A stretch of 64,000 nucleotides of DNA from Actinomycetota bacterium (lineage in GTDB: Bacteria; Actinomycetota; Acidimicrobiia; Acidimicrobiales; Iamiaceae): the NCBI GenBank assembly GCA_016185275.1, contig JACPNX010000024.1, positions 1 to 64,000 of the forward strand. The letters run 5' to 3'. Shown here one piece after another: positions 1-64,000 of the stretch. How positions within the stretch are numbered: the stretch's first letter is position 1; each line of letters begins with the position of its first letter. The position numbers and the translations under genes were made by a program. Below the pieces are notes generated by a model. The model saw only the letters and a program-made list of their open reading frames with translations, ran no database searches and was not told where the DNA came from.

Positions 1-811
<811 letters not shown>

Positions 812-1122
812 AGATCGTTCGGGCGGCGGCCTGAGGCCCCCGTCCGAGTCGATCGCAGAGAGCTGGTCGGAGATGGCTATCCCCGACCGGCTGGCACCTG
901 GACGGACTGGTTGTTGTCCGTGTTTGGTGCATTGACGTTCCCACTGCGTCGTCGCCTCTCGGCGGCGAGGCAGTGGACCCGCACTCGCTTTTTCGTCCTC
1001 TGTTCCGTTTTCAAGGAGCGCCCACTCCCCTCGGGGAGCCGCTCGAGCACGTCGGCCCGGAGGCCGGTGGTGCTCGTTGTCGCCCGGCCCGGTGCTCGAA
1101 GCACCGTTCAGGGCGGGGAGGC
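812..1122 (-). other. rrn leader region (no gene)
   Basis: Transcribed spacer between the predicted rrn promoter and the mature 16S 5' end. On the minus strand it holds an A-rich segment around 1000-1018 (CTCCTTGAAAACGGAACAG) that resembles the TTGAAAAC-type motif common in actinobacterial rRNA leaders and may serve in antitermination or processing. It also holds two compact hairpins, at 1025-1038 (CTCCCC/GGGGAG) and at 1090-1106 (CGGTGCT/AGCACCG). No protein-coding signal is supported here. Confidence 0.6.
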
Positions 1123-1152
1123 ACTGTACCGAGTGGGGTGCCGAGGCGTCAA
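1123..1152 (-). promoter_or_regulatory. rrn promoter (sigma-70 type)
   Basis: On the minus strand a TTGACG -35 (1147-1152) is followed by an 18-nt spacer and a TACAGT -10 (1123-1128). It points towards the 16S gene and lies about 310 bp upstream of its mature 5' end. It is the best -35/-10 pair in the 812-1294 gap. The remaining bases from 1153 to 1294, up to the tyrS stop, show nothing else recognisable. Confidence 0.65.
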
Positions 1153-1294
1153 CCTCGATCCCTCTCCCGATACGCACCTCCTGCTCCACTCCAGCGACGA
1201 GCGCCGAGCGGAGCCGGGGAGGTGACGATACAAGCTGCGGGCAGCCCCACCAAACCCGCTCCGCCCGCCGCCCCCCGATCCGCTGCTCGCCGAT

Positions 1295-2641
1295 CTACAG
1301 CCGCCCCCTCGGCCGGTGCGGGCCGGAGCCGCCGGCGTCGGCCCCGTCATCCGGGGCCAGGCGCACGACGGCGAAGGAGCGCTTGCCCTTGCGGAGGACG
1401 GCCCATCGGCCGTGCAGCAGGTGCCTGGTCCCGATGGTCATCCCGACCTCCAAGCGGCTGCCGTTCACGGCCACACCGCCCTGCTCCACGGTACGACGGC
1501 CCTCGCTGGTCGAGCGTACGAGGCCGCTGTCGCGCAGCACCCGGGCGGGGTCCACGCCCGCCTCCAGCTCACGGCGAGCCACGTCGACCCTGGGTACCTC
1601 GGCTTCCACCATCTCGAGGGCGGCCACGCTCGCCTCTTCCGGCGCCCCGCCGAAGAGCATGTCGGCCGCCCCTTCGGCTGCCGCGGCCGCGTCGCGCCCG
1701 TGGACCAGGCTCGTCACCTCGAAGGCCAGGCGCCGCTGCCCCGCCCGCCGCTCGGGTGCGGCCAGGTGGGCGCGCACCAGATCATCGATCTTCTCCACCG
1801 GCAGAAGGGTGAACCAGGCGAGGTGCCGGCGCAGATCAGCGTCTTCCACCTGCACGAAGTGCTGGTAGAAGGCGTACGTGCTGGTCCGCGCCGGGTCGAG
1901 CCAGAGCTGCGCGCCGGTGCTCTTGCCGACCTTGATGCCGCCGGCCGAGGTGAGCAGGGGCCAGCAGAGCGCGTGGACAGCGTGCGCGTCGGCCCGGCGG
2001 ACGAGGTCCACCCCGGACAAGATGTTGCCCCACTGGTCAGAGCCGCCGATCTGCAGCTCGACCGCCTCGTGGCGGTGGAGCCAGAGGTAGTCGTTCGCCT
2101 GGAGCAGCATGTAGCTGAACTCGGTGAAGGAGATGCCGTGCTCGCTCGCCATGCGGAGCTTCACCGACTCGCGAGCGACCATCTGGTTGACGGTGACGTG
2201 CTTGCCGACGTCGCGAAGGAAGTCCAGCAAGCGCAGGTGGGCCGTCCACGTGCGGTTGTCGACCAGTGCCCACCCTCCCCCGTCGCCGAGGATGCGGGTG
2301 ATCTGCGCGGTGATGGCGGCGAGGTTGCGCTCCAGCGTCTCGTCATCGAGGAGGTTGCGCTCCTCGCTGCGGCCCGACGGATCGCCCACCATGCCGGTGG
2401 CCCCGCCGGCCAGTGCCACGGGCCGGTGTCCCGCCTCCTGGAACCGCCGGAGCATGAGCAGACCGATGAGGTTGCCGTGATGGAGGCTGTCCCGGGTGGG
2501 GTCGCACCCGTAGTAGACGGCGATCGGCCCCGTGGCGAGCCGGGAACGGAGTGCGTCCCGGTCGGTCGACGCGTGCACGAGGCCGCGGGCCTCGAGGTCT
2601 TCGAGCAGGTCGAGGGGCACGGCGTCACCTTGTTCCGTCAC
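1295..2641 (-). CDS. tyrS: Tyrosyl-tRNA synthetase
   Basis: Charges tRNA-Tyr with tyrosine in the cytoplasm; class I synthetase of 448 residues. The HIGH-type signature is HHGNLIGL (about 54-61), the KMSKS-type loop is IKVGKS (about 236-241), and the tyrosine-site segment ELQIGGSDQWGN lies at about 195-206. An S4-like RNA-binding domain follows near residues 380-410, then a short charged tail. The chosen start is GTG at 2641; upstream in-frame sequence is Arg-rich and non-homologous. No clear ribosome-binding site is visible, so the start is moderately certain. It transcribes towards the rrn promoter and is divergent from the membrane protein at 2728. Confidence 0.95.
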   Translation of the reverse strand: MTEQGDAVPLDLLEDLEARGLVHASTDRDALRSRLATGPIAVYYGCDPTRDSLHHGNLIGLLMLRRFQEAGHRPVALAGGATGMVGDPSGRSEERNLLDDETLERNLAAITAQITRILGDGGGWALVDNRTWTAHLRLLDFLRDVGKHVTVNQMVARESVKLRMASEHGISFTEFSYMLLQANDYLWLHRHEAVELQIGGSDQWGNILSGVDLVRRADAHAVHALCWPLLTSAGGIKVGKSTGAQLWLDPARTSTYAFYQHFVQVEDADLRRHLAWFTLLPVEKIDDLVRAHLAAPERRAGQRRLAFEVTSLVHGRDAAAAAEGAADMLFGGAPEEASVAALEMVEAEVPRVDVARRELEAGVDPARVLRDSGLVRSTSEGRRTVEQGGVAVNGSRLEVGMTIGTRHLLHGRWAVLRKGKRSFAVVRLAPDDGADAGGSGPHRPRGRL

Positions 2642-2727
2642 CGCCCGCACAGTCCAGCCGCCGCCTCGCCCCCTCGGCCGGACTGCTCGTCTGGACAGGC
2701 CGCGCCTCCGGCTCCCACCCTTGTGGG

Positions 2728-3327
2728 GTGCCCCCTTCCGCGCTGTCCGATGCTCCGCCCGATCCCGCCCGCGCCGACGGAGGCGGAGACGCCAACCGCG
2801 GGAATCGCGTCCCTGCCCCTCGCGGCGGCGGGCACCGGCGGTTCGGGCGGATCGCACTGATCACCGTGGCACTGGCGACCCTCGCCTACTGGGTGTTCGT
2901 CTTCATGGGAGGCGGCGTGGGGAAGAACCCCGACTACCTGTCGGACCGCGCCTGGGTGCGAGGAGCGGAGCGCACCTGCCGGGCGGCGCGCACCCGGATC
3001 GACGCATTGCCCCGAGCGTCGACCACGCCCACCAAGGAAACCCGGGCGTCGGTCATCGAACGGGCCGACGCCGAGCTGCGCGCCATGGTGCGACGCTTGG
3101 GCACCCGGGTGCCGTCCGGAAGCGACGGCACGGTCGTGCGCGCCTGGTTGAAGGACTACGCGAACTACGTGCGCGACCGCGAGGACTACGTGCGCCGCCT
3201 CCGGGCCAACGGCCGGGCGCGCTTCTTCGTGACCGACCGGTCCGGCAAACCGGTCGACGAGGTCATCGACGACTTCGCCTCGATGAACGAGATGCGGTCG
3301 TGCATGACGCCCGGCGACGTCGGTTGA
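2728..3327 (+). CDS. Hypothetical single-pass membrane protein
   Basis: About 199 residues. A Pro/Gly/Arg-rich N-terminus of about 40 residues is followed by one clear transmembrane segment (IALITVALATLAYWVFVFMG). The C-terminal part of about 130 residues is charged and predicted helical, with two cysteines. The topology suggests N-in with the C-terminal domain outside. I do not recognise the family. The GTG at 2728 is preferred because it precedes the membrane segment and avoids overlap with divergent tyrS, but no strong ribosome-binding site supports it. A 16-bp palindrome follows the stop. Confidence 0.6.
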   Translation: MPPSALSDAPPDPARADGGGDANRGNRVPAPRGGGHRRFGRIALITVALATLAYWVFVFMGGGVGKNPDYLSDRAWVRGAERTCRAARTRIDALPRASTTPTKETRASVIERADAELRAMVRRLGTRVPSGSDGTVVRAWLKDYANYVRDREDYVRRLRANGRARFFVTDRSGKPVDEVIDDFASMNEMRSCMTPGDVG

Positions 3328-3329
3328 GC

Positions 3330-3345
3330 GGGCGGCGCGCCGCCC
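3330..3345 (+). terminator. GC palindrome after the membrane protein gene
   Basis: A perfect 16-bp palindrome (GGGCGGCGCGCCGCCC) begins 3 bp after the stop at 3327. It could form an 8-bp stem. There is no T-run, so it is only a candidate terminator or mRNA-end hairpin. The remaining bases to 3479 show only imperfect GC-rich repeats. Confidence 0.35.
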
Positions 3346-3479
3346 AGCGGTGAACCGGGCGGGCGTGCCCGGACGCGAGGTGCGTGTGGCCCACGATGCC
3401 GGCGGGCCAGCGAGTCATCGGGTCCGGGATCGAGGGCGCGGCGCCGAGGGGTCAGAGGCCGAGGGCGCGGGCCAGCAGG

Positions 3480-4058
3480 TCAGGGGCCGAGAGCGCGGGC
3501 GACGAGGCGGCGGGTGCTCGAGTCGACGTCCGGGTCCAGCGCGTCGAGGCCCCCGACGTCGACCCAGCGAAGCGCGAGCGACTCGTGGTTGCCGCGCTCG
3601 GTCGCGCCCGCCGGGGCCACGACCAGGAACCGGACATCGAGATGGAGGTGCGGCGGCTCGCCGGGCGGCGCCACCTCGTGCACGTCGACGTCGATGGCCG
3701 GCAGCCACAGCTGGAGCCGGTCCAGGCCGGTCTCCTCGGTTGCCTCCCGCAACGCGACACCGGCGAGGTTGCCGTCACCGTCGGCGTGGCCGCCCGGTTG
3801 GAACCACCGCCCCAGCTTGCGGTGGAGCATGAGCAGTGTCCGGGCGCGGGACGCGTCGACGACCGCCGCCGAGCCGGTCAGGTGCCCAGCCACGCACGAG
3901 CGGTGCAATGCGTCGTGATGGTGCGCCAAGAACTCGAGGACCGCGGTTCGGTGGACCTCGGCCTCGGGCACGAGTCGGGCGCCACGGACATGCGCCGCGG
4001 CGACGCCGAGGTCGCCGGGTGCAGCAGCGAGGCGGCGGTCGCCGACTCCGAGGACCAC
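3480..4058 (-). CDS. Nudix hydrolase
   Basis: Predicted hydrolase of nucleoside-diphosphate-linked substrates, 192 residues. The Nudix box is at about 90-112: GGHADGDGNLAGVALREATE followed by ETGL. The REATEETG core is intact, but the first conserved glutamate is replaced by glycine, as I recall for a GGHADGD-type subfamily; substrate unknown. It follows the mpg gene. GTG at 4058 with GGGG upstream is chosen; a TTG at 4076 would overlap the mpg stop (TTGA) and is an alternative. A repeat-aided or detoxifying role next to a repair glycosylase is only inference. Confidence 0.8.
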   Translation of the reverse strand: MVLGVGDRRLAAAPGDLGVAAAHVRGARLVPEAEVHRTAVLEFLAHHHDALHRSCVAGHLTGSAAVVDASRARTLLMLHRKLGRWFQPGGHADGDGNLAGVALREATEETGLDRLQLWLPAIDVDVHEVAPPGEPPHLHLDVRFLVVAPAGATERGNHESLALRWVDVGGLDALDPDVDSSTRRLVARALGP

Positions 4059-4072
4059 CTCGAGCCCCGGGA

Positions 4073-4708
4073 TCAACCGGCGCGCTCCCGCGCGACGACC
4101 GGAGGCCGGGACACGTTCGGGTCGCCCTCGACCCACCAGCGGTAGGGCAGGTCCTCGCCGCGGGACAGCCCGACCCGCAGGCCGCGCCCGGGTCGGGCCG
4201 GCGGGGGGGTGCCATCGTCCACGACGGTGATGCCGTGCTGCGCGACCACGAGGTCCGTGCCGTCGAGGCCGCCGTCGATGCGCATCGCCTGACAGAGGCG
4301 AGCGGGCCCGGAGCACAGGTCGACGTCGCGGCGCGCCGCCGGGCGATCAAGGCGCATGGCGGCGAGACCGCGCCGTGGCGCGAGAGCCCGCAGGAGGACG
4401 GCCACGCCGACCCCCTCGTCGCCGCACACCACGTTGGCGCACCAGTGCATCCCGTACGTGAAGTAGACGTACAGCAGGCCGGGAGGGCCGAACATCGAGG
4501 CGTTGCGCGGCGTCGGTCCCCGGAAGGCGTGGCTGCCCGGATCCTCGGCGCCGCAGTAGGCCTCGACCTCGACGATGCGCCCGGCGCGGTCACCGGCCAC
4601 GAGGAGCTTGCCCAACAGCTCGGGCGCCACATCCCGAGGATCGCGCCGGTAGAAGGAGCGGGGCAGGCGGCGCTCGCCACGACGACGACTCACCTGTCGA
4701 GGGACCAT
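4073..4708 (-). CDS. mpg: DNA-3-methyladenine glycosylase (AAG/MPG family)
   Basis: Base-excision repair enzyme that flips out and removes alkylated purines. At 211 residues it has the usual family length. The catalytic segment VEVEAYCGAEDPGSH (about 46-60) contains the conserved active-site glutamate, followed by GPTPRNASMFGPPGLLYVYF and YGMHWCANVV, the characteristic order of the AAG fold. The ATG at 4708 is preceded by a TAGGGT -10 element at 4720-4725, implying a very short 5' leader. The Nudix gene follows immediately, so the two are probably one transcript. Confidence 0.92.
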   Translation of the reverse strand: MVPRQVSRRRGERRLPRSFYRRDPRDVAPELLGKLLVAGDRAGRIVEVEAYCGAEDPGSHAFRGPTPRNASMFGPPGLLYVYFTYGMHWCANVVCGDEGVGVAVLLRALAPRRGLAAMRLDRPAARRDVDLCSGPARLCQAMRIDGGLDGTDLVVAQHGITVVDDGTPPPARPGRGLRVGLSRGEDLPYRWWVEGDPNVSRPPVVARERAG

Positions 4709-4719
4709 GACGGCGCCGG

Positions 4720-4725
4720 ACCCTA
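4720..4725 (-). promoter_or_regulatory. -10 element of mpg
   Basis: TAGGGT on the minus strand ends 11 nt before the mpg ATG, so transcription should start only a few bases before the start codon. The same hexamer occurs just ahead of argC and mihF. No convincing -35 is seen. Confidence 0.4.
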
Positions 4726-4814
4726 CAGCGACGGCTTGCGCCCGCGGGCGGGCGCGCCAGGGCCACGCCGCCCGCTCCGTGGACCCGAGGAGACCGGCTG
4801 CTCACGCCCGGCGG

Positions 4815-5248
4815 TCAGCGCGGCGGCGCATCGCCGAGCAGCTGCCGCAGGTCGTCCGGCACGGCGATCTTCGTGTTGGCACCGGGTTGGACGCACACGT
4901 AGGTGATCGTCGCGTCGAACACCGCCCGGTCGCGGACGGAACCGGCGAAGCGGACGTCGAACGACGTGGTCCCCCACCGGGACACGCCCATGTCGACGTC
5001 GATGACGTCCCGGAAGCCCGCCGAGCCGCGCCACTCGAGGACCACCTTGACGAGCATCCAGTCGAAGTGGTCGTCCGTGGTCCCGTCCCAGCCGTACACC
5101 TCGCCGAGCCAGGTCGAGACGGCCTCGTCGCAGTAGGCGAGGTAGTGGGCGTTGAAGACCACCTTCTGAGCATCGACCTCCTGGTAGCGCACCCGGATCG
5201 AGTGCCGGAACGCCCAGCCGGGGGCCGGCGACGGCAGCTCCGCGACAG

Positions 5249-5252
<4 letters not shown>
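4815..5252 (-). CDS. Acyl-CoA thioesterase, hotdog fold (4HBT family)
   Basis: Predicted thioesterase of 145 residues. The motif RVRYQEVDAQKVVFNAHYLA (about 20-39) carries the 4-hydroxybenzoyl-CoA thioesterase-type aspartate (about residue 27) near the start of the hotdog helix; YDEA-like residues follow as YCDEAVSTWL. The GTG start overlaps the argH stop (GTGA) and has GGGGAGG 8 nt upstream, so it is the last gene of the arginine transcript. Its job in arginine metabolism is not obvious, and it may only ride on the operon. Substrate unknown. Confidence 0.82.
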
Positions 5253-6631
<1,379 letters not shown>

Positions 6632-6633
6632 AC

Positions 6634-7836
6634 TCAGTCCTTGATCCGCTTGGCGCCCTGGCGCTGGGCCCACGTCTCGATGCCGAGGCCCCAGAGCCTC
6701 ACGAAACCGGCGGAGTCCTGGTGCCGGAACGAGTCGGCCGCGTCGTACGTGGCGAGGCCGTAGTCGTAGAGGCTGTGAGGGCTGCGGCGGCCGGTCACCG
6801 AGCACGAGCCGGGCGACAGGTGCAGCCGCACGTCGCCGGTGACGAACTCCTGGCTGGACTCGACGAACGCGTCGAACGCCTGCTTGAGCGGGCTGAACCA
6901 GAGGCCGTCGTAGACCAGCTCCGCGTAGCGGGGCTCGATGCGGGCCTTCTCCCGGTCGAGATCGCGCTCGAGGCAGATGGACTCCAGGTCCTTGTGGGCC
7001 AGGATCAGGGCCAGGCTCGCGGGGCACTCGTAGGTCTCGCGGCTCTTGATGCCGACGCGACGGTTCTCGACCATGTCCAGCCGACCCCAGCCGAAGCTCC
7101 CCACGATGTCGTTGAGACGGTCGATCACCTCCAACATTCCCAACGGCTCTCCGTCGATCGACACCGGCCGGCCGCCGTCGAAGCCGATGACGACGTCGCG
7201 CTCGTCCGTGCTGCGCAGCTTCGTGAGCAGCCACACCCCGGGCGGCGGGACGTTCCACGGGTCCTCCATCTCGCCACACTCGATGGCCCGGCCCCAGAGG
7301 TTGTCGTCGATCGAGTACACCTTCTCCTTCGTCGCCGTGATCGGTATGTCGTGGTCGTAGGCGTAGTGGATGCAGTCCTCGCGGGTCATGCCCCAGTGGC
7401 GCACCGGAGCGATCACCTCCAGGTCCGGGTCCAGCGCGCGGGTGGACACCTCGAAGCGGACCTGGTCGTTGCCCTTTCCGGTGCAGCCGTGGGCGACCGC
7501 TTCGGCGCCGTGGTAGCGCGCCGTCTCGACGAGGTGCTTGACGATGAGCGGGCGGGAGAGCGCGGACACGAGCGGGTACCGGCCCTCGTAGAGCGCGTTC
7601 GCCTTGAGCGCGGGGGCGCAGAAGTCCTCGGCGAACTCCTCGCGCGCGTCGACGACGATGGCGTCGACCGCACCAGCGGCCTTCGCCCGCTCGCGCACCA
7701 CCTCCCAGTCGTCGGAGGACTGGCCCACGTCGACGGCGAGGGCGATCACCTCCGCACCCATCTCGTCGGTCATCCAGCGCACGGCCACCGAGGTGTCGAG
7801 CCCTCCGCTGTAGGCGAGCACCACCCTTTTCGTCAT
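6634..7836 (-). CDS. argG: Argininosuccinate synthase
   Basis: ATP-dependent condensation of citrulline and aspartate; 400 residues, normal family length. The N-terminal PP-loop AYSGGLDTS (8-16) binds ATP; the segment GCTGKGNDQVRFE and the C-terminal CSVTGRRSPHSLYDY fit the family. The ATG at 7836 has an AAGGA ribosome-binding site. It is separated from argR by 61 bp that could form a weak hairpin (GAACGGT/ACCGTTC, 7862-7885). Confidence 0.97.
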   Translation of the reverse strand: MTKRVVLAYSGGLDTSVAVRWMTDEMGAEVIALAVDVGQSSDDWEVVRERAKAAGAVDAIVVDAREEFAEDFCAPALKANALYEGRYPLVSALSRPLIVKHLVETARYHGAEAVAHGCTGKGNDQVRFEVSTRALDPDLEVIAPVRHWGMTREDCIHYAYDHDIPITATKEKVYSIDDNLWGRAIECGEMEDPWNVPPPGVWLLTKLRSTDERDVVIGFDGGRPVSIDGEPLGMLEVIDRLNDIVGSFGWGRLDMVENRRVGIKSRETYECPASLALILAHKDLESICLERDLDREKARIEPRYAELVYDGLWFSPLKQAFDAFVESSQEFVTGDVRLHLSPGSCSVTGRRSPHSLYDYGLATYDAADSFRHQDSAGFVRLWGLGIETWAQRQGAKRIKD

Positions 7837-7897
7837 CGTCCTTCTCGCTTCCTTCGTCGTTGAACGGTTCGATGTCGCACCGTTCGAGATCGCACGG

Positions 7898-8380
7898 TCA
7901 CAGCCCGGCCAGATCGCGCAGCCGGTCCCCGACGCGCCGGCCACGCGCGCCCTCGGCCACGATGACGAGCAACGTGTCGTCACCGGCGACGGTGCCGAGG
8001 ACGTCGGGCAGATCCGCGCGGTCCAGTGCCGAGCCGACCACGTGGGCCGAACCGGGCGGCGTGCGCAGCACGACGATGTTGCCGGACGACGCGACCTCGA
8101 CGACCCACTCGCCGAACACGCGGCGCAGGTGGTCCTCCGGGGCGCGCTGCTCCTTGGGGAGGTCGGGGATCGCGTAGATCGACTCGCCGTCGCCGGCCCT
8201 GACCTTGATCGCACCGAGGTCGACGAGGTCACGCGACACGGTGGCCTGCGTGCACCCCACCCCTTCCTCCGCGAGCAGCTCCACGAGGCGCTCCTGGCTC
8301 GTCACCGAGTGCTGCGCGAGGAGCTTGGTGACGAGGTGCTGGCGTTGCGGCTTGGCGAGGGCGCGGCCGTTGTGGTTCAT
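7898..8380 (-). CDS. argR: Arginine repressor ArgR
   Basis: Arginine-responsive DNA-binding repressor, normally a hexamer; 160 residues. The N-terminal winged helix includes SQERLVELLAEEGVGCTQAT then VSRDL (28-52). The C-terminal oligomerisation and arginine-binding domain has GTVAGDDTLLVI (129-140). The ATG overlaps the argF stop (ATGA). Its probable operators in this window are at 13708-13736 (own operon) and 45337-45364 (carA), which would make the operon autoregulated. Confidence 0.96.
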   Translation of the reverse strand: MNHNGRALAKPQRQHLVTKLLAQHSVTSQERLVELLAEEGVGCTQATVSRDLVDLGAIKVRAGDGESIYAIPDLPKEQRAPEDHLRRVFGEWVVEVASSGNIVVLRTPPGSAHVVGSALDRADLPDVLGTVAGDDTLLVIVAEGARGRRVGDRLRDLAGL

Positions 8381-9282
8381 GGCCGGCCCGGCTGGCGCGC
8401 GAGCCAGGCCAGCAGGCCTCGCATGGTGTGCATGCGGTTCGTCGCCTCGGCCCAGACCCGGCTGTGCGGACCCTCGAGGACCTCGCTCGCCACCTCTTCG
8501 CCGCGGTGCGCGGGCAGGCAGTGGAGGAAGATCGCCGTCGAGGCCGCACCGGACATCAGCGCGGCGTCGACGCCGAAGCCCTCGAACGCCCGCCGCCGCG
8601 CCTGCGCCTCGCTCTCCTGGCCCATCGAGTACCAGGCATCGGTGACGACCACGTCGGCGCCCTTGACCGCATCGGCGGCCCGGTGGGCGGCGTCGACCGA
8701 CGCGGCGCCGGCGAGCACGAGGCGCTCCAGGTCGGGCTCGGTCGGGCCGTAGCCGTCGGGCGCGGCGACCCGGACGTGAAGGCCGCACAGGGCAGCGCCG
8801 AAGCACAGGGATCGGGCCACGTTCGACCAGTCACCCACCCAGGCCAGCGTGACGCCGGCGAGCCGGCCGAGCTCCTGGCGGATGGTGAGGAGGTCGGCGA
8901 GCGCCTGGACGGGGTGGGCGAGGTCCGAGAGCAGGTTCACCACCGGGACCGGGCTGGCCGCGGCCATGCGGGTGAGCCGGGTGTGGTCGAAGACCCGCGC
9001 GCAGGTCGTGGCGTGGTAGCAGGCGAGCGTGCGGGCGACGTCCTCAGCCGTCTCCCGCTCGTCGATGCCAACCTCGTCGGCGCGCACGTAGGCCGGGTGG
9101 CCTCCCAGCTGCACGACGGCCATCTCGGTGGAATGGCGGGTGCGGGTGGAGGGCTTTTCGAACAGCAGGGCGACGCCGCGTCCGGCCAGCGGGCGGCCGA
9201 GATCCACCTGCTCCGAGAGATCGAGCACGTCGGACAGCTCGGAGGCGGAGAGGTCGTCGAGATCGAGGAGGTGCCGGCTCAC
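8377..9282 (-). CDS. argF: Ornithine carbamoyltransferase
   Basis: Transfers the carbamoyl group from carbamoyl phosphate to ornithine, giving citrulline; 301 residues. Carbamoyl-phosphate site FEKPSTRTR (41-49), HPVQ (123-126), and the ornithine-loop motif HCLPAHRGEE (254-263) are all intact. The GTG start overlaps the argD stop (GTGA). Carbamoyl phosphate would come from carAB at 40.9-45.3 kb. Confidence 0.97.
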   Translation of the reverse strand: MSRHLLDLDDLSASELSDVLDLSEQVDLGRPLAGRGVALLFEKPSTRTRHSTEMAVVQLGGHPAYVRADEVGIDERETAEDVARTLACYHATTCARVFDHTRLTRMAAASPVPVVNLLSDLAHPVQALADLLTIRQELGRLAGVTLAWVGDWSNVARSLCFGAALCGLHVRVAAPDGYGPTEPDLERLVLAGAASVDAAHRAADAVKGADVVVTDAWYSMGQESEAQARRRAFEGFGVDAALMSGAASTAIFLHCLPAHRGEEVASEVLEGPHSRVWAEATNRMHTMRGLLAWLARQPGRP

Positions 9283-10562
9283 GCGGCGCTCCGCCGGGCA
9301 TCGGCGACAGCGGCGGCGATGCGCTCGACCCCGGCGTCGATCTCCTCGTCGGAGATCAGCAGCGAGGGCGCGAGGCGCAGCGCACTCGGCGTGACCGCGT
9401 TGAGGATCGCTCCCCGGCGCACGGCCGCGGCCACCACCGCGCGGGCGTCGAGCCCATCCAGCTCCGCAGCGAGGAGCAGCCCGAGGCCGCGGACCGCCGA
9501 CACACCGTCGATCCCCGCCAGTCCCGCGGCGAGACGTTCCCCGGCCCGCTCGGCGAGGGTGGGCACGTCTTCGGCCTCCATCACGCCCAGCACGGCCCGA
9601 GCCGCGGCCGTGGCGAGCGGCTGGCCCCCGTAGGTGGTGGCGTGGTCGCCGGGCTGGAAGACCGCGGCCACCTCGGCCCTGGCCCAGCACGCGCCGATCG
9701 GCACGCCGTTGCCGAGCGCCTTGGCCATGGTGACCACGTCGGGGACGACCCCGAGGTGCTGGAAGGCGAACCACCGGCCCGTGCGGCCGAGTCCGGTCTG
9801 CACCTCGTCCACCATGAACAGGATCCCGCGCTCATCGCAGAGGCGGCGGACGCCCTCGAAGTAGCCGCGGCTGGCGGGGTTCACACCGCCCTCGCCCTGC
9901 ACCGGTTCGAGCAGCACGGCGGCGACGGTCGGGTCGAGCGCCGCCTCGAGCGCGTCGAGGTCGGCCCAGGCGACGTGGCGGAACCCCTCGGGCAGGGGCT
10001 GGAACACCTCGTGTTTGGCCGGCTGCCCGGTGGCGTGGAGGGTCGCCAGGGTGCGGCCGTGGAACGAGCCCAGCGCGCTGACGACGACGTGCCGGCCGCG
10101 GCCGCCGAAGCGCCGGGCCAGCTTGATCGCGCACTCGTTGGCCTCGGCGCCGCTGTTGCAGAAGAAGACCTGGCCCCGCATCTCCGGCACGGGGGCGTCG
10201 CCGGGCTGCCAGCCGTCGGCCCACGCCGGCGTGCCGAGCAGGCGGTCGAGGGTGCGAGCCACCACCGGCGCGTGCTCGGTCCCGAACAGGTTCGACACGT
10301 GGAGCAGCGTGCGGGCCTGCTCGTCGAGCGCAGCAGCCACGGCGGGGTGGGCGTGGCCCAGTGACGTGACGGCGAGACCCGAGAGCAGGTCGAGGTACTC
10401 GTGCCCGTCCCGGTCCCACAGCCACGCGCCTTCGCCTCTGACCAGCTGCAGCGCGGGCGCCGCGTACGTGGGCATGAGCGGGCAGCGCCGGAGCGGCGCA
10501 GGGGCGCCCATGGCCTCGGCGTGGGCGGCGGCCAGCTCGATGCCGGTGGGCGGGGCGCTCAC
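9279..10562 (-). CDS. argD: Acetylornithine aminotransferase
   Basis: PLP-dependent class III aminotransferase converting N-acetylglutamate semialdehyde to N-acetylornithine; 427 residues. The phosphate-binding CNSGAEANE (135-143), the aspartate motif MVDEVQTGLGRTG (250-262) and the Schiff-base lysine in TMAKALGNG (about K281) are present. GTG start at 10562 overlaps the argB stop. An N-terminal extension of about 25 residues precedes the fold; a later start near MPTYAAP is possible. Confidence 0.95.
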   Translation of the reverse strand: MSAPPTGIELAAAHAEAMGAPAPLRRCPLMPTYAAPALQLVRGEGAWLWDRDGHEYLDLLSGLAVTSLGHAHPAVAAALDEQARTLLHVSNLFGTEHAPVVARTLDRLLGTPAWADGWQPGDAPVPEMRGQVFFCNSGAEANECAIKLARRFGGRGRHVVVSALGSFHGRTLATLHATGQPAKHEVFQPLPEGFRHVAWADLDALEAALDPTVAAVLLEPVQGEGGVNPASRGYFEGVRRLCDERGILFMVDEVQTGLGRTGRWFAFQHLGVVPDVVTMAKALGNGVPIGACWARAEVAAVFQPGDHATTYGGQPLATAAARAVLGVMEAEDVPTLAERAGERLAAGLAGIDGVSAVRGLGLLLAAELDGLDARAVVAAAVRRGAILNAVTPSALRLAPSLLISDEEIDAGVERIAAAVADARRSAA

Positions 10563-11485
10563 GGCCCCTCCGCGGCGCGGGTCACCATCGTCCCGACGCC
10601 CGCGTCGGTCAGCAGCTCCAGGAGCACGACGTGGGGGATGCGCCCGTCGAGGATGTGCGCCGAGGCCACCGAGCTCTGCACCGCCTCGAGGCAGGCCTCG
10701 ATCTTCGGGATCATGCCTCCGGTGACGATCCCGTCGGCCAGCAGGACGCGCAGCTTGGCCGCCGACGTGTGCGATATCAGGGTCGTCGGATCACCGACGT
10801 CGGTCAGCACGCCGGGCACGTCGGTCAGGTAGATGAGCTTCTCGGCCCGCAGGCTCGCCGCGATGGCCACGGCGACGGTGTCGGCGTTGACGTTGTAGGC
10901 CTGCCCTGCCCCGTCGCTGCCGATGGTGGAGATGACGGGGATGAACCCCCCGTCGAGCAACGTCAAGAGGATCTCGGGGTTCACCTGGGCGACGTCGCCG
11001 ACGAACCCGAGGGCGGGCTCGCGTTGCTCGGCGATGATCAGCCCCGCGTCCTCGCCCGACAGCCCGACGGCCAGCCGGTCGTGCACGTTCACGGCCGACA
11101 CCAGCTCGCGGCCCACCTTCCCGGCGAGCACCATGCGCGCCACGTCGAGGGTCTCCGCGTCGGTGACGCGCAAGCCGTCGCGGAACTCCGGCTCCAGACC
11201 CAGCCGACCCATGAGCTCGCCGATCTGGGGGCCGCCTCCGTGCACGACGACGGGCCGCATCCCCACGGAGTGCATGAGCACGACGTCGGCCGCGAAGCGA
11301 TGGGTCAGGTCGGGGTCGACCATGGCGTTGCCGCCGAACTTGATCACGACGGTCTTGCCCGCGAAGCGGCGGATGTACGGCAGCGCCTCGACGAGCACTC
11401 CGGCGCGCGTGAGCGGGTCGAGATCGAGCGCCTTGCGCTTGTCGGCGTCGCCGCCGGCGAACGAGCCGATGGCGCGACCGCTCAC
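10559..11485 (-). CDS. argB: Acetylglutamate kinase
   Basis: Phosphorylates N-acetylglutamate, the usual feedback-controlled step when ArgJ recycles acetyl groups; 308 residues, amino-acid kinase fold. Seen are KFGGNAM near residue 42, HGGGPQIGELM, the nucleotide-site segment YLTDVPGVL and the C-terminal GGMIPKIEACL. The N-terminal helix before the kinase core (about 30 residues) is typical of arginine-inhibited hexameric forms, so arginine feedback is likely but inferred. GTG overlaps the argJ stop. Confidence 0.96.
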   Translation of the reverse strand: MSGRAIGSFAGGDADKRKALDLDPLTRAGVLVEALPYIRRFAGKTVVIKFGGNAMVDPDLTHRFAADVVLMHSVGMRPVVVHGGGPQIGELMGRLGLEPEFRDGLRVTDAETLDVARMVLAGKVGRELVSAVNVHDRLAVGLSGEDAGLIIAEQREPALGFVGDVAQVNPEILLTLLDGGFIPVISTIGSDGAGQAYNVNADTVAVAIAASLRAEKLIYLTDVPGVLTDVGDPTTLISHTSAAKLRVLLADGIVTGGMIPKIEACLEAVQSSVASAHILDGRIPHVVLLELLTDAGVGTMVTRAAEGP

Positions 11486-12651
11486 GAGGTCCCCATGTTC
11501 TCGTCGACGTAGGCGTGCGTCAGGTCGTTGGTGAGGACCGTCGCCGAGCCGGCGCCGAGGCCCAGATCGCAGGCGATGTCGAGGTGGCGGTTCGCCATGT
11601 AGCGGCGCAGGGCGGCCTCGTCGTGCACGACCGGGACGCCCTGGCGGGCGACCGTGACACCCCCGTACGCGATCGACAGCCGGCTCTGGTCGAACGAGAT
11701 CCCGGCAGAACCGAGCTCGCTGGCCAGCCGGCCCCAGTACGGGTCGGCCCCGTACCACGAGCACTTGCACAGCGCGCTGCCGGCGATCTTGCGGGCCCCG
11801 GCCATGGCCTCCGTGTCGGTGGCGGCGCCGGTGACCGCGAGGCGCACCACCTTGGTGGCGCCCTCGGCGTCACCCGCCATCTGCTCGGCGAGATCGGCGC
11901 ACGCCTCGGCGACGGCGTCGGCCAGCGCGCCCTCGTCGTCCACGCCGGAGGCGCCGGACGCGAGCAGGATCACCGTGTCGTTCGTGGACGTGCAGCCATC
12001 GGTGACGAGCGCATTGAAGGAACCGGCCACGCCGGCCCGCAGCACCCGCCTCAGCGTCGGCGGCTCCGCCACGGCGTCCGTGGTGAGCAGGGCGAGCATC
12101 GTCGCCATGGTGGGAGCGAGCATGGCCGCGCCCTTGGCCATCCCGCCCACCAGCACGCCGCCCCGCCGCACGACCGTCTCCTTGCGATGGGTGTCGGTCG
12201 TGCGGATGGCTTCCGCGGCGGCGGTGGCGCCGGGCGGTCCGGGCCGGCGCGCCGCACACAGGCCGGGCACGCCGGCGAGGATGGAGTCGATGGGCAGCGG
12301 GATGCCGATGAGCCCGGTGGAGCACACGAGCACCTCCTCGGGGGCACAGCCGAGCTCGGCCGCGACGGCCGCGCACGTCTGCTCGCCGTGCAGGCGGCCG
12401 ACCTCGCCCGTGGCCGCGTTGGCGTTGCCGCTGTTGAGCACGACCGCGGCCGCCCGGCCGCTCGTCGCCAGCAGGTGCGACTGCGAGACCAGCACGGGCG
12501 CAGCGGTCATCTTGTTCGTCGTGAAGACGGCGGCCGCGGGGACGGCCCTGGCGTCGGTCGTGGCCACGAGGGCCAGATCCGGGTCGCCGTTGAGCTTGAT
12601 GCCGCAGGGCAGGCCTGCGGCGGTGAAGCCGTCGGGCGCGGTGACGCTCAC
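11482..12651 (-). CDS. argJ: Glutamate N-acetyltransferase (ornithine acetyltransferase)
   Basis: Moves the acetyl group from N-acetylornithine to glutamate, making the pathway cyclic; bifunctional forms also use acetyl-CoA. The 389-residue precursor self-cleaves before the nucleophilic threonine in PTMATML (180-186; between A183 and T184), preceded by GGMAKGAAMLA. No argE or argA is present in the window, consistent with the acetyl cycle. GTG overlaps the argC stop (GTGA). Confidence 0.97.
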   Translation of the reverse strand: MSVTAPDGFTAAGLPCGIKLNGDPDLALVATTDARAVPAAAVFTTNKMTAAPVLVSQSHLLATSGRAAAVVLNSGNANAATGEVGRLHGEQTCAAVAAELGCAPEEVLVCSTGLIGIPLPIDSILAGVPGLCAARRPGPPGATAAAEAIRTTDTHRKETVVRRGGVLVGGMAKGAAMLAPTMATMLALLTTDAVAEPPTLRRVLRAGVAGSFNALVTDGCTSTNDTVILLASGASGVDDEGALADAVAEACADLAEQMAGDAEGATKVVRLAVTGAATDTEAMAGARKIAGSALCKCSWYGADPYWGRLASELGSAGISFDQSRLSIAYGGVTVARQGVPVVHDEAALRRYMANRHLDIACDLGLGAGSATVLTNDLTHAYVDENMGTS

Positions 12652-13685
12652 GGGTACAGCCCCGCGGTCGGCAGGCCCGTGGTCTCGGGCAGGCCGAGGA
12701 GGAGGTTGGCGCACTGGACCGCCTGGCCCGACGCCCCCTTCACCAGGTTGTCGAGCGCACCCATGGCTACGACCCAGCCGGTGCGCCCGTCGACGACCGC
12801 GGTGACGTGGGCCGTGTTCGACCCCAGCGTCGCCTTGGTGGACGGGGGACGGTCGACGACGAGGACGAACGGCTCGCCGGCGTAGGCGTCCCGAAGCACC
12901 GAGCGGACCGCCTCGGTGGTGACGCCGGCACGAGCCGGGCGGGCGTAGCAGGTGGCGAGGATGCCGCGGTTCATGGGGGCGAGGTGGGGGGTGAAGATCA
13001 CCGACACCTCCGAGCGCGACACCTGCCCGATGGCCTGCTCGATCTCGGGCGTGTGGCGGTGGGTCAGCAAGGCGTAGGCGGTGAAGTCCTCGTCGACGGA
13101 GCAGAACGTGGTGTTGGGCTTGGGCGGCCGGCCCGCCCCGGACACGCCGGACGCAGCATCGACCACCATGCCGTGCGGTTCGACCAGGCCGGCGCGCACC
13201 AGCGGCGCCAACGCCAGCGCCGCGGTGGTGACGTAACAGCCCGGAGCGGCGACGTGCGTGGCCCCGACGATGTCGTCGCGGTACAGCTCGGGCAGGCCGT
13301 AGGCGAACCGGTCGAGCCATTCGGGACACGCGTGCGCCTCGCCGTACCAGGCCGGGTAGAGCGCCGGGTTCTTCAGGCGGAAGTCGGCCGCGAGGTCCAC
13401 GACCTTGCCGACGCGCCCCTCGAGACCCGGCACGATCGCCTGGCTGGCACCGTGCGGCAGGCCGAGGAAGACCAGATCGAGGCCGTCGAGCGCGCCGGGT
13501 TCGTACGGGGCGAAGACGAGGTCGCCGTAGGCCGCGGCGAGGCTCGGGTACACCTCGCCCACGGGCGTGCCGGCCTGGCTGTCACCGGTCGCGACCGCGA
13601 CGTCGAGGTCGGGGTGCTGCGAGCAGAGCCGGAGCAGCTCCGCGCCGGTGTAGCCCGACGCCCCGACGATGCCGACCTTGGCCAC
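12648..13685 (-). CDS. argC: N-acetyl-gamma-glutamyl-phosphate reductase
   Basis: NADPH-dependent reduction of N-acetylglutamyl phosphate; 345 residues. Rossmann motif GIVGASGYTGAELLRL (5-20), catalytic cysteine in APGCYVT (C150), and LGLPHGASQ all fit. It is the first gene of argC-J-B-D-F-R-G-H. The GTG at 13685 has AGGGTGG close upstream, but the same bases contain a TAGGGT -10 ending 6 nt before the start, so the mRNA may be leaderless. An ArgR-type operator sits at 13708-13736. Confidence 0.96.
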   Translation of the reverse strand: MAKVGIVGASGYTGAELLRLCSQHPDLDVAVATGDSQAGTPVGEVYPSLAAAYGDLVFAPYEPGALDGLDLVFLGLPHGASQAIVPGLEGRVGKVVDLAADFRLKNPALYPAWYGEAHACPEWLDRFAYGLPELYRDDIVGATHVAAPGCYVTTAALALAPLVRAGLVEPHGMVVDAASGVSGAGRPPKPNTTFCSVDEDFTAYALLTHRHTPEIEQAIGQVSRSEVSVIFTPHLAPMNRGILATCYARPARAGVTTEAVRSVLRDAYAGEPFVLVVDRPPSTKATLGSNTAHVTAVVDGRTGWVVAMGALDNLVKGASGQAVQCANLLLGLPETTGLPTAGLYP

Positions 13686-13691
13686 CGCGCC

Positions 13692-13722
13692 ACCCTAGCG
13701 CCACGCCTGCATAGCCATGCAA
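13692..13722 (-). promoter_or_regulatory. argC promoter
   Basis: Minus-strand TTGCAT (13717-13722) and TAGGGT (13692-13697) are 19 nt apart. The -10 ends 6 nt before the argC GTG, predicting a leaderless transcript. The -35 lies inside the ArgR operator, so bound ArgR would block RNA polymerase. Confidence 0.45.
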
Positions 13723-13736
13723 CGTGCTGCATGCAC
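13708..13736. promoter_or_regulatory. ArgR operator (ARG boxes) of the arg operon
   Basis: TGCATAGCCATGCA (13708-13721) is a dyad of the kind expected for an actinobacterial ARG box. TGCATGCAC (13728-13736) lies just beyond it and may be a second half. The site is 22 bp before the argC start, inside an operon that encodes ArgR. The same two words, CCATGCAA and TGCATGCAC, recur before carA. Confidence 0.7.
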
Positions 13737-13773
13737 GCTTCGATCGCGGGCCTTCCGTCGCGGCCCGTGGGGC

Positions 13774-16137
13774 TCAGGCCCGCAGGGTCGCAGGGTACGT
13801 CCTGACGACCGCGTCGATGAGGGCCTGGCGAGCTTCGGCCACCTCGGCGTCGGTCAGCGTCCGGTCGGGCGCCTGGAAGCGCACGGCGTAGGCGAGGCTC
13901 CGGGCCCCCTCGGCGACCGGAGCCGCGCGGTAGACGTCGAACAGTCGCACGGACCACACGAGGTCGCTGGCCGCGGCCAGGGTGCGCTCCACGTCGAAGG
14001 CCGAGACCTCGTCCGGCACCTCGAACGCCAGGTCCACGTCACTCGACGGGAAGCGGCTCACGGGCCGGTACGCGTCGCTGCGGCGAGGGCCGTCGAGGAG
14101 CGCTCCGAGGTCGACCTCCAGCCAGGCCACGCGGTCGTCCACGCCGTGAGCGCCGAGCACCCCCGGGTCGATCTCGCCGGCGACACCGACACTGCGTCCC
14201 TCGACCAGCAGCCGGGCGGCACGGGTCGGGTGCAGCCCCGGGACCTCGGCGTTGACGACCGACGGCGCCGACGCCCGCACGCCCTCGGCGAGGACCTGCC
14301 ACACCTCGACGGCGGCCGTCGCCGCCTGCCCGGCGAGGACCACGCCGAGGTGTTCTCGTTCGTCGGGCAGGACCTGGCCGCCCGGCGGCGGTAGGAAGAC
14401 GTGGCCGATCTCGAACAGGCGCACGCCGGTCGAGCGCCGAGCCGCGTTGAGGGCCACCGCTTTCACCATGCCGGGGAGCAGCGACGTGCGCAGCACGGAC
14501 TCCTCCGCCGCCATGGGGTTGACCAGCTCGATGCCGCGGGGGTCGAGCCCGCAGCGCTCGAGGTCGCCGGGTGCAAGGAACGGAAGGGGCAGCACCTCGG
14601 CGAGACCGAGGCCCATGAGCAGCCGGCGCACGGCCCTGCGCTCCTTCTGGCGGACGGTGAGGAGGCCGCGGCGCGGCTTCGACAGCTCGCGCACCGGGAT
14701 GTTGCGGTATCCGCAGTGGCGGGCCACCTCCTCGACCACGTCGATCTCGGATGTCGCGTCGTACCGGAACGGCGGCACCACCACATCGAGATCGCCGGGA
14801 GCATCGCCGGCCGGCGTGCAGGCGAAGCCGATCGGCTCGAGCCGAGCGCGCACATCGTCGACGGTGAGCGCCGTGCCGAGCAGCGCGTTGACCCGACCGG
14901 TCCGCACGCGCACGGGCGATCGGTCGGGCAGGTCGCCGCGCACGTCGACCGCGCCCGGCGCGGTGGTGGCCCCGCAGATCTGCGCCGCCAGCTCGCAGAA
15001 GCGGGCTGCGGCGAGCGGGACCACCTCGGGGTCGCAGCCCTTCTCGAAGCGGGCCGACGCCTCGCTGCGCAGGCCGAGCCGGCGCGACGTCCGGCTCACC
15101 GACGACGGCAGGAACCACGCCATCTCGAGCAGCACCTCAGTGGTGCGCTCGTCGATCTCCGAGGAAGCGCCGCCCATCACCCCGGCGATGCCGACCGGCG
15201 CGTCGGTGGCGTCGCAGATGAGCAGGTCGTCGGCTGTCAGCGTGCGCTCCACCCCGTCGAGGGTCACGAGGGTCTCACCGTCGCGCGCTCGGCGCACGCG
15301 CAACCCGCCACCGCGCACCTTGGCGAGGTCGTACGGATGGTTCGGCTGGCCGAGCTCGAGCATGACGTAGTTGGAGATGTCGACCAGCGCGTTGATGGGA
15401 CGCATGCCCGAAGCGGTGAGCCGGCGCTGCACCCACTCGGGCGAGCGCGCCGCGACGTCGACGCCGCGCAGGACCCAGGCTCCGAAGCGACCGCACGCAT
15501 CCGGATCGAGGACCTCGACGGTCACCGCATCCGCCGCCGGCGCTCCCCCGACCGGCGGGGACGGCGACGGTGGGGTGAACGGCACACCGAAGTGGGCGGC
15601 CAGGTCGCGCGCGATGCCGGCCACCGACATGGCGTCGGGCCGGTTCGGGTTCACCTCCAGGTCGTACAGCACGTCGGGCTCCACGCCGAGCGCCTCGGCC
15701 AGCGGCACGCCGACGGGCAGTTGGCCGTCGAGGATGCGGATGCCGCCGTGCTCATCGCCGAGGCCGAGCTCGCGCGTCGAGCACAGCATCCCGTTGGACC
15801 ACTCCCCCCGCAGCTTGCGGCGCTCGATCCGCATGCCTCCGGGCATGGTCGTACCCACCGTGGCGAGGGGGACGACGTCGCCCACCGCCATGTTGAAGGC
15901 GCCGCAGCAGATCTGGAGCGCGTCGCCGCCCGTGTCGACGTCGACGAGCTGGATGCGGTCGGCGTTCGGGTGGGGCCGCAGGTCGACGACCTTGGCGGTG
16001 ACGATCCCGTCCCACCCCTCGCCCAGCCGGGCCATGTCCTCGACCGGCGTGCCGAGGTCGTCGAGGGCCTGGCGGATCCTCTCGGGATCGGCGTCGAGCG
16101 CCGCGAGCTCGCGCAGCCACGACAGCAGCACCTTCAT
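13774..16137 (-). CDS. pheT: Phenylalanyl-tRNA synthetase beta subunit
   Basis: 787 residues; pairs with PheS as an alpha2-beta2 enzyme charging tRNA-Phe. An N-terminal EMAP-like tRNA-binding domain (about 40-150, with LRPHPNADRIQLVDV) is followed by the B3/B4 editing region, the B5 domain and a catalytic-like core. A C-terminal anticodon-binding FDX-ACB domain begins near SRFPSSDVDLAFEVP. The ATG shares one base with the pheS stop (TGATG). The stop is 88 bp from argC. Confidence 0.97.
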   Translation of the reverse strand: MKVLLSWLRELAALDADPERIRQALDDLGTPVEDMARLGEGWDGIVTAKVVDLRPHPNADRIQLVDVDTGGDALQICCGAFNMAVGDVVPLATVGTTMPGGMRIERRKLRGEWSNGMLCSTRELGLGDEHGGIRILDGQLPVGVPLAEALGVEPDVLYDLEVNPNRPDAMSVAGIARDLAAHFGVPFTPPSPSPPVGGAPAADAVTVEVLDPDACGRFGAWVLRGVDVAARSPEWVQRRLTASGMRPINALVDISNYVMLELGQPNHPYDLAKVRGGGLRVRRARDGETLVTLDGVERTLTADDLLICDATDAPVGIAGVMGGASSEIDERTTEVLLEMAWFLPSSVSRTSRRLGLRSEASARFEKGCDPEVVPLAAARFCELAAQICGATTAPGAVDVRGDLPDRSPVRVRTGRVNALLGTALTVDDVRARLEPIGFACTPAGDAPGDLDVVVPPFRYDATSEIDVVEEVARHCGYRNIPVRELSKPRRGLLTVRQKERRAVRRLLMGLGLAEVLPLPFLAPGDLERCGLDPRGIELVNPMAAEESVLRTSLLPGMVKAVALNAARRSTGVRLFEIGHVFLPPPGGQVLPDEREHLGVVLAGQAATAAVEVWQVLAEGVRASAPSVVNAEVPGLHPTRAARLLVEGRSVGVAGEIDPGVLGAHGVDDRVAWLEVDLGALLDGPRRSDAYRPVSRFPSSDVDLAFEVPDEVSAFDVERTLAAASDLVWSVRLFDVYRAAPVAEGARSLAYAVRFQAPDRTLTDAEVAEARQALIDAVVRTYPATLRA

Positions 16138-17135
16138 CAGAACTGCTCCAGGAAGCGGATGTCCGTGCTCGCCAGCTCGCGCAGGTCGCCCACGCCGTGG
16201 CGGGTGGCGGCGAGGCGGTCGAGCCCGAACCCGAAGGCGAAGCCAGACCACTCCTCCGGGTCGATGCCGCAGTTGCGCAGGACGTTCGGGTGCACCATGC
16301 CGGAACCGCCGAGCTCGAGCCAGGATCCGTCGGGGCGCTGGATGTCGAACTCGGCCGACGGCTCGGTGAACGGGAAGTAGGACGGCCGCAGGCGCGACGA
16401 GAAGCCGGCACCGAAGAACGCCTTCGTGAACATGTCGATCGTGCCGGCGAGGTGCCCGAACGTGATGCCGCGGTCGACGACGAGGCACTCGAGCTGGTGG
16501 AACACCGCAAGGTGCGTGGCGTCGGTGGCCTCGTTGCGATACACCCGCCCCGGCATCACCGAGTAGATCGGGGGAGCCTGCTGCTCCATCACCCGGATCT
16601 GCACGGGCGACGTGTGCGTGCGCATCACGACCTCGCGGGGAGAGCCGAGGCCGACGAAGAACGTGTCCTGCATCTCCCGGGCGGGGTGGTGCTCGCCGAA
16701 GTTGAGGGCCGTGAAGTTGTGCCAGTCGTCTTCGACCTCGGGACCCTCGGCAACGGTGAACCCGAGCCCGACGAACACGTCTTCGAGCTCCTCGATCACC
16801 TGGGTGACGAGGTGGAGGTGGCCGGCGTCGCGCCCGGGGCGCACCTCGGTGAGGTCCACGCGCTCGCCGCGCAGCCGGGCCCGCCGCTCGCCGGCCTCCA
16901 GCTCCGCTCGCCGGGCCTCGACGGCGGCGCGCACCGCGGCCATCGCGTCGTTCAGCTCCCGGCCCACCTCGCGGCGCTCGGCTTCGCTCAGCGTGCCGAG
17001 GCGCTTCTTGAACCCCGAGAGGGTGCCGCGCTTGCCGAGGGCGTCGGACTCGACGGCACGGACCGAGTCGACGGTCTGGGCCCCGGCCACCCGCTCCCGG
17101 GCCTCGTCGGTGCAGCGCCGGATGTCCTCGATCAT
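16137..17135 (-). CDS. pheS: Phenylalanyl-tRNA synthetase alpha subunit
   Basis: 332 residues; class II catalytic subunit. A coiled-coil N-terminal domain (1-85) precedes the core. Motif 2 (GRVYRNEATDATHLAVFHQL) and motif 3 (FGFGLDRLA) are clear, as is the Phe-site segment MRTHTSPVQIRVM. ATG at 17135. In the 88 bp upstream I see no T-box; the upstream neighbour is the histidine kinase gene on the same strand. Confidence 0.97.
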   Translation of the reverse strand: MIEDIRRCTDEARERVAGAQTVDSVRAVESDALGKRGTLSGFKKRLGTLSEAERREVGRELNDAMAAVRAAVEARRAELEAGERRARLRGERVDLTEVRPGRDAGHLHLVTQVIEELEDVFVGLGFTVAEGPEVEDDWHNFTALNFGEHHPAREMQDTFFVGLGSPREVVMRTHTSPVQIRVMEQQAPPIYSVMPGRVYRNEATDATHLAVFHQLECLVVDRGITFGHLAGTIDMFTKAFFGAGFSSRLRPSYFPFTEPSAEFDIQRPDGSWLELGGSGMVHPNVLRNCGIDPEEWSGFAFGFGLDRLAATRHGVGDLRELASTDIRFLEQF

Positions 17136-17223
17136 GGTGCGGGAACGATGGCCGGGCGCCCGCTGCCGGGCAAATCTGTTCGCCGCCTTCCTTCGGGCGC
17201 TCCCACCACCCGCGACGCGCTGG

Positions 17224-17976
17224 TCACTCGTCCGGATCAGCGCGGGCCACGGGAAGGCGCAAGGCGAACGCGGCGCCCTCGCCCGGCGCCGATTCGACCG
17301 TGAGCGAACCTCCGTGCGCTTCGGCCAGGCCGCGGCTGAGGAACAGGCCGAGGCCCGTCCCGGTGGGACGGCCGGTCTCGCGGGAGAAGAACGGATCGAA
17401 CACCCGGGCGAGGTCGTCCGCCGCGATGCCCGGACCGCGGTCGCGCACGACGATCACCACGTCACCATCGGCGCGCGCGGCCTGCACCCGGACGTCGCGG
17501 GCCTGGCCGTACTTGGCAGCGTTCTCGAGCAGGTTCGTGAGGACCTGCTCCACGCGGTCGGGGTCGGCGTCGACGTCCGGGAGGTCGGCGTCCACGTCGG
17601 CCACCACCTCGAGCCCGTCGAAGGCCAGCCGCACCCGCTCGATCACCGACGCCACGAGCACCGGCAGGTGCACGGACCGCCGGCGCAGGCGCAGGCGACC
17701 GGTCTCGAGGCGGCTCACGTCCAGCAGCTCGCCGACGAGACGGGCGACGCGGTCGGCGTCGTGGTTCACCTGGCGCAGCAGATCCAGCTTCTGATCGTCG
17801 GCGAGTCGCTCCCAACGGTTCAGGAGCAGAGCCGTGAAGCCCTTGATCGACGTCAGCGGGCTGCGTAGCTCGTGGCTCACCATGGCCACCACGTCGAGTG
17901 CGTCGGTGTGCGCCTGGGGCCGGTCGGAGCCGCCCGCGGCCGCATCGCCCGACGGCGGGCCGGCTGGCGCGCTCAC
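17224..17976 (-). CDS. Soluble sensor histidine kinase (orphan)
   Basis: 250 residues. Phosphoacceptor box VSHELRSPLTSIKGF (H35), N box TNLLENAAKYG (147-157), G1 DRGPGI (179-184) and G2 GTGLGL (206-211) are intact, so it is probably active. There is no transmembrane segment, PAS or GAF domain: the N-terminus is a 30-residue Pro/Gly/Ala stretch. No response regulator is encoded nearby. GTG overlaps the stop of the rRNA methyltransferase gene (GTGA), suggesting co-translation. The signal sensed is unknown; it may need a separate sensory partner. Confidence 0.88.
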   Translation of the reverse strand: MSAPAGPPSGDAAAGGSDRPQAHTDALDVVAMVSHELRSPLTSIKGFTALLLNRWERLADDQKLDLLRQVNHDADRVARLVGELLDVSRLETGRLRLRRRSVHLPVLVASVIERVRLAFDGLEVVADVDADLPDVDADPDRVEQVLTNLLENAAKYGQARDVRVQAARADGDVVIVVRDRGPGIAADDLARVFDPFFSRETGRPTGTGLGLFLSRGLAEAHGGSLTVESAPGEGAAFALRLPVARADPDE

Positions 17977-18791
17977 GGCCGCGCCGCTCGGGCCGCGGCC
18001 CGCCGCTGGCGCAACACCTCGAAGCAGACCACCGCGCCCGCGGCGGCGACGTTGAGCGACTCCGTCGGTCCGGCCATCGGGATGGCGACCGTCTCGTCGA
18101 GCAGGGCGCCGAGCGATCCGGGCAGACCGTGCGCTTCGCTCCCGAGCACGATGGCGACGCGCCCGGTGAGGTCGGCCCGGTCGTAGTCCGTGCCCGCACC
18201 GGCACGGGTGCCGACCCGGCGGAGCCCGGCCGCCCCCATCCGCTCCAAGGCGGTGACGTTGTCGCTCTCGACGACCACCGGGATGCGGAACACGGCTCCG
18301 GCGGACGCGCGCACGCTCTTCGGCGAGAACGGGTCGACGGAGCATCCTCCGAGTACGACCGCGCCGGCGCCGGCCGCCTCCGCGGTGCGCATCAAGGTGC
18401 CGGCGTTGCCGGGGTCGGAGACATCGAGCAACCCCAGCGCCAGGTCCGACACGGCGAGGGCACGATCTGCGGACTCGACGGCCGGCACCCGGACGACGGC
18501 GGCCACCGGCTGGGGCGTGACGACGTCCAGCGCACGGCGCAGCGCGTCGGCAGGTACCTCCCACACCGGCACGCCGAGCGCTTCACAGGCGGCCAGGGCC
18601 TCGCCTCCGACGGCCTCAGCGGTGGCGAAGACCTCCAGGAGCGCGAGCCCCGCGTCGAGCGCCTCGAGGACGAGCTTGGGCCCCTCGACCACGAACGCGC
18701 CCTCTGCGGCCCGGGCGGGCCGCCGGCGGGCGAGTTCCGCCAGGTGCTTGACGCGCGCGTTGCGGGGAGCGAGCGGGCGGGACGTCGTCAC
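17973..18791 (-). CDS. RNA 2'-O-methyltransferase, SpoU/TrmH family
   Basis: 272 residues. An N-terminal RNA-recognition part contains NARVKHLAELARRRPAR and VVEGPKLVLEAL. The SPOUT knot follows with three motifs: DPGNAGTLMRTAEAAGA, VLGSEAHGLP and IPMAGPTESLNVAAAGAV. It likely methylates 23S rRNA, since neighbours of pheST/rplT in many Gram-positive genomes do so; the exact nucleotide cannot be told. GTG start at 18791, 41 bp from rplT. Confidence 0.9.
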   Translation of the reverse strand: MTTSRPLAPRNARVKHLAELARRRPARAAEGAFVVEGPKLVLEALDAGLALLEVFATAEAVGGEALAACEALGVPVWEVPADALRRALDVVTPQPVAAVVRVPAVESADRALAVSDLALGLLDVSDPGNAGTLMRTAEAAGAGAVVLGGCSVDPFSPKSVRASAGAVFRIPVVVESDNVTALERMGAAGLRRVGTRAGAGTDYDRADLTGRVAIVLGSEAHGLPGSLGALLDETVAIPMAGPTESLNVAAAGAVVCFEVLRQRRAAARAARP

Positions 18792-18832
18792 CGGTCGGGA
18801 CCGGCGGGCAGCGGTGCGGGCTCGGCCGGCGT

Positions 18833-19288
18833 TTAGGCCGCGCTGCTGCCCTCGGTCGCATCCGCGGCTGCGGCTGCGCCGTCGTCGACAGCCGTGCCGT
18901 CGACGTCGGTGCCGCCCTCGGTTCCGGCTGCGGCTGGTGCGGCGCCGGCCGCCACCTCGACGAGCGCGCTGAACGCGCCCGCGTCAGTAACGGCGAGGTC
19001 GGCGAGGATCTTGCGATCCACCTCGACACCGGCCGCCTTCAGCCCCGCGACGAAGCGGCTGTAGGAGATGCCGTTCTCGCGGCAGGCCGCGTTGATGCGC
19101 TGGATCCAGAGCTTGCGGAACTCGCCCTTGCGCGCCCGGCGATCCCGGTACGCGTACTGCAGCGAGTGCATGACCTGCTCGTTGGCGGCGCGGTAGCTGC
19201 GGCTCTTGTTGCCGTAGTACCCCTTGGCCCGCTCGAGCGTCGTGCGGCGGTGCTTCTTGCTGTGGACGGCTCGCTTGACCCGTGCCAT
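18833..19288 (-). CDS. rplT: 50S ribosomal protein L20 with acidic Ala-rich tail
   Basis: The core (1 to about 115) is typical L20: [20 protein letters not shown], then [20 protein letters not shown] and [17 protein letters not shown]20 is normally about 115-120 residues; this one has 151, the last 35 being a low-complexity Ala/Asp/Gly/Thr tail. IF3 in the same operon has a similar tail. L20 binds 23S rRNA early in 50S assembly and can repress its own operon in some bacteria. Confidence 0.97.
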
Positions 19289-19377
19289 CGGTGGCTCCTC
19301 TCGGGTGGGGCGGCGGCGCGGAGTGGTCGCCGGCCGCGGCGGACGGTGCGGTGGAGATCGGGCGGTGCCCGGAGCGC

Positions 19378-19575
19378 CTAGCGGCGACCGAGCAGGCGCT
19401 TGACCCGGTTGCGGTCACCGTCGCTGATCTCGACCTCGCCGGCGAGCCGGCGGGTGCGCTTGGACGGCTTCTTCTCCAGAAGGTGGCTGCGCATCGCGTG
19501 CTGGCGCTGCAGCTTGCCGCTCCCGGTGGCCTTGAACCGCTTGGCGGCACCGCGGTGGGTCTTCATCTTGGGCAT
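19378..19575 (-). CDS. rpmI: 50S ribosomal protein L35
   Basis: 65 residues, the normal size. [20 protein letters not shown] and the basic C-terminus [11 protein letters not shown] are family features. It lies between infC and rplT in the conserved infC-rpmI-rplT operon, with gaps of 69 and 89 bp. Confidence 0.97.
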
Positions 19576-19644
19576 CGTCGTCGGTGTCCTCGAGGGTGGG
19601 GCAGCAGTCGCTGCCGGGGTCGGGCCGGCAGGGCTGCCGGTTGG

Positions 19645-20349
19645 TCAGGAGGCGGCGGCCGTGTCGCCGGGCGGGTCGACGGTGGCACCGGGCGGTTCGG
19701 CGGCGACGCCCGCATCCGTGCTCCCGTCGACCGACGCCGCGACGGCGGCGCCGTCGAGCGGGGAACCGTCGGCACCATCGGGGGATTCGGCGGGGTCGGT
19801 GACCCGGCGCTGGGCCGCCTGCTGGGCTCGCTTGTCGGGTGCGAGGACCATCACCATGTTGCGGCCGTCGAGCCGGGGATAGGCCTCGACCTTGGCGACC
19901 TCGTTGACGGCGTCGGCCACCTTGTCGAGCACCACCTTGCCGAGCTCGGGGTGTGCCATCTCCCGTCCCCGGAACATCAAGGTCACCTTGACCTTGTGCC
20001 CCTCCGAGAGGAACTCGGCCACCTTGCGCGTCTTGGTGTCGAAGTCGCCGACCCCGATCTTGGGCCGGTACTTCATCTCCTTGATGGAGACGTTGGTGCT
20101 CTTGCGCCGGGATTCCTTGGCGCGCTGGGCGGTCTCGTACTTGTACTTGCCGAAGTCCATGATCCGGCAGACGGGCGGGTTCGCCTTGTCGGCCACCTCG
20201 ACGAGGTCGAGGTCGAGATCGCGGGCGATGGTCAGGGCCTCGGGCAACGGCCTGATGCCGATCTGGGCACCGTCGGGACCGACGAGTCGGACCTCCCGGG
20301 CCCGGATGCGGTCGTTGATCCGGGGCTCACCTTGCTGCGGCGGTGCTAT
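19645..20349 (-). CDS. infC: Translation initiation factor IF-3, probable AUA start
   Basis: 234 residues. The N-domain begins RINDRIRAREVRLVGPDG and the C-domain carries KTRKVAEFLSEGHKVKVTL and FRGREMAHPELG. No ATG/GTG/TTG sits upstream of the conserved N-terminus in frame. An ATA codon at 20347-20349 lies 9 nt after a GAAGGAA ribosome-binding site (20358-20364) and gives a natural N-terminus (IAPPQQGEPRIND). Rare start codons on infC are a known autoregulatory device because IF-3 rejects them. The last about 55 residues are a low-complexity Ala/Asp/Pro tail. An automatic caller may start at TTG 20247 and lose 34 residues. Confidence 0.93.
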   Translation of the reverse strand: MAPPQQGEPRINDRIRAREVRLVGPDGAQIGIRPLPEALTIARDLDLDLVEVADKANPPVCRIMDFGKYKYETAQRAKESRRKSTNVSIKEMKYRPKIGVGDFDTKTRKVAEFLSEGHKVKVTLMFRGREMAHPELGKVVLDKVADAVNEVAKVEAYPRLDGRNMVMVLAPDKRAQQAAQRRVTDPAESPDGADGSPLDGAAVAASVDGSTDAGVAAEPPGATVDPPGDTAAAS

Positions 20350-20440
20350 GGCCTGTGTTCCTTCATGTGTGGCGCGGGTCCTCCCTCACGCAGGTGTCGG
20401 GGTCTGCACCTGGGGGCGACCGGTCGCCGGGAACGAACGA

Positions 20441-20468
20441 CGCGGACGCCGAGAAGCCGACGTCCGCG
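20441..20468 (-). promoter_or_regulatory. Leader hairpin of the infC operon
   Basis: CGCGGACG (20441-20448) and CGTCCGCG (20461-20468) form a perfect 8-bp stem with a 12-nt loop about 90 nt before the infC start. In other bacteria infC leaders bind L20 or IF-3; whether this hairpin does so is inference. Confidence 0.35.
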
Positions 20469-20571
20469 CGGAGCGGCTGGGTGCCGCAGGCAGTTCATCG
20501 ACCCGGCGCACCTCGGACGGTGGCCGGGTGGGACCTCGGGAGGCCCGCTTCCCGTGCTCGGTTGTGGTCGT

Positions 20572-20602
20572 AGGGTAGCAAGCGACCGGCGGGGTCCGGC
20601 AA
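20572..20602 (-). promoter_or_regulatory. Possible infC promoter
   Basis: Minus-strand TTGCCG (20597-20602) and TACCCT (20572-20577) separated by 19 nt. It would give a leader of about 215 nt containing the 20441-20468 hairpin. Weak consensus. Confidence 0.3.
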
Positions 20603-20651
20603 GGACCCGCGCCACTCCCCCATCCCATCCCCCGTTTCGGAGCCGGCGCGC

Positions 20652-21137
20652 ATGAGCCTGTGGACCCCCGGCGGTGAGCACGAGGTGCCCCGCGAACCGC
20701 AATCACCGACCGGTGGAGCCGCCCCGGGTGCTCCGCCGAGAGCGGGCCGCTCCGGCCCGCCGACGGACGCCGACGACCCGCTCGCCGGCCTCGGCCCACA
20801 GGAGCGGGCCGAGGCCGAGGCCATGGTGGCGGAGATGACCGAGGCTCGCCAGCGCCTCGCCGAGGTCCCGGCGGCCGTGGTCATCGCCAACCACGCGATG
20901 GGCCTCTACGAGCTGGCGGCCATCCACCTGTCCGCCCAGCCCCCGGACCTCGCGCAGGGCAAGCTCGCCATCGACGCCTTCGGCGCGCTCGTGGCCACGC
21001 TCGAAGGCCAGCTCGGCGACGACGAGCGCACCCTCAACGACGCCCTGGCCCAGATCCGCCTCGCCTTCGTCCAGCTCCGGGCCGCGGCCGGCCAGCCCGG
21101 AGGCGGCGAGCCTGCCCGCGGCGGCGAGGCCCCGTGA
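20652..21137 (+). CDS. DUF1844 domain protein
   Basis: 161 residues. A Pro/Gly-rich N-terminal 45 residues is followed by an all-helical domain (about 50-150) with HAMGLYELAAIHL, KLAIDAFGALVATLEGQLGD and ALAQIRLAFVQL, which matches the DUF1844 pattern of a small helical protein. DUF1844 genes often sit near infC in actinobacteria; the function is unknown. ATG at 20652; the stop overlaps the galE GTG (GTGA), so the two are co-translated. Confidence 0.75.
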   Translation: MSLWTPGGEHEVPREPQSPTGGAAPGAPPRAGRSGPPTDADDPLAGLGPQERAEAEAMVAEMTEARQRLAEVPAAVVIANHAMGLYELAAIHLSAQPPDLAQGKLAIDAFGALVATLEGQLGDDERTLNDALAQIRLAFVQLRAAAGQPGGGEPARGGEAP

Positions 21138-22120
21138 CGGTCCTCGTCACCGGCGGAGCCGGCTACATCGGCAGCCACACGGTCCGTCTGCTGCGCGACC
21201 TGGGCCGCGACGTCGTGGTCCTCGACAACCTGGAGTTCGGCCACGAGGCGGCGCTGCTGGGCGCCACCCTCGTGCGGGGCGACGTCGCCGATGCGGACCT
21301 CGTGTGCCGCATCGTGGCCGAGCACGGCGTGGACGCCGCCATCCACTTCGCCGCCTACAAGGCGGCCGGTGAGTCGATGGAGGTTCCCGAGCGCTACTTC
21401 GCCAACAACGTGGCCAGCACCAACCTGCTGCTCGACGCCCTGCACCGTTCGGGCGTGCGCCGGTTCGTCTTCTCGTCGTCGTGCTCGGTCTACGGCACTC
21501 CGGCCCTGCTGCCGGTGGACGAGGAGCACCCGCTCGCACCCGAGAGCCCCTACGCCGAGTCGAAGCGCATGGTCGAGCAGCAGCTGCGCTGGTACGACGT
21601 CTGCCACGACGTGCGGTCCGTGAGCCTGCGCTACTTCAACGCGGCCGGAGCATCCGCGGACGGGCGCATCGGTGAGGACTGGACCATGACCCTGAACCTC
21701 GTGCCGATCGTGATGAAGGCGGCCCTCGGACGGTTGCCCGAGGTGCAGATCTTCGGGACGGACTACGACACCCCCGACGGCACCGCCATCCGTGACTACG
21801 TGCACGTCGAGGACCTCGCGGACGCACATCTGCGAGCCCTGGAGCTGCTGGAGAGCGGTGCCGGCTCCGCCATCGTCAACCTCGGCACCGGCACGGGGAG
21901 CTCGGTGCGCGAGGTCATCGACGCCGCCCGGCGCGTGTCCGGCGTCGACATCCCGGTGCGGGAGGGTCCGCGGCGGCCCGGTGACCCGGTGGCGGTCTAC
22001 GGCGACAACCGCCTGGCGCGTGAGCTGCTCGGTTGGTCCCCCGACCACGACCTCGAGTCGATCATCACCTCCGCCTGGCGCTGGCACTCGACCCATCCCG
22101 ACGGCTTCGGCGGAACCTGA
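21134..22120 (+). CDS. galE: UDP-glucose 4-epimerase
   Basis: 328 residues, extended short-chain dehydrogenase. NAD-binding GGAGYIGSH (7-15), the catalytic S/Y/K set with SSSCSVYG (114-121) and Y140-x3-K144 in SPYAESKRMVEQ, and the substrate segment LRYFNAAGA are present. It interconverts UDP-glucose and UDP-galactose for envelope sugars. No gal catabolic genes are nearby, so a role in polysaccharide supply is likely. GTG start overlaps the DUF1844 stop. Confidence 0.93.
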   Translation: MTVLVTGGAGYIGSHTVRLLRDLGRDVVVLDNLEFGHEAALLGATLVRGDVADADLVCRIVAEHGVDAAIHFAAYKAAGESMEVPERYFANNVASTNLLLDALHRSGVRRFVFSSSCSVYGTPALLPVDEEHPLAPESPYAESKRMVEQQLRWYDVCHDVRSVSLRYFNAAGASADGRIGEDWTMTLNLVPIVMKAALGRLPEVQIFGTDYDTPDGTAIRDYVHVEDLADAHLRALELLESGAGSAIVNLGTGTGSSVREVIDAARRVSGVDIPVREGPRRPGDPVAVYGDNRLARELLGWSPDHDLESIITSAWRWHSTHPDGFGGT

Positions 22121-22142
22121 TCAGGCGGCGCTCAGGCGGCGC

Positions 22143-22370
22143 TCAGGCGGGGGCGCCCAGCGGCCGCAGGTCGGTCGCCTCCCACCGCCCCAGCCGGCCG
22201 GCGACGACGGCGAAGCTGACCTGCGCCCCGGCCCCGATGGTGCGGCTTCCGTCGGCGATGGCGGTGCAGTGGAACGGCCACGTCGCCCCGTCGCCGTCGC
22301 GGACCGTGCCGTAGCCGGCGTGGTCGTCGAAGGACTCCACCACGCCCGAGGTCCTGACGTGCGGGTGCAT
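22143..22370 (-). CDS. Small cold-shock-domain-like protein
   Basis: 75 residues. VVESFDDHAGYGTVRD resembles RNP1 and WPFHCTAIADGSRTI resembles RNP2 of the cold-shock fold; the end RWEATDLRPL is a known actinobacterial variant. It is diverged from CspA: few aromatic residues are kept. It probably binds single-stranded RNA or DNA. ATG at 22370 is chosen; GTG alternatives exist. It converges on galE with only 22 bp between, and that gap contains a tandem CAGGCGGCGCT. Confidence 0.75.
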   Translation of the reverse strand: MHPHVRTSGVVESFDDHAGYGTVRDGDGATWPFHCTAIADGSRTIGAGAQVSFAVVAGRLGRWEATDLRPLGAPA

Positions 22371-22428
22371 CGGTCGCGCACCGTACCGAGGTCCACCCCG
22401 CGCCACCAGCGCGGGTAGAAGGGGCGCC

Positions 22429-23856
22429 ATGGCCTTCGCCGAGCTGCACCGCACCCTCGATCCCGAGCCCGTCACCACGCTCGACGACCACGTCGGTGCC
22501 GGTGGCGGGCGGGGCCTCGCCGTCGTGTCCGACGCCGGCGGCGACGCCGTCCTCGCGGTGCTCGAGGCGTCCGGCCTGCGGGGCCGCGGTGGCGCCGGCT
22601 TCCCGACGGCGACGAAGTGGCGCACGGTGCTGGGCCAGCGCGCCGGCCCGCCGCCGACCGTCGTGGTCAACGGGGCCGAGGGAGAACCGGGCAGCTTCAA
22701 GGATCGGATGATCCTGCGCCGCAACCCCTACCGGGTCATCGAAGGCGCGCTGGTCGCAGCACGCGTGGCCGGAGCCGACGAGGTCGTCGTCGCGCTCAAG
22801 GCTTCGTCGACGGTCGAGCGCGCGCGGGTCCGCGCCGCGATGGACGAGATCACCGCGGCGGGCTGGGCCGACGGTGTGGCGCTGCGCGTCGCCGAGGGGC
22901 CGACGGCCTACCTGTTCGGCGAGGAGACCGCCCTCCTCGAGGTGCTGGACGGCCGCCCTCCGTTCCCGCGCGTCGCACCACCGTGGCGGCGAGGCGTCGA
23001 CGACGTCGGCGACCGCCCGGACGAGGCCGCAGGCAGCCACCTCGGCGGCGTCGACAGTCCCACCGACGTGCCGCCCGCGCTCGTGAACAACGTCGAGACG
23101 ATGGCCAACGTGGCGCTGATCGCGGCCGAGGGCGCCGACTGGTTCCGCAGCGCCGGCACCGCTTCGTCACCGGGCACGATCGTCGTCACCGTGTCGGGGG
23201 ACGTGGAGCGCTCCGGGGTGGTCGAGGTCGCCATGGGCACGCCGCTCCGGGAGGTCATCGAGGCCGTCGGGTTCCCGACCGAACGGCGCCGCATCCTGGC
23301 CGTGCTGTCGGGGGTTTCGGCGCCGGTCCTGCCGGCCAGCGCGCTCGACACGCCGCTCACGCACGAAGACCTGCGCGCCGCGGGCTCCGGGCTCGGCGCG
23401 ACCGGCTACATCGTCGTCGACGACTCGCGCGACATGGCGGCCGTCGCCGCCGGCGTCTCACGGTTCCTGGCGATCGAGTCGTGCGGTCAGTGCATGCCGT
23501 GCAAGGCCGACGGCCTCGAGGTCGCGGGACGCCTCGAGGCGATCATCGGCGGGCGCGCCGACACCACGGCGCTGCCGGTGATCGTCGAGCGCCTCGACGG
23601 CATCGAGTACGGCGCGCGGTGCTCACTCGCGTCCCAGCACCGCGCCGTGGTGGGCAGCCTGCTCGACGCCTTCCCGGGCGTCGTGGAGGGGCACCTCGAC
23701 CGCCGGCTGGAGCCGGTCGAGCCCTTCCCTGTCGCCGAGATCGTCGACCTCACCGACGACGGGGTCGCCGTGCTCGACGACCGACAGCTCCGCAAGCAGC
23801 CGGACTGGACCTACGGCGACACGTGGACCGGCGCCTTCCCCGCCGCGCTCGCCTAG
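22429..23856 (+). CDS. NuoF-like NADH-binding iron-sulfur flavoprotein, stand-alone
   Basis: 475 residues, homologous to complex I subunit F (51 kDa). FMN/NADH motif GLRGRGGAGFPTATKW (49-64), NGAEGEPGSFKDR (81-93), an SLBB domain (about 253-285) and a C-terminal 4Fe-4S ligand set ESCGQCMPC plus a distal cysteine (C352, C355, C358, C398) are intact. No nuoE, nuoG, hydrogenase or formate dehydrogenase gene is adjacent: neighbours are galE and, converging, ribH. It could be an NADH dehydrogenase module working with a distant partner. The ATG lies 7 nt after a TAGAAG. Confidence 0.85.
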   Translation: MAFAELHRTLDPEPVTTLDDHVGAGGGRGLAVVSDAGGDAVLAVLEASGLRGRGGAGFPTATKWRTVLGQRAGPPPTVVVNGAEGEPGSFKDRMILRRNPYRVIEGALVAARVAGADEVVVALKASSTVERARVRAAMDEITAAGWADGVALRVAEGPTAYLFGEETALLEVLDGRPPFPRVAPPWRRGVDDVGDRPDEAAGSHLGGVDSPTDVPPALVNNVETMANVALIAAEGADWFRSAGTASSPGTIVVTVSGDVERSGVVEVAMGTPLREVIEAVGFPTERRRILAVLSGVSAPVLPASALDTPLTHEDLRAAGSGLGATGYIVVDDSRDMAAVAAGVSRFLAIESCGQCMPCKADGLEVAGRLEAIIGGRADTTALPVIVERLDGIEYGARCSLASQHRAVVGSLLDAFPGVVEGHLDRRLEPVEPFPVAEIVDLTDDGVAVLDDRQLRKQPDWTYGDTWTGAFPAALA

Positions 23857-23863
23857 CGCTCGC

Positions 23864-24385
23864 CTAGCGGAGACCCGGCCCCGGAGCTCCCGCCGAGCGT
23901 CGGATGCGGGCGAGGAGTCGGGCCATCTCGACTGCCGTCCAGGCGCCCTCCTCGCCGACGTTGTGGCCGCCCGCGTCCTGCGAACGGGCCAGGGCCTGGT
24001 CGAGATCCTCCGTGGTGAGCACGCCGAACACGCACGGCACGCCGGTGTCGAGCCCGGCTTGCTGCAGCCCCCGCGCGCATTCGCCCGCCACGAGGTCGTA
24101 GTGCGAGGTCTCGCCCCGGATCACGCAACCCAGGCCCACGACGGCGTCGGCCGAGCCCGCCACGGCCACCGCCTTGGCCACGATCGGGACCTCGAAGGCG
24201 CCGGGCACCCAGACCTCGGTCACGTCTCCCGGTGCGACGCCGCACGCATCGAGCCCCCGGCGGGCGCCGTCCAGCAGGCGGCGGGTCACGCGGTCGTTGA
24301 ACCTGGCGCACACGAGGCAGATCCGCAGGCCGGTGCCGTCCGGGACCTCGCCGACCCGGTCGGGTGACGCGACGTCCTGGGCCAT
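23864..24385 (-). CDS. ribH: 6,7-dimethyl-8-ribityllumazine synthase
   Basis: 173 residues; condenses the ribityl-pyrimidine and 3,4-dihydroxy-2-butanone 4-phosphate. VCARFNDRVTRRLLDGARRG, the PGAFEVP substrate motif, GLGCVIRGETSHYDLV with the catalytic histidine, and CVFGVLTTEDLDQA are typical. Last gene of the rib operon; the ATG shares a base with the ribBA stop (TGATG). Only 7 bp separate it from the converging NuoF-like gene. Confidence 0.97.
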   Translation of the reverse strand: MAQDVASPDRVGEVPDGTGLRICLVCARFNDRVTRRLLDGARRGLDACGVAPGDVTEVWVPGAFEVPIVAKAVAVAGSADAVVGLGCVIRGETSHYDLVAGECARGLQQAGLDTGVPCVFGVLTTEDLDQALARSQDAGGHNVGEEGAWTAVEMARLLARIRRSAGAPGPGLR

Positions 24386-25620
24386 CAGTCCTCGAGCCCT
24401 TCGAGCAGGTGACCCAGGCGGTCGCGCTTGGTGCGCAGGTAGCTCAGGTTCTCGGGGTTCGGCGCGGTCAGCGACGGCACCCGCTCCACGATGTCGAGGC
24501 CGAAGCCTTCGAGACCCCCGTACTTGGTCGGGTTGTTGGTGATGAGTCGCATGGTGGTGATGCCGAGGTCGTTCAGGATCTGCGCCCCGATGCCGTACTC
24601 GCGGCTGTCGACGGGCAGGCCGAGCTTGGTGTTGGCGTCGACCGTGTCGTGCCCCGCGTCCTGGAGGCTGTAGGCGCGGATCTTGTGGCCGATGCCGATG
24701 CCGCGGCCCTCATGGCCGCGCAGGTACACGACCGCGCCCATCCCCTCCTCGGCGATCAACGACATGGCGGCGTCGAGTTGCACACCGCAGTCGCAGCGCA
24801 GCGACCCGAACACGTCGCCAGTGAGGCACTCGGAGTGGACCCGCACGAGGACCCGCTCCTCGCCCTGCACCGCTCCGCGCACGAGGGCGACGTGCTGCTC
24901 GCCGTCGAGCAGCGACTCGTAGACGTACGCGGTGAAGTCGCCCCACGTCGTCGGGATGCGCGCCTCGGCGACGCGCTTGACGAGCTTCTCGGTCTGGCGC
25001 CGGTAGCGGATGAGCTGGGCGATCGAGATGAGGAGCAGGTCGTGCTCGCGGCAGAACTCGACGAGGTCCGGGAGGCGGGCCATCTCGCCGTCCTCCTTGA
25101 CGACCTCGCAGAGGACCCCGGCCGGCTGGAGGCCGGCCATGCGGGCGAGGTCGACCGCCGCTTCGGTGTGCCCGGCGCGCTTGAGCACCCCGCCCTCCCG
25201 GTAGCGCAGGGGGAAGATGTGTCCCGGCCGAGCCAGATCGGTGGGCCTGGTGGACGGGTCGATGAGGGCCTGGATCGTCGCCGCCCGGTCCGCGGCGGAG
25301 ATGCCCGTCGTCGTGCCGTGCAGCTTGTCGACCGAGTAGGTGAACGCCGTGCGCTGCGCTTCGGTGTTGTCCCGCACCATCAGCGGTATCTCGAGCTCGT
25401 CGAGGCGCTCGCCGGTCATGGGGACGCAGATGAGTCCCGAGGTGTGCCGCACGAAGAAGCCGATCTTCTCGGCCGTCGCCGATTCGGCCGCCATGATGAG
25501 GTCGCCCTCGTTCTCACGGTCCTCGTCGTCGACGACCACCACGACCTCGCCCTTGGCCACGGCCTCGATGGCGTCGGGGATGCTGGCGAAGGGGCCCTCG
25601 GGTCCCTCGGGGTGGGTCAT
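24385..25620 (-). CDS. ribBA: Bifunctional DHBP synthase / GTP cyclohydrolase II
   Basis: 411 residues. The N-terminal RibB domain has [11 protein letters not shown] (31-41) and RPGHIFPL; the C-terminal RibA domain (from about 210) has the zinc cysteines in [15 protein letters not shown] (C265, C276, C278) and RGHEGRGIG. The fusion supplies both riboflavin precursors. The ATG overlaps the ribE stop (ATGA). Confidence 0.97.
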
Positions 25621-26186
25621 CGCAGGTGTCCTTCCAGGAGACGCTCGACGTACTTGGCCACCACGTCGACCTCGACGTTCACGAGGTCTCCGGGGAGGCG
25701 CCGGCCGAGGGTCGTGACTTCGGCGGTGTGAGGGATGACGGCGACCGTGAAGCTCTCCCCGTCGACCGAGGCCACGGTGAGGCTGACGCCGTCGAGCGTC
25801 ACCGATCCCTTCTCGACGATGTAGCGCAGCAGCGGCACCGGGGGGCGGACCCGCAGCTCGGGCGCAGCGGTGAGCACCTCGCCGACGCCGTCGACATGGC
25901 CCTGCACGAGGTGGCCGCCGAGCCGGTCGGCCAGCCGCACGGGGCGCTCGAGGTTCACAGGGTCACCGGGCCCCAGCCGACCGAGGCTCGTGCGGGCGTA
26001 GGTCTCTGCGACGACGTCGGCCTCCCACCAACCCTCGCCCCAGCCGACCACGGTCAGGCAGGTGCCGTTGACGGCGATCGAGGCCCCCAGCTCGACGTCG
26101 GCCAGCACGGCGGTGGCGGCGATGCGCAGCCGTGGCCCGTCCCGTTGCTCGACCGTGCCACGCTCTTCGACGATGCCGGTGAACAC
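25617..26186 (-). CDS. ribE: Riboflavin synthase alpha chain
   Basis: 189 residues. The start [10 protein letters not shown] is the classic N-terminus; two homologous barrels follow (VNGTCLTV in the first, LDGVSLTV in the second), with [13 protein letters not shown] between. It dismutates dimethylribityllumazine to riboflavin. The GTG overlaps the ribD stop by one base (TAGTG), which decides the start against longer Arg-rich readings. Confidence 0.96.
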
Positions 26187-27250
26187 TACTGATCTCCTTC
26201 GCCTTCGAATGGTTCGACGTCGACGCGAATGTCCTCGCCGAGTCGGTTGACGTCGGCGATCCGTCCTCGCCACACATCCGCGATGGTGGCAGCCGCGGGA
26301 CCGGCCAGCAGTGGCCGGGCGTCGTCACCGCCGGCCAGCGCGGGCGCCAGGTAGACGACGTAGCGGTCGACGAGGCCGGCCCGGTGGAACGAGCCGGCGA
26401 CGGTGGCGCCGCCCTCGACGAGCACCTGCAGGATGCCCTTGCCGCCCAACGTGTCGAGCACGTCGCCGAGGGGCCCGCCGAGCTCCAGGCAGGGGTGGAC
26501 GCGGGCCCCTTCGGGGGCGTGCCCCAGCACGACGCGCAGGGGCTGGCGGCCGCCTCTGGGTTCGACGTGCCGGACGGTGAGCTCGGGATCGTCGGCCCGC
26601 ACCGTGCCCGCGCCGACGAGGACCGCGTCGCTGTCGGCCCGCAGGCGGTGGGCGTCGGCGCGGGCCTCGGGCCCGGTGATCCACCGTGAGGATCCGTCGG
26701 GCGCCGCGGTGCGACCGTCGAGCGTCGAGGCCAGCTTCAGCACGACCATCGGCCGGCCCGTGCGGCGGTGCACGAGGTAGGGCGCGAGCTGGCGGGCGAC
26801 ACGATCGGCGGCTGAGCCGACCGCCACGTCGATCCCCGCGGCCCGCAACCGGGCGACGCCCCGACCGGCGACGTGGGGGTCCGGATCTTCGATCCCCACG
26901 ACGACACGGCCGACCCCGGCGTCGACGAGGGCATCGGCGCACGGAGGCGTACGGCCGTGGTGGGCGCACGGCTCGAGCGTCGTCCAGACCGTCGCACCGC
27001 GGGCGGCGCCGGGTCCGAGCGCCGCGTCGGCCGCGGCGAGCGCGACGACCTCGGCGTGGAGCCCACCCGGCGGTCGCGTCGCGCCCTCGAAGTCGCGTCC
27101 GGCGGCGGTCCGCAGGACGCAGCCGACCCACGGGTTCGGCGCCGTCGTCCCGCGGACCGACTCGGCCAGCGCGACGGCCCGGGCCATCTGCTCGTCGTCG
27201 AGCGTGCGATGGTCGCTCGGGCGGTGATCCGGCGGGCCGGCGTCGGTCAA
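26186..27250 (-). CDS. ribD: Riboflavin biosynthesis deaminase/reductase
   Basis: 354 residues. The deaminase half has the zinc motif HAEVVAL and PCAHHGRTPPCADAL; the reductase half has KLASTLDGRTA and GAGTVRADDPELTVR. TTG at 27250 is chosen: GGAG lies 6 nt upstream and upstream in-frame sequence runs into the FMN riboswitch, so a longer protein is impossible. The ATG in EQMARAV at about 27157 is a shorter alternative. Confidence 0.94.
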   Translation of the reverse strand: MTDAGPPDHRPSDHRTLDDEQMARAVALAESVRGTTAPNPWVGCVLRTAAGRDFEGATRPPGGLHAEVVALAAADAALGPGAARGATVWTTLEPCAHHGRTPPCADALVDAGVGRVVVGIEDPDPHVAGRGVARLRAAGIDVAVGSAADRVARQLAPYLVHRRTGRPMVVLKLASTLDGRTAAPDGSSRWITGPEARADAHRLRADSDAVLVGAGTVRADDPELTVRHVEPRGGRQPLRVVLGHAPEGARVHPCLELGGPLGDVLDTLGGKGILQVLVEGGATVAGSFHRAGLVDRYVVYLAPALAGGDDARPLLAGPAAATIADVWRGRIADVNRLGEDIRVDVEPFEGEGDQ

Positions 27251-27314
27251 GGCGTGCTCCGGGACGGTGCCGGGCACGGGCGCGGGCGCGCGGCGAGGTG
27301 TGTCGAAGCGTTCC

Positions 27315-27472
27315 CTCGCTCCCATCCGGACTGACCGCACGGCTGAGCGTGCGGAACACCGTCGGCCCCGGGATCGCACCGGGTCGGCCCCGGCCCGGAG
27401 GCAGGGGTTCGCGGGCTCGCCGGCCGTAGCCGGATCACCGCCGGTCGGGACTCGCACCCGCACCCCGCGAGG
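27315..27472 (-). promoter_or_regulatory. FMN riboswitch (RFN element)
   Basis: The minus strand shows the conserved RFN order: GGGTGCGGGTGCGAGTCC, then CCGACCGGCGGTGATCC, GAGCCCGCGAACCCC, GGTGCGATCCCGGGGCCGAC and the closing AGTCCGGATGGGAG. It precedes ribD by about 65 nt and would switch off ribD-E-BA-H when FMN is abundant. I see no clear downstream terminator, so translational control is plausible. Confidence 0.95.
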
Positions 27473-27659
27473 GGCGGCTCTGGTACTCGATGCTGACGTT
27501 GCTGGTCTGGCTCGACGGACTGGACTGGCTCGACTGACTGGTCTGGCTTGGCTGGCTGGCTCTGGTGGGATGGCTGGCTTGCCGTACTTGACCGGGGAGT
27601 CTAGGGACGGGCGCCGCCGCCGGTCGACGTGCGCTTCGTCACCGGCCGGGCGGGGCCGT
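27473..27659. repeat. Spacer upstream of the riboswitch with CTGGC-rich repeats
   Basis: Within 27500-27582 the plus strand is an imperfect tandem of CTGGCTCGACTGACTGGTCT-like words, a low-complexity, comparatively GC-poor tract. It lies between a predicted promoter and the riboswitch, so it would be transcribed as an untranslated leader. No gene is supported. Confidence 0.5.
27598..27627 (-). promoter_or_regulatory. Possible rib operon promoter
   Basis: Minus-strand TCGACC (27622-27627) and TAGACT (27598-27603), 18 nt apart. It would start a leader of about 340 nt carrying the FMN riboswitch. Confidence 0.4.
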
Positions 27660-28145
27660 TCAGTGCGGCCGCTCGCCGCGGAGGAGCGCGAGGGCGTGGG
27701 GCACGACGTCGAGCACGGCGTCGAGGCACTCCAGCGCGCCGTTCGGCGAGCCGGGCAGGTTCACCACGAGGGCCCGGCCGGCCGTCCCGGCGATCTGGCG
27801 GGAGAGGCGACCGAGCGGGCTGGCCAGGCGCATCGCCTCCGCCAGCCCGTCCGCGTGGCGATCCAGGACCCTCGCTGTCCCCTCCGGCGTGAGGTCCCGG
27901 GGGCCGAACCCCGTGCCACCGGTGGTGGCCACGAGGCCTGCGAAGCCGTCGACCAGATCGCCCAGCGCCGTCGCCACTGCTTCGACGCCGTCGGCCGAGA
28001 CCTCGTGCCGGTCGACCGTGAACCCGGCTGCCTCGAGGCGCGCCCGCACCGCCGGGCCGCCACGGTCGTCTCGCTCGCCCGAGGCCACCCCGTCGGACAC
28101 GACGAGGATCCGCGCCACCAGCACCGGCTGCTCGGCCGTGCTCAC
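27660..28145 (-). CDS. mogA: MogA/MoaB-family molybdenum cofactor protein
   Basis: 161 residues. Molybdopterin-binding fold with VVSDGVASGERDDRGG (15-30), the signature TTGGTGFGPRDLTPE (74-88), LSRQIAGTAGRALVVNLPGS and an acidic C-terminal helix. It adenylylates molybdopterin or acts as the MoaB paralogue; which cannot be told. No other moa/moe gene is nearby. GTG at 28145 has GAGG 8 nt upstream and overlaps the stop of a 37-codon gene (GTGA). Confidence 0.9.
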   Translation of the reverse strand: MSTAEQPVLVARILVVSDGVASGERDDRGGPAVRARLEAAGFTVDRHEVSADGVEAVATALGDLVDGFAGLVATTGGTGFGPRDLTPEGTARVLDRHADGLAEAMRLASPLGRLSRQIAGTAGRALVVNLPGSPNGALECLDAVLDVVPHALALLRGERPH

Positions 28146-28255
28146 CCGAGCGCCTCGCAAGCCGAGCCGGGGACCCCGACGACCACCGGGTGGTCGGGCC
28201 GGGCGGCGCGCGGGGTGTCCGCGTCGACGGCCGTCCTCCGTTGGATGCGGGCCAT
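28142..28255 (-). CDS. Putative 37-residue protein coupled to mogA
   Basis: A short frame of 37 codons starts MARIQRRTAVDADTPRAARP and ends with SACEALG. The ATG has AGGAGAGG 8 nt upstream (28264-28271), the best ribosome-binding site in this neighbourhood, and its TGA overlaps the mogA GTG as GTGA, as for bona fide genes in this window. It has no recognisable domain, is basic at the N-terminus and contains a single cysteine. It may be a coupling leader or a real small protein; homologues would decide. Confidence 0.45.
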   Translation of the reverse strand: MARIQRRTAVDADTPRAARPDHPVVVGVPGSACEALG

Positions 28256-28286
28256 GCGATGTTCCTCTCCTACGACCGGCGGCGGC

Positions 28287-29528
28287 CTACCCGGCGGATC
28301 CGCCGGCGAACCCGCCGGGGCGCCGGCGCCACGCGAACACGCACATGCCGTCCGTGGCGGCGTCGTGCGGAAGAAGCCTGGCACCGGTCCCGAGGGGCCG
28401 CCACGGAGCGGGGGGCGGCGCCCCGGGCACGAGGTCGCCACGGCCGCTGGCGAACGCCTCCGCGACACCGACGGACTCTGCGTCGGTGAGCGTGCAGACC
28501 GAGTACACGAGGAGCCCGCCCGGGCGTACGAGTCGGACGGCCGCGTCGAGCAGTCGCCGCTGGATGCCGACCAGGCGCTCGACGTCGGCCTCCTCGACGC
28601 GCCAGCGCGCGTCGGCGCGGCGGCGCAGCGCCCCGAGCCCCGAGCAGGGGGCGTCGACGAGGACCCGGTCGAAGCACGCGTCCGCGAACGGCGGCCGAGC
28701 GCCGTCCGCCACCACGACCGCCACCCGCGGCGACACACCGAGGCGATCCGCGTTGGCGCGCACCAGACCCGTCCGGGCCTGGTTGGCGTCGGCGGCCACG
28801 ACCCAGGCGCCGGTGGCCGCCATCGCCGTCGCCTTGCCTCCCGGCGCGGCGCACACGTCCAGAACCCGCTCCCCCGGCCGGGCCGCGACCGCCTCCGCGA
28901 CCCACGTCGAAGCCGGATCCTGCACGTAGCCGTCCGGCCGCTCGGTCACCGTCGCCGGCTCGTCCATGGTCTCCAGGGCGGCGCGCGCCTCGAGGGGTCC
29001 CAGGTCGGCGACCAGCCGCGCGACGATCCAGTCGGGATACGACAGGCGCGTCGCGTCGTCAGGCCACGCCAACGACCCGGCGGCCACCGCACCGGCCACC
29101 TTGCGCAGGACGGCGTTGACGAGCGTGCGGCTGCGGTCGGGCGCGGCGCCGGCGGTCGCCCCCACGGCGGCATGCGGCGGGGTGCCGAGGAAGGCGAGCT
29201 GGAAGGCACCGAGGCGCAATGCCGCCCGCGTGGGCGGATCGAGGCGGCGGTCCACGAAGCGGTCCACGAGCCAGTCGCAGGCTCGCCGCATCCGGGTCGT
29301 CCCGTAGACGAGCGCGGTGACGAAGTCGCGGTCGCGCCCGTCGAGCTCGGAATGCCGGCCCAGGACCACCGGCACGACGAGGTTGGCGTACGCGCCCTCC
29401 ACGTCGATGCGGGTGAGGGCTTCGAGGGCGACCCGCCGGGCGGCCTCCCCCGGCGCGGGCCGGGGCGACGGGCGCGCGCGCCGCGCCGGAGCCGCCTGCC
29501 GCCGCTGGCGGTCGGGATGCCCGCTCAC
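28287..29528 (-). CDS. rsmB: 16S rRNA m5C967 methyltransferase (RsmB/Sun)
   Basis: 413 residues. An N-terminal NusB-like RNA-binding domain (about 35-160) is followed by the catalytic domain with DVCAAPGGKATAM (SAM motif), VDAPCSGLG and YSVCTLTDAE, providing the two active cysteines. An Arg/Pro-rich leader of about 30 residues precedes it. GTG overlaps the fmt stop (GTGA), giving def-fmt-rsmB as one transcript. Confidence 0.95.
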   Translation of the reverse strand: MSGHPDRQRRQAAPARRARPSPRPAPGEAARRVALEALTRIDVEGAYANLVVPVVLGRHSELDGRDRDFVTALVYGTTRMRRACDWLVDRFVDRRLDPPTRAALRLGAFQLAFLGTPPHAAVGATAGAAPDRSRTLVNAVLRKVAGAVAAGSLAWPDDATRLSYPDWIVARLVADLGPLEARAALETMDEPATVTERPDGYVQDPASTWVAEAVAARPGERVLDVCAAPGGKATAMAATGAWVVAADANQARTGLVRANADRLGVSPRVAVVVADGARPPFADACFDRVLVDAPCSGLGALRRRADARWRVEEADVERLVGIQRRLLDAAVRLVRPGGLLVYSVCTLTDAESVGVAEAFASGRGDLVPGAPPPAPWRPLGTGARLLPHDAATDGMCVFAWRRRPGGFAGGSAG

Positions 29529-30442
29529 GGACCCAGCCGCCCGCCGTCGACCCAGTGCGCGCCGTTGGCCCACGCCCGCCCCCGCATGCGGGGCTTGCCC
29601 TCCGGTTGCACCTCGACGAGCTCGACCGCTTCGCCGGGGTCCGGGCCGGCCGCCACCGTCGGGCCGTCGCCCCGGGGCGGGACCGCCGTGCGCCACACCT
29701 TCAGCCGTCGCCCGGCGTGCGTCGTCCAGGCCCCACCGATCCGCACCTGCCGGTGCACCTGGAGGGCCGGCGCGGCCCAGTCGATGCGCCGCTCTTCGGG
29801 CGCGATCTTCGCGGCGTAGGTCGGGTCGCCGACCTGCGGGCGCGGTTCACCGAACCCGCGCTCCAGCGCGTCGAGCAGGAGCCGGGTCCCGAGCTCCACC
29901 AACCGGCCGCGCACCTCCTCGACCGTGTCGTCCGGGCCGATCGGCACCTCGGCCCGGGCATAGACCCCCCCGGTGTCGAGACCCTCCTCGACGGCCATCA
30001 GGCAGACCCCGGTCCGCTGGTCACCCGCCAGGATGGCGCGCTCGACCGGCGCCGCGCCCCGCCATCGTGGCAGGAGCGAGAAGTGCAGGTTCACCATCGG
30101 AACCGCGGCGAGGAGGTGCGGCTTGATGATGCGCCCGAAGGCCACGACGACGGCGAGGTCCACTCCCGCGTCGAGGAGGTCGTCGGGTCGATCCGAGACC
30201 GGGATGCCGAGGTCTCGCGCCGCCGCCTTCACCGGGCTCGCGACGAGCGCGCCACCCCGGCCGCGCCGAGCGTCGCCCCTGGACACGGCCAGGACCACGT
30301 CATGGCCGGCCTCGCGCAGAGCGCGCAGCACGGGCACCGCCAGCGGCGGCGTGCCGAGGAACGCCAGGCGCTCAGGGCGCTCCGGTGGTCGGGGCGGGCC
30401 CGCGCCGGACCCGGGCGGTCCAGGCGGCGACGCTGCGGGCAC
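29525..30442 (-). CDS. fmt: Methionyl-tRNA formyltransferase
   Basis: 305 residues. It formylates initiator Met-tRNA. VAFGRIIKP, the formyl-transfer site HFSLLPRWRGAAPVERAI and MAVEEGLDTGGVY are intact, followed by the C-terminal OB-like tRNA domain. GTG at 30442 is chosen for normal length; a CTG overlapping the def stop (CTGA) is an alternative. An unusual Pro/Gly-rich stretch of about 25 residues precedes the Rossmann core. Confidence 0.94.
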   Translation of the reverse strand: MPAASPPGPPGSGAGPPRPPERPERLAFLGTPPLAVPVLRALREAGHDVVLAVSRGDARRGRGGALVASPVKAAARDLGIPVSDRPDDLLDAGVDLAVVVAFGRIIKPHLLAAVPMVNLHFSLLPRWRGAAPVERAILAGDQRTGVCLMAVEEGLDTGGVYARAEVPIGPDDTVEEVRGRLVELGTRLLLDALERGFGEPRPQVGDPTYAAKIAPEERRIDWAAPALQVHRQVRIGGAWTTHAGRRLKVWRTAVPPRGDGPTVAAGPDPGEAVELVEVQPEGKPRMRGRAWANGAHWVDGGRLGP

Positions 30443-30456
30443 GGCGGAGCCGGCGC

Positions 30457-30999
30457 TCAGTGCAGCGACAGCCCCCGGGCTGCCTTCGCCGGTGCCGCCT
30501 CCTGGCGCCCCAGCATGAGCTCGCGGACGGCCCGCCGGGCAGCTTTGCGGGAGTCCTCGTCGAGGCGCTCCAGCAGGAGGACGCCGTCGAGGTGGTCCAG
30601 CTCGTGCTGGAACACCCGGGCCTCGTACTCGCTGGCCTCGATGGAGACCTCGTTGCCGTCGAGGTCGAGTCCGACGAGGTGGATGTCGCGGGGGCGCAGG
30701 ATCTCCCACGACAGGCCGGGCACCGACAGGCACCCCTCCTCGAAGGCCCACTCACCGGACGCCTCGCGGATCTCGGGGTTGATCAACGTCCGCGCGCCCT
30801 GACCGTCACCGGTGTCGTACACGAACAAGCGCTTCTGCACACCGACCTGCGGTGCGGCCAGGCCCACGCCGGGTGCCTCGTACATGGTGGCCGCCATGTC
30901 CTCGGCCAGCCGGGCGAGCCGGCCGTCGATGTCGGTGATCTCCTCGGCTCGCTGCCGGAGCACGGGGTCGCCGACGATCCGGATCTCGTAGGGGGCCAT
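30457..30999 (-). CDS. def: Peptide deformylase
   Basis: 180 residues. The three motifs GVGLAAPQVG (44-53), EEGCLSVPG (C90 metal ligand) and QHELDHLDG (H132 and H136 with catalytic glutamate) are complete. The ATG at 30999 is preceded by GGAG and, 8 nt away, by TACCCT. It is divergent from the methyltransferase gene, with 25 bp between start codons. Confidence 0.96.
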   Translation of the reverse strand: MAPYEIRIVGDPVLRQRAEEITDIDGRLARLAEDMAATMYEAPGVGLAAPQVGVQKRLFVYDTGDGQGARTLINPEIREASGEWAFEEGCLSVPGLSWEILRPRDIHLVGLDLDGNEVSIEASEYEARVFQHELDHLDGVLLLERLDEDSRKAARRAVRELMLGRQEAAPAKAARGLSLH

Positions 31000-31007
31000 G
31001 GCGCTCC

Positions 31008-31017
31008 AGGGTACCGT
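31008..31017. promoter_or_regulatory. Overlapping divergent -10 elements (def / methyltransferase)
   Basis: AGGGTACCGT contains TACCCT on the minus strand (31008-31013; 8 nt before def) and TACCGT on the plus strand (31012-31017; 7 nt before the methyltransferase ATG). Both messages would begin at or next to their start codons. Confidence 0.4.
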
Positions 31018-31024
31018 CGCCTCC

Positions 31025-31726
31025 ATGCCGTCCGGACGAGGTGCCGAGCCGGAACGGGACGGGGCCCGGACCCGGGGCGAGCACTACTTCGCCGCGTCGC
31101 CGGCGGCGTCGCACCGCGCCCGCGAGGTCGTGCTCACCCTCGACGGCGTCGCACAGCCCATCGTCCTGGGCACCGATCGCAGCGTCTTTTCGCCCGGCGC
31201 CGTCGACGAGGGCACCCGCTTCCTGCTCGAGCGGGGCACGCGTCCCGACCCGTCGGTGACGACGCTGGCCGACGTCGGCTGCGGCTACGGCCCGATCGCC
31301 ATCGCGCTCGCGCACTGGGCCCCCACCGCCGAGGTGTGGGCGGTGGACGTGAACGAGCGGGCGCGCCAGCTGTGCCGCGACAACGCCGCCCGCGCCGGGG
31401 TCGGCGACCGCGTGCGGGTCGTCGCGCCCGACGACGTCCCGGGCGACCTGCGGGTGGACGAGCTCTGGTCGAACCCGCCGATCCGGGTCGGCAAGGAGGC
31501 GCTCCACGACCTGCTCGTCACCTGGCTCCGCCGGCTACCCGACCGAGGTGCGGCCCACCTGGTGGTCCACAAGCACCTCGGCAGCGACTCGCTGGCCCGC
31601 TGGCTCGCCGAGCACGGTTGGGCGGTGGATCGCCGCCGGTCGCGCCGCGGCTACCGCCTGCTCGATGTGCGCGCCGCCGACCGGTCGGGAAGCTCCCCGC
31701 CGGTGGATCGCGCGCAATCCCGGTGA
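31025..31726 (+). CDS. Class I SAM methyltransferase, RsmC-like
   Basis: 233 residues. SAM motif DVGCGYGPIAIALA (83-96), acidic VWAVDVNERA and the NPPY-type SNPPIR (149-154) indicate N-methylation of a base, as in RsmC/RlmG-like rRNA guanine methyltransferases. VVHKHLGSDSL near the C-terminus fits. Substrate assignment is inference. ATG at 31025; an upstream ATG at 30998 would overlap def and is rejected. Confidence 0.85.
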   Translation: MPSGRGAEPERDGARTRGEHYFAASPAASHRAREVVLTLDGVAQPIVLGTDRSVFSPGAVDEGTRFLLERGTRPDPSVTTLADVGCGYGPIAIALAHWAPTAEVWAVDVNERARQLCRDNAARAGVGDRVRVVAPDDVPGDLRVDELWSNPPIRVGKEALHDLLVTWLRRLPDRGAAHLVVHKHLGSDSLARWLAEHGWAVDRRRSRRGYRLLDVRAADRSGSSPPVDRAQSR

Positions 31727-31752
31727 CCGAGCGGTCCAGGCGCTCCTAGGTT
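31723..31752 (+). promoter_or_regulatory. phzF promoter
   Basis: GTGACC (31723-31728), 18-nt spacer, TAGGTT (31747-31752), then 6 nt to the ATG at 31759. This predicts a leaderless mRNA. Confidence 0.45.
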
Positions 31753-31758
31753 CGTCCG

Positions 31759-32697
31759 ATGGCGCCGCGGATCACGATCGTCGACGCGTTCACCGACCGC
31801 CCGTTCGCCGGCAACCCCGCCGCCGTGTGCGTCCTCGAACGGCCCGCGCCCGAGCCGTGGATGCAGGCAGTCGCGGCCGAGCTGAACCTGTCCGAGACGG
31901 CCTTCGTCGTGCTCGGCACAGGCGACGAGGCCGATCTGCGCTGGTTCACGCCGACCGTGGAGGTGGACCTCTGCGGCCATGCCACGCTGGCCGCGACGCA
32001 CGTGCTCGCTCGAGCGACGCGTTTCCACACGCGCTCCGGGCTGCTGAGGGGAAGGCCGGTGCCGGGTGGCGTCGAGATCGACCTGCCCGCCAATTCCCCC
32101 ACGCCGGCCACCGTCCCGCCGTCGGCCTGGGCCGGCGCGCTGGGCGTCGCCCCTGCACGCGTGCTCGGCGTGTGGTCGGCCGAGGGAGGCTGGGCGCTCG
32201 TCGAGCTCGCATCCGCGGCCGACGTGGGCGCATGCGCGCCCGACCAGGCCGCGATCGTCGCGCTCGGAGGCTCGGTCATCGTCGTGGCCGACCGGTGCGC
32301 GACGACCGGCGCCACCAGTGCGCCGGCCACGGCGCCGGACACGGGCACGGGCAGGGACACGGCCACGGACACGCCGGCCGGCGTATCCGAGGGTCCCGGC
32401 CTGGCCGCGCTGGGGGGCTCTGCCGGTCGGGTCGACTCCGTGTGCCGGGTGTTCGTGCCGGGGTCGGGCATCGCGGAAGATCCCGTCACCGGAGCGGCTC
32501 ACTGCGCCATCGCGCCATGGCTCGCCGCCCGGACCGGGCGCACGTCCTTCGTCGGCGAGCAGGCGTCGGCGCGCGGGGGTCGGGTCGTGATGCGCGTCCA
32601 GGGTGATCGGGTCGTCCTCCGGGGCGCCGCCGTCACGGTCCTCACGGGCGCTCTGACGGCGGAGCCCGGCCGGCACGCGGGCGGCGGCACGCGGTAG
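31759..32697 (+). CDS. PhzF family isomerase/epimerase-like protein
   Basis: 312 residues with the PhzF two-domain barrel. DAFTDRPFAGNPAAVCVL (9-26) with the glutamate of ELNLSETAFV (E46, the catalytic acid in PhzF) and the C-terminal EDPVTGAAHCAI are conserved. A Thr/Asp/Ala-rich insertion sits near 190-215. PhzF homologues isomerise diverse small molecules, and the substrate is unknown; no phenazine genes occur here. It converges on priA with 19 bp between. Confidence 0.88.
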   Translation: MAPRITIVDAFTDRPFAGNPAAVCVLERPAPEPWMQAVAAELNLSETAFVVLGTGDEADLRWFTPTVEVDLCGHATLAATHVLARATRFHTRSGLLRGRPVPGGVEIDLPANSPTPATVPPSAWAGALGVAPARVLGVWSAEGGWALVELASAADVGACAPDQAAIVALGGSVIVVADRCATTGATSAPATAPDTGTGRDTATDTPAGVSEGPGLAALGGSAGRVDSVCRVFVPGSGIAEDPVTGAAHCAIAPWLAARTGRTSFVGEQASARGGRVVMRVQGDRVVLRGAAVTVLTGALTAEPGRHAGGGTR

Positions 32698-32716
32698 CGG
32701 CGGCCTGCTCCCCATC

Positions 32717-34620
32717 TCAGATGCGGAGGGGATCCACTTCGATGCGGAGGCGGCCGGGCGGGCGGGTGACGGCGGCCAGCGCGTCGCACAGCGTGCGGTG
32801 GTCGGCCGCCCGGACGCGCCATGCATCGCCGGCCGGGCCCTGGACCTCGACACCGAGCGGGGTGCCGAGAGCGGCCACGAACGCGGGCGCCGCGGCGCCG
32901 GACACCACCGCCATAGCCGACGCCGGCGGCATGCGCAGCGCGGCCCGCACCGGACCCTCGGCCCGCACCACCCGGCCGGGATCCGCGTGCACGGCGGCCT
33001 GCACGGCCGGGTGCGTGGGCAGGCGGGTCTGGACGAGCAGCCGGCCGGCCCTGCTGCCGTCGCGGCGGCCCCGCACCAGCCGCGCCCCCGGGCCAGCAGC
33101 GCGAACGCCTGCTCTCCGGCCCGGTAGCGCAGGGCGGCCAGCTCCTGATCGAGATCGAGGAACGCGACCACCGCAGCCGACGCGACCTGGTGCAGCGCCG
33201 CCTCGGTCCCGACCACGACGCGCTCGCCGCCAACGGGCCGGCCCGCGGTCGCCGCAGTGATCTCACCGACGGGTTCCCCGGCCAGTGCCTCGATCTCCTC
33301 GCGCACCCGGCTGACGCCGGCCCGCAGGTTCTTCATGCGGCTGCCCCCGCAGCCCAGGCACACGACCGGCCGATCGGCACCGCAGCGGCCACACACGAGG
33401 CGGCCGGCGTCGGGTTGGGAGACGGCCGCCTCGCAGGCGGCGCAGCGGGCCAGCTCCCCACAGGCCGCGCAGGCCAGCAGGCGTGAGCGGCCCGTCCGGT
33501 TCACGACGCACACCACCCGACCCTCGGCGCGCAGGGCCCGCACGAAGGCGTCCGAGTAGAGGCCCGCGGCGACCGGGTCCTCGTCGCGCCGGTCGACCAC
33601 CTCCACCATCGGCCAGGCGGCCCGCTCGTGGGCACGGCTGGCCGCGACGAGCGGGCCCCATGCAAGCGCCTCCAGCGTGGGACACGGGGACACGAGCGTG
33701 CAGTGCGCGCCCGCCCTCGCCGCCCGCTCCACGGCGACGTCCCGCGCGTGCCAGGTCGGCGACTGCTCGGACTGCAGGCCCTCGTCGTGCTCGTCGAGCA
33801 CCACCACGTGCCGCAGGTTCGCCACCGGTGCCCACGCCGCCGAGCGAGCGCCCACGACGTGCGCCCAGGCGGCCCCCGCAGCCCACTCCCCGGCCACGAC
33901 CGCCGGCGGCAGGTCGGCCGACATCGAGGCGATCGCGAAGCCCTCGCGCCGGAGGCGGGCCGCGAGGCGCTGCGCCTCGCCGACGCCGGGGCACACCACC
34001 AGCGCCCAACCGCCGTGGGCCTCGGCGCGCGCCACGGCGGCGCGCACCACGCCGTACCGGTCCGCGGCCGGACCCAGGCGCAGGACGGCCCGGTCGCGGC
34101 CGAGCGCATCCGCGACGGCGTCGCCGGTCGCCTCCGGCGACCCGGGCGCGGCCGGCGACCCGAGCGACCCGAGCGACCCGGTCGCGTCCGGCGACCCGAG
34201 CGACCCGGGCGACCCGGGCGACCCGGGGGACGCGGGCGACGCGGGCGGCGCGGGCGGCGCGGGCGGCGGCGGCAGCCGGCGCACCGCCGCAGGAGGCGAC
34301 GCTGTCCGGAGGAACGACGCAGCCCGGCCCGCCCACCGCCACGCGGCCCAGCCGGCGAGCGCCAGCACGTCGGCCGGAGGACCGTGACCGGTCACCTTGG
34401 CGATGGGGCGCGGCTCGACACCGGGAGGAGGCTCGACGCCGACCTCCACCACCCAGCCGCCCACCCGGCGACCGTGGAGGTCGATGCGCACCATCGTGCC
34501 GGCGCGCACGTGGTCCCGGAGCGGCTCCGGGACCACGTAGTCGAACCGCTTGTCGATGGCGGGCACATCCGGGAGGACCCGGACGACCAGCGGTGCCGGC
34601 TCGGGGCCGGCCGCCGTCAC
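32717..34620 (-). pseudogene. priA: Primosomal protein PriA-like, frameshifted
   Basis: An actinobacterial PriA homologue that would have 634 residues after one repair. The N-terminal DNA-binding domain (VRVLPDVPAIDKRFDYVVPE), a helicase-like core, the zinc module (CAACGELARCAACEAAV, CGRCGADRP, CLGCGG) and the C-terminal LLVQTRLPTHPAV region are recognisable. Walker A (GxTGSGKT) is absent, as in other actinobacterial PriA. One base is missing in the run of five C at 33085-33089: reading changes frame between ALLARG and RLVRGRRDG. This may be a real mutation or a homopolymer sequencing error. Residues about 120-170 are a Gly-Ser-Pro repeat. GTG overlaps the metK stop. Confidence 0.88.
34138..34271 (-). 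repeat. 9-bp minisatellite inside priA
   Basis: Tandem CGACCCGAG / CGACCCGGG units, degenerating into CGCGGGCGG-type words. On the coding strand they give repeated GSP/GSL/GSA tripeptides between the PriA DNA-binding domain and the helicase-like core. The unit length is a multiple of three, so copy-number change keeps the frame. Confidence 0.8.
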
Positions 34621-35810
34621 AGCCCCAGCTGCGACGTGAGGGCGTCCACCCGGTCGGTGTGCTCCCACGTGAACTCGGGCTCGTCGCGACCGAAGTGGCC
34701 GTAGGCGGCCGTCTTGGCGAAGATCGGCCGGCGCAGGTCGAGGTCCCGGGCGATGGCGGCCGGGCGGAGGTCGAACACCTCGCGCACCGCCTTCTCGATG
34801 GCCTCGGGGGCGACGTGCTCGGTCCCGAACGTGTCGATCAGGATCGACAGGGGGTGGGCGACGCCGATGGCGTAGGCGACCTGCACCTCGCAGCGGTCGG
34901 CCGCGCCGGCGGCGACGACGTTCTTGGCCACCCAGCGGGCCGCGTAGGCGGCCGAGCGGTCCACCTTCGACGGGTCCTTGCCGGAGAACGCACCGCCGCC
35001 GTGGCGGGCCCAGCCGCCGTAGGTGTCGACGATGATCTTGCGCCCGGTCAGGCCGCAGTCGGCGTGCGGGCCGCCGAGCTCGAAGACACCGGTCGGGTTC
35101 ACGAACAGCTCGAAGTCGTCGTCGGCGAACGCCGCGGGGATCACCGGGCGCACGACGTGCTCCAGGAGCTCGGGCTTGATCTGCGTGTCGCGGTCGACGC
35201 CGGGGTTGTGCTGCGTGGAGATGAGCACGGTACGCAGCCCGACCGGCTTGCCGTCCTCGTAGTCGATGGTGACCTGGGTCTTGCCGTCGGGACGCAGCCA
35301 CGGGATGATCCCCGCCTTGCGCACCTCGGCCAGGCGTTCGGCCAGCTTGTGGGCCAGCCAGATCGGCGTGGGCATGAGGCCCGACGTCTCGTTGCACGCG
35401 TAGCCGAACATCATCCCCTGGTCGCCGGCGCCCTGGCTGTTGAGGATGTCCTCCCCGCTCGAGCCGGCGCGCGTCTCCTCCGAGTGCGTCACACCGGCGT
35501 CGATGTCCGGCGACTGCGGGTCGATCGACACGATCACGCCGCAGGTGTGCCCGTCGATGCCGTACGCCGCGTTGTCGTAGCCGATGCCGACGATGGTCTC
35601 CCGGACGATCTTCGGGATCTCCACGTAGCCCTTCGTGGTGATCTCCCCGGCGACCATCGCGAGGCCGGGGGTCACCATCGTCTCGCACGCCACCCGGGCA
35701 TGGGGGTCCTCGCGCAGGATGGCGTCGAGGATCGAATCGGAGATCTGGTCGGCCATCTTGTCGGGATGACCCTCGGTCACTGACTCCGAGGTGAAGGTGA
35801 AGCGGCTCAC
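34617..35810 (-). CDS. metK: S-adenosylmethionine synthetase
   Basis: 397 residues. N-terminal [17 protein letters not shown], the signature [12 protein letters not shown] and [20 protein letters not shown] are intact, so ATP and methionine sites are complete. GTG at 35810 has TAGGAG 7 nt upstream, overlapping the coaBC stop region. Only 9 bp precede it, so there is no room for a SAM riboswitch; expression depends on rpoZ-coaBC. Confidence 0.98.
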
Positions 35811-35819
35811 GGACTGCTC

Positions 35820-37070
35820 CTAGGTTGCCGTTGGTTCAGGTTCGGTCTCGTGCAGGGGCTTGGCCGGCGCCGCGCCGGCGGCCCGGCGGTGCTCGGCCAC
35901 GGCGTCGAGCACGGTGCGGGCGACGGTGCGCTTGTCGACCAGCGCACCATCATGCTCGACGCCGCGGTGCGACACGATCACCACGCGGTTGGTGTCGTGC
36001 CCGAAGCCCGCGCCGGGCTCGGACACGTCGTTGGCCACGACGAGGTCCGCGCCCTTGCCGGCGAGCTTGCCGGCGGCGTGGGCCACGACGTCGCTCGTCT
36101 CGGCGGCGAACCCGACCAGCGTCTGCCCGGCGCGCTTGCGCCGGCCCAGCTCGCTCAGGATGTCGGGCGTGGGCTCGAGATCGACGAGCGGCACGCCGTC
36201 GGCCTTCTTGAGCTTGTGGCCGGCCGGCGCCTTGGGCCGGAAGTCGGCCACGGCCGCGGCCATGATGACCACGTCGGCGCCGTCGGCGCGCGCCAGCACG
36301 GCCGCCTCCATCTCCGCCGCGGTCTCGACATCGATCCGCTCGACGCCCGGCGCGCTGGCCCGGTCGGCGGCGGTGACGAGCACGACGCCAGCACCCCGGG
36401 CGGCCGCCTCGTCCGCGATGGCGTGGCCCTGCTTGCCGGAGGACCGGTTGCCGAGGAAGCGCACCGGGTCGATGGGCTCGCGGGTTCCGCCGGCGGTGAC
36501 GAGCACGGTGAGGCCGGCCAGATCGCGCCCGGGCCCGCGCAGCGCGGCCTCGGCGGCCGCTACGATCGCCGCGGGTTCGGCGAGGCGGCCGGCGCCGATG
36601 TCGCCTCCCGCGAGACGCCCTTCCCCGGGGGCCACCACGTGCACGCCCCGCTCACGCAGCACCGCCAGGTTGTCCCGCACGGCGGGGTGCTCCCACATCT
36701 CCGTGTGCATCGCCGGGGCCACCACGACCGGCGCCCGCGTGGCGATCAACGTGGCCGTGAGCAGGTCGTCGGAGTAGCCCATGCGGTAGGCGGCGAGCAG
36801 CCGGGCGGTGGCCGGCGCCACGACGATCAGATCGGCGGTCCGGCCGAGGCGGGTGTGCGGGATGGGGTCGGCGTCGTCGAACAGCGACGTCTTGGCCGGC
36901 TCGGAGGCGAGCGCCGAGAAGGTCGTCGCGCCGACGAAGCGGGTGGCGCCCTCGGTGAGCACGGGCACGACGTGCGCGCCGGCGTCGACCAGGCGGCGGC
37001 ACACCTCGACCGCCTTGTAGGCGGCGATCCCCCCGGTCACGCCGAGGACGATCCTTCGGCCGGCGAGCAC
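35820..37070 (-). CDS. coaBC: Bifunctional phosphopantothenoylcysteine decarboxylase / synthetase
   Basis: 416 residues. The N-terminal CoaC flavoprotein half begins GVTGGIAAYK and has the PAMHTEMW segment; the CoaB half (from about 185) begins VTAGGTREPIDPVRFLGNRS and holds AAAVADFRPK and KKADG. It makes 4'-phosphopantetheine for coenzyme A from pantothenate phosphate. GTG at 37070 lies 27 bp after rpoZ. A Pro/Glu-rich tail ends the protein. Confidence 0.96.
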   Translation of the reverse strand: MLAGRRIVLGVTGGIAAYKAVEVCRRLVDAGAHVVPVLTEGATRFVGATTFSALASEPAKTSLFDDADPIPHTRLGRTADLIVVAPATARLLAAYRMGYSDDLLTATLIATRAPVVVAPAMHTEMWEHPAVRDNLAVLRERGVHVVAPGEGRLAGGDIGAGRLAEPAAIVAAAEAALRGPGRDLAGLTVLVTAGGTREPIDPVRFLGNRSSGKQGHAIADEAAARGAGVVLVTAADRASAPGVERIDVETAAEMEAAVLARADGADVVIMAAAVADFRPKAPAGHKLKKADGVPLVDLEPTPDILSELGRRKRAGQTLVGFAAETSDVVAHAAGKLAGKGADLVVANDVSEPGAGFGHDTNRVVIVSHRGVEHDGALVDKRTVARTVLDAVAEHRRAAGAAPAKPLHETEPEPTAT

Positions 37071-37097
37071 CGCTGACCCGGGGCCGCGCTGCGCCGG

Positions 37098-37409
37098 CTA
37101 CTCGGCTCCCGGCGCTCCGGCGTCGGCGTCGGCGGCGTCGGCGTCGGCACCGCCGTCCTCGGGTGAATCGACGGGGACGATCTTGTCGGCCGCGATCTCC
37201 TCGAAGGCGATCGACAGCGGCTTGCGGGCCACGGAGCTGACCTGCGGGGGCACGATGGTGCCGAGACCGTCGCCGAGCTGGCCGTAGTACGAGTTGATCT
37301 GGCGGGCCCGCTTGGCTCCGAGCGTCACCAGGCGGAACTTCGAGCCGTCGACGCGGCCGATGAGCTCCTCGATGCGGGGCTCGATCATCGTGTCGTGCTG
37401 CTCGGCCAT
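37098..37409 (-). CDS. rpoZ: RNA polymerase omega subunit
   Basis: 103 residues. MIEPRIEELIGRVDGSKFRL, VTLGAKRARQINSYYGQLGD and the KPLSIAFEEIAADKI segment match the actinobacterial omega that clamps beta-prime. The last 20 residues are an Asp/Ala tail. ATG at 37409 has GGAG upstream and a good -10 at 37446-37451. Confidence 0.95.
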   Translation of the reverse strand: MAEQHDTMIEPRIEELIGRVDGSKFRLVTLGAKRARQINSYYGQLGDGLGTIVPPQVSSVARKPLSIAFEEIAADKIVPVDSPEDGGADADAADADAGAPGAE

Positions 37410-37445
37410 GCGCGCCGCTCCAGTGCTGGTCCCAGGGGGAAGCGC

Positions 37446-37451
37446 ATTGTA
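37446..37451 (-). promoter_or_regulatory. -10 element of rpoZ
   Basis: TACAAT on the minus strand, 36 nt before the rpoZ ATG; the -35 region (TTCGGG, 19 nt away) is weak. Probable start of the rpoZ-coaBC-metK-priA transcript. Confidence 0.5.
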
Positions 37452-37597
37452 GGGCCTCGCGGCCCCGGGACCCGAAACGGTCGGCCTCGGCCTGAGCCGG
37501 CGCTGGCCCGTTCGGGGCGCACCTGGCCTTGTCGGCCGGTTCTGATTGCAGACGGTTGCGCTCGGCCCCGCCCTTTGCGATCAGAACGGTCGGCGGG

Positions 37598-37627
37598 CTC
37601 AGCTCGACTCAGCTCGACTCAGCTCGG
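37598..37627. repeat. 10-bp tandem repeat, three copies
   Basis: CTCAGCTCGA, CTCAGCTCGA, CTCAGCTCGG in direct succession. Confidence 0.8.
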
Positions 37628-37837
37628 CTCGGTTGGTGCGGGCTTGGAGACGATGACCGGGAAGCGAAAGGACGGTGGGTGGTGGTGTCGATGCGGGCGA
37701 GGCGGTGGTCGCCGGCTCGGAGCGCGGTCCCGGGTCGTTCGGGCCGCAGGCAACTGTTACGAGCGCAGCAGGAGAACCACCGGAGGCCACGACGTCGTCC
37801 CGCCACGTTCGAGTGCCGGAGCCCTCGCCACGCGCCC

Positions 37838-37899
37838 GGTTCTGCACTCAGAACCGTCGCGGGGGCGAGCCGGCCGCGTGGACAACGTTCTGAGTGCAG
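37838..37899. repeat. Dyad plus inverted 13-bp partner
   Basis: GGTTCTGCACTCAGAACC (37838-37855) is a dyad with 6-bp arms GGTTCT/AGAACC around GCACTC. CTGCACTCAGAAC (37842-37854) recurs as its reverse complement at 37887-37899. This could be an operator pair or a hairpin with a 32-nt loop. Confidence 0.7.
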
Positions 37900-37922
37900 G
37901 AGGGGCCGCGGAGCGCCCGCCC

Positions 37923-37967
37923 CTGCTACCAGATCAGCTGCTACCAGATCAGCTGCTGCCACATCAG
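37923..37967. repeat. 15-bp tandem repeat, three copies
   Basis: CTGCTACCAGATCAG twice, then CTGCTGCCACATCAG. The last copy overlaps the stop of the cytidylate kinase gene at 37964. Confidence 0.85.
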
Positions 37968-38539
37968 GGGACGACGTGGCGCTCGCGGGCCGCCGCAACC
38001 AGGTCCGCCACGAGGTCGGCGGGTGGGCGGGTGGTCGAGTCGACCACGACGTCGTAGACGCGAAGGTCGGCGAGGTCGATGCCGTAGTAGGTGGCGTAGC
38101 GGCGGCGCTCCGACGCCTCCCGCTCCCGGTTGGCCTCGAGCGCGTCCTCGATCGACCCTCCGTCGCGCCGCGCCACCCGCTCGGCGCGGACCATCTCGTC
38201 GCAGTCGATCCACACGAGCAGCCCGCTCAGCCCCGCGCGCGACGCCAGCCAGCCGGCCAGTCGCGACTCGAGGACCACGCTGCCCTCCCGGGCCCGCTCG
38301 GTGAGCCGGTCGTCGAGGGCGCGGTCGATCGCATCGTCACCCTCGGCCCGGCGCGACAGCTCGGCGAGGGTCAACCCCCGACCGGAGGCGAGGGCGCGGA
38401 AGACCGTCCCCCCGTCGACGTGCTCCAGCCCGAGATCGGCCGCCAAGGGGCGGGCGACCGTGCTGGTGCCCGCACCGGGCGGGCCGGAGATGGTGACGAG
38501 GCCGCCGCCCGGCCGCGCCCGGGTCGAGCCGGCGCTCAT
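37964..38539 (-). CDS. cmk: Cytidylate kinase, archaeal type
   Basis: 191 residues. P-loop ISGPPGAGTSTVARPLA (17-33) is followed by FRALASGRGLTLAELSRRAE, LDDRLTERAREGSVVLESRL, AGW, and REREASERRRYATYYGID, the exact order of the short archaeal CMP kinase family. It phosphorylates CMP/dCMP. This position, between mihF and rpoZ, is held by gmk in many actinobacteria; gmk is absent here. ATG at 38539. The 3' end touches a 15-bp tandem repeat. Confidence 0.85.
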   Translation of the reverse strand: MSAGSTRARPGGGLVTISGPPGAGTSTVARPLAADLGLEHVDGGTVFRALASGRGLTLAELSRRAEGDDAIDRALDDRLTERAREGSVVLESRLAGWLASRAGLSGLLVWIDCDEMVRAERVARRDGGSIEDALEANREREASERRRYATYYGIDLADLRVYDVVVDSTTRPPADLVADLVAAARERHVVP

Positions 38540-38561
38540 GTGACGCTGGCCGCGAGCTGGG

Positions 38562-38879
38562 CTAGGAGCTGAAGGCCTCGAGCAGGGCGCGGCGCTGCTG
38601 TTCGCCAAGGCCCTGCATCCGCCGGTTGTCGGCGATGCCGATCTCCTCCATCGTGCGGCGGGCCTTGACCTTGCCGACGCCGGGCAGCGCCTCGATGACC
38701 GCGAGCACCTTCATCTTGCCGATCATCTCGTCCGACTTCGCCTGGTCGAGGACTGTCGGCAGAGACAAGGAGCCCATCTTGAGCTTCTCCTTGATCTCGG
38801 CGCGGGCGCGGCGCGCCTGGGCGGCCTTCTCCAGGGCGGCCTGGCGCTGTTCCGGGGACAGGGAGGGTGGCTGAGGCAT
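38562..38879 (-). CDS. mihF: Actinobacterial integration host factor MihF
   Basis: 105 residues. MGSLSLPTVLDQA, KMKVLAVIEALPGVGKVKAR and EEIGIADNRRMQGLGEQQRR match mIHF, a helix-two-turn-helix/HhH nucleoid protein unrelated to HU that bends DNA and assists integration and replication control. ATG at 38879 is preceded at 7 nt by TAGGGT, so the mRNA is probably leaderless. Confidence 0.95.
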   Translation of the reverse strand: MPQPPSLSPEQRQAALEKAAQARRARAEIKEKLKMGSLSLPTVLDQAKSDEMIGKMKVLAVIEALPGVGKVKARRTMEEIGIADNRRMQGLGEQQRRALLEAFSS

Positions 38880-38886
38880 GGCGGCG

Positions 38887-38892
38887 ACCCTA
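38887..38892 (-). promoter_or_regulatory. -10 element of mihF
   Basis: TAGGGT on the minus strand, 7 nt before the mihF ATG; same hexamer and spacing class as argC. The -35 region is weak. Confidence 0.4.
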
Positions 38893-38947
38893 ACGCGTCG
38901 GCACGTGAGCGGGTCCGACGGCACGGCCGGGGCCGACGGCACCCGGG

Positions 38948-39045
38948 CGCGGGGACGACGCAACCCGGACGCGGGGACGACGCAACCCGGACGCGGTCGA
39001 CGACGACGAGACCCGGACGACGAGACCCGGACGACGGGACCCGGA
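38948..39045. repeat. Minisatellite between pyrF and mihF
   Basis: Two perfect 22-bp units (38948-38969, 38970-38991; CGCGGGGACGACGCAACCCG then GA) are followed by three 14-bp units CGACGAGACCCGGA, CGACGAGACCCGGA, CGACGGGACCCGGA (39004-39045). They fill the 206-bp gap upstream of mihF. Confidence 0.85.
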
Positions 39046-39085
39046 CGCCGGGAGGCCGGCCCCGAGATCCCTCGACGTCGAGGCG

Positions 39086-39802
39086 TCAGACGCCGCCGAG
39101 GATGTCGTCGACGATGGCGGAAGCCGCGGCCGCAGGGTCGTCGGCCTGGCTCACCGGCCGGCCGACGACGATGACCGACGCGCCGGCCGCGAACGCCTCG
39201 CCCGGCGTGGCGATGCGGGCCTGGTCGCCGGGCGGCGCCCCGGGGGGCCGGATGCCGGGCGTGACCTTGAGCAGATCGGGGACGACCTCGCCCGCCACGC
39301 CGAGATCGGGCGACGCGCACACGATGCCCGCGCAGCCGGCCCGCTCGGCCAGCGTCATGCGGTCCCGCAACACGTCGGGCACCACGTCGCGCTCGCTCGT
39401 GAGCACCGTGACGCCGAGGACCTTCGGCGGCGACACGTCGACCGCGTCGGCCCCCGCGGTCGCGCCCTCGACGGCGGCCTGGAGCATCGCCATCCCTCCG
39501 GCCGTGTGCACGGTGAGGTACTGGACGCCGAGCGCCCCCACGACCCGCGACGCGCGCAGGACCGTGTTCGGGATGTCGTGCAGCTTGAGGTCGAGCAGGA
39601 CGTCGAAGCCGAGGTCCAGGAGCGCTTCGACGGTGCCCGGCCCCTCGGCGAAGTAGAGCTCGAGGCCCACCTTGGCGACCCCGAACCACGGCCGCACCTG
39701 GCGGGCGATGCGCAGCGCGGCCACGAGGTCGTCGACGTCCAGGGCGACGGCCAGCCGCTGGCGCACCTCGTCGGGCACGTCGGTCGTGGGGGTCTCGCTC
39801 AC
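39086..39802 (-). CDS. pyrF: Orotidine 5'-phosphate decarboxylase
   Basis: 238 residues; final step to UMP. The D-x-K-x2-D catalytic array is in LLDLKLHDIPNT, with ALDVDD near the N-terminus and PGIRPPGAPPGDQ at the phosphate loop. GTG at 39802 with GAGGAG upstream; 42 bp after pyrD. Last pyr gene of the cluster. Confidence 0.96.
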   Translation of the reverse strand: MSETPTTDVPDEVRQRLAVALDVDDLVAALRIARQVRPWFGVAKVGLELYFAEGPGTVEALLDLGFDVLLDLKLHDIPNTVLRASRVVGALGVQYLTVHTAGGMAMLQAAVEGATAGADAVDVSPPKVLGVTVLTSERDVVPDVLRDRMTLAERAGCAGIVCASPDLGVAGEVVPDLLKVTPGIRPPGAPPGDQARIATPGEAFAAGASVIVVGRPVSQADDPAAAASAIVDDILGGV

Positions 39803-39844
39803 CGTGGCTCCTCGCAGGGGTGGGTTCGGCGGCGGGCCGGGACG

Positions 39845-40857
39845 CTACCGGCTCGGCGGTCGGGCCGGGTGGACCCCTCGCTCCGCCGGCTCGCCGCCGC
39901 GGACGGGGGGGCCGGGGGGTCGCACCGATCCCGTCAGCTCGGCGATCCGGGCGACACCGTGGTGCGCGCACCAGGTCTCCAGCTCGGCGAGCACCCGCCC
40001 GCTCGCGCCCGGCTCGGCGAACGTGGCCGTGCCCACCTGCACCGCCGACGCTCCGGCCACGATCAGCTCGGCCGCGTCGGCGCCGCTCGCCACGCCCCCG
40101 ACACCGACGACGGGCAGGTCGGGCAGCGCGGCGTGGACGTCGTGGACGGCCCGGACCGCGATCGGGTGGACGGCGGCCCCGGAGAGCCCGCCGCCGCCGT
40201 TGGCGAGGCGGTAGGTGCGGCGGTCCGGGTCGATGGCCATGCCCATCACCGTGTTGATCAGCGTGACGGCCTCGGCGCCGGCCCGCCGCGCCGCGTCCGC
40301 GACGGCGACGAGGTCGGTGACGTTGGGGCTGAGCTTGGCCCAGCGGGGCCGGCCGCAGGCCGCCGCGGCGGCCACGGCCTCCTCGGTGGCCGAGGTGGAG
40401 TGGGCGAAGATGTCGGCTCGGGCCTCGACGTTCGGGCACGACAGGTTGACCTCGACGGCCAGCACTCCGGCCGGCGCGCCGGCCAGCAGCGCGGCCGCGC
40501 GTTCGTAGTCGCTCACGCTCCGGCCCCAGATCGAGGCGACGACCCTGGCGCCCGTGGCCAGCAGCGCCGGCAGATCCCGTTCCAGCCATGCCTCGACCCC
40601 GGGTCCCTGGAGGCCGACGGCGTTGAGCATCCCGCCGCCCGCCTCGTGGACCCGCGGCGCTGGGTTGCCGGTCCACGGGTCGGCCGACAGCGACTTCACC
40701 ACCACGGCGCCCAGGGTGCCGAGGTCCAGGTAGGAGGCCAGCTCCGCGCCGTGCCCGGCCGTCCCCGACGCGGTCATCACGGGGTTGGGGAGCGCCACCG
40801 ACCCCACGGCCACGGCGAGGTCGACCGGAGCGGTCGCCCAGCGCCGGCCGAGGCGCC

Positions 40858-40861
<4 letters not shown>
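39845..40861 (-). CDS. pyrD: Dihydroorotate dehydrogenase, class 1B catalytic type
   Basis: 338 residues. FMN barrel with [21 protein letters not shown], the catalytic cysteine in NLSCPN (C142), and [16 protein letters not shown] cysteine base places it in class 1, and sequence style in 1B, which normally needs the iron-sulfur/FAD subunit PyrK. No pyrK lies here: GTG overlaps the carB stop (GTGA). A distant or alternative electron acceptor is needed. A Pro/Arg-rich tail ends the protein. Confidence 0.93.
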
Positions 40862-44192
<3,331 letters not shown>

Positions 44193-44193
<1 letters not shown>

Positions 44194-45308
44194 CAGGCGC
44201 TCGCCATCAGGTCGGCGAACTGTGCGAACAGGTACGACGCATCGTGCGGACCGGGCCCGGCCTCCGGGTGGTGCTGGACCGAGAACGCGGGCACCTCGGT
44301 GCTCCGGATGCCCTCCACCACGCCGTCGTTCAGGTTGACGTGGGTGACCTCGGCGGTGGGCGCCGACCCGTCCACCACCGCGAAGCTGTGGTTCTGGCTC
44401 GTGATCTCCACGTGGCCGGTGAGGACGTTGCGGACGGGGTGGTTGCCGCCGTGGTGGCCGAACGGCAGCTTCTCGGTGCGCCCGCCGAGCGCGGTGGCGA
44501 GCAGCTGGTGGCCGAGGCAGATCCCGAACACGGGCACCTCGCCGAGCAGATCGCGGATGGCGTCGACCGCGTACGGCACCGTCGTGGGGTCGCCCGGACC
44601 GTTCGAGAGGAACACGCCGTCGGGCTCGCGGGCCAGCACCTCGGCCGCCGTGGTGGCGGCAGGGACGACGTCGACGGTGGCGATGGCGCCCAGCTTGCGC
44701 AGGATGGTGGTCTTGATGCCGTAGTCGTAGGCGACCACGTGGAGGCGCCCGGACGAGCGCTCGCCGCCCACCGCGTAGGGCTCGGCGGTCGTCACCTGGG
44801 CGACGAGGTCCACCCCATCCGTCCCCGGCTCGGCCGCGGCGGCCGCGCGCAGCCTCGCCTCGTCGACCGTGGACCCGTCGGCCGCGGCGCCGACGGCCCC
44901 GAACGCACCCGGGACCGCCCCGGCGTCGCGGATGTGGCGGGTGAGCCGGCGGGTGTCGAGGCCCCCGATGCCGGGCACGGCGTGGCGGCGCAGGAACGCG
45001 TCGAGGTCCTCGTTGCTGCGCCAGCTGCTGCGACGGCGGGCCAGCTCCCTCACGACGACACCGCGCACGAACGGCCGGCGGCTCTCGTCGTCGGCGGGCG
45101 TGGCGCCGTAGTTGCCGATGTGGGGATAGGTGAACGTCACGATCTGCCCTGCGTAGGAGGGGTCGCTGATGACCTCCTGGTAGCCGGTGAGGACCGTGTT
45201 GAACACCACCTCACCGGTGGCCACGCCGGCGGCCGGTTCGGCGCCGAGGGCCTCGCCTTCGAACACCTCACCGTCGGCCAGCACGAGCAGGGCCGGGCGG
45301 ACGCTCAC
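44193..45308 (-). CDS. carA: Carbamoyl-phosphate synthase small subunit
   Basis: 371 residues. Glutamine amidotransferase: nucleophile cysteine in [11 protein letters not shown] and the histidine-glutamate pair in [12 protein letters not shown]. It delivers ammonia to CarB. GTG at 45308 with GAGG 8 nt upstream is chosen over TTG at 45344. The 88 bp before it hold an ArgR-type operator, implying an internal arginine-controlled promoter inside the pyr cluster. Confidence 0.97.
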
Positions 45309-45336
45309 CTTGCGAGCCTCGCGGCCGGGCCCGCCT

Positions 45337-45364
45337 CCATGCAAGTCCCTGCATATGCATGCAC
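45337..45364. promoter_or_regulatory. ArgR-type operator upstream of carA
   Basis: CCATGCAA (45337-45344) and TGCATGCAC (45356-45364) repeat the two words of the argC operator, in the same order but with centres about 6 bp further apart. TGCATATGCATGCA (45350-45363) matches the argC box TGCATAGCCATGCA at 11 of 14 positions. It sits 29-56 bp before the carA start. Confidence 0.6.
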
Positions 45365-45396
45365 ATCCCTCGCGGCGGCCGGCTGCCGAGCGGAGG

Positions 45397-46677
45397 TCAT
45401 CGCTGGGCCTCGCCGTCGACCACGACGGGCTCCCCGGCGAGCAGGGTGTGGCGGACGCGGCCGGTCAGGGTCCGCCCCGCCCACGGGCTGTTGCGGCTGC
45501 GGCTGGCCGAGCGAGCCGGATCGACCGTCCACGTCGCCGCCGGATCGATCACGCAGAGGTTGGCGGGGCGGCCGGCCTGGACGGGACCGCCGTGGCTGTC
45601 CTCGATGCCGGCGATGCGGGCCGGCTGCCACGACAGCAGGGCCAGCACCCGTTCGAGCGGCAGGCCGGACTCGCTGCAGGCCACGGCCAGCGCGGTCTCG
45701 AGCCCGAGCATCCCGGGCGGCGCCTCGTCGAAGGGCTGCTCCTTGTCCTGCGCGGTATGAGGTGCGTGGTCGGTGGCGATGGCGTCGATGGTGCCGTCGG
45801 CCAGTCCCGCCCGCACCGCGGCCACGTCGTCGTCGGTCCGCAGCGGCGGGTTCACCTTGAACACCGGGTCGAAGGAGGCGCACTCGGCGTGGGTCAGCGC
45901 GAGGTGGTGCGGCGTCGCCTCGCAGGTGACCGCCACGCCGCTGGCGCGGGCGGCCCGCACCATGGCGACCGAGCCGGCGGTCGAGAGGTGCTGGAGGTGC
46001 ACGCGGCTGCCGGTGAGACGGGCCAGCGCGAGGTCGCGCATGACCATGAGCTCCTCCGCCTCGGCCGGCTGGCCGGCGATGCCGAGCTTGGCGGACCACA
46101 CGCCCTCGTGGAGGTGGCCGCCGGCCGCCAGCGCGGCGTCCTCGCAGTGCTCGGCCAGGACGACCGGCCAGGGCAACCCGACCGCGTACTCCATGGCCCG
46201 CCGCATGAGGCGCCCGTCCTGCACGCCCGAGCCGTCGTCGGTGAAGATCCGCACGCCGAGCTCCGCCAGCTCGGCCATGGGCGTGAGGCGCTCACCCGCC
46301 CTGCCGACGGTGATGGCGGCGGCCGGGAACACCTCGCAGAGGGCCGTGCGACCGAGGTCCTGCACCTCGCGCACCGCGGCCGCACCGTCGACGGCGGGGG
46401 TGGTGTTGGGCATGGCGACGACCGCCGTGAACCCGCCGAGGGCGGCGCCCCGGCTGCCCGTCTCGACCGTCTCCGCCTCCTCGTTGCCGGGCTGGCGCAG
46501 GTGGGCGTGCAGGTCGACGAGGCCGGGCGCGACGACGCAGCCGCCTGCGTCGAGGACACGGTCACCCGCGAGGTCCGCGCCCACGGCGACGATGCGGCCG
46601 TCGTCGACCAGCACGTCGGCGGCGCGCGCTCCGGAGGCGTCGAGCACCCGGCCTCCCTTGATGGCGACGGTGCTCAC
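45397..46677 (-). CDS. pyrC: Dihydroorotase
   Basis: 426 residues, amidohydrolase of the type I multifunctional-like class. Metal motif [10 protein letters not shown] (HxH), [25 protein letters not shown] and [12 protein letters not shown] with the catalytic aspartate are intact. It cyclises carbamoyl-aspartate. GTG overlaps the pyrB stop (GTGA). Confidence 0.96.
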
Positions 46678-47663
46678 CGGCTCTCCCCCACGGCCGCCTC
46701 CATGACGTCGTCGGCCGTGAGGACCTTGTCGCTGCCCGCGCCGAGCAGCAGGTACAGCACGGCCATGCGGACGGCCACCCCGTTGCGGACCTGGTCGATG
46801 ATGGCCGACCGGGGGAGGTCGGCGACCTCCGGGGCGATCTCGACGCCCCGGTTCATCGGACCCGGGTGCATCACGAGCGCGTCGTCGCGCAGGCGGGCGG
46901 CGCGCCGCACGGTGAGCCCGTAGCGGGCGGTGTACTCGCGCAGCGACGGCACGAGCGCCTCGGTCATGCGCTCCTGCTGGATGCGCAGGAGGTAGATCAC
47001 GTCGGCGTCCGGGGCCACCGCGTCGAGGTCATGGCTCACGGATACGGGCCAGCCCTCGAGCGTGGGGGGCAGCAACGTCGGCGGGGCGACGAGCGTGACG
47101 TCGGCGCCCAGGGCCGTGAAGGCGGCGATGTCCGAGCGGGCGACCCGCGAGTGCTTCACGTCGCCGACGATGAGGACGCGGCGGCCGGCGAGGCTGCCCA
47201 GCCGCTCGCGGATCGTGTAGCAGTCGAGCAGGGCCTGGGTGGGGTGTTCGTGCCAGCCGTCGCCCGCGTTCACCACCGCGGCGTCCACCCAGGACGCGAC
47301 CCGGTGCGGCGCTCCCGACGACCGGTGGCGCACGACGATGCAGTCGACGCCCATCGCCTCGATGGTCAGCGCCGTGTCGCGCAACGATTCGCCCTTGCGC
47401 ACCGACGACGTGCTGACGCTGAACGACATCGTGTCGGCCGACAACCGCTTGGCGGCCGTCTCGAACGACAGGCGCGTCCGCGTGGAGTCCTCGAAGAACA
47501 GCGATGCCACCGTCTTGCCCCGCAGTGCCGGGACCTTCGGGATCGAGCGCCGGCTCACCTCGACGAAGGCATCTGTCAGCCGCATGACCTCGTCGATCCC
47601 GTCGGCGCCGAGATCGTCGATCGACAGCAGGTGGCGGACGGGGCGGGCCGGCGCACCGGTCAC
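46674..47663 (-). CDS. pyrB: Aspartate carbamoyltransferase catalytic subunit
   Basis: 329 residues. Carbamoyl-phosphate site [23 protein letters not shown] and [13 protein letters not shown] are complete. No pyrI is present. In several actinobacteria pyrB and pyrC form a complex; their overlap here supports co-production only. GTG overlaps the pyrR stop (GTGA). Confidence 0.97.
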
Positions 47664-48226
47664 TTGACCACCTCGCCCAGATCGACGCCTTCGGCGTGCA
47701 CGTCGACCGCTTCGTCGCGGCGGGTCGGCAGGTTCTTGCCCACGTAGTCGGGCCGGATCGGCAGCTCGCGGTGGCCTCGGTCGACCATCACCGCGAGCTG
47801 CACGGCCCGCGGCCGCCCGTAGTCGTTCATGGCGTTGAGCGCGGCCCGGATCGTGCGCCCCGTGAACAGGACGTCGTCGACGAGCAGGACGACCCGGCCG
47901 TCGAGCTCGAAGCCGATGTCGGTCACGGCCTCGGGCAGGACCGGCCGCAGGCCGATGTCGTCGCGGTAGAAGGCGACGTCGAGCGACCCGCGCGGGACCT
48001 CGATCCCCTCGATGGCCCGCAACGTCTCCGCCAGGCGCTCGGCGATGGGCACGCCGCCGGTCTGGAGCCCGATCATGACCACGTTGCCGAGGCCGTGGTT
48101 GCGCTCGACCACCTCGTGGGCCATCCGCCACGTCGCCCGCTGGAGATCGTCGCGATCCATGATCCGCTTGCGGGCAACGAAAACGCCCCCGTACGGGGGC
48201 GTGATCCTGCGCTCTCGTTCGGCCAA
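47660..48226 (-). CDS. pyrR: Pyrimidine operon regulator / uracil phosphoribosyltransferase PyrR
   Basis: 188 residues from TTG at 48226. PRPP loop [19 protein letters not shown] and [20 protein letters not shown] are diagnostic. PyrR binds pyr mRNA when UMP is high. TTG is chosen because AGGAGG lies 6 nt upstream (48233-48238), and that site is in the base of the PyrR-binding hairpin. If used, the first about 20 codons cross a terminator-like palindrome encoding TPPYGG. The ATG at 48160 ([11 protein letters not shown]) would give a protein slightly short at the N-terminus and has no comparable ribosome-binding site. Confidence 0.92.
48176..48202 (-). terminator. Terminator-like hairpin at the start of pyrR
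   Basis: A perfect 20-bp palindrome (48183-48202; ACGCCCCCGT / ACGGGGGCGT) is followed on the minus strand by TTTTCGTT (48176-48183). This is the form of an intrinsic terminator, yet it lies inside the frame opened by TTG 48226. It may stop transcription when pyrR is not translated. Confidence 0.55.
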
Positions 48227-48229
48227 GCC

Positions 48230-48283
48230 GTGCCTCCTGTCCGTTCGGGCCTCGCGGGACCCGCTTCACGGTCAGGAAGGCAC
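48230..48283 (-). promoter_or_regulatory. PyrR-binding RNA hairpin that occludes the pyrR ribosome-binding site
   Basis: On the minus strand GTGCCTTCCTG (48273-48283) pairs with CAGGAGGCAC (48230-48239), ten pairs with one bulged U. A CCGT/ACGG stem, a purine-rich bulge and a CGGG/CCCG stem follow. The terminal loop TCCCGCGAGG (48250-48259) fits the PyrR consensus UCCNGNGAGG exactly. The AGGAGG ribosome-binding site is in the lower stem. Confidence 0.75.
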
Positions 48284-48970
48284 CGTACCACCTCGCGGCC
48301 CGGGGCCCGAGGGAGCCGGCCGGGCCCCACCTCCCGGCGTCTTTGGTTCTTTGGCAGCGCATGGCGGGGCCAAAGAACCAAAGACGGTGGATGCGGCCAC
48401 GGACCGGACCCAGAGGTTGCGCCCGTCGGGCAGGCGGCCCACCTTCGAGAGCCCGACCCGGGTCGCCACCGCGGCCGAGGCGACGTTGCCGGGCTGGATC
48501 CGGGCGACGACCTGCGCCGCACCCGCTCCGCGCCCCGCAGATCCGAGCGCCCATCCGACCATCAGGCACACGGCCGCCGATGCCACCCCACGGCCTCGAT
48601 GCTCGACGCGCACCCACCAGCCGGCCTCGAGGACCGGCTGGGTCAGCGCCGGCGAGCCGGCCGCAGCCGTCCGCGGCCGCAGCGGCCGCAGCGGCCGGAG
48701 GCCGACCTCGCCCCACACGTCGTCGGCCTCGAAGGCCGGAGCGATCACCAGGTCGAGCGCCGCTCCGGACTCGACCCGAGCCGACCACCCGCCGATCCAG
48801 CGCGCCGCCGCTGCGTCGCTGCGATCTGCCGGCACCGACACGCCCGCGGCGATCTCGGGCTCGGCCCACGCGGCGGCGAGCGCGGCGGTGTCGGCCGGTC
48901 GCCAGGGCCGCAGCACGATCCCGGCCGCGGCGTCGACCAGCGGCGGATCCGGTGGGCCGAGTCCGCTCAC
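48272..48970 (-). CDS. GNAT family N-acetyltransferase
   Basis: 232 residues as read. The RimJ-like GNAT core (about 10-185) has [20 protein letters not shown] and the acetyl-CoA loop [11 protein letters not shown], then [20 protein letters not shown]. The conserved fold ends near [10 protein letters not shown]. The following 40 residues ([14 protein letters not shown] and a Pro/Gly tail) are translated from a 45-bp palindrome and from the pyrR leader, so the original stop may have been lost when the element arrived. GTG at 48970; a second copy of the palindrome lies 21 bp before it. Substrate unknown. Confidence 0.78.
48340..48384. repeat. 45-bp palindromic element, copy 1
   Basis: Perfect 16-bp arms TCTTTGGTTCTTTGGC (48340-48355) and GCCAAAGAACCAAAGA (48369-48384) around a 13-nt loop. 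It lies in the 3' end of the GNAT reading frame. The arms are identical to those of copy 2 and are markedly AT-rich for this chromosome. Confidence 0.9.
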
Positions 48971-48990
48971 CGGCCCCCACCCACCAGCCT

Positions 48991-49035
48991 TCTTTGGTTC
49001 TTTGGCAACGCCCGGCGTTGCCAAAGAACCAAAGA
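48991..49035. repeat. 45-bp palindromic element, copy 2
   Basis: Same 16-bp arms as copy 1, extended to 21 bp (48991-49011 and 49015-49035) with a 3-nt loop CCG. It sits between the GNAT start and the nusB stop and could also end the efp-nusB transcript. Confidence 0.9.
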
Positions 49036-49055
49036 TGCGGAGGGGCCGGAGGGCC

Positions 49056-49475
49056 TCACGGGCCGTCCGGGCCCCGCAGCTCGTCGGCGATCCGGGCCAG
49101 CATGCCGTTCACGAATGCGCCCGAGCCGTCGGTCGAGTACCGCTTGGCCAGCTCGACGGCCTCGTTGATGACCACGTTGCGGGGCACGTCGGGCCTGTGG
49201 CCCAGCTCGTAGGTGGCCAGGCGCAACACGGCGCGGTCGAGCGCCGGCATGCGCTCGACGTCCCAGCCGCGGGCGAACCGGCCCAGCGTGGCGTCGATGC
49301 CGGCACGCTGCTGGTCGGCTCCGGTGGCCACCGCCACGGCGTAGCCGTCGGGCGGGACGGGCAGCGCGGCGATCACGTCGGCCACCGGCTGGTCCTTGAT
49401 CTCGGCCTCGTAGAGGAGGTGCATGGCCCGCTCGCGAGCCTCGCGACGGGTGGCGCCGGGCTGGCCGCTAGGCAC
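49056..49475 (-). CDS. nusB: Transcription antitermination factor NusB
   Basis: 139 residues, all helical. REARERAMHLLYEAEIKDQP, WDVERMPALDRAVLRLATYE and NVVINEAVELAKRYSTDGSG are typical; NusB binds boxA with NusE for rRNA antitermination. GTG at 49475 overlaps the efp stop by 8 nt. Confidence 0.95.
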   Translation of the reverse strand: MPSGQPGATRREARERAMHLLYEAEIKDQPVADVIAALPVPPDGYAVAVATGADQQRAGIDATLGRFARGWDVERMPALDRAVLRLATYELGHRPDVPRNVVINEAVELAKRYSTDGSGAFVNGMLARIADELRGPDGP

Positions 49476-50028
49476 GGGTGATGTACTCGCCGCTGCGGGT
49501 GTCGATCCGCAGCCGGTCGCCGGTGTTGACGAACAGCGGGACCTGGACCACGAGACCGGTCTCCATGGTGGCCGGCTTGCGGGCACCCGAGACCCGGTCG
49601 CCCTGCACGCCGGGCTCGGTCTCCCTGACCGTCAGCTCGACCGCCGCCGGCAGCTCCACCCCCACGATCTCGTCGCCGTACATGTTGATGATGGGTGCAG
49701 CTCCGTCGACGAGGTAGTCGACGGCCGAGCCCAGCGCCGCGCGCCCGACGTGCATCTGCTCGTACGACGAGTTGTCCATGAACACGTAGTCCTCGCCGTC
49801 CTTGTAGAGGTACTGCATCTCCCTCTTGTCGAGCCGGGCCTGGTCCACCTTCTCGGCCGCCCGGAACGTGCGCTCGAGCTGTGCGCCGGTGCGGACGTTG
49901 CGCAAGGTGGTCCGCACGAACGCGCCACCCTTGCCCGGCTTGACGTGCTGGAAGTCGACGACCTGGAACAGGCCCTCCGGCAGGTTCAGCGTCATGCCGT
50001 TCTTCAGATCGTTCGTGGTCATGGCCAT
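49468..50028 (-). CDS. efp: Elongation factor P
   Basis: 186 residues, three OB-like domains. The tip loop KPGKGGAFVRT carries the lysine (about K33) that reaches the ribosomal P site; EF-P relieves stalling at polyproline, which is relevant for this proline-rich proteome. ATG at 50028 with AGG 7-8 nt upstream is preferred over the ATG two codons later. Confidence 0.97.
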   Translation of the reverse strand: MAMTTNDLKNGMTLNLPEGLFQVVDFQHVKPGKGGAFVRTTLRNVRTGAQLERTFRAAEKVDQARLDKREMQYLYKDGEDYVFMDNSSYEQMHVGRAALGSAVDYLVDGAAPIINMYGDEIVGVELPAAVELTVRETEPGVQGDRVSGARKPATMETGLVVQVPLFVNTGDRLRIDTRSGEYITRA

Positions 50029-50197
50029 GGTGGTTCCTCGCAGATCGGCGTGGTCGCGGTGGGTTCGGGCGCGCTGGCGGCGGGCGGCCGGCGCAAGGAC
50101 GGCGGCGACGGCGGGTCCGGGGCGGCACGGAGCCGGGCTCCCCGACGGGTCCCAGCACAGTCGAGCGGGCGCCACGCACGCCAAACCGCCCGCTCGT

Positions 50198-50272
50198 CGC
50201 CCGCTCGCCGGCCGCCGGCGACGGACCCTCGCGGCCCGCCCGCCGCCCGCTCGCCGGCCCGCCGGCGACGGA
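50198..50272. repeat. Direct repeat upstream of efp
   Basis: CGCCCGCTCGCCGGCCGCCG followed by GCGACGGA (50198-50225) recurs at 50244-50272 with one extra base. It lies in the 248-bp gap between efp and the MFS fragment, which otherwise shows no gene. Confidence 0.75.
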
Positions 50273-50276
50273 ACCG

Positions 50277-50840
50277 TCACGACCCGGCGACGGGGCCGAC
50301 GTCCGCCGGGTCCGGCCGCGCCGGCACCGGGGCAGTGCCAGTGGCCTCGCCGGGAGGGACCGCGGCCTCGTCCAGGTAGCGCTCCGCGCGGCGGATCGGG
50401 CTGAACGCGAAGGCGGCAGCGATGGCGGCGCTGAGGACGCCCATGCCGAAGTAGACGACCCTCACGTCGCCGGTGGCGTTGATGAGCGCGGCACCGGCGA
50501 GGGCGCCGAGCGGGATGGCCGACCACGCCAGCACGCCGGCGATGCTCATGATCCGCCCGAGCATCTCGTTGGGCACGATGGCCTGGCGCAGCGCTCCGGT
50601 GTTGATGTTCAGGAGCAGACCGAACCCTCCGTAGCTCGCCCACAGCAACACGGCGGGCACGAACCAGCGCGTGTAGGCGAGCGCGGCCAACGACAGCCCG
50701 GACACGACCAGGGCCCCGAGGGCGACGACCGGGAACGACAGCCGCCTGCGGAACCACGGCGCCCACCGCGCGACGACCGCGACGACGAGGGACCCGGCGG
50801 CGAACAGCAGGCCGATGCGGGCGCCGCCCGGTGGGGACAC
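50277..50840 (-). CDS. MFS transporter, truncated (C-terminal half only)
   Basis: 187 residues with about five membrane helices (GLLFAAGSLVVAVVARW, PVVALGALVVSGLSLAALAY, PAVLLWASYGGFGLLL, SIAGVLAWSAIPLGALAGAA, YFGMGVLSAAIAAAFAF). NINTGALRQAIVPNEMLGRI is typical of the second half of a 12-helix MFS exporter. The first half is missing: upstream DNA becomes a tandem repeat. Probably a remnant without transport function. GTG at 50840. Confidence 0.7.
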   Translation of the reverse strand: MSPPGGARIGLLFAAGSLVVAVVARWAPWFRRRLSFPVVALGALVVSGLSLAALAYTRWFVPAVLLWASYGGFGLLLNINTGALRQAIVPNEMLGRIMSIAGVLAWSAIPLGALAGAALINATGDVRVVYFGMGVLSAAIAAAFAFSPIRRAERYLDEAAVPPGEATGTAPVPARPDPADVGPVAGS

Positions 50841-50862
50841 GGCGCGGCGACCGGGCTGGCCG

Positions 50863-50962
50863 GGCGCGACCCGAGGCGCTACTGGGACGCTACCGAGGCG
50901 CGACCCGAGGCGCGACCCGAGGCGCTACTGGGGCGCTACCGAGGCGCTACCGGGGCGCTACC
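50863..50962. repeat. 10-12 bp tandem repeat at the MFS truncation
   Basis: About nine units of the types CGCGACCCGAGG, CGCTACCGAGG, CGCTACTGGGG and CGCTACCGGGG. It joins the cut 5' end of the MFS gene to the stop codon of the TlpA-like gene at 50958. Confidence 0.8.
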
Positions 50963-51701
50963 CCCCGGCCTCGCCGCCGGCATCGAGGAGCTGGGCGAGC
51001 AGATCGTCGAGCGTGCCGGCCTTCATCTCACCCAGGTAGCGCCCGATGATGCGGCCCCGCCGGTCGATGAAGACGGTCGTCGGGAGCCCGTAGACGCCGT
51101 AGCGATCGCCGATGGACCCGGCGGGGTCGACGACGGACGGGTACGGGACGCCGGTCGTGCGGACGAACTCGAGGGCCTTGGCGCGACCGTCCTTCGTGTT
51201 CACACCGAGGAACGACACGCGGCCCCGGAGCTTGGCGGCTGCGGCCGCCAGCCTGGGCATCTCGCGCCGGCAGGGCACGCACCAGGAGGCCCAGAAGTTC
51301 ACCACGAGGAGCCGGCCGCGGTAGTCGGCGAGCGCGATGCGCCGAGACGGGTCGGCGAGGTCGAGAGCGCGGAACGAGGGGGCCGGCCCGGACCGGGGGC
51401 CACGGTCGAGCTTCTGGTTGTCCTGCGCGGGTGACGCCGCGCCGCTCCACGTCGCCACGGCGCCGATGGTGAGCAGCACGGCCAGCCCGGCGCTGGTGAT
51501 CCACAGCACCCGCCGCCAGAAGCGCAGGCGAGCCCGCAGGCGATCCGGCTGCCCGTCCGGGCCGGCGCCGGTGGCACGACGTTCAGGGTCGGCCCCGGGG
51601 GGAACCGACGCCCCCGCGCCGGGGATCGTCGCACCGGCGGGAAGGTCCGCGTTCGCGGGCGCGAGAGGCGCGGGTTCGTCGGCGTCGGCGGGAGGTCTCA
51701 T
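50958..51701 (-). CDS. TlpA-like membrane-anchored thiol-disulfide oxidoreductase
   Basis: 247 residues. A Pro/Ala-rich cytoplasmic N-terminus (1-60), one membrane helix (about 65-85), then an extracytoplasmic thioredoxin domain with FWASWCVPCRREMP (C141, C144) and the cis-proline region YGLPTTVFID. It probably reduces cytochrome c apoproteins or other exported thiols. It is divergent from ccdA, a natural electron donor. The stop falls in the tandem repeat. Confidence 0.9.
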   Translation of the reverse strand: MRPPADADEPAPLAPANADLPAGATIPGAGASVPPGADPERRATGAGPDGQPDRLRARLRFWRRVLWITSAGLAVLLTIGAVATWSGAASPAQDNQKLDRGPRSGPAPSFRALDLADPSRRIALADYRGRLLVVNFWASWCVPCRREMPRLAAAAAKLRGRVSFLGVNTKDGRAKALEFVRTTGVPYPSVVDPAGSIGDRYGVYGLPTTVFIDRRGRIIGRYLGEMKAGTLDDLLAQLLDAGGEAGG

Positions 51702-51938
51702 GCGGCTGGGCCACCGCGCGCGGGTGGAGCGGTGGCACGGTCGATGTTCGCGCACGGGCCGGGCGGCCCCGATGTCGGCGACCCGCAGCGGCGGCCCGCC
51801 TTGGCCACCGGCCCGTCGCTGCGGTTGACTCGAACGCATGGGACAGCCGTCCGTCGCGGCGACAGTGGACCGGCCACCGCGCGCCCGGCGCGTCGCGGGC
51901 GTCCGGACCGTCGTCGCACCCGCCTGTCCGGGGGCGGG

Positions 51939-52667
51939 ATGACGCCGTACCTGTTGCCCCTCGCGGCCGTGGTGGCCGGGATGATCTCGTTCACGTCGCC
52001 GTGCTGCCTGCCGCTGATCCCCAGCTACCTGTCGTACGTCTCGGCCCTTCCCGTGAGCGAGCTGGGCCGGGCCGAGGCCCGGTCGGTGACGCTGCGGGCG
52101 AGCGCGGCGTTCGTCGGCGGGTTCACCGTCGTGTTCACGGCCCTCGGTGCGGGTGCCGGCCTCCTCGGCGCGTCGCTGTTGCGCAACATGCCGCTGATCG
52201 TGCGCGTGGCCGGCGTGCTCATCATCGTCATGGGCCTGGCCATGCTGGGCCTGCTGCGCCTGCCGTTCCTGCACCGTGAGGTCCGCATCGACCTGGCCCG
52301 GCTGCCCCGCGGGCCGCGCGGTGCGTTCCCGTTGGGGATGGCGTACGCCGCGGGCTGGGCCCCCTGCATCGGGCCGGTGCTGGCCACCGTGCTCGCCACC
52401 GCCGCCGCCACCGAGACCGCGGCCTGGGGCGCCCTGCTGCTGGCCCTGTACTCGCTCGGGTTGGGCGTGCCGTTCATCCTGCTCGCGCTCGGTTTCCAGC
52501 GGGCACGCGGGTCGATGCGCTGGCTGGCGCGCCACGGCGCCGCCGTCGAGCGCGCCGGCGGCGTCCTGCTCGTCGGCGTCGGCGTGCTGTTCGTCTCGGG
52601 CGCGTGGCGGTCGTTCTTCCTTCCCCTGCAGCGCTACTTCGCGAAGTACGGCTGGCCGCCGATCTGA
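51939..52667 (+). CDS. ccdA: Cytochrome c biogenesis protein CcdA
   Basis: 242 residues, six membrane helices. The two redox cysteines are in TSPCCLPLIPSY (C22/C23) and GWAPCIGPVLA (C143). It carries electrons from cytoplasmic thioredoxin to outside partners such as the adjacent TlpA-like protein. ATG at 51939 after GGGGGCGGG; the 237-bp divergent gap to the TlpA gene shows no clear promoter. Confidence 0.93.
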   Translation: MTPYLLPLAAVVAGMISFTSPCCLPLIPSYLSYVSALPVSELGRAEARSVTLRASAAFVGGFTVVFTALGAGAGLLGASLLRNMPLIVRVAGVLIIVMGLAMLGLLRLPFLHREVRIDLARLPRGPRGAFPLGMAYAAGWAPCIGPVLATVLATAAATETAAWGALLLALYSLGLGVPFILLALGFQRARGSMRWLARHGAAVERAGGVLLVGVGVLFVSGAWRSFFLPLQRYFAKYGWPPI

Positions 52668-52710
52668 CCCTGCCGCGGGACGCCGGGCCCTGCCACCGCC
52701 CTTCCGGCGC

Positions 52711-52752
52711 TTTCCGACAGATCCGGCCAACCCTTGGCCGGAACCGTCGGGA
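52711..52752. terminator. Bidirectional hairpin between ccdA and the M24 peptidase gene
   Basis: Inner stem CCGGCCAA / TTGGCCGG (52723-52730, 52734-52741; loop CCC) inside an outer stem TTTCCGAC / GTCGGGAAA. It lies in the 179-bp gap between convergent genes, with short T/A runs at both ends. Confidence 0.65.
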
Positions 52753-52846
52753 AAGCCACATCACGGGGACGGGCGGGGCGCGGGGCGGGACACGGGCGCC
52801 GGGACGGGCGCGGGGCGCGAGGTGCGGCCGGCCGCGGCCGCCGCGC

Positions 52847-53986
52847 TCAGACCCGCCAGTGCTTGGGCGCGAGCGTGATCGGCCGGCACCCGTCGTCGGT
52901 CACGACCACCGAGTCCTCGATGCGTACGCCGCCGTGCTCGGGCAGGTACACCCCGGGCTCGACCGTGATCACCTGCCCGGCTCGGAGCGCACCGGTGGCG
53001 GTGCGGGCCAGCCGGGGCGCTTCGTGGATGTCGAGCCCGATGCCGTGGCCGGTGCCGTGCACGAAGGCGTCGCCCCACCCGGCCCGCTCGATGCGGTCCC
53101 GGCAGGCGGCGTCCACCGCGGCCGCGTCCACGCCCGCCCGCACCGCGGCCACACCGGCCGCCTGCGCCTCGCCCACGACGTCGAGCATGCGCCGCTGCAC
53201 GTCGCTCGGCTCGCCGACGACGACCGTGCGGGTCATGTCCGAGTGGTAGCCGTCGACCAGCGCGCCGAAGTCGAGCACGACGAGGTCCCCTGCGCTGATG
53301 CGACGCCGGCCCGGCCGGTGGTGCGGCTTGGCGCCGTTGGGCCCGGACGCGACGATCGTCTCGAAGCTGACGCCGTCGGCGCCCAGGCGGCGCATGGCGG
53401 TGTCGAGCTCGAGGCCGAGCTCGGCCTCGGTCGGCTGCTCGGCCAACGCCGGCCGGACGGTCGCCAGTGCGGCGTCGGCGATGGCGCTGGCGGCGGCGAG
53501 GCGGGCGATCTCCCCGTCGTCCTTCACCTCGCGCAACGCCTCCACGACGCCGGACGTGGCCACCAGCTCGGCTGCGAACGGCGGCTCGGCGTAGCGGCGT
53601 ACGTCGCCCCACGTGACATCGGCGGCCTCGAGTCCCAGGCGGCCGGCGCCGGCTGCGTCGAGCGCGGCGGCGAGGGCTGCGTCCTGGGCCCCGAGCGTCG
53701 AGGCGATCTCGATGCGCGCGTCCGCGCCCGCCGCCGCGGTCTGCTCTGCGGCCTGCGTGTCGTAGCGCCCGTCGGTAACGAGGAGCACGCCGCCGGCGCT
53801 CACCAGCAGCCGCCCCGCCGACCCGGTGAAGCCCGTCAGGTAGCGGATGTTGGCGAGGTTCGTCACCAGCAGGGCGTCGACGGGCGGCCCTGCGCCCGCG
53901 TCACCGAGCCGCCCGCGCAGCCGCCTGGCGCGATCCGCCACGTCCATGGGCGGCAGCTCGGCGGCGACGGGCGCGGCCGCGCTCAT
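52847..53986 (-). CDS. M24 family Xaa-Pro aminopeptidase
   Basis: 379 residues with creatinase-like N-domain (LLVTNLANIRYLTGFTGSAG) and pita-bread catalytic domain. Dimetal ligands are in VVLDFGALVDGYHSDMTRTV, VHGTGHGIGLDIHE, VEPGVYL and GGVRIEDSVVV. It trims N-terminal residues before proline. The ATG overlaps the aroQ stop (ATGA). The same order, peptidase next to shikimate genes and efp, is common in Gram-positives. Confidence 0.94.
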   Translation of the reverse strand: MSAAAPVAAELPPMDVADRARRLRGRLGDAGAGPPVDALLVTNLANIRYLTGFTGSAGRLLVSAGGVLLVTDGRYDTQAAEQTAAAGADARIEIASTLGAQDAALAAALDAAGAGRLGLEAADVTWGDVRRYAEPPFAAELVATSGVVEALREVKDDGEIARLAAASAIADAALATVRPALAEQPTEAELGLELDTAMRRLGADGVSFETIVASGPNGAKPHHRPGRRRISAGDLVVLDFGALVDGYHSDMTRTVVVGEPSDVQRRMLDVVGEAQAAGVAAVRAGVDAAAVDAACRDRIERAGWGDAFVHGTGHGIGLDIHEAPRLARTATGALRAGQVITVEPGVYLPEHGGVRIEDSVVVTDDGCRPITLAPKHWRV

Positions 53987-54543
53987 CGAGCGTCCTCGAG
54001 GAGCCGGGCGACGGCGTCGATGGCCAGGCGGTAGCCGTCGGCCCCGAACCCCGCGATGGTGCCGGCGGCGACGGGGGCGACGACGGAGGTGTGACGCCAG
54101 GGCTCGCGGGCGTTCGGGTTCGACAGGTGGAGCTCGACGACGGGTCCCTCGAAGGCGGCGAGGGCGTCGTGGATCGACCAGGCGTAGTGCGTGAACGCCC
54201 CCGGGTTGACGACGATGGCCGCGCACCGGCCGCGCGCCGCATGGACCGCCTCGACGAGCGCACCTTCGTGGTTGGTCTGGAGGTGCTCGAGGGCGAGCCC
54301 GTGGCGCTCGGCCTCGGCGGTGGCGGTGGCGACGTGGTCGGCGAGCGTCGTGGTGCCGTAGACGTCGGGCTCGCGCTCGCCGAGCAGGTTCAGGTTGGGT
54401 CCCGACAGCAGGAGCACGATCGGTCGCTCGCCCGCGTCGCCGGGGCCGCCGGAGCCGCCGGAGCCGCCCGAGCCGGGCCCGCCGGGGCCGGGGCCAGGGC
54501 CGCCGGAGCCTGCGCCGGCCGGGTCGAGCGCGCCGGCGGTCAT
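53983..54543 (-). CDS. aroQ: Type II 3-dehydroquinate dehydratase
   Basis: 186 residues. SGPNLNLLGEREPDVYG, QTNHEGALVEAVH, NPGAFTHYAWSIHDAL and ELHLSN are the family motifs, with the catalytic tyrosine in the flexible loop. About 40 residues of Gly/Pro/Ser repeats precede the usual N-terminus; the ATG overlaps the aroB stop (ATGA), and an internal start may exist. Typical length is about 145. Confidence 0.94.
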   Translation of the reverse strand: MTAGALDPAGAGSGGPGPGPGGPGSGGSGGSGGPGDAGERPIVLLLSGPNLNLLGEREPDVYGTTTLADHVATATAEAERHGLALEHLQTNHEGALVEAVHAARGRCAAIVVNPGAFTHYAWSIHDALAAFEGPVVELHLSNPNAREPWRHTSVVAPVAAGTIAGFGADGYRLAIDAVARLLEDAR

Positions 54544-55541
54544 GAGACCGCCTCGAGCGCGGCCCGCAGCGCCCGCTGGTCGCTGACCCGCACCGGCTCG
54601 ACACCACGAGGGCCGTCGAGCACGAAGGTGATGCCGTCGACGGCCTTCTTGTCCCGCGCGAACAGGGCCACCAGCTGGTCGTGGTCGGCGCCGGGAGGGA
54701 TCGACGTCGGCAGGTCGTAGCGGGCCACGACGCGACGGTGCTCGGCCACCCGGGCGCCGTCGATGCGGCCCAGGCGCTGCGCCAGCTCCGCCGCGTAGAC
54801 CAGACCGATGGCCACCGCCTCGCCGTGGCGCAGGTCGTAGGCGCCGGCCGTCTCGAGCGCATGGCCCAGGGTGTGGCCGTAGTTGAGCACGGCTCGGCGG
54901 TCGCCCTCGCGCTCGTCGCTCGCCACCACGTCGGCCTTGCACCGCACGCAGGCGGCGACGGCCTCGTCGAGCGGCAGGTCGGCCAGTCCGTCGACGCCGA
55001 GGAACGCGTACTTCGCCATCTCCCCGAGGCCGGAGCGGTACTCCCGCGGCGGCAACGTGCCGATCGTCTCCGTGTCGCACAGGACGGCGGCGGGCTGCCA
55101 GAACGCCCCGACGAGGTTCTTGCCCTCGGGCAGGTTGACGCCCGTCTTGCCCCCGATGGCCGCGTCCACCTGACCCAGCAACGTCGTGGGCACGTGCACC
55201 ACGGCGACGCCGCGGTGGTAGATCGCCGCGGCGAACCCGGCGGTGTCGGTGACCACGCCCCCGCCCACGGCCACCACCACGTCGCCCCGGGTGAGACCCC
55301 AGTGGGCGAAGTCCCGGCAGAGATCCTCGACGGTGCCCAGGTGCTTGGCGTCCTCGCCGGACGGCATGCAGAAGATCCGGTGCTCCACGCCCGGGTCGAC
55401 CTCCCAGCCGATGTCGGCCTGGGTGACGACGGCCGCCCGGCGCGCGCCCACGGGCAGCACCTCGAGCAGGCGGTGGCGCGCCCCCGGGCCCACCAGCACC
55501 CGGTAGCTGCGGTCGCCGAGCGGGACGGGCACCTCGATCAC
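54540..55541 (-). CDS. aroB: 3-dehydroquinate synthase
   Basis: 333 residues. NAD site VVAVGGGVVTDTAGFAA, substrate region GGKTGVNLPEGKNLVGAFWQ, and zinc ligands in YGHTLGHALE are complete. It makes the first carbocycle of the shikimate path. GTG overlaps the aroK stop (GTGA). Confidence 0.97.
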   Translation of the reverse strand: MIEVPVPLGDRSYRVLVGPGARHRLLEVLPVGARRAAVVTQADIGWEVDPGVEHRIFCMPSGEDAKHLGTVEDLCRDFAHWGLTRGDVVVAVGGGVVTDTAGFAAAIYHRGVAVVHVPTTLLGQVDAAIGGKTGVNLPEGKNLVGAFWQPAAVLCDTETIGTLPPREYRSGLGEMAKYAFLGVDGLADLPLDEAVAACVRCKADVVASDEREGDRRAVLNYGHTLGHALETAGAYDLRHGEAVAIGLVYAAELAQRLGRIDGARVAEHRRVVARYDLPTSIPPGADHDQLVALFARDKKAVDGITFVLDGPRGVEPVRVSDQRALRAALEAVS

Positions 55542-56191
55542 GTTCCGCCTCCCGAGGCGACGGAGCGATCCGCAGCGCGAACGGGGGAGGGTCCCGGGGA
55601 AGCTCCCGGGGACCGCGCGGAGGGCGAGAGCCGGCCCCGCACGCGCTCGGCCACCGCATCGGCCAGGTTCACCCTCGACTCCTCGTCGGCGCCGTGGAAC
55701 GGCGCGACGTCGACCACGACGTCGGCCACCTCCGCGTACCAGGCCGCCCGCTCGGCGTGCAGCCGCGCCAGCGTGGTCCGCGGGTCGCCGGTGAGCAGCG
55801 GACGGTGCGGCTTGGGTCCCGCCCGGGAGGCCAGGAAGGCAGGGTCTGCCCGCAGCCACACGACGACGACGTCCGGCTGGGCCAGCCGCTCCCGGTTGGC
55901 CCCGGTCACCACGACACCGCCACCGCAGGCCACCACGGAGGGCTGGGCGGCGTCGAGCAGCGCCCGCAGCACGTCCGCCTCGGCGGCCCGGAAGGCGGCC
56001 TCGCCGTCCTCTTCGAACCAGGCGCGCACGGACCGGCCGGTGCGCTCGGCGAGCACGTCGTCGGCGTCGCGGAAGACCCGGCCGACCTTCGGCGCGAGCC
56101 GCCGGCCCACGTTTGACTTGCCGCTGCCCATCAGCCCGACCAGAGCGACGTGGCGGGCGGGGCCGCCATCGGATGCGCGCCCGTCAACCAA
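55538..56191 (-). CDS. aroK: Shikimate kinase
   Basis: 217 residues. P-loop [11 protein letters not shown], shikimate-binding [17 protein letters not shown] and ACGGGVV, and the lid RPLL are present. The C-terminus has an extra 35 residues rich in Pro/Ser/Ala. No ATG/GTG is available: TTG at 56191, overlapping the aroC stop by 8 nt, gives the best start ([10 protein letters not shown]). Confidence 0.93.
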
Positions 56192-57368
56192 GGGGACCGT
56201 CCCGCAGCGCGCGCAGGTAACCGTCGCGGTTGCGCACGACCTCCTCGAGCGAGTCGCCACCGAACTTCCGCAGCGCCTCACCGGCCAGGACGAGTGCAAC
56301 CATCGTCTCGGCCACGACGCCGAGCGCAGGAACGGCGGTGACGTCCGTGCGCTCCTTGAACGAGACCGTCTCGGCCTTGGTGAGCACGTCGACGGTGGTG
56401 AGCACGGGCCGGTTCAGCGTGGCCAGCGGCTTCATGGCCGCCCGCACGATCAGCGGCTCCCCCGTCGACATGCCACCCTCGATTCCACCCGCCAGAGCGC
56501 TGGCCCTGCGGTAGCCGCGCTCGGGGTCCCAGCCGATCGGGTCGTGGGCTCGGCTTCCCCGGCGGCCCGAGACCTCGAACCCGTCACCCACCTCGACACC
56601 CTTCACGGCCTGGATGCTCATCAGCGCCTGGGCCAGCATCCCGTCGAGCTTGCGGTCCCAGTGGACGTGGCTGCCGAGGCCGACCGGCACTCCGTGGGCC
56701 ACGACCTCCACCACACCGCCGAGCGAGTCCCCGTCGCGGGCCGCCTCCTTGATCTGGGCGACCATCGCCTCCTCGGCGTCGGGATCGGCGCAGCGAACCT
56801 CGGACGCGTCGATGGCGGCGAGGTCCGCGGCACCGGGCAGGTCGGCGACCTTGGCGCGCACCGAGCCGATCTGCACCACGTGGCTCACGATGACGACGTC
56901 GAGGCGGGCCAGCAGCGCCTTGGCCACCGCCCCCGCCGCCACGCGGGCGGCCGTCTCGCGCGCCGACGCCCGCTCGAGCACGTCGCGCGCATCCACGAAC
57001 CCGTACTTCTGCATGCCCGCGAGATCGGCGTGACCCGGTCGCGGCTGGGTGAGCGGAGCGCGGGTGGGCCCGTCCTCGGCTCGCGCCGACATCTCGGTGC
57101 CCCATTTGTCGGGGCTGCGGGTCCACTCGGTGTTGGCCACCTGGATGGCCAGCGGCGAACCCAGCGTGCGGCCGTGGCGCACGCCGCCGAGGAGGGCCAC
57201 GTCGTCCTGCTCGAAGCGCATGCGCGGGCCGCGCCCGTAGCCGAGGCGCCGTCGAGCCAACTCCGCCTGCACGTCCTCCACCGCGACCGGCACGCCGGCG
57301 GGCAGCCCCTCGACCACGACGGTCAACGCCGGGCCGTGCGACTCGCCGGCGGTGAGGAAGCGCAGCAC
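56184..57368 (-). CDS. aroC: Chorismate synthase
   Basis: 394 residues. [33 protein letters not shown] with conserved histidine, [14 protein letters not shown] and [13 protein letters not shown] are all intact; it uses reduced FMN. GTG at 57368. It leads aroC-K-B-Q-peptidase. Confidence 0.98.
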
Positions 57369-57407
57369 GGCGTCACGCTAGTGGGACCTGCGTCTGCCGC
57401 TGCCTCC

Positions 57408-58163
57408 TCAGCGCAGCAGCGAAGCGCTGAACACGATCGCCAGCACGCAGCCGGCGGCCAGCCACGGACCGAACGGGAAGTGCGAGCCCTCCCTGCCGCG
57501 CACCAGCCACAGCGCGGTCCCGGCCACGATGCCGAGCAGGCTGGCCGTCACCAGCGCGTACAGGGTGAGCAGCGGGTTGATCCATCCGAGCAGCAGGCCC
57601 ATCAAGGCGGCGAGCTTCACGTCGCCGAACCCCATGCCCCGCGGGTAGATCAGCGCCGGCACGAACAGCAGCAGGAAGTACACGAGGGCGCCGATCAGCG
57701 CGGAGCGCGCGGGACCCAGGTCGCCGCGGGCCACGGCGATGCCTCCGAGGACCACGACCTCCACGGCGAGAGCCGGGAACGTGATGCGGTCGAGCAGCAG
57801 GTACAGCTCGAGGTCGATGACCGACTGCGTCAACAGCACGGTGAACAGCACGAGGTACGGGATCAGCTCGAGCGAGGGCCCGAACCGGATGCCGGCCACC
57901 ACCCAGAGCCCGGCCATGCCCAGCTCGACCAGCGGATAGGCGAGCGGTATCGGGCTGGCGCACGCGCGGCAGCGCCCCCGCAGCCGCACCCACGACACGA
58001 CGGGCACGACGTCGCCCCAGCCGAGCCGGGTGGTGCACTCGGGGCACTCGGGTCCGGGGCGCCGGAGCGGACGGTCGTCGGGGAGCCGCACGATCACGGT
58101 GTTGGCCACACCACCCACGACCAGTCCGAGCACTGCGAGCACCCCGAGCAGGAGCGCGCTCAC
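57408..58163 (-). CDS. Type IV prepilin peptidase / N-methyltransferase (A24)
   Basis: 251 residues. An N-terminal zinc knuckle (CPECTTRLGWGD and CRACASPIPL) precedes about seven membrane helices. The aspartyl-protease aspartates are in IDLELYLLLD and GMGFGDVKLAALMG. It would process prepilins; no pilin genes are nearby, unlike in many actinobacteria where it also sits by aroC. GTG overlaps the SGNH stop (GTGA). Confidence 0.92.
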   Translation of the reverse strand: MSALLLGVLAVLGLVVGGVANTVIVRLPDDRPLRRPGPECPECTTRLGWGDVVPVVSWVRLRGRCRACASPIPLAYPLVELGMAGLWVVAGIRFGPSLELIPYLVLFTVLLTQSVIDLELYLLLDRITFPALAVEVVVLGGIAVARGDLGPARSALIGALVYFLLLFVPALIYPRGMGFGDVKLAALMGLLLGWINPLLTLYALVTASLLGIVAGTALWLVRGREGSHFPFGPWLAAGCVLAIVFSASLLR

Positions 58164-59470
58164 CCGCCACCCGCGGCCGGCCGCGTGGTCACCGGCGCCG
58201 TGCCGCCCGGCTGCGTGCTGCCCGGCGGCGCGGTGCCCGGCGGAGCGCCGCCGGGGGGTGACGGCGCCCGGCCCGGCACGTCGGCGTCGATGACCTTCTG
58301 CACCGCGGTGGCGAGCACGTCGGCGCCGAAGAGGCTGAGGTGCACGCCGTCACCCTGGCGGGCCAAGGCCTGGCCGCCCTTGCCGTCGGGCAGGTAGGCG
58401 GTGTAACCGCCGCCGGCGGGCGACAGGACGGGACGGCTGTCCACGAAGCGCACGAACGGCCGCTTCTTCGCCTCGTCGGCATAGATGCCGTCGAGCACGC
58501 CCTGGCGACGGTCGAAGCTGCTCGAGCGCATCCGGGGCGTTCCCACCCACACGACGAGACGTCCATCGGACCCGAGCTGGTCCATGATCAGACCGACGCG
58601 GCGCCGGTACTCCGTCTGCCACGCGCCATCGTCGACGTCGTAGGACTTGCCGTCCACCTCCATCCGCTGGGCGTCGTTGGCGCCGAAGATCACCACGACC
58701 ACCTCCGGCCGGGTCGGCAGGATCTTCTCGGCGAGGTAGCCGGGCCAGTCGAAGTAGTCGGGCCGGGTGAGGCCGGTGGAGACGTGGTACTCGCTGCGGG
58801 CGGCGTAGGCCTTCGTGTCGTTCAGCTTGGTCACCAGCGAGGCGCCCAGCTCCTGGGCCATCGAGTCGCCGCCGATCCACACGCGCAACGGCTGCGAGCT
58901 CGTCGGGCGGCGCAGCCGCAGGCCGGCCGGAACCGTGCCGGGCGAGGCACCGCCACCGCCACCGCCACCGCCGCCCGAGCCCGAGCCGGGTCGAGCGCCG
59001 GGACCCGGGGTCGATCCCGGGGCGGACCCCGAGCCGGAGCCGCGGCGCGACGGCGCGCTGGTGGGCACCACGAACTCGCCCGAGCCGTTGCCCACGCTCG
59101 TGTCCTTGCCGGCGACCTCCTGGATCCACCTGCGGGGCCGGTCGAGACCGGTGGTCCGGCTCGTCCAGCGGATCGGTGCCACCAGGGCGCGGGCGACGTC
59201 GCGCTTCCACCCGAACGGCTGGCGGTTGGCCAGGCCCGACAGCGAGTCGGCGTTGAGCACCGCGCCGAGCGCGAACGAGACGAGTCCCACGAGCGCGACG
59301 TGGCCCGCACGCATCGGCCTGGCGCCGGCGTCGCGGTGGTAGCGCAAGGTCCGCGGCCGCCCGTGACGGTTCGTCCGCGCCGGTGCCGCCTCGTCGGCGG
59401 CGGCGCGACCGGCGCGTTCAGGCCGGCGAGCAGGAGGCGGCGGAGGCGTCGGAGGCACGGTGCGGGTCAC
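58160..59470 (-). CDS. Membrane-anchored SGNH hydrolase (DUF459-like)
   Basis: 436 residues. Cytoplasmic Pro/Arg N-terminus, one membrane helix (about 54-72), a Gly/Ser/Pro linker with nine glycines in a row, then the SGNH domain: GGDSMAQELG (nucleophile serine), IFGANDAQRM (the N block) and GDGVHLSLFGADVLA (D-x-x-H). The Pro/Gly/Thr tail is low complexity. Next to the MBOAT gene it probably transfers or removes acyl groups on an extracellular glycan. Confidence 0.88.
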   Translation of the reverse strand: MTRTVPPTPPPPPARRPERAGRAAADEAAPARTNRHGRPRTLRYHRDAGARPMRAGHVALVGLVSFALGAVLNADSLSGLANRQPFGWKRDVARALVAPIRWTSRTTGLDRPRRWIQEVAGKDTSVGNGSGEFVVPTSAPSRRGSGSGSAPGSTPGPGARPGSGSGGGGGGGGGASPGTVPAGLRLRRPTSSQPLRVWIGGDSMAQELGASLVTKLNDTKAYAARSEYHVSTGLTRPDYFDWPGYLAEKILPTRPEVVVVIFGANDAQRMEVDGKSYDVDDGAWQTEYRRRVGLIMDQLGSDGRLVVWVGTPRMRSSSFDRRQGVLDGIYADEAKKRPFVRFVDSRPVLSPAGGGYTAYLPDGKGGQALARQGDGVHLSLFGADVLATAVQKVIDADVPGRAPSPPGGAPPGTAPPGSTQPGGTAPVTTRPAAGGG

Positions 59471-59476
59471 GGTGGT

Positions 59477-60895
59477 TCAGAACTGGAAGTAGATGAACGG
59501 GGCGACGCCGGTGGGCCCGAGCGCGTCGATGACGAGGAACCCGAGCGCCAGCGTCACTCCCTGCACGACGGGTCCGGTCCGCGAGAACAGCACCTGGCCG
59601 CGCTCGACCAGTGTGCTCGGCACGAACTGGGCCGCAATCATCGCCACGATGGTGAACACGACCATCGGCTTGACGAGCGTGCCGACCCCCCAGCCCGTCG
59701 CCAGCCGGCCGAGGACCTGCCACGCCAGGCCGAAGCTCTCGGCCCGGAAGAAGATCCACGCGAAGCACACGATGTGGAACGTCACGAGCCAGCGCCGGAC
59801 GGGCGTCCATCGGGTCGCGACCACACCCCGCCTCGCCTGCCACTGGTCGAACCGGCGCTCGACCACCATGGCGCCGCCATGGATCGCACCCCAGGCCACG
59901 AAGGTCCACGCCGCACCGTGCCACAACCCGCCGAGGAGCATGGTGAGGAACACGTTGCGCTCCATGCGCCGCTCGCCGCCACGGTTGCCGCCGAGGGGGA
60001 TGTACAGGTAGTCGCGCAGCCAGAACGACAGCGTCATGTGCCACCGCCGCCAGAAGTCCTGGATCGACCGGGCGGTGTAGGGAGCGTCGAAGTTCTGCGG
60101 GAACCGCAGGCCGAGGAGCAGCGCGGCACCGATGGCGATGTCGGTGTAGCCGCTGAAGTCGGCGTAGATCTGGATCGCGTAGCCGTAGACGCCGGCCAGC
60201 ACCTCGAGGTTCTTGTACTGGCCCGGGTTCCGGAAGACCTGGTCGACGACGGCCGAGGAGATGAAGCTCGAGACCACGACCTTCTTGAAGAGGCCGGCGA
60301 AGATGAGCCGGAAGGCGAGTGCGGCATCGATGCGGCGCGGATCGGCCTTGCCCTGCAACTGGGGCAGCAGCTCGCGGGCCCGGACGATGGGTCCGGCGAC
60401 GAGGTGCGGGAAGAACGACAGGTAGACGGCGAAGTCGAGGAACGGCGCCGGTTCCGTGTCGCCCCGGTAGGTGTCGATCACGTAGCTGAGCGCCTGGAAC
60501 GTGTAGAAGCTGATCCCGATCGGCAGGATCACCTGTAACAGCGGCGGGTTGACGCTGAGACCGACGCGTGAGAAGCCGCCCGCCACGGACGTGACGAAGA
60601 AGCCGTAGTACTTGAAGAAGCCGAGGGCGCCCAGGTTGGCCACGACCGCGCTGAACAGGATCCGCGTGCGCCGGCCCTCGTGGTCGCCGGCGCGATGGAT
60701 CCCCCGCGCCGCCGTCCAGTTGACCAGCGTCGACCCGGCGAGCAGGAAGGTGAACCGCCAGTCCCACCAGCCGTAGAAGGTGTAGCTCGCCGCCAACAGG
60801 AAGAGCCGCCAGCGCACCGGGTACGGCCGCAGGAGCCAGCTCCCCAGGAACGCCAGCGCGAAGAAGACGGCGAACTCGAAGGTCGGGAACAGCAA
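59477..60895 (-). CDS. MBOAT family O-acyltransferase (AlgI/DltB-like)
   Basis: 472 residues with about eleven membrane helices. The MBOAT core has the invariant histidine in LWHGAAWTFVAWG plus DFWRRWHMTLSFWLRDYLYI and YADFSGYTDIAIG. It moves acyl groups across the membrane for export; with the SGNH protein 6 nt downstream it forms an acylation pair as in alginate or cell-wall O-acetylation. TTG at 60895 (LLFPTFEF) matches the family N-terminus. Confidence 0.93.
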   Translation of the reverse strand: MLFPTFEFAVFFALAFLGSWLLRPYPVRWRLFLLAASYTFYGWWDWRFTFLLAGSTLVNWTAARGIHRAGDHEGRRTRILFSAVVANLGALGFFKYYGFFVTSVAGGFSRVGLSVNPPLLQVILPIGISFYTFQALSYVIDTYRGDTEPAPFLDFAVYLSFFPHLVAGPIVRARELLPQLQGKADPRRIDAALAFRLIFAGLFKKVVVSSFISSAVVDQVFRNPGQYKNLEVLAGVYGYAIQIYADFSGYTDIAIGAALLLGLRFPQNFDAPYTARSIQDFWRRWHMTLSFWLRDYLYIPLGGNRGGERRMERNVFLTMLLGGLWHGAAWTFVAWGAIHGGAMVVERRFDQWQARRGVVATRWTPVRRWLVTFHIVCFAWIFFRAESFGLAWQVLGRLATGWGVGTLVKPMVVFTIVAMIAAQFVPSTLVERGQVLFSRTGPVVQGVTLALGFLVIDALGPTGVAPFIYFQF

Positions 60896-60962
60896 GCGCC
60901 GACATCATCGCGCGGCGCCGTGCCCGGTCCGAGGACCGCGCGTCGCCCCACCACCCGACTTC

Positions 60963-60999
60963 TCGAAGCGTGGACCGCAGATGCGCGGACACGCTTCGA
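60963..60999. terminator. Hairpin after the DUF4388 gene
   Basis: TCGAAGCGTG (60963-60972) and CACGCTTCGA (60990-60999) form a perfect 10-bp stem with an inner CCGC/GCGG. It lies in the 116-bp gap between the DUF4388 stop and the MBOAT start. It has no T-run, so factor-dependent or attenuating roles are possible. Confidence 0.55.
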
Positions 61000-61011
61000 C
61001 GGATCCAGGAG

Positions 61012-61893
61012 TCAGCCGGTCACCGGATCGTGGGCGAAGGGGTTGGCGCCCGCGTTCACGTCCTCGCTGCCGGGAAACTGCTCGGGCAGCGCCGCCTCCT
61101 CGGTGTCGACGAGGTAGTCGTGGTCTCCGGCCGAACCGAGCAGCTCCTCGTCGAGGGCGACGTCCCGGCTGCCCTGCTCCCCGGCGGAGTCATCCTCGAG
61201 CTCGTTGCGGACCACCTCGTCCAGGTCGGCGGCGACGGTGTCCCCGTCGACCAGATCGCCGAGCACACCACCCGCGTCGGCGCCCTCGGCGCCCTCGCCG
61301 AGCGCGACGTCTGCGCGGGCCCAGTCGTCGACCGGCACCTCCGGCTCGCCGCCCGACGCGTCGGCCACCTCGACCAGACCCTCGTCGACGAGCTCCTTGA
61401 CGAGCTGGGACACCTTGAACTCGCCCAACCCGAGCCGGCTGCCGAGCTCGCCGACGGAGCGACCCTCGCCGATGGCGACGAGATGCCCCCAACGCGACCG
61501 GTCGATCGTGACCTCGTCGACCGGCAGCTCTGCGGTGATCTCGACGCGGCAGCCGAGGTGGGGCACCACGGCTTCGATCTCGCGCCAGGTGCCGAGCAGC
61601 TGCTCCGCGGCGGAGATGACGTCGTCGACGTCCTGCTGCTCGCCGGGCTCGTCGTGGACCTCGCCGGCGCGGAACTCGAAGTCCCCTTCGTCCGAGCGGA
61701 GCAGCTCGAAGACGACGTCCGGCAGATCCTGGTTGAGCTCGGCCTCGCCGGCCACGAGCCTGCCGTCGACGAGCCAGAGCTGGCCGGCGCTGCGGCTGCC
61801 CACGACGTCGAGACGGCCGCTCTTGGCCGTGGACGCGAGCAGGCGAAGCACGTCGGCTAGTGCGAATGTGTCGAGGCTGCCCTGCAGGGACAC
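61012..61893 (-). CDS. DUF4388 (PATAN-like) acidic protein
   Basis: 293 residues. The N-terminal DUF4388 domain begins SLQGSLDTFALADVLRLLAS and has TGxL-type KSGRLDVVG and LWLVDGRLVAGEAE. A winged-helix-like segment follows (SVGELGSRLGLGEFKVSQLV). The last about 100 residues are very acidic (Asp/Glu/Gly/Ala). DUF4388 proteins link to signalling and gliding/pili regulation in other bacteria; the function here is unknown. GTG at 61893 has GGGGAGG 5 nt upstream; an ATG at 61986 overlapping the aroE stop is an alternative. Confidence 0.82.
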   Translation of the reverse strand: MSLQGSLDTFALADVLRLLASTAKSGRLDVVGSRSAGQLWLVDGRLVAGEAELNQDLPDVVFELLRSDEGDFEFRAGEVHDEPGEQQDVDDVISAAEQLLGTWREIEAVVPHLGCRVEITAELPVDEVTIDRSRWGHLVAIGEGRSVGELGSRLGLGEFKVSQLVKELVDEGLVEVADASGGEPEVPVDDWARADVALGEGAEGADAGGVLGDLVDGDTVAADLDEVVRNELEDDSAGEQGSRDVALDEELLGSAGDHDYLVDTEEAALPEQFPGSEDVNAGANPFAHDPVTG

Positions 61894-61982
61894 GTGGCCC
61901 TCCCCTGGTCGTGCGGGACCGGTACCAATCGGCAAAAGGGCTCGGACCTTGAGCGCCGCGGGTCCCTCGCGGGCGGGCCGGC

Positions 61983-62816
61983 TCATGCCTCGGCCTTCCG
62001 GCGGCTGAGCTCGGCGACCGCGACTGCGGACATCACTTCGACCGGAGGGTCCTCCCCGGTCCAGCGCCGGAAGGCGTGGGCCGCCTGGTGGATGAGCATG
62101 CCGAGACCGTTGACCGCCACGGCTCCACGATCGCGCGCGGCAGCGAGCAATGGCGTGAGCGCAGGCTCGTAGACGATGTCGACGACGAGCTGCCCGGGGC
62201 CGAGGAGCTCCGCATCGAGCGGCAGGCGGGCGTCTCCGGACATCCCCACCGGCGTCGCGTTCACGACGAGATCGGCGGAGGCGACGTCCTCGACCCGACC
62301 GGCGCGGCCGCGCTCGCCGGCCAGCGCCGCGGCGGCCTCGGCCCGGGCCTGCGTGCGGTTCACCACCGTCACGTCCGCGCCCGCACGGGCCAGGGCTCGC
62401 ACCACCGCGCGCCCGGCGCCCCCGGCGCCGAGCACGACGACGCGCTTGGCCTCGGGGTCGAAGCCCTCGTCCTCCCGGAGGAAGTCCAGGAACCCTTCGC
62501 CGTCGGTGTTGTCGCCGACCAGCGCGAGGTCGCGCCACCACACGCAGTTCACCGCGCCCAGGGCGGCCGCAGCCGGGGTGAGGTCGTCCACGAGACCGAC
62601 GACCGGCTCCTTGTGCGGCATGGTCACCGAGAGGCCACCGAGGTGGGCCTCGCGCATGAGCCCGACGGCGTCGGCGGCACGGCCGGGCGGCACGGACACC
62701 GCGACGTAGCGCCAGTCGAGACCGAGCGCGGCGAACGCCGCGTTGTGGACGGCGGGCGACAGTGAATGCTCGACCGGGTGGCCGACGACCGCGGCGTACC
62801 GGGTCCGGCCGGTCAT
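61983..62816 (-). CDS. aroE: Shikimate 5-dehydrogenase
   Basis: 277 residues. Substrate site VGHPVEHSLSPAVHNAAF, catalytic lysine in SVTMPHKEPV, VGDNTDGEGF, and NADP motif VLGAGGAGRAVV with NRT are intact. It lies apart from aroC-K-B-Q. ATG at 62816 overlaps the mltG stop (ATGA); an ATG two codons earlier is also possible. Confidence 0.97.
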   Translation of the reverse strand: MTGRTRYAAVVGHPVEHSLSPAVHNAAFAALGLDWRYVAVSVPPGRAADAVGLMREAHLGGLSVTMPHKEPVVGLVDDLTPAAAALGAVNCVWWRDLALVGDNTDGEGFLDFLREDEGFDPEAKRVVVLGAGGAGRAVVRALARAGADVTVVNRTQARAEAAAALAGERGRAGRVEDVASADLVVNATPVGMSGDARLPLDAELLGPGQLVVDIVYEPALTPLLAAARDRGAVAVNGLGMLIHQAAHAFRRWTGEDPPVEVMSAVAVAELSRRKAEA

Positions 62817-63988
62817 CCGCATCCGAGCTTCTTCGCCTCGCAGGCCTGCTTGAGGCGCAGGAACTCGTCGTAGGAAGCGGTGAACACGTGCCGGCCGGGT
62901 GCTTCGAGCACGTAGTACTTCCAGGGGCCGTCGGCGGGTCGCAGCGCCGCTCGGAGCGCGTACTCCCCCGGCGCGCCGATCGGCGTGGGCGGCAGGCCGG
63001 CGCGGCGGCGCGTGTTGTACGGCGAGTCGGACGCGAAGTCGATCGGCTTGCCGGTGCGCTCGGCGAGATACTTCGACGTCGCGTCGATTCCCAGCGGTTC
63101 GCCGTCGCGCAGGCGGTTGTAGATCACCCGGGCGATCCGTGGCGCCTCCTCGGCGCTGCCTGCCTCGGCCTGCACCAGCGACGCCACGATGAGGACCTGG
63201 TAGGTGGACAGCTTCGGAACCCCGGCGCCCTGCACGCCCTGGTCGCCGCCGGTCTGCTGGAGCTCGGCGACCATCTGCTGGGCCATGCGGTTCACGAGGG
63301 TGGCCGGGGTGGTCCCGTCGCCGAGCTCGTAGGTGGAGGGGAACAGGAGGCCTTCCAGGTCGGTCGTCCCCTCCGGCGCGATGGGAGACCGCACGGTGCC
63401 GTCGCTCAGCGCGGCACTCACGTCCGCGGCGGAGAACTGCCGGACCTTCTTCGCGAGCTGCGCCTGGATCTGCTCGAGCGTCAGACCCTCGGGGATGGTC
63501 ACCTTGGACACGCGGGGCGGCGCGGGGCCCGTGCGCACGACGGCGAGCGCCTCGGCGAACGAGGAGCTGCGGCGGAACCGGTAGGAGCCCGCCTCGACCG
63601 ACACGTCCTTCGAGCGCACCCAGAACCGGAACAACGTGGCGCTGCGGATCACACCCGCGTCGGCCAGCACCGAACCGAGCCCGTTGACCGACGTACCCGC
63701 CGGGACCTCGACGGTCACGGTGCCTCCCGGAGGGCCGGGCGGGTCGACCCGGCCGGCGTACCACGAACGGGCGGTGACGCCGACGATCACCATGACGGCG
63801 GCGGCGACGCCCATCACCACCGCGACCTTCGCCGTGCTGCGCCGGTGCGGCGGCAGCTCGACGAAGTCCTCGCCGACGTCGTCGAGACGGCGGGCGGGTC
63901 GGGTGCGCCGGGTGCGCCGGCCCGGCCGCCCCTCCGTGGGCGCACGGAGGCCGCGGCGGTCCGCGTCCTGGTCGAGGTGTTCGGTCAC
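62813..63988 (-). CDS. mltG: Endolytic murein transglycosylase MltG
   Basis: 391 residues. Basic cytoplasmic N-terminus, one membrane helix (about 53-73), a LysM-like segment and the YceG domain with LEGLLFPSTYELG and the catalytic glutamate in VASLVQAEAGSAEEAPRIAR; NTRRRAGLPPTPIGAPG follows. It cuts nascent glycan strands, setting their length. GTG at 63988, 12 bp from the right edge; the next gene upstream is outside the window. Confidence 0.95.
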   Translation of the reverse strand: MTEHLDQDADRRGLRAPTEGRPGRRTRRTRPARRLDDVGEDFVELPPHRRSTAKVAVVMGVAAAVMVIVGVTARSWYAGRVDPPGPPGGTVTVEVPAGTSVNGLGSVLADAGVIRSATLFRFWVRSKDVSVEAGSYRFRRSSSFAEALAVVRTGPAPPRVSKVTIPEGLTLEQIQAQLAKKVRQFSAADVSAALSDGTVRSPIAPEGTTDLEGLLFPSTYELGDGTTPATLVNRMAQQMVAELQQTGGDQGVQGAGVPKLSTYQVLIVASLVQAEAGSAEEAPRIARVIYNRLRDGEPLGIDATSKYLAERTGKPIDFASDSPYNTRRRAGLPPTPIGAPGEYALRAALRPADGPWKYYVLEAPGRHVFTASYDEFLRLKQACEAKKLGCG

Positions 63989-64000
63989 GGGCGTCTCCGG

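What the first reader, a model, noticed from the sequence alone, without database searches (positions are those of the whole stretch)
48340..49035. Two identical-armed 45-bp palindromes bracket a GNAT gene
Seen: TCTTTGGTTCTTTGGC and its exact complement occur at 48340-48384 and 48991-49035; loops differ but total length is 45 bp both times. Arms are AT-rich against a very GC-rich background. Copy 1 is inside the 3' end of the GNAT reading frame, copy 2 is just ahead of its start. Inference: a REP/MITE-like family that moves into gene ends, possibly with the GNAT gene as cargo, or a dedicated terminator family. Reading through it gives a recognisable FGSL...AKEPK tail, useful for finding more copies.
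Basis: partly seen in the sequence, partly recalled or inferred. Interest (0 to 1): 0.7.

Follow-up and report, generated by a model that had tools for sequence, protein, structure and literature searches.

The report
Palindromic repeats paired with a nuclease
The two palindromes beside the acetyltransferase gene belong to a family of 22 short DNA palindromes scattered at gene ends, and they appear to be the satellites of a DNA-cutting enzyme whose gene, elsewhere in the genome, lies between two copies; unrelated palindromes bracket related enzyme genes in other Actinomycetota.

Summary
The two palindromes are members of a dispersed family (F1) of exactly 22 copies in the genome. Each copy is 45 bp, with half-site TCTTTGGnTCTTTGnC, free loops and no decayed relics. 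Copies sit just past stop codons, often between convergent genes, and a few lie in frame inside genes (prmC, an MFS/ABC fusion, the GNAT tail). The GNAT gene is not cargo: relatives keep nusB-GNAT-pyrR without palindromes. There is no RAYT/Y1 transposase and no U-tract.

One pair of sister F1 copies brackets a gene for an AbiEi-like DNA-binding domain fused to a DUF559 nuclease (EDxHD/Vsr fold, related to the homing endonuclease I-Bth0305I). Predicting from this, I inspected further genes of the kind. In all, 11 of 15, in Acidimicrobiia, Mycobacteriales and Micrococcales, lie between paired palindromes or repeats of their own family. Flanks sharing a word of 15 or more bases occur in 8 of 15 of these genes against 3 of 1216 controls (Fisher 8e-15). 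In Tsukamurella the cognate palindrome is again dispersed past stop codons (5 of 5 sites).

Best reading: a REP/RAYT-like system built on a Vsr-fold nuclease instead of a HUH transposase. The association is shown. Cleavage and mobilisation are inferred. I found no prior description.

The parts
48340..48384 (.). F1 palindrome copy 1 (TCTTTGGTTCTTTGGC-13-GCCAAAGAACCAAAGA), in the read-through 3' extension of the GNAT frame
   Evidence: absent from the same place in relatives
48991..49035 (.). F1 palindrome copy 2, between the nusB stop and the GNAT start; perfect 22-bp arms
   Evidence: absent from relatives
52711..52753 (.). Copy of a second palindrome family of the same kind (F3, TTTCCGACnGATCCGGCCAA-3-), about 14 sites in the genome, one beside another DUF559 gene (contig C32)
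48272..48970 (-). GNAT acetyltransferase (PF13302) frame; resident gene, its last ~38 codons come from copy 1 and beyond
49056..49475 (-). nusB, upstream neighbour (its stop lies 21 bp from copy 2)
47660..48160 (-). pyrR, downstream neighbour used for the synteny and empty-site test

Best explanation
The two palindromes are non-autonomous copies of a REP-like repeat family whose 'master' unit is palindrome - AbiEi/DUF559 nuclease gene - palindrome (contig C42:16084-17156 of this genome). SHOWN: 22 copies of fixed length with invariant arms and free loops; copies at gene 3' ends and in frame inside some genes; empty sites in relatives; one intact nuclease gene bracketed by the two most similar copies; the same arrangement, with a different palindrome for each nuclease, in other genomes; dispersed cognate copies in two further organisms. 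INFERRED: the nuclease binds the palindrome as a dimer, one DNA-binding domain per arm and the EDxHD active site over the tolerant centre. This fits the ~60-bp dimeric site of its relative I-Bth0305I and would keep the arms fixed while loops drift. Cutting plus repair or replication (double-strand or hairpin route unknown) then seeds new copies; copies survive where they do little harm, just past stop codons, or as 15 extra codons (45 bp) in a linker. A strong hairpin on both strands may then act as a bidirectional 3'-end or attenuation element.
For: Family: 22 sites, sharp gap to noise, no half-sites outside palindromes at up to 2 mismatches, 10 of 14 fixed arm positions invariant or nearly so in 44 half-sites, loops about 35% divergent. 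Position: 14 of 18 intergenic copies within 50 bp of a stop (38% expected, p=8e-4), convergent 7 of 18 (13% expected, p=0.005). Insertion: nusB-GNAT-pyrR without palindromes in 11 relatives with the complete stretch; the PrmC linker is 21-31 aa longer than in most relative alignments, 15 aa of it the palindrome. Enzyme: the F1 pair at C42 flanks a DUF559 gene; F2 remnants flank the C9 gene; G027 families C and D flank two more. Predicted, then found: Tsukamurella #1 and #2, L257, L258, L260, L261, L262. Control: shared flank word >=15 in 3 of 1216 genes against 8 of 15, Fisher 8e-15. Dispersal: Tsukamurella #2 palindrome 20 places in 8 records, five inspected sites all just past a stop and 4 of 5 convergent; Arthrobacter palindrome 13 places in its own replicon and none elsewhere. 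Enzyme type: E, D, D, H, D invariant in 12 proteins; PDB 3hrl 5e-13 and 3r3p 'Mobile intron protein' 3e-5; 3r3p is, from my own knowledge, I-Bth0305I, whose ~60-bp dimeric target is in PMC3943268.
Against: No cleavage, binding or movement was measured. 4 of 15 DUF559 genes show no bracketing pair (three of one subfamily, one Nonomuraea). F4 (about 10 sites) has no nuclease gene beside it in the held data, and the C11 nuclease lies near neither F3 nor F4. The F2 bracket is one damaged and one half copy. No target-site duplication was recognised. Some family members of G000 (G003, G016) have DUF559 genes whose flanks I could not read. Loops of F1 copies are as different as old copies would be while arms are intact, so either turnover is fast or selection keeps the arms.
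Confidence: 0.66

Rival explanations
1. Homing into repeats: the palindromes spread by some other route, and the DUF559 nuclease genes are homing genes that use a palindrome as a safe landing site, so the bracket is a duplicated target rather than the ends of a master unit.
For: The nuclease domain is nearest to a homing endonuclease. F1 has about 20 solo palindromes and a single nuclease unit. F4 has no nuclease neighbour in the held data.
Against: Each nuclease gene has its own palindrome sequence (F1, F2, G027 C and D, and seven in Tsukamurella/Arthrobacter). No other mobilising gene was found beside copies, and Y1 transposases are absent.
Confidence: 0.2
2. Dedicated bidirectional terminators or 3'-end hairpins kept by selection; sequence identity is incidental or due to gene conversion, and the nuclease link is secondary.
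For: Position past stops and between convergent genes; pairing kept at the variable position 32/62 in 19 of 22 copies; C-rich 5' flank on both strands.
Against: No U-tract and not called by the terminator scan; a copy 21 bp from both the nusB stop and the GNAT start; perfect arms inside a 1002-aa MFS/ABC reading frame; relatives manage without; it does not explain nuclease bracketing.
Confidence: 0.12
3. The palindromes are operator or recognition sites of the AbiEi-DUF559 protein (a regulon or self-protection marks), not moved by it.
For: Arms look like a strict dimeric binding site with free positions; plasmid AbiEi antitoxin genes without DUF559 have an upstream palindrome, as expected for an operator.
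Against: Copies lie at 3' ends, not promoters; one lies downstream of the nuclease gene as well as upstream; copies inside prmC and GNAT with empty relatives indicate insertion.
Confidence: 0.1
4. Quasi-palindrome correction: arms stay matched and identical through template switching, so compensatory changes say nothing about function.
For: Changes at 32/62 are mostly compensated.
Against: It works within one copy and cannot keep 22 unlinked copies identical; position 39/55 stays mismatched in 7 of 22.
Confidence: 0.04

Closest known systems
REP / RAYT (TnpA-REP) 'REPtron' (PMC2817692, PMC8266576)
   Same: Short palindromes scattered at gene ends; an enzyme gene bracketed by two copies; enzyme and palindrome sequence go together; palindromicity kept through paired changes.
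   Different: Enzyme is an AbiEi-DUF559 (EDxHD/Vsr-fold) nuclease, not a Y1/HUH transposase; no GTAG head; 41-66 bp with a tolerant centre; tens of copies, few clusters; Actinomycetota.
EDxHD homing endonuclease I-Bth0305I (PDB 3r3p by my knowledge; PMC3943268)
   Same: Same nuclease superfamily by profile (E 3e-5) and invariant E, D, D, H, D residues; long, dimer-bound target of nearly 60 bp.
   Different: I-Bth0305I comes from a phage mobile intron; here the gene is free-standing, has an AbiEi-type N-domain, lies between two palindromes and has solo palindromes in the genome.
Rickettsia palindromic elements (own knowledge; Claverie and Ogata cited in PMC2267715)
   Same: Palindromic repeats inserted in frame inside protein genes.
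   Different: 45 bp in a 73% G+C genome, mostly at gene ends, and paired with a nuclease gene.
Stem-loop sequence families (PMC2267715)
   Same: General class of repeated hairpins found by survey in 40 genomes.
   Different: That survey gives no enzyme link of this kind in the passages read.

Membership tests
REP/RAYT REPtron | Many copies of a short palindrome, mostly intergenic at gene ends | tested here: met
   22 copies; 14 of 18 intergenic copies within 50 bp of a stop
REP/RAYT REPtron | Enzyme gene flanked by two copies of its cognate palindrome | tested here: met
   F1 at C42; 11 of 15 DUF559 genes overall
REP/RAYT REPtron | Y1 (PF01797) tyrosine transposase | tested here: not met
   0 of 9 genomes, positive controls ring
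REP/RAYT REPtron | Conserved GTAG-type head before the palindrome | tested here: not met
   flanking positions carry little information
EDxHD (Vsr-fold) nucleases | EDxHD catalytic residues and matching fold | tested here: met
   invariant residues in 12 proteins; 3hrl 5e-13, 3r3p 3e-5; sequence profile only, no fold computed
EDxHD homing endonuclease | Cuts a specific target and drives copying of its own gene | not testable with these tools
   needs biochemistry
Rho-independent terminator | Hairpin followed by a U-tract | tested here: not met
   no T-run on either side; not called by the scan
MITE | Target-site duplication and terminal repeats of a DDE transposon | tested here: inconclusive
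   no common flanking duplication seen in 22 alignments; no near empty site for exact junctions
DNA uptake sequence pairs | Half-sites also frequent as singles | tested here: not met
   0 half-sites outside palindromes in 1.51 Mb
Rickettsia-type palindromic element | In-frame insertion inside protein genes | tested here: met
   prmC linker and MFS/ABC fusion; also gene-tail extensions

The most novel reading that the evidence does not exclude
A new class of bacterial mobile element: an AbiEi-DUF559 (EDxHD, Vsr-fold) nuclease that, as a dimer, recognises the two arms of its own palindrome and disperses solo palindromes to gene ends across Actinomycetota; each nuclease lineage carries its own palindrome, and several such systems co-exist in one genome.
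Probability: 0.45. Interest if true: 0.9.

Novelty: new variant of a known kind. Interest (0 to 1): 0.78.

Why it matters
DUF559 is an uncharacterised nuclease family (PF04480, 'protein of unknown function'), found here in 4 copies in this genome and up to 8 in a relative. If the link holds it gives these genes a job and a testable substrate. It would show that the REP/RAYT way of life (an enzyme with a cloud of solo palindromes) arose again with an unrelated enzyme. It would also explain repeated hairpins at gene ends in high-G+C genomes, where they can be mistaken for terminators, and in-frame insertions of 15 residues in conserved proteins. Each nuclease-palindrome pair is in effect a natural specificity experiment.

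Tried and rejected
GNAT as cargo: rejected by synteny in relatives. RAYT or other Y1 transposase: none. Rfam: only chance microRNA hairpins far below threshold. Phage or plasmid origin: no match in viral contigs, phages or plasmids. F1 in other species: none with exact arms in GTDB contigs and none convincing in 395 genomes of the class; only looser relatives in G005, G024, G027, G043. Uptake sequences: no single half-sites. Integron attC: considered, not formally tested; the sites sit beside single-copy core genes, not cassette arrays. Insertion into pre-existing terminator stems: 6 of 22 sites have best-of-22 complementary flanks, but the overall test is not significant (p=0.06). Covariation as proof of RNA function: set aside, because quasi-palindrome correction gives the same pattern.

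Full report
OBSERVATION. Copy 2 is a perfect 22-1-22 palindrome and copy 1 has 18-bp arms around 13 bp. The whole genome (3.44 Mb, 50 contigs, 73% G+C in the held part) has 22 copies; a covariance model built from them scores all at E<1e-10 and nothing else better than 0.25. Every copy is 45 bp in register.

ANATOMY. Reading both arms of the 22 copies as 44 half-sites gives T-TCTTTGG-[T/C/G]-TCTTTG-[G/T/A]-C; most fixed positions are invariant and the rest nearly so. The five inner positions next to the dyad differ from their majority base in 78 of 220 cases, far more than the fixed arm positions. Position 32/62 mostly changes on both sides together; position 39/55 is mismatched in 7 copies. 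No half-site occurs outside a palindrome with up to 2 mismatches in 1.51 Mb. The left flank is C-rich and the right flank G-rich beyond other gene ends.

WHERE COPIES LIE. I called genes with a simple codon model on 1.51 Mb. Intergenic copies lie within 50 bp of a stop codon in 14 of 18 cases (38% expected) and between convergent genes in 7 of 18 (13% expected). Copies also lie in frame inside genes: prmC between its two domains, the linker of an MFS/ABC fusion, and the read-through tails of a helix-turn-helix protein and of the window's GNAT.

INSERTION, NOT CARGO. In the same family the order nusB-GNAT-pyrR is conserved: GNAT homologues at 35-53% identity in 16 loci, 11 with the whole stretch, none of these with a palindrome there. 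So the GNAT gene is resident and both palindromes are gains of this lineage. In prmC the interdomain linker of this genome is 21-31 residues longer than in most relative alignments (three exceptions differ by 1, 1 and 15), and 15 residues of it are the palindrome; a named Acidimicrobiales genome shows the same gap.

NOT ONE FAMILY BUT SEVERAL. A blind census found three more repeated palindromes of fixed length in this genome, F2 (49 bp), F3 (43 bp) and F4 (50 bp), mostly near gene ends. F3 (about 14 sites) and F4 (about 10) are spread over the genome, and one F3 copy is in the window at 52711-52753. Genome G027, another family of the order, has at least five such families, one of them F1-like.

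THE ENZYME. The two F1 copies most alike, on contig C42, bracket a 305-aa gene with DUF559/REase_MTES_1575. In G027 two same-family pairs bracket two genes of the same type, AbiEi_4 helix-turn-helix plus DUF559. In the 1.9 Mb of G000 and G027 held there are exactly four such genes; the fourth, on C9 of this genome, has F2 on both sides (one damaged copy, one half copy). Y1 transposases are absent from this genome and eight relatives.

PREDICTIVE TEST. Before looking at flanks I collected more DUF559 genes by protein search in plasmid records (which include chromosome pieces). Counting the C9 gene, twelve genes were examined this way and eight are bracketed: C9; Tsukamurella #1 (41-bp pair) and #2 (64-bp pair, abutting); L257 and L258 (Tsukamurella); L260, L261 and L262 (Arthrobacter). 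Not bracketed: Nonomuraea L259 and three members of one Tsukamurella subfamily. AbiEi antitoxins without DUF559 have no such pair. Adding the three seen first gives 11 of 15. As a blind control I took the longest word shared by the two 250-bp flanks of every gene of 500-1600 bp: 15 or more bases in 3 of 1216 genes against 8 of 15 DUF559 genes, Fisher p 8e-15. The DUF559 genes rank 2nd and 3rd of 839 in this genome and 1st and 2nd (tied) of 157 in the Tsukamurella record. This genome has four DUF559 genes in all; the third (C32) has an F3 copy about 90 bp past its 3' end, the fourth (C11) is near neither F3 nor F4.

DISPERSAL ELSEWHERE. The palindrome of Tsukamurella #2 occurs in eight replicon records of that strain and in no other plasmid organism. 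The five dispersed sites I opened all start just past a stop codon, four between convergent genes. The L261 palindrome has 13 places in its own replicon and none in other records. The behaviour seen for F1 therefore recurs with a different sequence in another class.

WHAT THE ENZYME IS. Twelve aligned proteins keep S, E, D, D, H, D, the EDxHD pattern. A profile of them finds PDB 3hrl (5e-13), 3r3p 'Mobile intron protein' (3e-5) and, weakly, Vsr (about 1). From my own knowledge 3r3p is I-Bth0305I; PMC3943268 says this family dimerises on a target of nearly 60 bp. The N-terminal part matches AbiEi models in 11 of 12. Palindromes of 41-66 bp with fixed arms and a tolerant centre are what a dimer of such a two-domain protein would leave as a footprint. 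That is an inference, not a measurement.

MECHANISM AND RIVALS. Most likely the nuclease recognises its palindrome and its activity spreads copies. The alternatives are homing of the nuclease gene into repeats that spread otherwise, selection for 3'-end hairpins, or a set of binding sites. The terminator idea fails as the main reason: no U-tract, a copy in the tight nusB-GNAT junction, perfect arms inside a reading frame, and nothing at the same places in relatives. It may be a consequence: the hairpin is strong on both strands (about -23 to -52 kcal/mol).

LIMITS. Gene calls in G000 and G027 are mine. Members are found by homology, so the 15 genes are not a random sample. The literature library holds open papers only; 14 papers name DUF559 and none, by title and abstract, links it to palindromes.

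Noticed in passing
window 52711-52753: Copy of palindrome family F3 (about 14 sites in the genome), same kind of element as F1; one F3 copy sits about 90 bp from another DUF559 gene on contig C32.
   Followed up: partly
L055 (contig C23:99612-99664): F1 palindrome in frame inside prmC, lengthening the linker before the methyltransferase motif by 15 codons in an otherwise conserved enzyme.
   Followed up: yes
L060:2999-4075 (contig C42:16082-17158): Intact AbiEi-DUF559 nuclease gene between the two most similar F1 copies: the candidate master unit.
   Followed up: yes
L252:6170-7135, L263, L264: A Tsukamurella subfamily of AbiEi-DUF559 genes without bracketing palindromes; possibly domesticated or an earlier state.
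   Followed up: no
L116-L135 (G027): At least five different repeated palindromes of 38-51 bp in another family of the order; two have cognate DUF559 genes, the others (e.g. TTCTGGGTACTCGTGTGTGTTCTG) have no partner in the held DNA.
   Followed up: partly
F1 flanks, e.g. L047, L053, L054, L060, L063: Six of 22 F1 copies sit inside a longer C-rich/G-rich inverted repeat, as if inserted in the tip of an existing stem; the overall test is not significant (p=0.06).
   Followed up: partly
window 48183-48202: Conserved ACGCCCCCGTACGGGGGCGT hairpin at the start of pyrR, also found in relatives, probably part of pyrR leader control.
   Followed up: no
contig C48:96641-97351: A gene whose two flanks share a 32-bp direct repeat, the strongest non-DUF559 case in the control scan.
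   Followed up: no
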